A DNA stretch of 22,623 nucleotides from the IMG/VR virus record IMGVR_UViG_3300042478_001262, positions 1-22,623 of that record. One strand, 5' to 3'. Both the position numbers and the translations under genes were made by a program. Position 1 is the first letter of the stretch. Every line of letters begins with the position of its first letter. Positions 1 through 22,623 of the stretch are shown piece after piece. Source of the stretch: a virus. The notes under the pieces were generated by a model. It was not told the DNA's origin, made no database searches, and saw only the letters and a program-made list of their open reading frames with translations.

Positions 1-213
1 GCCGGCGCTGCCTCTGGCGACACCGGGCAGACCGTTCAGTTTGACTACATCGGCAAGACGATCATTGCTGACAAGGAAACTGGCACCCTGGCCATCACGG
101 TTGGCGGTACGTCGCTTCTGAGCCGTGCTGGCACCGTCAACTCGTCCACGCTCACGCTGGCGACGCAGGACGCGATCCGAGGCCAGGCCACCATCCGTAT
201 TGCCCGTAGCTAG
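1..213 (+). CDS. Phage structural protein, C-terminal fragment
   Basis: Open from the first base in frame 1 to a TAG stop at 211-213, giving the last 70 residues of a protein whose start lies outside the window. The visible part is rich in Thr, Gly, Ala and beta-branched residues and contains no Cys, a composition typical of beta-rich virion proteins. It ends 19 bases before a tail-tube-like gene on the same strand, so a head-tail or tail role is inferred from position only. I do not recognise the family. Confidence 0.6.
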   Translation, partial: AGAASGDTGQTVQFDYIGKTIIADKETGTLAITVGGTSLLSRAGTVNSSTLTLATQDAIRGQATIRIARS

Positions 214-232
214 TCCGTGACGGAGGCCCGTC

Positions 233-550
233 ATGGCTGACTACTCAGCGGGCGTCACGGCTACGTGGAACAGTGTGAACTTCGGTGAGGTTACGGAACT
301 GACCGTAACTCACGGCGGTGCTCTTCCATTGGCTCGCGCCAGTACGTGGACGCTTGACATTGGCACTATAGAACTAAAGTGCCTAACCACGGCGAACATC
401 TCCACTGCCAACTACGGCAAGCGTGCGCAAGTCACTATCACTGGTGGCGGGCTTGCTTACTCGGGCAACGCAGTGCTTGAGAAGTTCACCATGGCTGGCG
501 TGGTCAATGACGTGACGCGCTACGCGGTCACGCTACGAGTCCAAGGCTAG
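233..550 (+). CDS. Putative tail tube / minor tail structural protein
   Basis: This is a 105-residue protein that starts at an ATG with a GGAGG Shine-Dalgarno motif about 7 bases upstream. The sequence alternates polar and hydrophobic residues and is rich in Thr, Val and Gly, with motifs such as WNSVNFGEVTELTVTHGG and YAVTLRVQG. This suggests a small beta-sandwich, as in tail tube or tail terminator subunits. It lies just before the tail assembly chaperone genes and the tape measure, the usual place of the major tail protein in siphoviruses. Function is inferred from composition and order; no catalytic motif is visible. It is shorter than most tail tube proteins, so a minor structural role is possible. 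Confidence 0.55.
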   Translation: MADYSAGVTATWNSVNFGEVTELTVTHGGALPLARASTWTLDIGTIELKCLTTANISTANYGKRAQVTITGGGLAYSGNAVLEKFTMAGVVNDVTRYAVTLRVQG

Positions 551-558
551 GAGAAACC

Positions 559-936
559 ATGAGCCTCAGCGTTGCAGACCTTGCCAAGCAGATCCTTGAT
601 GCCGATGACTTGCCGATCCTCAAGGTGACGGTGCGTGAGTGGAAGGGCGGAGACGGCAAGCCGCTCGTGCTCGGCGTTCGCGTCATGACCGTCGAAGAGC
701 GGGACAGCTACGAAAAGGAGTGGGTGGGCAAGAAAGAAACGGGCATCGACAACTTCCGGACGAAGTATCTGGCCCGCTGTCTGTGCCATCCCGAGAGCGG
801 CGAGCGTCTTTTTGACGAGGCTGGCATCGAGCAGCTGGCGAAGAAGTCAGCGGCCATCGTGTCCAAGCTCTTTGAGAAGGCGCTCAAACACAACAACATG
901 ACAGAAACCGACGTGGAGGAACTCGCAAAAAACTGA
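559..936 (+). CDS. Tail assembly chaperone, short form (lambda gpG-like)
   Basis: A 125-residue, charged, largely helical protein begins at an ATG 9 bases after the previous stop, with AGGAGAAACC as ribosome site. By position directly upstream of the tape measure, and by its overlap with a second frame, it corresponds to the gpG-type chaperone that binds the tape measure before tail tube assembly. Its 3' end carries the heptamer A AAA AAC immediately before the TGA stop (927-933), the classical layout for -1 slippage into the downstream frame. Most ribosomes should stop here and give the short form. Sequence similarity to lambda gpG itself is not obvious by eye; the assignment rests on synteny and frameshift architecture. 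Confidence 0.75.
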   Translation: MSLSVADLAKQILDADDLPILKVTVREWKGGDGKPLVLGVRVMTVEERDSYEKEWVGKKETGIDNFRTKYLARCLCHPESGERLFDEAGIEQLAKKSAAIVSKLFEKALKHNNMTETDVEELAKN

Positions 937-950
937 GCGTCCGCCCGACG
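915..950 (+). promoter_or_regulatory. Programmed -1 ribosomal frameshift signal
   Basis: The slippery heptamer A AAA AAC at 927-933 sits in the zero frame as gcA AAA AAC TGA. A Shine-Dalgarno-like GGAGGA (915-920) ends six bases upstream, and a short CGCC/GGCG stem can form just downstream (from 942). A -1 slip reads CTG AGC GTC from 933 and continues without a stop through 1235. The same elements (upstream SD, A-rich heptamer, nearby stop) are used in E. coli dnaX, and -1 slippage is the known mechanism for tail chaperones of many siphoviruses. Slippage itself is inferred, not observed. Confidence 0.75.
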
Positions 951-1238
951 AGGCGTTTCCTGTTTCGTCTGGCGGGGCACTTGGGAATGACGGTGAGGGA
1001 ACTGTCTCGCCGCATGGATTCGCAGGAGCTCACGGAGTGGATTGCGTTTACTCGCTACTACCACGCTCTCCCTGATCCATGGCGGCAGACAGGCCTACTG
1101 ACGAGTGCCGTGCTTGCACCGTACTCCCAGCAAGGCAAGGCACCGAAAGCAGACGATTTCAACCCGATTGAGAAACCACCCCAGCACGCAGACGAGATGA
1201 AGCGGGAGCTGCAAAAGCTCCTGGCGTTCCCCGAATAA
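933..1238 (+). CDS. Tail assembly chaperone, frameshift extension (gpT-like)
   Basis: This frame is reached by -1 slippage at 927-933 and adds about 101 residues to the 125-residue short form, for a fusion of about 226 residues. The frame is open from the slip site. Its early part (RRFLFRLAGHLGMTVREL, then ELTEWIAFTRYY) has the pattern I associate with gpT-type tail assembly domains that contact the tail tube protein. If translated on its own, the first starts would be TTG at 981 or ATG at 987. Neither has a convincing Shine-Dalgarno motif, and both would remove conserved-looking residues. I therefore read it as the second half of a gpGT-like fusion. It ends three bases before the tape measure. 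Confidence 0.75.
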   Translation: MSVRPTRRFLFRLAGHLGMTVRELSRRMDSQELTEWIAFTRYYHALPDPWRQTGLLTSAVLAPYSQQGKAPKADDFNPIEKPPQHADEMKRELQKLLAFPE

Positions 1239-1241
1239 GCC

Positions 1242-4109
1242 ATGGCCACCATCCTCTCACTCGCGCTCAAGGTAAACGCCGACGCCTCTGGCGTGGTGAA
1301 GAACCTGACGCCAGCTGAGCGGGCGCTGGAGAAGTTGGCTGGCCAAGCGTCTAAGGCCACAAGCGTCTTTGACGAGTTCGCTGGCACAAGTTCCGCCGCC
1401 GCAAACGCTCAGTTCAATGCGTCCAAGTCCATGGCAGACTTGGCGGACAGTCTCAAGCGTGGCGAAATCACTGCGCAAGAGTTTGCGTCTAGGTATGCGG
1501 ACCTCAGCGACGCAATCACCAAGGAGGCTGCGGCCCTCAAGCGTGCGGCCCAGATCACAGAAGCCAACATTTCGCCGGCAGAGAAGTACAGCAGGACCGT
1601 TGCTGAACTTGACGATCAGTTGCGAGCCGGCCGCATCTCGCAAGAGACGTACAACCGTGCTCTAGAAAAGGCCAAGGGCGATCTCGACAAGACTTCCACT
1701 GCCGTGGACAAGACCGACAAGAGCATGGAGTCTCTTGCCAGGAATACAAAGATTCTTGCCGGCATCGAGATTGGCCGCCTGTTCTTAGACGGGCTCTCGG
1801 CTATCGGGAACGTCTTTCAAGATATTGGCTCTCGCGTCACGTCGCTCGTCTCAAGCGTCAACACGTCTGTCGATACGCTCAATGACTTCTCGGCCCGTAC
1901 CGGCATCGGCGTTGAGGCGTTGCAGGGCTACTCGCTCGCGGCCAAGCTGGCCGGCGTTGATACCGAGCAGTTCGGCGCAGCGGTGCAGCGGCTGGCCGTG
2001 AACATTGGCAAGGCTACGCCTGGTGATGCGCTCGACAAGTCGCTCAGAGGAATCAACCTTTCGGTTGCTGAGCTCAGGGCCCTTGCGCCGGAAGACCAGT
2101 TCTCGGCCATCGGCAACGCCATCTCTCAACTACCAACGGCCGCCGATCGTGCAGCTGCTGCGGTTGAGATCTTCGGCAAGCAGGGTGCTGCCCTGGCACC
2201 GCTATTCCGTGAGGGGGCCGCAAGCCTCGAGGAGCTCAAGGCCAGGGCTGAGCGGCTCGGCATCATCGTCAGCGAGACGCAGGTGAACAACGTCGCTGAC
2301 ATGAACGACGCCTTCGACTTGGTGCGAGCCACCATTGAAGGCATCGTTGGGCAGGTGATTGGCAACCTCGCGCCAGCTGTCACGGACGTGACGAATCAGT
2401 TTCTGCAGTTTGTGGAAAGCTGGAGCGGTGCCCAAGGCGAGGGCGGCACTGGCATTGCCAACGCCATCACAGATGTGCTGCTGCAAGGGGCTGAGTACTT
2501 CGCCGGAATCTTTGATGAGTTCGTGGCGAACTTTGGAAGCCTTGGCGAAACATTCTCGTACGCTGCGGACATCTTTGACGTAGTGAGCAAGGTGCTGCTG
2601 ACGGCATCTGAAGGACTGCGTGCGGCATTCAACGCCATTCAGTTAGGCATTGACGTTCTGCTGATTGGGTTCGGGAAAATCATTGAGTCAATAGGCAGCT
2701 ACATCAGCAGTGACTTGGAGCAGTTCGGCGCAGGGCTTGCGGCTGCGTCCCAGGAGTCAGCAGAGAAAAACTCCCGCGAGATGGAGGCCGCAGCAGCCAA
2801 CGCTGCGAATACGTTCAACAGCATCTTCGCCGGCGGCGACGGCAACGCACAGCAGGCAGGACAGGGCGCGGCATCGCAGTACCTCAGCGGCCTGCGTTCA
2901 GAGATCGAGAACGCACGCCGCCCAGAAGTTCAAGTTGAGCTCAACCTTGGCGACACCGAAGAGCGACTGCAGCAGTTCTTGGCAACTGCTGGCGACGAGG
3001 CTTCCGTATTCCTGCAGCAGTCCATGGCGACCGTCGAGACGTTCCAAGAGATGGCAGCCGCTGGCGGGCTGACTGCGGACCAGATTGAGATCATGAACGG
3101 ATTCATGGAGAACGTGAACGCTGAGCTTGATAAGGAACTGGCGAAGAGGCAGGAGGCTGCGGATGCCGCCTTGGCCCAGGCCGACGCAGACCGCAAGCGG
3201 CTTGACCAGTTGATGGAGACGAAGGACGAGGGGGCCAGGATCGAAAACGACTTGCTTACGGTGCAGCGTGAGCAAGCCCGCGTCTCGGAGCAGCTGGCCG
3301 CAGCCCGTGCTGCCAACAATCAGGCGGATGCCGACTCCGCTGCTGCCCGTCAGGCAGAGCTTGACCAACTGACGGCCAAACTCGAGGACGAGCAGCAGGC
3401 CCTTGAGCAGGGCTTCGGCGCTGGGTTTAACGCGGCCTTCCAGTCGGTTGACCAGAACATCGACCAACTGATTGCCAAGTCTCAGGAGTTTGGCCAAGCC
3501 GGATTTGACGCAGCCCTGCGTCTACAGGAAGGGATTGCTGCCGCGCAAGAGCAGGCACGAGACGGCATTCTCAATGCCGAGGCTTTCAACGCAGAAGTGC
3601 AACGGCAGCAGGAGCTCTTCAATCAGGAGCTCGCCAATATCCAAGAGGCAGAAAAGGCTAGGGACGCGGCGGCTGAAGACAGGAAGGCCAAGGAGCAGGA
3701 GCGAACCAACGCTGAGCTTAAGGCCCAGGACGATTACCGCAAGCAGCAAGAGACTGCCCTGCAGGCGTACCAGCAACAGCAGCAGCAGGCCCAGCAGCAG
3801 TACGCCCAGGAGCAGGCCCGCATCTTTGCCGAGCAGCGCAAGGCCGCCGAGGCTGAAGCGAAGCGGCAGGAAGAACGCATCCGCAAACTCAACACGCTGG
3901 GCCAACAGTCGATCAACGTGGCCGACGTGCGAAGCGTTGAGGGGGCAAACCTAGTGCTGCAGACGGCGGCTCAGGCCCAAGACCCCGCACTGATTCAGGC
4001 AAGGCTTCAGACAAAGCTTCTTGAGCGGGTGGCACTTGGCATCGCCCAAGCGGCGAGCAACTACTTTAACCAGCCCGTCGCAATCGTCGGTGCTGCAAGG
4101 CTTAACTGA
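1242..4109 (+). CDS. Tail tape measure protein
   Basis: At 955 residues it is the longest gene in the window. It follows the chaperone pair, the universal siphovirus position of the tape measure, which sets tail length and is later ejected with the DNA. The N-terminal third is helical, with a conserved-looking segment around residues 215-320 (NDFSARTGIGVEALQGYSLA). Hydrophobic stretches lie near 171-205 and 445-485, as expected for the membrane-active part. From about residue 600 to 905 it is a long charged coiled coil, with a Gln-rich run near 845-860 encoded by CAG/CAA repeats. No lysozyme or peptidase motif is visible. The stop overlaps the next start by one base (TGATG), suggesting coupling. 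Confidence 0.93.
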   Translation: MATILSLALKVNADASGVVKNLTPAERALEKLAGQASKATSVFDEFAGTSSAAANAQFNASKSMADLADSLKRGEITAQEFASRYADLSDAITKEAAALKRAAQITEANISPAEKYSRTVAELDDQLRAGRISQETYNRALEKAKGDLDKTSTAVDKTDKSMESLARNTKILAGIEIGRLFLDGLSAIGNVFQDIGSRVTSLVSSVNTSVDTLNDFSARTGIGVEALQGYSLAAKLAGVDTEQFGAAVQRLAVNIGKATPGDALDKSLRGINLSVAELRALAPEDQFSAIGNAISQLPTAADRAAAAVEIFGKQGAALAPLFREGAASLEELKARAERLGIIVSETQVNNVADMNDAFDLVRATIEGIVGQVIGNLAPAVTDVTNQFLQFVESWSGAQGEGGTGIANAITDVLLQGAEYFAGIFDEFVANFGSLGETFSYAADIFDVVSKVLLTASEGLRAAFNAIQLGIDVLLIGFGKIIESIGSYISSDLEQFGAGLAAASQESAEKNSREMEAAAANAANTFNSIFAGGDGNAQQAGQGAASQYLSGLRSEIENARRPEVQVELNLGDTEERLQQFLATAGDEASVFLQQSMATVETFQEMAAAGGLTADQIEIMNGFMENVNAELDKELAKRQEAADAALAQADADRKRLDQLMETKDEGARIENDLLTVQREQARVSEQLAAARAANNQADADSAAARQAELDQLTAKLEDEQQALEQGFGAGFNAAFQSVDQNIDQLIAKSQEFGQAGFDAALRLQEGIAAAQEQARDGILNAEAFNAEVQRQQELFNQELANIQEAEKARDAAAEDRKAKEQERTNAELKAQDDYRKQQETALQAYQQQQQQAQQQYAQEQARIFAEQRKAAEAEAKRQEERIRKLNTLGQQSINVADVRSVEGANLVLQTAAQAQDPALIQARLQTKLLERVALGIAQAASNYFNQPVAIVGAARLN

Positions 4110-5020
4110 TGGGCGTTGCGTCATACGAAGAACTTGCTAGGACTTTTGAGAACGAGCTAGGTGGCTCCCCGAAGGCCGTCCGCACCTGGGCTGTGACGCT
4201 GACTGATGACACGCTGCAAAACAACCCAACCACGCACGGCGCTGTCATTAATGCGCTGGGCATAGACAACTACGGAGCTCAGCACCCTGATATAGCCAAC
4301 TCATACTTCGGCCTTCGCAAAATAACCCTCACTGAACGCTACTCAGATTCGCCGTACCACGTTCTTGCTGTGGCTGAGTATGGCGTGGTTTCCGCCAACG
4401 AACTGCTATCCCCAACGTCCCGCGCTGCGGAGTGGAGCTTTGAGTCAAAGCCAAGCCAGGTGGCGGCGCTCTACTACTGGGACGGCACGACTCGACGCCC
4501 GCTGACAAACTCTGCGTTTGACTACTACGAGGGGCTGCAAACTGAAGAGCTTATTGTGGTGGCAAAGGTTTCAAAGAACTACTCGGACTTTGATGCCGAT
4601 AACGGGCCGGTTCATCTAATCAACGCAACCAACAAACTGAACTCTGGCAACTACCTCGCAGCTGCAGGCACAAGCAACGTCCACTGCTGGAAGGTGGCTG
4701 GCGTCTCTACTGAGTACGTCACCGAAATCTACAACAACGTGTCCCACCAGTATTGGCGAACTACGTCAGAGCTTCAGTATCGCCAAAGCACATGGAACTT
4801 GTTTCTGCCAGATGTTGGATGGAACTTTATCGACGGCGGCCAGAAGCGACGCGCGATGGTTTTTGATTTCCAGAATGGCGAGTGGGTCGCGTCCGCAAAT
4901 CCTGTCGGACTTAACGGCTCTGGCGGCATGAACTTCACTAACTTCCCGTTCATTAATGAGCGTCGCGTCTGCGAGGAAGTGAACTTCTCCCCGCTGTTCG
5001 GCACGCCTCCAACCGTGTAG
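4109..5020 (+). CDS. Tail-associated structural protein of unknown family
   Basis: This 303-residue protein begins at an ATG overlapping the tape measure stop. It is rich in Tyr, Trp, Asn and Thr (for example YYWDGTTRRPL and WNLFLPDVGWNFIDGG), typical of beta-rich virion or adhesion proteins, and has no signal peptide or catalytic motif. Immediately downstream of the tape measure, siphoviruses normally encode the distal tail protein, baseplate hub or receptor-binding parts, so a tail-tip role is the best inference. I do not recognise the family, and the protein is shorter than typical Tal proteins. Confidence 0.65.
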   Translation: MGVASYEELARTFENELGGSPKAVRTWAVTLTDDTLQNNPTTHGAVINALGIDNYGAQHPDIANSYFGLRKITLTERYSDSPYHVLAVAEYGVVSANELLSPTSRAAEWSFESKPSQVAALYYWDGTTRRPLTNSAFDYYEGLQTEELIVVAKVSKNYSDFDADNGPVHLINATNKLNSGNYLAAAGTSNVHCWKVAGVSTEYVTEIYNNVSHQYWRTTSELQYRQSTWNLFLPDVGWNFIDGGQKRRAMVFDFQNGEWVASANPVGLNGSGGMNFTNFPFINERRVCEEVNFSPLFGTPPTV

Positions 5021-5022
5021 CA

Positions 5023-5550
5023 ATGGCCCGCCAAAAGAAGCCAGCCGACGCGGTGCAGTTCACTCGGGAAAGCGCCGAGCGTGTGGCTCGCGTCGTTCGC
5101 CAAGCCGAGATCACGCCGGCAGCTGCGTCGCCCCTGACGTTTGATAGGCGTTTATCTGATAGGCACCCGAAGCAGGTGCGGGCCGCGACGTTCTCAGGCG
5201 CGTGGCCGATTGGCAGCGTCAAGACGGTAACGTTCAAGTACGCCCCAACAGCTACAGCGAACGTCACCAACTTGTCGTGGCCAATCGCCCTGTCGGGCTA
5301 CGTTAACGAGGACTGCGTTGTTGGGCGAGAAGGCACCAACTGGTGGCTCGTTGTGCCGAAGCTTGAAGGGCCAACGGCGGTCTTTGTGACGCAGACGCAA
5401 GACGGCACGAACCTTGTGAGCATCGCCATTGCAGCGACGCTGAACACCAACACCTGCGGCATCACGGTGAGCCAGACACCAAGCACCACACGCATCACGC
5501 TTATCACGGCAACAGTCACTTCGTCCTACCTTAGACTGCGGGTGCCCTGA
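5023..5550 (+). CDS. Hypothetical virion-associated protein
   Basis: A 175-residue protein starts two bases after the previous stop. The first 60 residues are charged (MARQKKPADAVQFTRESAER), followed by a Thr/Val/Ala-rich region with a WWLVVPKLEG strand, and a C-terminal stretch dominated by Thr and Val that should be beta-structured. There is no signal peptide, membrane helix or enzyme motif. It belongs to the tail-tip cluster by position and spacing. The family is not recognised; a minor tail or fibre-associated role is inference only. Confidence 0.6.
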   Translation: MARQKKPADAVQFTRESAERVARVVRQAEITPAAASPLTFDRRLSDRHPKQVRAATFSGAWPIGSVKTVTFKYAPTATANVTNLSWPIALSGYVNEDCVVGREGTNWWLVVPKLEGPTAVFVTQTQDGTNLVSIAIAATLNTNTCGITVSQTPSTTRITLITATVTSSYLRLRVP

Positions 5551-6095
5551 TGGCTTGCCCGTGCTGCCAGCAGGAGACGTGCGTAAGCCCACGGTGTTGC
5601 GAATGCTTTGCAGCCCTTGGCAACAGGTATCCGCGATTCATCAACGTCACCGTTGCAGGCTCATGTGTAATTACTGACCCGTTCATACTCAGTTTTTGCG
5701 GCGGTGGCGTGACGTATAACTTCAACGAATCATTAACGCTATCTAGGGTGGGCACTGATTATTCGCCAGACTGTCCGGCCTTTAGGTTTGATGGAGGCCA
5801 GCTATGCACTCCACTGCCGGAAGGTTGCTGCGAAGTCAGCGGAATCGGCATCAACGTCTCATTTTGGTTTTGGGGCACTTCTGCTTATGCCAACCTCGGT
5901 GAGTTTAGCGTCAGTGTGAGGCACCCTTCTATCTGCAGTGCCTGCGGCTTGGGTACATCAATGTATGGCGTAGCGAACTGGGTGTACACAGGATGCGAAA
6001 ATGCGATTTCGCAGGCTGGCACAATTGCAATTAACCCAGTCGGGCGGTTCATTGGTGGCTCTGGGTCTGCAACTGTAACCGGGTTTCAATATTGA
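5550..6095 (+). CDS. Cysteine-rich virion-associated protein
   Basis: A 181-residue protein with about 16 cysteines, including MACPCC, CVSPRCCEC and EGCCE clusters in the first 100 residues and a CSAC pair near 140. The rest is Gly, aromatic and Thr rich and probably beta-structured. Its start overlaps the preceding stop by one base (TGATG). The clustered Cys could bind zinc or, outside the cell, form disulfides. There is no signal peptide, so export would have to be as part of the particle. Position after the tail-tip genes suggests a virion or host-contact role, but I recognise no family. Confidence 0.6.
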   Translation: MACPCCQQETCVSPRCCECFAALGNRYPRFINVTVAGSCVITDPFILSFCGGGVTYNFNESLTLSRVGTDYSPDCPAFRFDGGQLCTPLPEGCCEVSGIGINVSFWFWGTSAYANLGEFSVSVRHPSICSACGLGTSMYGVANWVYTGCENAISQAGTIAINPVGRFIGGSGSATVTGFQY

Positions 6096-6098
6096 CCA

Positions 6099-6491
6099 AT
6101 GTTCTGCGTTTGTGATCCGCATACTAGAAAATGTGTTCAGTGCGGAATCGGTGACGATTTCTGCGGATCATTGCGCAACTGCACTGCTGCAAGCGGTCAG
6201 CCTTCATCTGATGTGGCTCATGGTGCAGGCAGTGAACTTCACGACCTTCTACGCGACTGGTTAGGCATTGAGGCAACGCCAGACTGCCCGTGCCGCAGCA
6301 TGGCCGCAAAAATGAACAAGATGGGCCCTGATTGGTGCGAGGGAGAAGGCATGCCAGTTATCCTCGGCGTGATGCGTGCCGAGCACGCCAAGCGGTGGGC
6401 CGATGGTCGCACGATCCTGCCGTGGACTGACGCAGGGGCAAGGCAGTTAGTGCTGCTGGCGTGCCGCAGGGCCAGGGCCAAGACTGGTTGA
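6099..6491 (+). CDS. Hypothetical protein with CxC/CxxC motifs
   Basis: A 130-residue protein starting three bases after the previous stop. The N-terminus is Cys-rich (MFCVCDPHTRKCVQCG, residues 1-16). The middle contains a segment around residues 44-85 (SELHDLLRDWLGIEAT, then DCPCRSMAAKMNKMG and PDWC) of a kind I have seen in uncharacterised phage proteins. The spacing of Cys residues suggests a metal-binding knuckle. The C-terminal part is helical and basic. The role is unknown. It is the last gene before the metallopeptidase and lies in the same transcription direction. Confidence 0.6.
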   Translation: MFCVCDPHTRKCVQCGIGDDFCGSLRNCTAASGQPSSDVAHGAGSELHDLLRDWLGIEATPDCPCRSMAAKMNKMGPDWCEGEGMPVILGVMRAEHAKRWADGRTILPWTDAGARQLVLLACRRARAKTG

Positions 6492-6525
6492 CACACCTGC
6501 CACGCTGCGGGCAAAGGAGCGGCCA

Positions 6526-6813
6526 GTGCCCGACGACCACGTTTTCACATTGAACGGCGACGAGCGGTGGCTGCTGCGTTTCACCACGCTCAAGGGTGCT
6601 GCCTATGGCTACACGTTCAGCCAGAAGGCGAAGCACCCGCGAATCATCCTTGACGCTCGCATGCGTGGCCGCAAGAAGCTCGAGGTGCTAGTGCATGAAC
6701 TGTTGCACGCCTTGAATCCAACTCAGTCTGAGGAGCACGTTGAGCAGCAGGGCAAGGATATTGCCCGCGTGCTCTGGAGTCTTGGATACCGAGAGGTGAA
6801 TGATGGGCCGTAG
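6526..6813 (+). CDS. Small HExxH zinc metallopeptidase-like protein
   Basis: A 95-residue protein beginning at a GTG, preceded by AAAGGAGC with suitable spacing. Residues 52-70 read LEVLVHELLHALNPTQSEE, a clear HExxH zinc-peptidase helix (HELLH at 57-61), followed by a helix with EEHVEQQGKDIARVLW that could supply a further acidic ligand. The size is far below that of full peptidases, so this is a minimal gluzincin-like or SprT-like domain. Its substrate is unknown; in phages such proteins may act in capsid or host-protein processing. It overlaps the phosphoesterase gene downstream by 14 bases. Confidence 0.75.
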   Translation: MPDDHVFTLNGDERWLLRFTTLKGAAYGYTFSQKAKHPRIILDARMRGRKKLEVLVHELLHALNPTQSEEHVEQQGKDIARVLWSLGYREVNDGP

Positions 6814-7708
6814 TGCTGGCACCTTCCGCAGAAAGAACGCTTCCGACGCCTGGAACGTCACAAGCCTTGAAGGCAGCGTCACCCGCATTGACTTCAACCA
6901 GCGCCTGTGGGTGCTGCTCTCGAGTGACTGGCATTGGGACTCGGTGAAGTGCAGCCGAGAGAAGTTGTCTGCGGACCTGACCAAGGCCCGCGAGCTCAAC
7001 GCCGCAGTGCTCAGCATTGGCGATCACTTTGACGCGATGGGTGGCAAGTACGATCCGCGCAGCAATGGCAAGTGGGACGTAAGGCCAGAGTTTCAGAGGG
7101 GCAACTACTACGACGACATTGTTACCCAGTGCGCGGAGTACCTTGAGCCGTACCGCGAGCAGATGGCGCTCATCACGCCGGGCAACCACGAGACGGCTGT
7201 GCGGAAGCGCATGGAGACGTGCCTGACCACGCGGCTCGTAGAGCAGTTGCGAGTGCGTGGCAGCAAGTGCAGGGCCGCTGGCTACTCAGGCTGGGTGATG
7301 TTTCGGGCCAAGGCCGGAAAGACAAGCACGGCGCTCTATCGGCTTTGGTATCACCACGGCTACGGTGGCGGCGGCCCGGTGACTCGCGGCGTCATCGACT
7401 ACAGCCGCTACCTCACAGACGTAGACGCTGACTGCGTACACGCCGGGCACGTCCACCAGCGGACGCTGATTGAGGCCAGCCGGCAACGGCTCTCGCCTAC
7501 GGGACTGGTGCGGGTGCGGCCGATTCACCTCGTTCGATCGGCGGCCTACAAGCAAGAGTGCCTCACCGATGGCTGGGCCGTAGAGAAGGGCATGAGCTCA
7601 CGCCCGCTTGGCGGTTGGTGGATGCTCTTGCGGTGGAATGTAGACCATACGGAGTTGCGGGCATCATTCCACGATTCACCAAGGGACGACAATGACGACC
7701 ACGATTGA
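6800..7708 (+). CDS. Calcineurin-like metallophosphoesterase
   Basis: This 302-residue protein has the ordered metallophosphatase motifs: DWHWD (43-47, DxH), GDHFD (74-78), GNHE (128-131), a YHHG histidine (near 184) and AGHVH (215-219). These residues bind two metal ions and hydrolyse phosphodiester or phosphomonoester bonds. The fold is full length for phage members of the family. Phage homologues are generally thought to act on nucleic acid or nucleotides, but the substrate cannot be read from the sequence. The start is ATG-ATG at 6800/6803 behind GAGAGGTG. It overlaps the previous gene by 14 and the next by 17 bases, so the three are probably co-translated. Confidence 0.85.
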   Translation: MMGRSAGTFRRKNASDAWNVTSLEGSVTRIDFNQRLWVLLSSDWHWDSVKCSREKLSADLTKARELNAAVLSIGDHFDAMGGKYDPRSNGKWDVRPEFQRGNYYDDIVTQCAEYLEPYREQMALITPGNHETAVRKRMETCLTTRLVEQLRVRGSKCRAAGYSGWVMFRAKAGKTSTALYRLWYHHGYGGGGPVTRGVIDYSRYLTDVDADCVHAGHVHQRTLIEASRQRLSPTGLVRVRPIHLVRSAAYKQECLTDGWAVEKGMSSRPLGGWWMLLRWNVDHTELRASFHDSPRDDNDDHD

Positions 7709-8276
7709 AGACGCCAACGAGTTGCTGCGTTCTGCTGTGCAGATCCGCCGCGAGGCCCAGGCGGCAGGCAAGCCACATGAGGAGTGGTATGGCGTGTCGC
7801 AGGCGGCGACAGATCCTAGGTGCTTTGTCGCAAGTACCGAGGAAACGCAACACGTCGATGAGCCATACATCGAGCACCTGCTGCACGAGCACCACCTGCA
7901 CCGTGCTGGCCTGACGCAGGACGAACTAGACGAAGCCCTTGAGCGTCTGGCCGGCGACGGCATCACGCACGAGCAGCGGCCCGGCTCGCTGCCGTTTCTG
8001 GAACTGCTCGAGGAGGTGCGGCATCTGCACCTGAGCAAGAGCCAGGACTACGGGAGCGAGAGCGACCCGCTGGCCAACATCCGCCAGGGCGCTGAGTTCG
8101 TTGGCATCGAGCCGTGGCGTGCCTGTCTCGTCAGAGTGGCCGACAAGGTGCAGCGGCTGAAGACGTACTGCCGCACCGGCCGGCTCGTCCACGAGGGCGT
8201 GCGTGACACGCTGCTGGATCTCTCGGCGTATAGCCTGCTGGCGATTGTGCTTTTCGATGAGGGCCGCAATGGCTGA
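7692..8276 (+). CDS. MazG/DUF1599-like nucleotide-associated protein
   Basis: A 194-residue protein. Residues about 105-190 contain KSQDYGSESDPLANI, then the charged helices WRACLVRVADKVQRL and the segment EGVRDTLLDLSAYSLLAI. This fits all-alpha NTP-pyrophosphohydrolase-like (MazG/DUF1599) domains in which conserved Glu and Asp residues hold magnesium. The N-terminal 100 residues are helical, His-rich (EHLLHEHHLH) and not recognised. Known relatives hydrolyse non-canonical or alarmone nucleotides or accompany nucleotide modification; which applies here is unknown. The gene overlaps the phosphoesterase by 17 bases. Confidence 0.7.
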   Translation: MTTTIEDANELLRSAVQIRREAQAAGKPHEEWYGVSQAATDPRCFVASTEETQHVDEPYIEHLLHEHHLHRAGLTQDELDEALERLAGDGITHEQRPGSLPFLELLEEVRHLHLSKSQDYGSESDPLANIRQGAEFVGIEPWRACLVRVADKVQRLKTYCRTGRLVHEGVRDTLLDLSAYSLLAIVLFDEGRNG

Positions 8277-8457
8277 ACCGCTGACGCCCGAACACCTTGC
8301 CACCATGGAGCAGGCCGCCCGCCGTTTCTCGGGAGCTTACACGGGCACGAGCGGGACGCTGGCCGGCTACGTGATTCACTTGTTGCAAGAAGTGCAACGG
8401 CTCAAAGCCGAGTGGCAACTGCTCGCGGTGGCAAAGGCCATGAAAGAAAACGCCTAG
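8269..8457 (+). CDS. Small hypothetical phage protein
   Basis: A 62-residue protein beginning at ATG 8269 (MAEPLTPEHLATMEQAARR), overlapping the MazG-like gene by eight bases. An upstream in-frame ATG at 8203 exists, but the intervening residues are only the shadow of the preceding gene. The protein looks like two or three amphipathic helices with no motif. It is the last gene of the rightward late module, and its TAG stop lies inside the long inverted repeat at 8453-8518. Function unknown. Confidence 0.6.
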   Translation: MAEPLTPEHLATMEQAARRFSGAYTGTSGTLAGYVIHLLQEVQRLKAEWQLLAVAKAMKENA

Positions 8458-8518
8458 GCCAGGGCTTGAGCGGCGGCGGTTTTATCCCTTTCCCGCCGTC
8501 GCTCGCCCTGTGCCTAGG
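8453..8518. terminator. Long inverted repeat between convergent genes, likely bidirectional terminator
   Basis: The left arm has CCTAGGC (8453-8459), CAGGGC (8460-8465) and GAGCGGCGGCGG (8468-8479). The right arm has CCGCCGTCGCTC (8493-8504), GCCCTG (8505-8510) and GCCTAGG (8512-8518). Together they form about 25 pairs, one of them G-U, with small bulges and a pyrimidine-rich 13-base loop. The stop codons of both convergent genes lie within the CCTAGG ends. No U-run follows on either strand, so termination is inferred from placement and stem strength. Confidence 0.6.
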
Positions 8519-9428
8519 CCGCTGGCGTGCTTGGCCCGTTCAGATCCAGCGGCGGCAGGCAGTCAACGCTGCTCTGCTCTGTGGGGCAGATCGTGGGGTC
8601 CACGTACCGCTCCTGTAGCTTCGGGTCGCTGTGATCAAGCACCTGCGTGGCTGCGGCCGTACCGCCCGCCAGGGCTGCGTATGAGGCCCGAGTACGCCTA
8701 AGCCCGTGGAAGCCCCTGTAACGCACGCCAGAGAGCCTGCAAAGCAGCTTGAGGCTAGTCCACAGGCTTCCCCTGGCTCTGTCCCAGTGCCACACCAGTT
8801 CGTCAGGCTGGCCCCGCTGCGGCAGCATCATGGCCGCCAGCTGCTCGGTGAAGTCTCGCTCTATGTCGTGCGTCTGCCCTTTGCGAGTTTCACCGCGAAA
8901 TATCACCCGCCGACGCTCGAGGTCTAGTTCGCCCCACCTGAGCGACAGCAAAGCCGTTGCCCGTTCGCCAGTGCAGTACGCCATGTAGATCAGCGTGGCC
9001 CACCACCAGCACGACAACTTTCCGCCGGTGCGTCCGCGCCGGTGACGCGACTGCCGAATCAACTGCGCCACGTCTTCGGCCGTGTAGGCCCGGCCTGTTG
9101 GGATGCTCTTTGACACCTTGATGCGTGGCAACTCTGGAAAGTCTTTCGCCCACCGCTTGCGGGCAGCCAGATTCCACACAGCGGCCAGCATCACCTTGTC
9201 TTTCTGCACGCTCGCTGGCCTCACAACCTTGCCTCCCCAGGACTGCGTAGCACGGGCTCTGAGGTAGCGACTGATCACGAGGTCATCTAGGTCGGCAACC
9301 GTGGGCTCGTGCTTTAGGAACGCACGCAGGCGATCCAAGAGCATTGAGTACAGCACCATCGTCTTGGGGTTCAGATTTCGCAGATCCGCATACCGCTCGA
9401 ACAACTCAGCCAACGTCATCGGTTCCAT
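8514..9428 (-). CDS. int: Tyrosine recombinase / phage integrase
   Basis: A complete 304-residue integrase, the only large leftward gene. The N-terminal 100 residues form the SAM-like core-binding domain (MTLAELFERYADLRNLNPKT). The catalytic domain shows Arg156 in CTGERATALLSLRW, Lys183 in TRKGQ, His241 and Arg244 in FHGLRRTRASY, His266 in LDHSDPK and the nucleophile Tyr275 in ERYVDP. It would join phage attP and host attB through a 3'-phosphotyrosine intermediate. The start is supported by GGAGAGCGGAA directly upstream on the minus strand. It is convergent to the late genes and divergent from the HTH gene at 9641, a classical lysogeny arrangement. All catalytic residues are present. Confidence 0.93.
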   Translation of the reverse strand: MEPMTLAELFERYADLRNLNPKTMVLYSMLLDRLRAFLKHEPTVADLDDLVISRYLRARATQSWGGKVVRPASVQKDKVMLAAVWNLAARKRWAKDFPELPRIKVSKSIPTGRAYTAEDVAQLIRQSRHRRGRTGGKLSCWWWATLIYMAYCTGERATALLSLRWGELDLERRRVIFRGETRKGQTHDIERDFTEQLAAMMLPQRGQPDELVWHWDRARGSLWTSLKLLCRLSGVRYRGFHGLRRTRASYAALAGGTAAATQVLDHSDPKLQERYVDPTICPTEQSSVDCLPPLDLNGPSTPAA

Positions 9429-9640
9429 TTCCGCTCTCCTTTTTTGAGTAGTGTACAGAAGTTCACGTCTGCACGCTGTACAAAATCACGAGCGGACTCG
9501 CCTCCACTCATACTTTCGTACAGCACTCAACTATGGGCAGCCGGCCTTGCGGATTCCACCGCTCGCGCCGGTTGCCCTAGTTGGACAGTCTGGGCAAATG
9601 GACAGTTTGACTAACTCCCGCTCAACAGTAGTATTGGGGC
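9429..9640. promoter_or_regulatory. Divergent int/HTH control region with repeated GTACA motifs
   Basis: This 212-base intergenic region separates the integrase from the divergent HTH gene. It contains TGTACAG at 9452-9458 and the inverted CTGTACA at 9476-9482, a further GTACAG at 9518-9523, and direct repeats TGGACAGT at 9582-9589 and 9599-9606. The stretch GTACAGAAGTTC (9453-9464) recurs with one change at 10462-10473. These are candidates for repressor operators or integrase/excisionase arm sites. No convincing leftward sigma70 promoter for the integrase and no attP core was identified. Confidence 0.5.
9607..9634 (+). promoter_or_regulatory. Sigma70-type promoter for HTH gene
   Basis: The -35 box TTGACT (9607-9612) and the -10 box TAGTAT (9629-9634) are separated by 16 bases. 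Transcription would begin at or next to the A of the ATG at 9641, giving a leaderless or nearly leaderless message. The 8-base direct repeat TGGACAGT touches the -35 box, a position suited to an activator or repressor. Confidence 0.65.
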
Positions 9641-9919
9641 ATGATCGCAATGGCTCACAAGATTGAAGGCGGCGAATACCTGACGATTGCTGAGGCCGTC
9701 GCCTACATCGGCTGCACGGACTCGTGGGTGAGGCACCTCATCCGCGAGGGCAAGCTCATAGTTCGGACGTTCTCTGAGCGGTTGAAGCTAGTCCCGCTGG
9801 CGGAAGCGGAGCGGGCTCGAGACGGGCTGAGCACCAGAGCCAACGGCAAGAAGCACCTTGCCAAGCGTCCTGCCGCTAAGCGGAAGAAGCCGAAGAAGGC
9901 TGTCGCTCGCCGGAAGTAG
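9641..9919 (+). CDS. Excisionase/MerR-like HTH DNA-binding protein
   Basis: A 92-residue protein. Residues 12-50 (EYLTIAEAVAYIGCTDSW, then VRHLIREGKL) match the winged-helix HTH of excisionases and helix-turn-helix-17 proteins, including the typical wing with Leu, Ile and Arg. The last 25 residues are a Lys/Arg-rich tail (AKRPAAKRKKPKKAVARRK) that should bind DNA non-specifically. It diverges from the integrase, so directionality factor or repressor are the likely roles. The start may be ATG 9641 or ATG 9650; no Shine-Dalgarno motif precedes either, which fits leaderless expression. Xis versus Cro/repressor function cannot be decided from sequence. Confidence 0.7.
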   Translation: MIAMAHKIEGGEYLTIAEAVAYIGCTDSWVRHLIREGKLIVRTFSERLKLVPLAEAERARDGLSTRANGKKHLAKRPAAKRKKPKKAVARRK

Positions 9920-9964
9920 CGTTTCCACGGCGAAAACTGCCAGAAAAAATCTTTTGTGGACTAC

Positions 9965-9993
9965 TTGACGCCTAACTTCCGATAGCCTAGAGT
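9965..9993 (+). promoter_or_regulatory. Sigma70-type promoter with repeated spacer element
   Basis: TTGACG (9965-9970) and TAGAGT (9988-9993) are 17 bases apart. The spacer contains AACTTCCGATAGCCT (9974-9988), which recurs with one mismatch at 10413-10427. The predicted leader begins near 10000 and holds a GCGAG/CTCGC hairpin at about 10002-10020 before the small gene at 10044. Confidence 0.6.
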
Positions 9994-10043
9994 ATTGGCG
10001 TGCGAGCGAATGAGACTCGCGGCCAGAAAGTGGACACGAAACG

Positions 10044-10238
10044 ATGAAGACAACGGCCAGATGGTTTTGGATTTACGGCGTGCCGTATTGCCCTGGTTGC
10101 GTCGGCGGCAGGTCGCAGGTGATGAGCAACGGCGGCAGCGGCGGATCTTGTCTGAGCCGCGATGAGAAAGCTCGAGCATCGCGTGAGGTTCCGCCGGCCG
10201 GGGCGAGGTGCCATTGTTGCGGAACAGCTGCACACTGA
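10044..10238 (+). CDS. Small putative zinc-ribbon protein
   Basis: A 64-residue reading frame downstream of a promoter-like sequence. It has two paired-Cys motifs, YCPGC (16-20) and CHCCG (near 56-60), separated by a Gly/Ser-rich and then charged linker, which would suit a single structural zinc site. The ATG has only a weak ribosome site (CACGAAACG). Codon content is compatible with coding but the frame is short, so a chance ORF cannot be excluded. It is followed 24 bases later by another tiny gene with a strong ribosome site, suggesting a small two-gene transcript. Confidence 0.45.
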   Translation: MKTTARWFWIYGVPYCPGCVGGRSQVMSNGGSGGSCLSRDEKARASREVPPAGARCHCCGTAAH

Positions 10239-10262
10239 CTCACCTCGGCCAAGGAGGGCCAC

Positions 10263-10409
10263 ATGAAACGCCGATGGAACGCCGCCCTGCAATCGCTCGT
10301 CCTCGTCCGCCTAGGCCAGGAGCTCGGCACCTCGAGCGACCTTGCCCAAGCCATTGCCCACAGCATCGACGCACTGGTTCATGCGCTGGCTGGAGCACTT
10401 GCACGTTAA
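10263..10409 (+). CDS. Small helical protein with strong ribosome site
   Basis: This frame encodes 48 residues, beginning MKRRWNAALQSLVLVRLG and ending ALVHALAGALAR before TAA (10407-10409). AAGGAGG lies just upstream of the ATG at ideal spacing, the best ribosome site in this part of the window, which is the main reason for calling it. The peptide is mostly amphipathic helix with a basic N-terminus; a small DNA-binding or antitermination-type regulator is possible but unsupported. No family recognised. Confidence 0.5.
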   Translation: MKRRWNAALQSLVLVRLGQELGTSSDLAQAIAHSIDALVHALAGALAR

Positions 10410-10522
10410 CCGAACTTCCGTTAGCCTCTAGCCCAAATCCCGATACGCACTACCCGCTGCTGTACAAAAGTTCGACTCCTCAAACCACTGTTTTCCCCGA
10501 GCGCCACGCAGATAATTCCGAT
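10410..10522. promoter_or_regulatory. Intergenic region with second copies of two operator-like repeats
   Basis: AACTTCCGTTAGCCT (10413-10427) repeats the spacer element of the promoter at 9965. GTACAAAAGTTC (10462-10473) repeats the integrase-proximal motif at 9453. Both lie upstream of the strong promoter at 10523, so shared regulators for the three promoters of this region are likely. No coding frame is evident. Confidence 0.4.
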
Positions 10523-10550
10523 TTGACACGCTAGTGAACAGGCGTATAGT
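10523..10550 (+). promoter_or_regulatory. Near-consensus sigma70 promoter
   Basis: A consensus TTGACA (10523-10528) is followed after 16 bases by TATAGT (10545-10550). It is the strongest promoter-like sequence seen in the window and faces the HNH-AP2 gene, whose ATG at 10578 has the ribosome site AAGGAGACAGCC. Confidence 0.75.
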
Positions 10551-10577
10551 TCGCCAACTCAAACGAAGGAGACAGCC

Positions 10578-11309
10578 ATGACCATGACGCCCAGGAAAAG
10601 CAGGTTTGGAAACACGCAGCTGTTCTTTGTCGTTGATCCTCAGTTTGCCGAGCAGGTTTCGGCCGTTCGATGGAGCAGGACGCGATTTGGATACCTAGAG
10701 AGCGTTGATCCAGAGACAAGAAAGCTCATCAAGCTTCACCGTTTTGTGTGGCGGCTGAAGCACGGCTGGCTTCCGAAAAAACTTGATCACATCAACAGGG
10801 TGAAGTGGGACTGCAGGATTGGGAACCTTCGCCCTGCCACTCAGTCGCTGAACGTTCGCAATCGCGATACAGCTGACCGCCCTTATCCGGTTGGCGTGCG
10901 CATGCGTCGCACGGCAGTTGCGTCATCCAGGCTCAAGTACGAGGCTCGCATCATGATTTACAGAAAGGAAATTTGGCTTGGTTGTTACGAGACGCCACAG
11001 GAGGCCGCCGCTGCGTATGCGACGGCTAGGGATGAGACATACCGACAGGAAGTGTGCAAGGCCACGAAGGAGGCATTCATGCAACAGCCCATGCCAGGAG
11101 ACAACGAGTACCTAGCCGCAGTAGCTGGCCTGCACGAGCAGACGGTGAGCCCTGCCCCGAAGGTCACCTACGCCATTGGCGACTTCGTAAGCGGATGCTC
11201 AGCCGGCAAGCGTTGGCAGGGACGCATCTGGAACGTCGATGGCGACCGACTCAGCATCGAGATTGACGGCGGATGGCTGGCCGTCTCGGCCAAGGACGTG
11301 ACGCACTGA
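10578..11309 (+). CDS. HNH endonuclease with AP2 DNA-binding domain
   Basis: A 243-residue protein. Residues 53-96 form an HNH_3 nuclease module (LHRFVWRLKHGW, LDHINR at 69-74, GNLRPAT at 82-88), with the His of DH as likely general base. Residues 105-155 (GVRMRR, YEARIMIYRKEIWLGCYE, EAAAAYATA) match the AP2 domain that guides many phage homing endonucleases to DNA. The last 45 residues (YAIGDFVSGC to AKDVTH) look like an added SH3/KOW-like beta domain not typical of the family. It could be a free-standing homing nuclease or a domesticated regulator. It is bounded by its own promoter and a terminator. Confidence 0.82.
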   Translation: MTMTPRKSRFGNTQLFFVVDPQFAEQVSAVRWSRTRFGYLESVDPETRKLIKLHRFVWRLKHGWLPKKLDHINRVKWDCRIGNLRPATQSLNVRNRDTADRPYPVGVRMRRTAVASSRLKYEARIMIYRKEIWLGCYETPQEAAAAYATARDETYRQEVCKATKEAFMQQPMPGDNEYLAAVAGLHEQTVSPAPKVTYAIGDFVSGCSAGKRWQGRIWNVDGDRLSIEIDGGWLAVSAKDVTH

Positions 11310-11325
11310 ACGCAGAAAGGACCGG

Positions 11326-11422
11326 CGGCAAGCGGAGCTAGTTGCCGGAAGGAGAGCGGTGGAACCGCAGTAGCAGGGACGCACTAACCACCCGCCGAGC
11401 AGGACGCGGAGCGGGCTTTTTT
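11326..11422 (+). terminator. Structured 3' region ending in rho-independent terminator
   Basis: Three hairpins follow the HNH-AP2 stop: CGGCAA/TTGCCG (11326-11347), a perfect GCGGT gga ACCGC (11356-11368), and CCCGC/GCGGG (11391-11415) followed by C and six T (11417-11422). The last is a rho-independent terminator shape, although its loop is 15 bases; an alternative CCGC/GCGG pairing exists. The first two may belong to a processed 3'-end RNA. Confidence 0.65.
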
Positions 11423-11441
11423 CAACAGCAAAGGACGCAGT

Positions 11442-12296
11442 ATGAGCACGGAACTTTCAACACAACGGGCCAGCGGGCTGGCTCTTCAGACGTTCGATGA
11501 CGCATGGCGGTTCTGGCAAATGGTGGCAAAGACTGACTTTGCCCCCAAGGATTTCAAGAACAAGCCTGAGTCTTGCATGCTCGCAGGGCAACACGGGGCA
11601 GAGCTTGGGCTTGGCCCAATGCAGTCTCTGCAGTGCATCGCCGTGATCAACGGACGGCCAACCATCTGGGGCGATGCCGCGCTAGCCTTGGTGCAGAGCT
11701 CGTCCGTTTGCGAGTTTGTCAGCGAGGCAGTTGAGGGCGACGGCGACCAGATGGTTGCCACCTGCATTGCAAAGCGGCGTGGCTACCCAGCCCCGTCTGC
11801 CATCAAGTTCAGCGTTGCCGACGCCAAGAAAGCAGGGCTGTGGGGCAAGTCTGGCCCGTGGACGCAGTACCCCAAGAGGATGCTGCAGCTGCGGGCCAGG
11901 GGCTTCGCCCTGCGCGACGCCTTTCCTGACGTGCTGCGTGGGCTTGTGACGGCCGAAGAGGCTCAGGACTACCCCACGCAGCCTGAGCCCGTCGTGGTGC
12001 GGCCGAAGTTCACCGACGAGCCCAAGGCCACCGTCGTGAAACTCAAGGCGGATCAGCCGGCCACTGCCAGCGATGCACTTGGCAACGCCCGCCTGGCGGT
12101 GAGCAAGGCCGACAGCATCACGGCGTTAAACCGTCTGCGAACGCTGGTGGCTCAGCGGCTCACGGAAGGCAAGTTCACGAAAGCCGAGCACGACGAGCTC
12201 GTCCAGTTGATGCTGCACCGGGCCGAGATGCTGGGCGACTCTGACGATGGCGTGGCGTTTGAGCACGAGGCCGCTGAGCACGAGGTGACGGCATGA
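11442..12296 (+). CDS. RecT-like single-strand annealing recombinase
   Basis: A 284-residue protein with the pattern of phage RecT-type proteins: residues 50-84 (GAELGLGPMQSLQCI then INGRPTIWGDAALALV) and residues 135-172 (WTQYPKRMLQLRARGFALRD, AFPDVLRGLVTAEEAQ). Such proteins coat single-stranded DNA and anneal homologous strands during phage replication and repair. The C-terminal 110 residues are more variable and acidic, ending EHEAAEHEVTA, perhaps a contact for host SSB or replication proteins. No partner exonuclease lies beside it, which is unusual for Red-type systems. The start is preceded by AAAGGACGC. It overlaps the next gene through ATGA. Confidence 0.8.
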   Translation: MSTELSTQRASGLALQTFDDAWRFWQMVAKTDFAPKDFKNKPESCMLAGQHGAELGLGPMQSLQCIAVINGRPTIWGDAALALVQSSSVCEFVSEAVEGDGDQMVATCIAKRRGYPAPSAIKFSVADAKKAGLWGKSGPWTQYPKRMLQLRARGFALRDAFPDVLRGLVTAEEAQDYPTQPEPVVVRPKFTDEPKATVVKLKADQPATASDALGNARLAVSKADSITALNRLRTLVAQRLTEGKFTKAEHDELVQLMLHRAEMLGDSDDGVAFEHEAAEHEVTA

Positions 12297-12529
12297 CCGA
12301 GCCACTCGTGATTGACGCCAAGGTCGTGGCGGACTACCTCGAGCGGCAGCACTTGCCACGCATGGCAAGTTGGGCCTTGGCCCAGGCCAACGCCGTGGCC
12401 CGCGAGCGACTCATGGCCGAAGTCTTTCGCCGCGAACTCAGCGACACGCTGCGAAGGCTTGAGAAGTACGAGCCCAGCATTCAGCACACGCCCGTGAGTT
12501 GCGTCCCACCACCAGAGAGCAGCGATTGA
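12293..12529 (+). CDS. Small hypothetical protein
   Basis: A 78-residue protein translationally coupled to the RecT-like gene by a four-base ATGA overlap. It is helical and charged (VVADYLERQHLPRMASWALA, ARERLMAEVFRRELSD) with a Pro-rich C-terminal tail. There is no catalytic motif or membrane segment. Coupling to the recombinase suggests an accessory function in recombination or replication, but this is inference from position. Family not recognised. Confidence 0.6.
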   Translation: MTEPLVIDAKVVADYLERQHLPRMASWALAQANAVARERLMAEVFRRELSDTLRRLEKYEPSIQHTPVSCVPPPESSD

Positions 12530-12532
12530 ACA

Positions 12533-12661
12533 CGCCACGCCATTGGCGAAGCAGGCTGACGAACACAGCCGCATTGGCCGCCTAGCGGTAGGTGGCGAGT
12601 AACAACCGCAGCCGACGCCGTTGATCCGGCGGTGAGTCGGTCGCGCCGGGCGTAACCCGGC
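12533..12661 (+). ncRNA. Candidate structured RNA with five tandem hairpins
   Basis: In the gap before the helicase gene, five hairpins stand in a row with short linkers: CGCCA/TGGCG (12533-12548), GGCTG/CAGCC (12554-12570), GCCGCCT/AGGTGGC with a six-base loop and one G-U (12577-12596), CCGAC-GCCG/CGGC-GTCGG (12611-12641) and GCCGGG cgtaa CCCGGC (12645-12661). No reading frame or U-run is present. It may be a 5' leader element of the helicase operon or a small RNA. The strand is assigned by operon direction; no known RNA class was recognised. Confidence 0.5.
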
Positions 12662-12688
12662 AAATACACACGAAAGGATGCGTGGACG

Positions 12689-14143
12689 ATGCAGGTTTAT
12701 TTGGATGACGCAATCGACTCATACCGCAGATTCCTGCGTATCAAGTCGCTGCCGCGTTACGAGATCCACGGCCGTATGGCGTGGTTCCCAGACGAGTACG
12801 CAGGCGACATCGGCGTAGCTGCCGACCAGCCAGCCATTGCGTCATACGAGCCACGGCCTGGGCTCTTTGATTACCAGCGGGACATTGTGCGGCTGGCGGT
12901 TGAGAAGAAGCGTTACGCCATCTTCGCTGACTGCGGGCTCGGCAAAACGCTGATGCTGCTTGAGTTTGCACGGCACGTCCGCGAGACGGTGCCCGACAAG
13001 CCCGTGCTGATTGTGTCGCCGCTCATGGTGGTTAAGCAGACGGTGGCCGAGGCCCAGAAGTTCTACGGCGACACGCTGCCCATCGAGCAGGTGGCAGCCA
13101 AGGATCTGGCCAAGTGGATGAAGAAGCCAGGCGGCCGGCTTGGCATCACGAACTACGACGCACTGCGAGACGATACGCCTGCCGGCGATCTGGCGGGACT
13201 GATTCTTGATGAATCGTCCATGCTCAAGAGCCACTATGGAAAATGGGGCCAAGTCTGCCTGCGAATAGGTGCAGGCGTTGAGTGGAAGCTGGCCCTTACC
13301 GGCACGCCTGCACCGAATGACCGCATCGAATACGCCAACCATGCCGTATTTCTGGACGCATTCCCAAACGTCAACTCATTCCTGGCCAAGTTCTTCATCA
13401 ATCGTGGCCAGACGATGGAGCGTTGGGAACTGAAGCCACACGCACTGCGGCCCTTCTATCGTGCTCTGTCGCACTGGTGCATCTTCCTGACAGACCCCAG
13501 CACCTACGGCTGGAAAGATAACGTCCACAACATCCCGCCCATTCACGTTCACATTGATGACGTGCGGCTATCTGCGGAGCAGGAGAAGGCCGTACGTGCA
13601 ACGACGGGCCAGCTGTTCGTCACTGAGCTCGGCGGCATCACGACCAGGGCCAAGCTCTCGCGTATGGCCAAGTGCGAAAGCAGCATCAAGCCACAGTACA
13701 TCGTGGACATGGTGCGAGAGTGGCCAACCGAAAGCACCATCATCTGGTGTCGATACAACGACGAGCAGGACATGCTGGCCCGCATGATTCCCGAGGCCGC
13801 GAGCATCGACGGCAAGACGCCGCAGGAAGAACGCCAGCGGCTCGTTGACGAGTTCAAGGCCGGCAGCATCAAGGTGCTCATCACCAAGCCCAAGATCCTG
13901 GGCTTTGGACTCAATCTGCAAATCTGCACGCGACAGGTATTCAGCGGCTTGCAGGACTCCTACGAGGAGTATTACCAGGCCGTGAAAAGGAGCAACCGCG
14001 TCGGCTCGTGGCGTCCGCTCAACGTCCACGTCCCCGTGACTGACATCGAACGCCCGATGGTTGAGAACGTGCTGCGTAAGGCACGTCGCGTCGAGGCCGA
14101 CACCCGCGAGCAGGAGGCGATGTTTCGTGACGCTACTGCCTGA
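12689..14143 (+). CDS. SNF2/DEAD-like superfamily 2 helicase
   Basis: A 484-residue SF2 ATPase. Motifs in order: LFDYQRDIV (59-67, Q-motif-like), ADCGLGKTL (80-88, Walker A), VLIVSPLMVV (106-115, Ia), LILDESSML (171-179, DExx box as DESS), LALTGTPAPN (201-210, III), IIWCRYN (351-357, IV), KILGFGLNLQ (402-411, V) and YQAVKRSNRVG (429-439, VI with Gln and two Arg). This is the SNF2/Rad54-like branch, double-strand DNA translocases. The N-terminal 55 residues are family-specific. AAAGGA upstream supports the start. It directly precedes a DNA methyltransferase, a common phage pairing in which it may act in replication or DNA modification. Confidence 0.88.
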   Translation: MQVYLDDAIDSYRRFLRIKSLPRYEIHGRMAWFPDEYAGDIGVAADQPAIASYEPRPGLFDYQRDIVRLAVEKKRYAIFADCGLGKTLMLLEFARHVRETVPDKPVLIVSPLMVVKQTVAEAQKFYGDTLPIEQVAAKDLAKWMKKPGGRLGITNYDALRDDTPAGDLAGLILDESSMLKSHYGKWGQVCLRIGAGVEWKLALTGTPAPNDRIEYANHAVFLDAFPNVNSFLAKFFINRGQTMERWELKPHALRPFYRALSHWCIFLTDPSTYGWKDNVHNIPPIHVHIDDVRLSAEQEKAVRATTGQLFVTELGGITTRAKLSRMAKCESSIKPQYIVDMVREWPTESTIIWCRYNDEQDMLARMIPEAASIDGKTPQEERQRLVDEFKAGSIKVLITKPKILGFGLNLQICTRQVFSGLQDSYEEYYQAVKRSNRVGSWRPLNVHVPVTDIERPMVENVLRKARRVEADTREQEAMFRDATA

Positions 14144-15023
14144 CCACTCACCGTACGCCATACACCACGGCGACTGCATCCCGCACATGCTCGAGGACAT
14201 GCCGCCGCATTCGGTTGATTTCTCCGTTTTTTCGCCGCCGTTCCCGAGCCTGTTTTCCTACACGTCAAAGGCTGAGGACATCGGCAACAGCGAGAACATG
14301 AAAGGCGAAGCCAAGATCCACCTGTCCTACTTCTTTCGCGGGCTCGCTCGCGTGCTGAAGCCTGGCCGGGCCGTTGTCGTTCACGTCATGCAGATACCCA
14401 GGCTTAAGCGTTCCGGCGAAGTAGGGCTGCACGACTATCGCGGGCTCAATATTCGCTTGGGTGAGCGGGCTGGGCTCGTCTACGAATACGACTGGGTGGT
14501 GCGCAAGAATCCGCAGGCGCAGGCGATTCGCACGCGAAGCCGTGAGCTCCAGTTCGCCGGCCTGGAGAGCGACAGGGCCAAGCAGCGTGGGTGCCTGCCC
14601 GACTACCTCATCAAGTTCCGAGCACCCGGCGAGAACGCACTAGCCATCGACTCTGAAGGCGACGTGTCGAGGAACGAGTGGATTGACTGGGCCGAATGCT
14701 GCTGGAGTGACATCCGCGAGACGAACACGCTGAACGTCAAAGAGGCCCGCAGCGAAGAGGACACGAAGCACATATGCCCGCTGCAGTTGGACGTGATTGA
14801 CAGGCTTGTGAGGCTGTACAGCAACCCCGGCGAGGTTGTCTTTTCACCATTCACTGGCATTGGCAGTGAGGGCTACGTGGCACTGCAACGTGGGCGCAGG
14901 TTCTACGGCTGCGAACTTAAGCCCGAGTACCACGCCCAGGCGTTGAAGAATCTGGCCAAGGCTGAGCGGACGCACCAAGCGAATAGCAAAACTCTCTTCG
15001 ATGCACAGGAGGCCGTGGCATGA
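14127..15023 (+). CDS. N4/N6 DNA methyltransferase, beta class
   Basis: Starting at GTG 14127 (AGGAGG nine bases upstream), it encodes 298 residues; an earlier in-frame start at 14061 would only translate the helicase's shadow. Motif IV SPPF lies at 36-39 and motif I PFTGIGSEG at 241-249, followed by RFYGCELKPEY, the S-adenosylmethionine pocket. The IV-before-I order defines the beta class, and SPP[WYF] is common in N4-cytosine enzymes, though N6-adenine is possible. The target site cannot be read from sequence. It overlaps the helicase by 17 bases and the HNH gene by four. It may protect phage DNA or pair with a nuclease. Confidence 0.88.
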   Translation: MTLLPDHSPYAIHHGDCIPHMLEDMPPHSVDFSVFSPPFPSLFSYTSKAEDIGNSENMKGEAKIHLSYFFRGLARVLKPGRAVVVHVMQIPRLKRSGEVGLHDYRGLNIRLGERAGLVYEYDWVVRKNPQAQAIRTRSRELQFAGLESDRAKQRGCLPDYLIKFRAPGENALAIDSEGDVSRNEWIDWAECCWSDIRETNTLNVKEARSEEDTKHICPLQLDVIDRLVRLYSNPGEVVFSPFTGIGSEGYVALQRGRRFYGCELKPEYHAQALKNLAKAERTHQANSKTLFDAQEAVA

Positions 15024-15664
15024 GCGATTATTACCAGAGCGATGAGAAGAGGCTCGCCGAGTTGCCTTTGTTCGGCTCGTTTGGGAAGTCGCTGGCTGTG
15101 GTTGTTGAGCCGGCGCAGCAAATGAAAGAAACGTCGAGGGACTTTCATGCAAGCAGGCAGGCCCAGCAGCACGCTCTGACAAAGTTGCGAGCCGGCCACG
15201 GACTAACAAAGGCTGTTTACGAACAGTCGTTCGGCGATGGCAGGCGGCTAGCACCAGCAATTGAGCAACTTCGTAATGCTCACGGATTCTCGATTGAAGG
15301 ACACGGCACATGCAAGAAGCCGTACAGGCTTTGTGATGTTTTGCAGCGACCAATGATGGCGATGGTAACGCCAGACATGAAGGCGATTTACTACACGCTG
15401 CCGCATTGGCATAGGGTCAAGCAGGAACGCCATGCACGGGACTCGCATCGGTGCGTCCTGTGCATGTCCGGGTCAGACCTTCGGTGCCATCACGTGTCGT
15501 ACAGCAAGCTCTTCAATGAGCCGATCGAAGACCTGATGACCCTGTGCGAGACATGCCACGAAAGGGTTCATGAAGAATGTCGGCTAAAGTTCCCGAGCGG
15601 TGTGTCCGTTCAGTATGCCCATTGGTTGGGCTGGAAAGAGTTTGAGACATGGCTGCTGCCGTAA
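15020..15664 (+). CDS. HNH endonuclease with zinc-binding cysteines
   Basis: A 214-residue protein coupled to the methyltransferase by an ATGA overlap. The C-terminal half is a classic HNH: CVLC (145-148), RCHHVSY (156-162), LMTLCETCHERVHEE (172-186), where CxxC pairs hold zinc and the HH plus downstream His residues form the catalytic site. The N-terminal 100 residues contain a helical, winged-helix-like segment (LTKLRAGHGLTKAVYEQSFG) that may bind DNA. Position between two methyltransferases suggests either a restriction-like role or a packaging/homing nuclease. It overlaps the adenine methyltransferase by 16 bases. Confidence 0.85.
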   Translation: MSDYYQSDEKRLAELPLFGSFGKSLAVVVEPAQQMKETSRDFHASRQAQQHALTKLRAGHGLTKAVYEQSFGDGRRLAPAIEQLRNAHGFSIEGHGTCKKPYRLCDVLQRPMMAMVTPDMKAIYYTLPHWHRVKQERHARDSHRCVLCMSGSDLRCHHVSYSKLFNEPIEDLMTLCETCHERVHEECRLKFPSGVSVQYAHWLGWKEFETWLLP

Positions 15665-16620
15665 CGAGCGTGGCAAAGATCAGCGAGGCCCGACGCGCGT
15701 TGGCGTCGGCGCAGACGCTTGATGACGTACTGAGCATTCGGGACCAAGCGAAGGCATTGGAGGCGTGCCTAAAAATCGTTGGCGAAAGCCTAGAGGCGGC
15801 GAACGACGCAGCCGAGGTGAAGCTGCGTGCCGAGCGGAGGGCTGGCGGAATGCTCGCCGAAAGAAACGACGCGAGGGGGAGAAACCAGCACTCGCACGAG
15901 GATGCTGACATCGTGTCAGGACCCTCATTAAAAGAACTTGGAGTTAGCGAGCAGCAGTCGTCTCGTTTTCAGCGTGAGTCCAAGGTTGATGACGACACGT
16001 TTGAGCGGTACCTCGCGTCATGCCGCGAACAGCAACGTGAGATTACGCAAGCCGGCTTACTCAACATTGCCAAGGGCTGCCACGTCTCGGCCAACAGCGG
16101 AGAAAACGAGTGGTACACGCCGCGGGAATACATTGAGGCGGCCCGCGATGTGATGGGCAGCATCGACCTTGACCCGGCCAGCTGCGATACGGCCCAGGCC
16201 AACGTCAAGGCTCGGCGGTTCTACACGGCCGACGACGACGGTTTGTCCAAGAAGTGGAATGGAAACGTTTGGCTAAATCCTCCCTACGGGAAGGACGTGA
16301 TCGGCTTGTTTGCAGAAAAGTTGGTCGATGAGTCTCGCCGCTTTGACCAAGCCGTTGTGCTTGTCAACAACGCGACAGACACAGCGTGGTTCCATCGGCT
16401 TGCTTCTGTCGCGTCCGCCGTCTGTTTTATTTGCGGTCGGGTGAAGTTTCTCGACAAGAGCGGCAATCCTGCAAACACGCCAGTGCAAGGTCAAGCAGTT
16501 CTCTACGTCGGCCGAAGCGTCGAGCATTTCAGAAGTCGGTTTTCGGAGTTTGGTCTTGTTGTTATCCCCGTGCGTGACGTTCTTAAGGCCGGGACGCTTT
16601 ACGACCTCGGACATCGCTAA
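15649..16620 (+). CDS. dam: Phage Dam-type N6-adenine methyltransferase
   Basis: A 323-residue protein. Residues 152-325 carry the phage DNA N-6-adenine-methyltransferase pattern: NEWYTPREYI (153-162), DLDPASCDTAQANV (173-186), RRFYTADDDGLSKKW (189-203) and the catalytic WLNPPYGKD (208-216). The first 145 residues are a separate charged, helical domain (RAERRAGGMLAERNDARGR) as seen in ParB-like or DNA-binding N-termini of some phage proteins. It methylates adenine N6, likely at GATC, though the specificity is not visible. It is the second methyltransferase in the operon and of a different class from the first. Confidence 0.9.
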   Translation: MAAAVTSVAKISEARRALASAQTLDDVLSIRDQAKALEACLKIVGESLEAANDAAEVKLRAERRAGGMLAERNDARGRNQHSHEDADIVSGPSLKELGVSEQQSSRFQRESKVDDDTFERYLASCREQQREITQAGLLNIAKGCHVSANSGENEWYTPREYIEAARDVMGSIDLDPASCDTAQANVKARRFYTADDDGLSKKWNGNVWLNPPYGKDVIGLFAEKLVDESRRFDQAVVLVNNATDTAWFHRLASVASAVCFICGRVKFLDKSGNPANTPVQGQAVLYVGRSVEHFRSRFSEFGLVVIPVRDVLKAGTLYDLGHR

Positions 16621-16631
16621 GGAGGCCACGG

Positions 16632-17510
16632 ATGGCACGCACCCGTAGCATTAAGCCGTCGTTCTTCAAGAACGAGTTCCTAGCCGAGTGCGAGCCGATG
16701 GCTCGTCTGCTCTTCGTCGGACTCTGGACGCTGGCCGACAGCCAGGGCCGCATGGAGTTCCGGCCCATGCGGATCAAGGCTGAACTTTTCCCGTATGAGA
16801 ACTGCGACATCGTTGGCCTGCTCAAGCAGCTGGCCGACAGGGGCTTCGTCCGAGCCTACGAATCGGGCGACGTGAAGGTGCTTGAGATCCCGACTTTTGG
16901 TGAGCACCAGAGGTGTCACCCCGACGAGCGTGACGAAGGACTGCCGCCAGCCGACGAATCGGCGGAAACCATCGTTTTTCCCGAGCGAAACGCAAAACCG
17001 GGAAATCCGGCGCTTGAGCCGGGAAATCCCCCGGCTTCTTGCGCCTTTAATCCTTCTTCCTTTAATCCTTCTACCTCTAATCCTTTGGATGCTCCGAGCA
17101 CGCCGCAGCGGCGGCGTTGCTCGAAGCCAGCCGATCCGCTTCGGTGGACTGCGGAAACCGGCTGGGAAGGAATCACCGACGCTGACCATGCGGAATGGTC
17201 GCAGGCTTATCCGGCGGCTGACCTTCCCGTGGAGTTTGCCAAGGCCACGCAGTGGCTTAAGGCAAACCCGAAGAAGGCACGGAAATCGAACTGGCGACGT
17301 TGGCTGACCACGGTGTGGCTCAGCAAGTGCCAGGATCGTGGTGGCACCCACCGAGAGGCTGCACGGCCTGGCGTTGTCGATGACATCGCCCGCAAGGCCG
17401 CACTTGACCGCAAGGCCAAGGAGTTCGCTGGCATGAGCCCAGCCCCGTACCGGCGACCGAAGGAGCTCGCCGGGTTGACACCCGACTTATCACTCAAGGA
17501 AGAGACATGA
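16632..17510 (+). CDS. Phage replication initiation protein
   Basis: A 292-residue protein. Its first 95 residues (MARTRSIKPSFFKNEFL, MARLLFVGLWTLADSQGR, FPYENCDIVGLLKQLADRG) form the winged-helix domain of phage replisome organisers. The middle (about 105-165) is a low-complexity linker with repeated N-P-S/T (FNPSSFNPSTSNPLDAP) encoded by tandem DNA repeats. The C-terminal part (about 165-260) is helical and basic, with KARKSNWRRWLTTVW reminiscent of initiators that load DnaB-type helicases. The layout is that of lambda O, where the origin lies inside the gene. AAGGAGG precedes the ATG; the stop overlaps the next start (ATGA). Confidence 0.82.
   Translation: MARTRSIKPSFFKNEFLAECEPMARLLFVGLWTLADSQGRMEFRPMRIKAELFPYENCDIVGLLKQLADRGFVRAYESGDVKVLEIPTFGEHQRCHPDERDEGLPPADESAETIVFPERNAKPGNPALEPGNPPASCAFNPSSFNPSTSNPLDAPSTPQRRRCSKPADPLRWTAETGWEGITDADHAEWSQAYPAADLPVEFAKATQWLKANPKKARKSNWRRWLTTVWLSKCQDRGGTHREAARPGVVDDIARKAALDRKAKEFAGMSPAPYRRPKELAGLTPDLSLKEET
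16998..17088 (+). repeat. Iteron-like repeats inside the initiator gene, candidate origin
   Basis: Two copies of CCGGGAAATCC begin 21 bases apart (16998 and 17019). They are followed by three tandem 15-base units: CCTTTAATCCTTCTT (17044-17058), CCTTTAATCCTTCTA (17059-17073) and CCTCTAATCCTTTGG (17074-17088). The stretch is locally pyrimidine- and A/T-richer than its surroundings. Its place in the variable linker of an initiator gene matches lambda-type origins. Origin function is inferred. Confidence 0.5.
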
Positions 17511-17743
17511 CCCCAGAAAACACCACCACCATCGAGCGTCTGCCGCTCACGCCTAGCCAGCAGCGGGCGTACGAGTTCATTGCGTCCACCGCCGGCCTGT
17601 GGGGGCCAAGCGTCCGAGAGATCGCGGCCGGGCTCGCCTACAAGTCGCCGCGCGCGGTGACCGGCATGCTCGAGCAGCTGGAACGCAAAGGCTGGATCAC
17701 ACGCGAGCCGGGCAAGTCCCGTGGAATCAGGGTGCGAACATGA
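17507..17743 (+). CDS. LexA-type winged-helix DNA-binding domain protein
   Basis: A 78-residue protein whose residues 12-76 (LPLTPSQQRAYEFI, PSVREIAAGLAYKSPRAVTG, LEQLERKGWITREPGKSRGI) match the N-terminal DNA-binding domain of LexA almost end to end. It stops where LexA would continue into its Ala-Gly cleavage site and Ser/Lys peptidase domain, both absent. It should bind an operator but cannot be inactivated by RecA-stimulated self-cleavage. Coupled by ATGA overlaps to the initiator upstream and to a small ORF downstream, it probably regulates this operon or interferes with the host SOS regulon; neither is proven. Confidence 0.82.
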   Translation: MTPENTTTIERLPLTPSQQRAYEFIASTAGLWGPSVREIAAGLAYKSPRAVTGMLEQLERKGWITREPGKSRGIRVRT

Positions 17744-18012
17744 CCACAGAAAGACTCATCAAGCGTCTGCTGCGTTTGCAGGGCGGCTGCGTCAACGCCA
17801 GCGAAGACAGCGAGAACTGGGAGATGCACGACGCCCTGGTGGCGAACGCTCGCACCATCGGGATCGCCATCGCGTCCATCAAGACGCTCAAGGCCGAGAA
17901 CGACGAACTGCGGGCCAGACTCGTCAGGCAGGCGTGCTACTTCGAGCACATCGAAGCACGCGAACAGCCCAAGACGTGGCCGCTGCTTGAGGACACGGGG
18001 GAAGACCTATGA
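17740..18012 (+). CDS. Small coiled-coil hypothetical protein
   Basis: A 90-residue protein starting at ATG 17740, which overlaps the LexA-like stop (ATGA); the longer frame upstream of it is a shadow. Residues about 38-66 (NARTIGIAIASIKTLKAEND, ELRARL) form a leucine-rich coiled coil suited to dimerisation. There is no metal or catalytic motif. Its coupling to the LexA-like protein and the next membrane ORF suggests a regulatory or accessory role, but function is unknown. Confidence 0.6.
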   Translation: MTTERLIKRLLRLQGGCVNASEDSENWEMHDALVANARTIGIAIASIKTLKAENDELRARLVRQACYFEHIEAREQPKTWPLLEDTGEDL

Positions 18013-18257
18013 CGCTCTCAGACTTCGTGTGGTTGGCAATAGGCGAAACACTTCTCGCGGGCACTTTCGCTCTCGGGATCTTGGTTGGTGTGTCTCTTAA
18101 TCGAAAGGGCCAAAGGAATGGCAACTGCAACACGGGAACGGAAGACGAGTGGAATCACACTGGCAACGTCAACGCTAAGGGCGGCTCTTGCCGACGTGCT
18201 CAGGGCTGTGCCAGCACGGCACGCGAAGCCAATCTTGGCCAACGTCCGACTAGGTGA
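18009..18257 (+). CDS. Small single-pass membrane protein overlapping the clamp gene
   Basis: An 82-residue protein starting by ATGA overlap with the previous gene. Residues 6-30 (FVWLAIGETLLAGTFALGI followed by LVGVSL) form one convincing membrane helix with a positive N-K-R cluster after it. The remaining 50 residues are polar, Gly/Asn-rich and then basic. From 18118 onward the coding sequence lies in another frame of the clamp gene, a 140-base overlap that is long for this genome. The N-terminal half is well supported by coupling and the helix; whether translation really runs to 18257 is less certain. Confidence 0.55.
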   Translation: MTLSDFVWLAIGETLLAGTFALGILVGVSLNRKGQRNGNCNTGTEDEWNHTGNVNAKGGSCRRAQGCASTAREANLGQRPTR

Positions 18258-19236
18258 CGGGCTGCTGACTGGCACGGATCTCGAGGTGCGGATTGACCGC
18301 GAGATCGACTACCACGGCGACGCCATGCTGCTGCCTGCGCACAGGCTCAACGCCATCCTGCGGGCCGCGACCGGCGACGAGGTGTTTCTGATTCCGAAGG
18401 AGTCCAGCGTCACGGTGAAGTGCGGCTCTGGCTCGTGGACTTTGCCAACCGAGGACGCTAGCGAGTTCCCAACGTGGGACGCTGGCGATCTGAAGGCAAT
18501 CTGCCGTCTGCCAGCTGACCAGTTCTGCAGGGCCGCCAAGGCCACGACGTACGCCACGGACACCGAGTCCAGCCGCTACGCACTGGGTGGCGTCATGCTT
18601 GATGTGGAAGCAACCGCAGACGGTTCACGACAGCACTGGGTTGGCACTGACGGTCGACGCCTGGCGTGCGTCGAGACTGAAAGCGACGATGCCGTGGACG
18701 CCTCGCAGACCATCGTGCCGTCCAGGTTGCTGGCGACGGTGGCAAGCATGGCCACGGGTGACGGCAGCGTGCAGGTGGAGTCCAACGGCAAAGAAGTCCG
18801 CTTTTCGCTGGACGGCTGCACAATCACGGGCCGGCTCGTGGACGGTCGCTATCCACGATGGCGTGACGTGGTTGGCGAGGCGGAAGGCGAGCCCACCGTG
18901 ATCGACGTGGTGGAGCTGCTCCAGGCGGTGCAGTCTGCGGCCATCGTCACCAGCGAGCAGTCCAAGGGCATCTCTTTGACGTGGACGGCCAGCTTGCTGG
19001 TGCTCGTGGGCCGCTCGAGCGAGTACGGGGAAAGTCGCGTCATTTGCCCGACGATTGCGGCTGGCTCAACGGCAAGCACCAAGCTTGACCCGAAGTTTCT
19101 GGCCCAGTTTTTGGCGAACCTGCCAGCCGACGAAGAGCCGCATGTTGACGTGTACGTGAAGGACGCTCAGAGCCGCGTGCTTCTTCGCTGCGGCCCGTAC
19201 ACGGGCGTGATCATGCCGCTTGCGGAGGACGCATGA
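18118..19236 (+). CDS. dnaN: DNA polymerase III beta sliding clamp
   Basis: From ATG 18118 (GAAAGGGCCAAAGGA upstream) it encodes 372 residues, the normal length of bacterial DnaN; a start at 18085 is possible but less likely. Domain I begins ITLATSTLRAALADVLRAV and includes ILANVRLGDGLLTGTDLEV; domain II includes YALGGVMLDV and WVGTDGRRLACVE; the II/III region has GRLVDGRYPRWRDVV; domain III ends GVIMPLAEDA, where bacterial clamps end in a MPxR-like strand that lines the partner-binding groove. It would form the ring that tethers polymerase to DNA. No polymerase gene is in the window, so it may serve host Pol III or a phage polymerase elsewhere. Confidence 0.9.
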   Translation: MATATRERKTSGITLATSTLRAALADVLRAVPARHAKPILANVRLGDGLLTGTDLEVRIDREIDYHGDAMLLPAHRLNAILRAATGDEVFLIPKESSVTVKCGSGSWTLPTEDASEFPTWDAGDLKAICRLPADQFCRAAKATTYATDTESSRYALGGVMLDVEATADGSRQHWVGTDGRRLACVETESDDAVDASQTIVPSRLLATVASMATGDGSVQVESNGKEVRFSLDGCTITGRLVDGRYPRWRDVVGEAEGEPTVIDVVELLQAVQSAAIVTSEQSKGISLTWTASLLVLVGRSSEYGESRVICPTIAAGSTASTKLDPKFLAQFLANLPADEEPHVDVYVKDAQSRVLLRCGPYTGVIMPLAEDA

Positions 19237-19556
19237 AAGCCAGCGAAGCGTCACGCAACCACTCGCGGGCTGATCTCGTGCTGCTGCACCAGCTGTGGGC
19301 GGAAGGCGTTACATCGTCAGAGATTGCCAAGCGGTTTGGCGTTGCTTATTCCACCGTTACGAAGTGGGCACAGCGGTACAAACTGCCACGCAGGACGCTG
19401 CACCCAGCTGACGAGCCCGAAGCGCCGACGCCCGAGGACGATGCCGCATCGCTAGACGGGCTGGCGCTGTCGCCGTGGGTTGAGGAGCGGGCCAAGGTTG
19501 TGAGGGAAAAGCACTACGACAACAGACGGCAAGTAGCCACAGAACACGCAGGATAA
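19233..19556 (+). CDS. HTH DNA-binding protein
   Basis: A 107-residue protein coupled to dnaN by an ATGA overlap. Residues 15-54 (ADLVLLHQLWAEGVTSSEIA, KRFGVAYSTVTKWAQRYKL) are a clear helix-turn-helix with recognition helix around YSTVTKWAQR, resembling GcrA or resolvase-type HTHs. The rest is an acidic, Pro-rich linker and a helical C-terminus. It is likely a small transcriptional regulator. Its last codons run into the inverted repeat at 19538-19595. Confidence 0.7.
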   Translation: MKASEASRNHSRADLVLLHQLWAEGVTSSEIAKRFGVAYSTVTKWAQRYKLPRRTLHPADEPEAPTPEDDAASLDGLALSPWVEERAKVVREKHYDNRRQVATEHAG

Positions 19557-19595
19557 GCGGCGGCTCCGCCGTCCGCTTTATCCGCTGGTTCTGTG
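19534..19595 (+). terminator. Large inverted repeat, copy 1 of a repeated intergenic element
   Basis: CACAGAAC (19538-19545) pairs with GTTCTGTG (19588-19595). Inside, GGATAA and GCGGCGGC (19551-19564) pair with GCCG, CCGC and TTTATCC (19568-19583), leaving a TCC loop and single-base bulges. It spans the HTH gene's stop. No U-run follows. The 12-mer TAGCCACAGAAC starting at 19534 is repeated exactly 300 bases later. A terminator or mRNA-stabilising hairpin is likely. Confidence 0.5.
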
Positions 19596-19611
19596 AGCGT
19601 AGAGGAGAGAC

Positions 19612-19836
19612 ATGAGTGACATAGTTTTTGATCGGATGCTGCTTGACCACATGGAAAAGATGGCCGCTCTCCGCAACGACGCTGACCGGCTGGTGATCAC
19701 AGAGGCCGAACGGGACGCGATTGCATGGGCATCAAAGACGTTGTGCGTCGGCTGGCATGACCTAAAACCAAAGGACAAGGACCGCAGCAGGCAGGCTGCG
19801 GCGACACTGAAAAGCCTGCTGGAGCGGATCGTTTAG
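19612..19836 (+). CDS. Small hypothetical protein
   Basis: A 74-residue protein with a good ribosome site (AGAGGAGAGAC) before its ATG. It is helical and charged (MLLDHMEKMAALRNDADRLV, ERDAIAWASKTL, AAATLKSLLERIV) without a recognisable motif. It is the only gene between two copies of the TAGCCACAGAAC element, and its own stop codon TAG is the first triplet of copy 2. This suggests a small separate expression unit. Function unknown. Confidence 0.6.
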   Translation: MSDIVFDRMLLDHMEKMAALRNDADRLVITEAERDAIAWASKTLCVGWHDLKPKDKDRSRQAAATLKSLLERIV

Positions 19837-20119
19837 CCACAGAACCAGTAAGTATGCGGACCCGTATATCCGCCACCGCTGGCCATATATCTCCAAGCCG
19901 TCAGCGCCGTGCAGCCGCTGGCCGCAGGCTTGCCGCGTTAACGCGGATTATCTGCCGCATATCTCGCAGTCGTGTCACGCCCTGCGACACGATGGCTGAA
20001 CGTATGTCAAAAGCAACGAAAAGCGAACGCTTTTGCTTACGAGTGGGGCGGCCCTAATTCCTTGACACGTTTGCAATCCTGCTGGCTGTGGATTGTTTCC
20101 CAGTCACAGGAGGACTGCT
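19834..20119. other. Non-coding region with hairpins and repeat copy 2
   Basis: About 280 bases without a convincing gene. TAGCCACAGAAC (19834-19845) and the following GCGGA/TCCGC hairpin form copy 2 of the element at 19534. Then come the palindrome CCGCGTTAACGCGG (19933-19946), a perfect TCGTGTC/GACACGA hairpin (19970-19992) and AAAAGC gaac GCTTTT (20019-20034) followed by GCTT, which is terminator-like. Several TATC-containing motifs (CGTATATCC, CATATATCT, GCATATCTC) recur between 19862 and 19970. A TTGACA at about 20064 has no good -10 box. Short frames here are Arg/Ser-rich and look spurious. Confidence 0.45.
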
Positions 20120-20428
20120 ATGCGTTTCGTTTTGCTTCTCGCCGCCCTGGCGTTCGCGTCCGTTGCCAACGCTGACACCGTGGTGGCCCGTCGTGGTTCT
20201 GTCATCAGTGCCCAGGATCACGCCGTCGTGATCGCTCGCCGTGGCTCGCTCGTGCATTCCAGCTGCGGCCAGATGGAAGGTATCGGAAGCGGGCCCAGTC
20301 CATCTGCAGCACGTCAGTCGTGTTGTTTCTTCAACGATGCCATGGCAGGCCGCCGCGTCATCGTTGACGAGGGCGTGGCCTACTCGCCCGTCGCCCGTCG
20401 CTGGTTCGCAGTCATCCGCTATCGGTGA
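20120..20428 (+). CDS. Small secreted protein
   Basis: From ATG 20120 (AGGAGGACT upstream) it encodes 102 residues; a start at 20093 would bury the signal peptide. Residues 1-18, MRFVLLLAALAFASVANA, are a typical Sec signal peptide with an AxA cleavage site before DTVV. The mature part has repeated VxARRGS segments, four Cys (SCGQ and QSCCFF) and an aromatic end (VAYSPVARRWFAVIRYR). It should act in the periplasm or outside. A role in superinfection exclusion or lysogenic conversion is possible but not shown; the family is not recognised. Confidence 0.7.
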   Translation: MRFVLLLAALAFASVANADTVVARRGSVISAQDHAVVIARRGSLVHSSCGQMEGIGSGPSPSAARQSCCFFNDAMAGRRVIVDEGVAYSPVARRWFAVIRYR

Positions 20429-20431
20429 GCC

Positions 20432-20830
20432 TTGGCCGTCACGTTCACCGTCGCAGGGCAGCCCGTCCCACAGCCGAGGCCGCGAGTCTCGACTGCGGGC
20501 GGGTTCGCCCGTGCGTACGTGCCAGGGAAGCACCCGGTGCATGCGTACCGCGAGGCTATCGCAGCAGCTGCTCGAAGTGCTGGGCTCACGACAACAGGCG
20601 AGCCGCTCAACGTGGTGATTGATGCGGTGTTTGAGCGCCCGAAGTCGCACATGAACAAAGCAGGCGTAAAGAGCACGTCTCCGCGACTGCCTAGGCCCGA
20701 CGTAGACAACATCGCCAAGGCCGTGCTCGACGCGCTGCAGGACGTGATGGGCGATGACTCGCTTGTGGGCCGGTTGGTGGTGGAGAAGTCGTACGGAACG
20801 GAGGCACGCACTACCGTGCGAGTGTCGTGA
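20432..20830 (+). CDS. rusA: RusA-family Holliday junction resolvase
   Basis: A 132-residue protein, beginning at TTG 20432. It shows the RusA pattern: the N-terminal strand FTVAGQPVPQPRPR (5-18), RPKSHM (69-74), then PRPDVDNIAKAVLDALQDVMGDD (88-110), where the Asp residues bind magnesium and cut four-way junctions. Length equals that of lambdoid RusA. It would resolve branched DNA made by the RecT-like protein and replication before packaging. The TTG start has a weak ribosome site, but it lies three bases after the previous stop, so reinitiation is plausible. Confidence 0.88.
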   Translation: MAVTFTVAGQPVPQPRPRVSTAGGFARAYVPGKHPVHAYREAIAAAARSAGLTTTGEPLNVVIDAVFERPKSHMNKAGVKSTSPRLPRPDVDNIAKAVLDALQDVMGDDSLVGRLVVEKSYGTEARTTVRVS

Positions 20831-21357
20831 GCAACGCTAGCCTGTACCGATACCTGACGTATCACTGCGTCCATTACCCGGTGCGCCATTACCTTGAGAT
20901 CGGCACACGAGACGGTGACAGCCTGCGAGTCGTGCTCGAGAACACGTCTGAGATTCAGTCTGTGTGGGTTGCTGATCTTTGGGGCACAGACTACGGCGGA
21001 AGCGGGCGTGGCAATCACCAGCACATTGACCAGCTGCTGGACGATTTCAACTTTGACGGCCGCCGTGCTTTCCTTGATGGCAACAGCCGAGACACGATTC
21101 CGGCGCTGATGCCAGAGAAGTCCAAGGCGTTTGACCTAGTGCTCGTAGACGGCGACCACTCTTTTGATGGCGGAATGGCTGACCTTGTTAACGTGTGGCC
21201 GCTGGTGAAGCCAGGCGGTGCAGTCGTGTTCCATGACATCACGCACCCGGCTCACTTGGACTTGCAGCGGTGCTTTGATGAGTTTGTTGCGTCCAAGAAT
21301 GCGCCGCACGAAATCATTGCTGAGCCATATGGCGTAGGAGTCGTGTGGAAACGATGA
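20827..21357 (+). CDS. Class I SAM-dependent methyltransferase
   Basis: A 176-residue protein starting at GTG by a GTGA overlap with rusA. Motif I is YLEIGTRDGDS (22-32), the SAM-binding loop; FDLVLVDGDHSFDGG (102-116) and PLVKPGGAVVFHDI (125-138) follow, the pattern of Methyltransf_24-type enzymes. These usually methylate sugars or small molecules, not DNA. It is followed directly by a glycosyltransferase-like gene, which suggests a joint role in modifying a glycan, virion or DNA base. Substrate unknown. Confidence 0.82.
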   Translation: MSNASLYRYLTYHCVHYPVRHYLEIGTRDGDSLRVVLENTSEIQSVWVADLWGTDYGGSGRGNHQHIDQLLDDFNFDGRRAFLDGNSRDTIPALMPEKSKAFDLVLVDGDHSFDGGMADLVNVWPLVKPGGAVVFHDITHPAHLDLQRCFDEFVASKNAPHEIIAEPYGVGVVWKR

Positions 21358-22262
21358 ATCTTCCAGCACACCTCTGGCATCCATTTGAGTTGTTTGGCGA
21401 GTCGTACGCCAAGCGTGTCAAAGAGGGCGCTGCCCGGCTGCGAAACTCACGGATTGCTTTTGTGGGCCTTGCCCGGAACTGTGCCGTGCGACTTGCTCAG
21501 AACCTGGGCCACCTTGAGCAGCTGCAGGATCTGTGCGGCTCTTGGTCGCTGCACATTGAGAGCAACGACTGCGAAGACGCCACACTAGACGTGCTGCACG
21601 ACTACTGCCGCGAGAAGCCGCAGGCCACGTTTCACTATCAAATCCTAGGACGCGAGCATTACGGCGCAGAGTTCGCCGGCCCCCGCACGATCGCCCTGGC
21701 CGAATACCGCGACTCGTGCCAGCGGTGGGTACGGGCCTGCTCGCCCGACGCGGACTATGTAGTTGTGATTGACTGGGACGCATGGGGCGGCTGGAACCAT
21801 CACGGCGTGCTCAACGGTTTTGGCTGGCTCGTTGAGTTACCGGGTGCGTACGGCATGGCCAGCGTGTCGCTCAATGAGTGGAAGATGATTTCGATGGGCG
21901 ACGATGGCAAGCCAACTCTAGGGAACGGGTGGACGCACTATGACGCCTGGGCCTTGCGTGGCGTTGGTCAGTCTGGTTGCTACTTCGATGACTACACGGC
22001 CGGGCTAGGCGGCTGGAAACACCAATGGCTGCCGCCGGTTGGCTCGCCGCCCGTGCTCGTCTCGTCTGCGTTTGGGGGCATGTGCATCTACCGCACCGAT
22101 GCCTATCTGAAGGGAACGTATGACGGCGTGAGAGACTGCGAGCACGTCCCCTTCCATCAAAGCATCGCTAGAGCCACGGGCCAGCACCTGTACCTAAACC
22201 CGTCGCAGCGGATGCTGATGAGTTGGATGCCTGAGCCATGCGTGGAATCACCTCAACCATAA
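21354..22262 (+). CDS. Glycosyltransferase-like protein (GT-A type)
   Basis: About 302 residues from ATG 21354, which overlaps the methyltransferase stop (ATGA); a GTG at 21345 closer to AGGAG is an alternative. Early residues (RIAFVGLARNCAVRLAQNL, then LHIESNDCEDAT) and the metal-binding DWDAWGG (about 140-146, after DYVVVI) resemble CAP59-type or GT-A glycosyltransferases that use a DxD motif to hold a nucleotide sugar. It is rich in Trp and Gly in the second half. The donor and acceptor are unknown; phage enzymes may glycosylate host surface, virion protein or DNA. The family assignment is moderate. Confidence 0.7.
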   Translation: MNLPAHLWHPFELFGESYAKRVKEGAARLRNSRIAFVGLARNCAVRLAQNLGHLEQLQDLCGSWSLHIESNDCEDATLDVLHDYCREKPQATFHYQILGREHYGAEFAGPRTIALAEYRDSCQRWVRACSPDADYVVVIDWDAWGGWNHHGVLNGFGWLVELPGAYGMASVSLNEWKMISMGDDGKPTLGNGWTHYDAWALRGVGQSGCYFDDYTAGLGGWKHQWLPPVGSPPVLVSSAFGGMCIYRTDAYLKGTYDGVRDCEHVPFHQSIARATGQHLYLNPSQRMLMSWMPEPCVESPQP

Positions 22263-22612
22263 GCGTGGCCGCGTTCCACGCCGACTGGATGACTCACATG
22301 CCCATGCGGGCACTCTGTGAGCGTTGGACGATTTCCCGTGATCAGGTCATCCGCCTGGCCGTGGTGTGGGAGTTGCCCAGACGCCACGACAGGAAGCTCA
22401 GGGCAAAGCCGCTCAGGCAGCGAGATCCCACAACGACAGAGATTCAGCAGGCGTGCATCCGCATCCAGGCGACGTGGAGCAAAGACGTGGAAGAGGAGCG
22501 GCGAGTCGTGAAGTCCCAGGCGTTTTCCATGAAGCGGATACCGCTCGACAGCGATGCCCGGACGCACGTTGAGTACGACGGCGAATGCGACTTATGGGAG
22601 GCGAACCGATGA
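22238..22612 (+). CDS. Small HTH-like phage protein
   Basis: A 124-residue protein starting at ATG 22238 inside the glycosyltransferase gene (25-base overlap); a GTG at 22265 just after that gene's stop is an alternative, and neither has a good ribosome site. Residues 13-50 (FHADWMTHMPMRALCERWTI, SRDQVIRLAVVWELPRR) look like a helix-turn-helix with a basic region after it. The C-terminal half is charged and helical. It is a probable DNA-binding regulator of unknown target. Confidence 0.6.
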   Translation: MRGITSTISVAAFHADWMTHMPMRALCERWTISRDQVIRLAVVWELPRRHDRKLRAKPLRQRDPTTTEIQQACIRIQATWSKDVEEERRVVKSQAFSMKRIPLDSDARTHVEYDGECDLWEANR

Positions 22613-22623
22613 ACGCACCTAAA
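22609..22623 (+). CDS. Start of next early gene (cut by window end)
   Basis: ATG at 22609 overlaps the preceding TGA in the ATGA manner used throughout this operon, and only the first five codons (MNAPK) are in the window. The start is inferred from this overlap pattern; nothing can be said of the product. Confidence 0.4.

Follow-up and report, generated by a model that had tools for sequence, protein, structure and literature searches.

A noncoding gap between a small ORF and a helicase gene

The window analysed here, a 22,623-base stretch of an IMG/VR viral record, carries tail, integrase, RecT-like, SNF2-helicase, methyltransferase and sliding-clamp genes. A gap at 12530–12688 separates a small ORF, which follows the RecT-like gene, from the ATG start codon of the helicase gene at 12689. 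The original prediction placed five stem-loops in this gap and claimed that it holds neither an open frame nor a U-run; all five were recovered where predicted, and the gap contains no plausible gene and no U-run after the last hairpin. Its features, and those of the surrounding operon, are as follows.

10523–10550, + strand: possible operon promoter, TTGACA-16-TATAGT (11 of 12 consensus positions; a consensus match only)
11442–12296, + strand: RecT-like single-stranded DNA-annealing gene (PHROG 561 RecT, E 5.7e-47)
12293–12529, + strand: small ORF between the RecT-like gene and the RNA
12533–12548, + strand: hairpin 1, 5 bp, loop CGCCAU
12551–12572, + strand: hairpin 2, closed by G12551-C12572, with A12553 bulged
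12579–12597, + strand: hairpin 3, which forms S1 in an H-type pseudoknot, CGCC (12579–12582) with GGCG (12594–12597)
12585–12609, + strand: pseudoknot stem S2, GCGGU (12585–12589) with ACCGC (12605–12609)
12598–12604, + strand: A-rich pseudoknot loop L3, AGUAACA
12611–12641, + strand: hairpin 4, outer helix 12611–12616/12636–12641, inner helix 12618–12621/12629–12632
12645–12661, + strand: hairpin 5, GCCGGG/CCCGGC
12662–12669, + strand: conserved single-stranded tail, AAAUACAC, with almost no variation within the window's phage group
12672–12678, + strand: Shine-Dalgarno-like GAAAGGA of the helicase gene, read from the sequence
12689–14143, + strand: SNF2-family helicase gene, the downstream neighbour of the RNA (Pfam PF00176 and PF00271, PHROG 62)

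The + strand of the gap folds at -72.3 kcal/mol, against -59.4 ± 3.9 kcal/mol for dinucleotide shuffles (z -3.36), and none of 200 shuffles matches it; this comparison had been set beforehand as a check. The - strand is unexceptional (z -1.0). Folding energy alone is weak proof, since the stretch 8401–8573 is more stable and some relatives, folded singly, reach modest z-scores. The gap is thus not the most stable one of the window, a correction to the original view. The 8401–8573 stretch is the most stable in the window, also after GC correction, and sits between a + strand gene ending at 8276 and the integrase gene (- strand, 8514–9428); it probably serves these convergent genes as a two-way terminator, or else is an attachment site.

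Compensatory changes reveal a pseudoknot

A search with the helicase as query returned 71 viral loci, about 25 of which have the same gap directly upstream, even where an unrelated coding sequence precedes it. In a plain MAFFT alignment of 18 sequences that was not fitted to the model (A1), 92.9% of cells form the 33 proposed pairs, and in 22 of these pairs both sides change; covariation scores 0.421, compared with 0.129 ± 0.015 for shuffles (0 of 500 as high) and at most 0.066 for slid pairings. Among 69 distinct sequences, in an alignment fitted to the model, 95.4% of cells are paired, both sides change in 29 of the 33, and the score is 0.534 (0.129 ± 0.007 shuffled; slid pairings at most 0.091). 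The core also covaries in a cross-lineage alignment (A3), unfitted like A1 (0.474 versus 0.114, 0 of 500). Non-Watson-Crick cells on the + strand comprise 68 G-U and 30 A-C, and this excess of G-U favours an RNA of the + (coding) strand. The gap is therefore a conserved structured RNA of ~137 nt with five hairpins and a pseudoknot, and compensatory changes across relatives strongly support the structured RNA that had been proposed from the sequence of the window. Of the outcomes named in advance as speaking against it, neither a lack of stability above shuffles nor a lack of covariation was seen.

The pseudoknot, formed by the loop of hairpin 3 and the downstream ACCGC, was revealed by covariation and is absent from the original prediction, which had described hairpin 3 as an 8-bp stem at 12577–12596. 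A single-sequence fold does give that stem, but the 8-bp form is not conserved; relatives favour a 4-bp stem (S1) with its loop engaged in the pseudoknot. S1 occurs as CGCC/GGCG, AACG/CGUU, AGCC/GGCU and other variants in relatives and is invariant in the cross-lineage core alignment. S2 cells are paired in 100% of cases in A1, 95% in the 69 sequences and 94% across lineages; the third S2 pair occurs as G-C, C-G, A-U and U-A in the 69 sequences, and pairing is kept in the variants GCACU/AGUGC, GCUG/CAGC, GCCGU/ACGGC and UCGG/CCGA.

The other hairpins covary as well. All five pairs of hairpin 1 change on both sides (CGCCA/UGGCG, CGGCA/UGCCG, CGCCC/GGGCG), as do five of five in hairpin 2 (96% of cells paired) and four of five in hairpin 5 (99% paired). 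Hairpin 1 is found in the window's group, while distant lineages lack it or have different 5' flanks; hairpin 5 is also found in the P1-like phage JK004. Hairpin 4 contains a G/UGA internal loop (12617 and 12633–12635) and a pyrimidine-rich apical loop, UGAUCCG in the window. CUCC is present in 32 of 48 distinct hairpin-4 loops of relatives, where 8.2 are expected and 1000 shuffles reach 18 at most. Some relatives lack hairpin 4 altogether (loci L005, L030, L201 and L209). Hairpins 1, 2 and 5 are additions of the window's phage group to a core that consists of the H-type pseudoknot (S1, a two-nucleotide loop, S2 and the A-rich L3), one nucleotide, and then hairpin 4.

The core is widespread and absent from Rfam

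Model R1 and DNA patterns identified the core, pseudoknot plus hairpin 4, in ~200 viral contigs of unrelated lineages; the viral loci were chosen by DNA patterns, so the lowest R1 scores partly reflect selection. Low-scoring contigs have unrelated flanks and a GC content near 46–55% with the same core. The shared core reads CGCC-NA-GCNGN-loop-GGCG-AGUAAC-NNCNGC-A-hairpin 4 with G/UGA. BLAST with the core matched the P1-like Cronobacter phage JK004, F116-like Pseudomonas records (E 7e-5) plus JBD90, 28 in all, and 29 Klebsiella phage-plasmids, whose R2 scores are weak (15–17 bits) and whose membership rests on the BLAST match and inspection. BLAST matches in capsid genes of other Pseudomonas phages are probably due to chance. 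Each of 31 viral records holds one R1 match, and each of 13 further records searched holds one clear or best R2 match.

Ten stretches emerged from a pattern scan of bacterial genome contigs. Eight are chance-like by sequence and two, in Hydrocarboniphaga effusa AP103, are real; these two RNA copies each lie in an identical 3-kb segment. The segments (L327, 141537–144619; L330, 345069–348151) are identical 3,083-base prophage stretches ~200 kb apart. An R2 search of 369 Gammaproteobacteria returned the two H. effusa matches and one 37-bit candidate, and a search of 294 Planctomycetota genomes returned no match; the sensitivity of these host searches is low because few candidates were scored per genome. 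The 37-bit candidate lies at 1501–1570 of L331 in a gammaproteobacterial genome (G393), where a motif search was empty.

The original prediction recognised no known class, and none emerged from the comparisons. Rfam 15 has no match in the window at gathering score, none in 12400–12800 at E ≤ 5, and none at the loci of distant relatives except separate tRNAs; ARAGORN and the tRNA model make no tRNA or tmRNA call at the RNA in the window. A CUGACGA-like string in hairpin 2 recalls a hammerhead, which was rejected as the string is not conserved in relatives. No published description of the motif was found in the open-access literature. The RNA is thus absent from Rfam 15 and, within that literature, previously undescribed.

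The RNA keeps its place while the next gene changes

Within the window's group, recT is followed by the small ORF, the RNA and then a variable gene, which may be a helicase, an 'MSDYY' protein, DUF4406-like, ParB-like or others (named by N-terminal sequence resemblance, not all of them tested). The next gene, which depending on the phage can also be an HTH repressor, is on the strand of the RNA, and its start codon is usually 6–31 nt past it. The site directly 3' of the RNA is a gene-replacement hotspot in the group, where the RNA and recT stay.

Other lineages place the RNA differently. It comes after ERF-like and SSB-like proteins in L093, L109 and L129, after the SNF2 helicase itself in L166, and after a RecT-like protein in L087, where it ends the recT operon and the next genes are on the opposite strand (proteins named by inspection). 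The left early operon of F116, LKA5 and E220 begins with it, behind CI and DUF1654; in F116 this operon has an intrinsic terminator, GCCCGGCTACGGCCGGGC-TTTTTT, between p24 and p23. In JK004 the RNA lies within the leader of coi and c1 homologues and 3' of a tRNA-like element, in the Klebsiella phage-plasmids it lies in a gap with tRNA genes, and in the H. effusa prophage it precedes a late gene run from HNH to prohead protease. An early-promoter position is thus seen in F116-like phages and a repressor-operon leader in JK004, while the window, where the RNA lies ~2 kb inside the operon and away from the operon promoter, and most relatives have it mid-operon.

Several neighbouring elements were observed. 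L151 has a terminator-like hairpin at 165–236 (AACCCTTGAGG...CCTCAAGGGTTTTTC), ~70 nt past the RNA core. One low-GC phage group (L074, L129, L144 and L181) has a second conserved structured stretch upstream of the core, reading AAGCGGATGC...GACGCAGCGAGTA...CACCTAATACGCC, and in some copies an insert beginning CCAAGACGCATGA after the core. P1-like and other phage-plasmids carry tRNA-like elements of ~125 nt with an expanded middle and an intact T-arm (L322, 2762–2884; L325, 2503–2629; L323, about 2502–2632; L233, about 5858–5983). The Rfam tRNA model scores those of L322 and L325 at 41 and 46 bits, ARAGORN calls none, and the element of JK004 (L233) is directly 5' of the RNA core.

Possible functions of the RNA

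The original prediction offered a leader, an sRNA or a protein-bound RNA. The structured RNA stands, but a helicase-specific leader is not supported, as phages differ in the gene that follows and other genes take the helicase's place. The single copy, the lack of a preferred next gene and the position at the start of long operons or within them speak against a riboswitch or a gene-specific leader and fit an element acting in cis on a whole operon or a trans-acting RNA.

For the function of this family we infer, tentatively and at somewhat less than an even chance, a processive antiterminator that works like put, though we do not file it as a member of put. The structured RNA would be made as part of a phage early transcript and, on emerging from RNA polymerase, the nascent RNA would bind the enzyme. 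The bound polymerase would then resist terminators throughout the remaining operon, as with HK022 putRNA, and all downstream genes would be expressed, whatever their identity. This reading is favoured by the place of the RNA at the start of the left early operon of F116, which contains an intrinsic terminator, by its single copy, by its indifference to the next gene and by the topology it shares with HK022 putL. Counted against this reading are the absence of an R2 score for HK022 put, the chance rate of the shared topology, L087, where the RNA ends the recT operon and the next genes are reversed, the location ~2 kb inside the operon in the window, and the CUCC loop, which has no role in the model. 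Intrinsic terminators downstream of the RNA show no enrichment: 60 loci yield 6 on the + strand and 9 on the - strand.

The conserved CUCC loop, left unexplained by the antiterminator model, is why we keep as main rival a trans-acting phage sRNA, which on balance we consider unlikely. Such an RNA would be co-transcribed with the early genes and processed out, and the CUCC of hairpin 4 would block translation of host or phage mRNAs. The anti-Shine-Dalgarno-like character of CUCC and its enrichment in the loops fit this, as do the single copy per record, the RNA in tRNA-gene gaps of Klebsiella phage-plasmids, its place at the operon end in L087 and that ahead of the terminator-like hairpin in L151. 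However, the RNA of the window's group is nearly always ~6–31 nt from the next gene's ribosome-binding site and lacks both a terminator and a recognised promoter of its own; several relatives have deleted hairpin 4 with its loop, and the loop in the window has only GAUCC. Alpha-proteobacterial CcsR/'cuckoo' RNAs are trans sRNAs that expose anti-Shine-Dalgarno loops. They may share with the new RNA a C/U-rich, CUCC-type loop on a stable hairpin; the new RNA differs in its pseudoknot core and in having neither the tandem hairpins of that family nor its own terminator.

CUCC is also complementary to GGAG, and the RNA is close to the ribosome-binding sites of diverse genes, as expected of a cis leader that controls translation or stability of the next gene, for example through base pairs between the hairpin-4 loop and the Shine-Dalgarno sequence that comes next. 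Yet pairing with the phage's own Shine-Dalgarno sequence is no better than with those of other phages (-5.29 versus -5.74 kcal/mol), and sequestration by the hairpin-4 loop was rejected on this swap. There is one copy per genome, and in L324, JK004 and L087 the RNA is far from, or lacks, a co-directional next gene; we regard a cis leader as improbable.

A structure in single-stranded DNA, such as a lagging-strand or single-strand initiation site, next to the genes for recombination and replication would account for one copy per genome and for the recT, ERF, SSB-like or helicase genes that adjoin it in many lineages. It is very improbable given the surplus of G-U over A-C cells, and the RNA shares its strand with the adjoining operon wherever this can be read; neither JK004 nor the H. 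effusa prophage nor the start of the F116 operon has replication genes beside it. Least probable of all is a metabolite riboswitch or small self-cleaving ribozyme, suggested by a compact conserved pseudoknot 5' of genes, since the downstream genes share no common pathway and no Rfam riboswitch or ribozyme matches.

Comparison with known antiterminator RNAs

To our knowledge, protein-free antiterminator RNAs are known from few elements only (put, EAR and canT). If the antiterminator reading is true, a family of ~200 contigs that includes the laboratory phage F116 would make the strategy common and provide a tractable system. Whatever its function, this conserved phage RNA with its pseudoknot core is missing from current listings and can be annotated now in many genomes.

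The putRNA of HK022 targets RNA polymerase in cis via the β' zinc-binding domain; it can suppress terminators over distances of at least 10 kb, and its stem I holds a minor-groove triplex (PMC9378689). We located putL in the HK022 sequence and read it against the cryo-EM description; the published pairings are 3–7 with 15–19, third strand 21–25 and A9–G35 (PMC9378689), and the remaining stem I pairs are read here as 10–14 with 30–34. So read, putL resembles the core in its H-type pseudoknot (AGACG/CGUCU, AA, CGGCG/CGUCG), its A-rich minor-groove loop, its two-nucleotide first loop and its stem II, which follows after one nucleotide. Both are phage RNAs with a ~70-nt core and a second stem-loop with internal irregularities, both stand at the start of a left early operon (in F116 for the new RNA), and neither needs a dedicated protein as explanation. 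A descriptor of the put topology (pseudoknot, A-rich third strand, stem-loop at most 1 nt on) matches the window, JK004, L129 and L166 and misses F116, whose L3 has only two A, and K. oxytoca; by chance this topology occurs ~0.75 times per kb, so it is not rare. The new RNA differs from put in that S1 and S2 are joined by 4–5 nt (0 in put), L3 is shorter, and G/UGA and CUCC loops are present; it occurs once (put twice), often mid-operon, and over a much wider phage range. No sequence similarity to HK022 put is detectable: the core model R2 finds nothing at E ≤ 10 in 12 kb of HK022, and without filters its score for the putL stretch is below 0 bits.

Taken together, the put-like pseudoknot, the single copy per genome, the occurrence in unrelated phages and a sequence unlike put would suit a new, widespread class of protein-free antiterminators, placed wherever a long operon needs read-through in phages of several bacterial groups, a proposal we hold a little more doubtfully than antitermination itself. 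EAR also sits between genes of its own operon, a mid-operon location. In the case of EAR (eps operon) and canT/conAn2, RNAs inside or ahead of long operons make polymerase ignore terminators (PMC11658703). These elements come from other hosts and are likened here by description, the new RNA having no Rfam match; what they share with it is their place within a long operon or before it.
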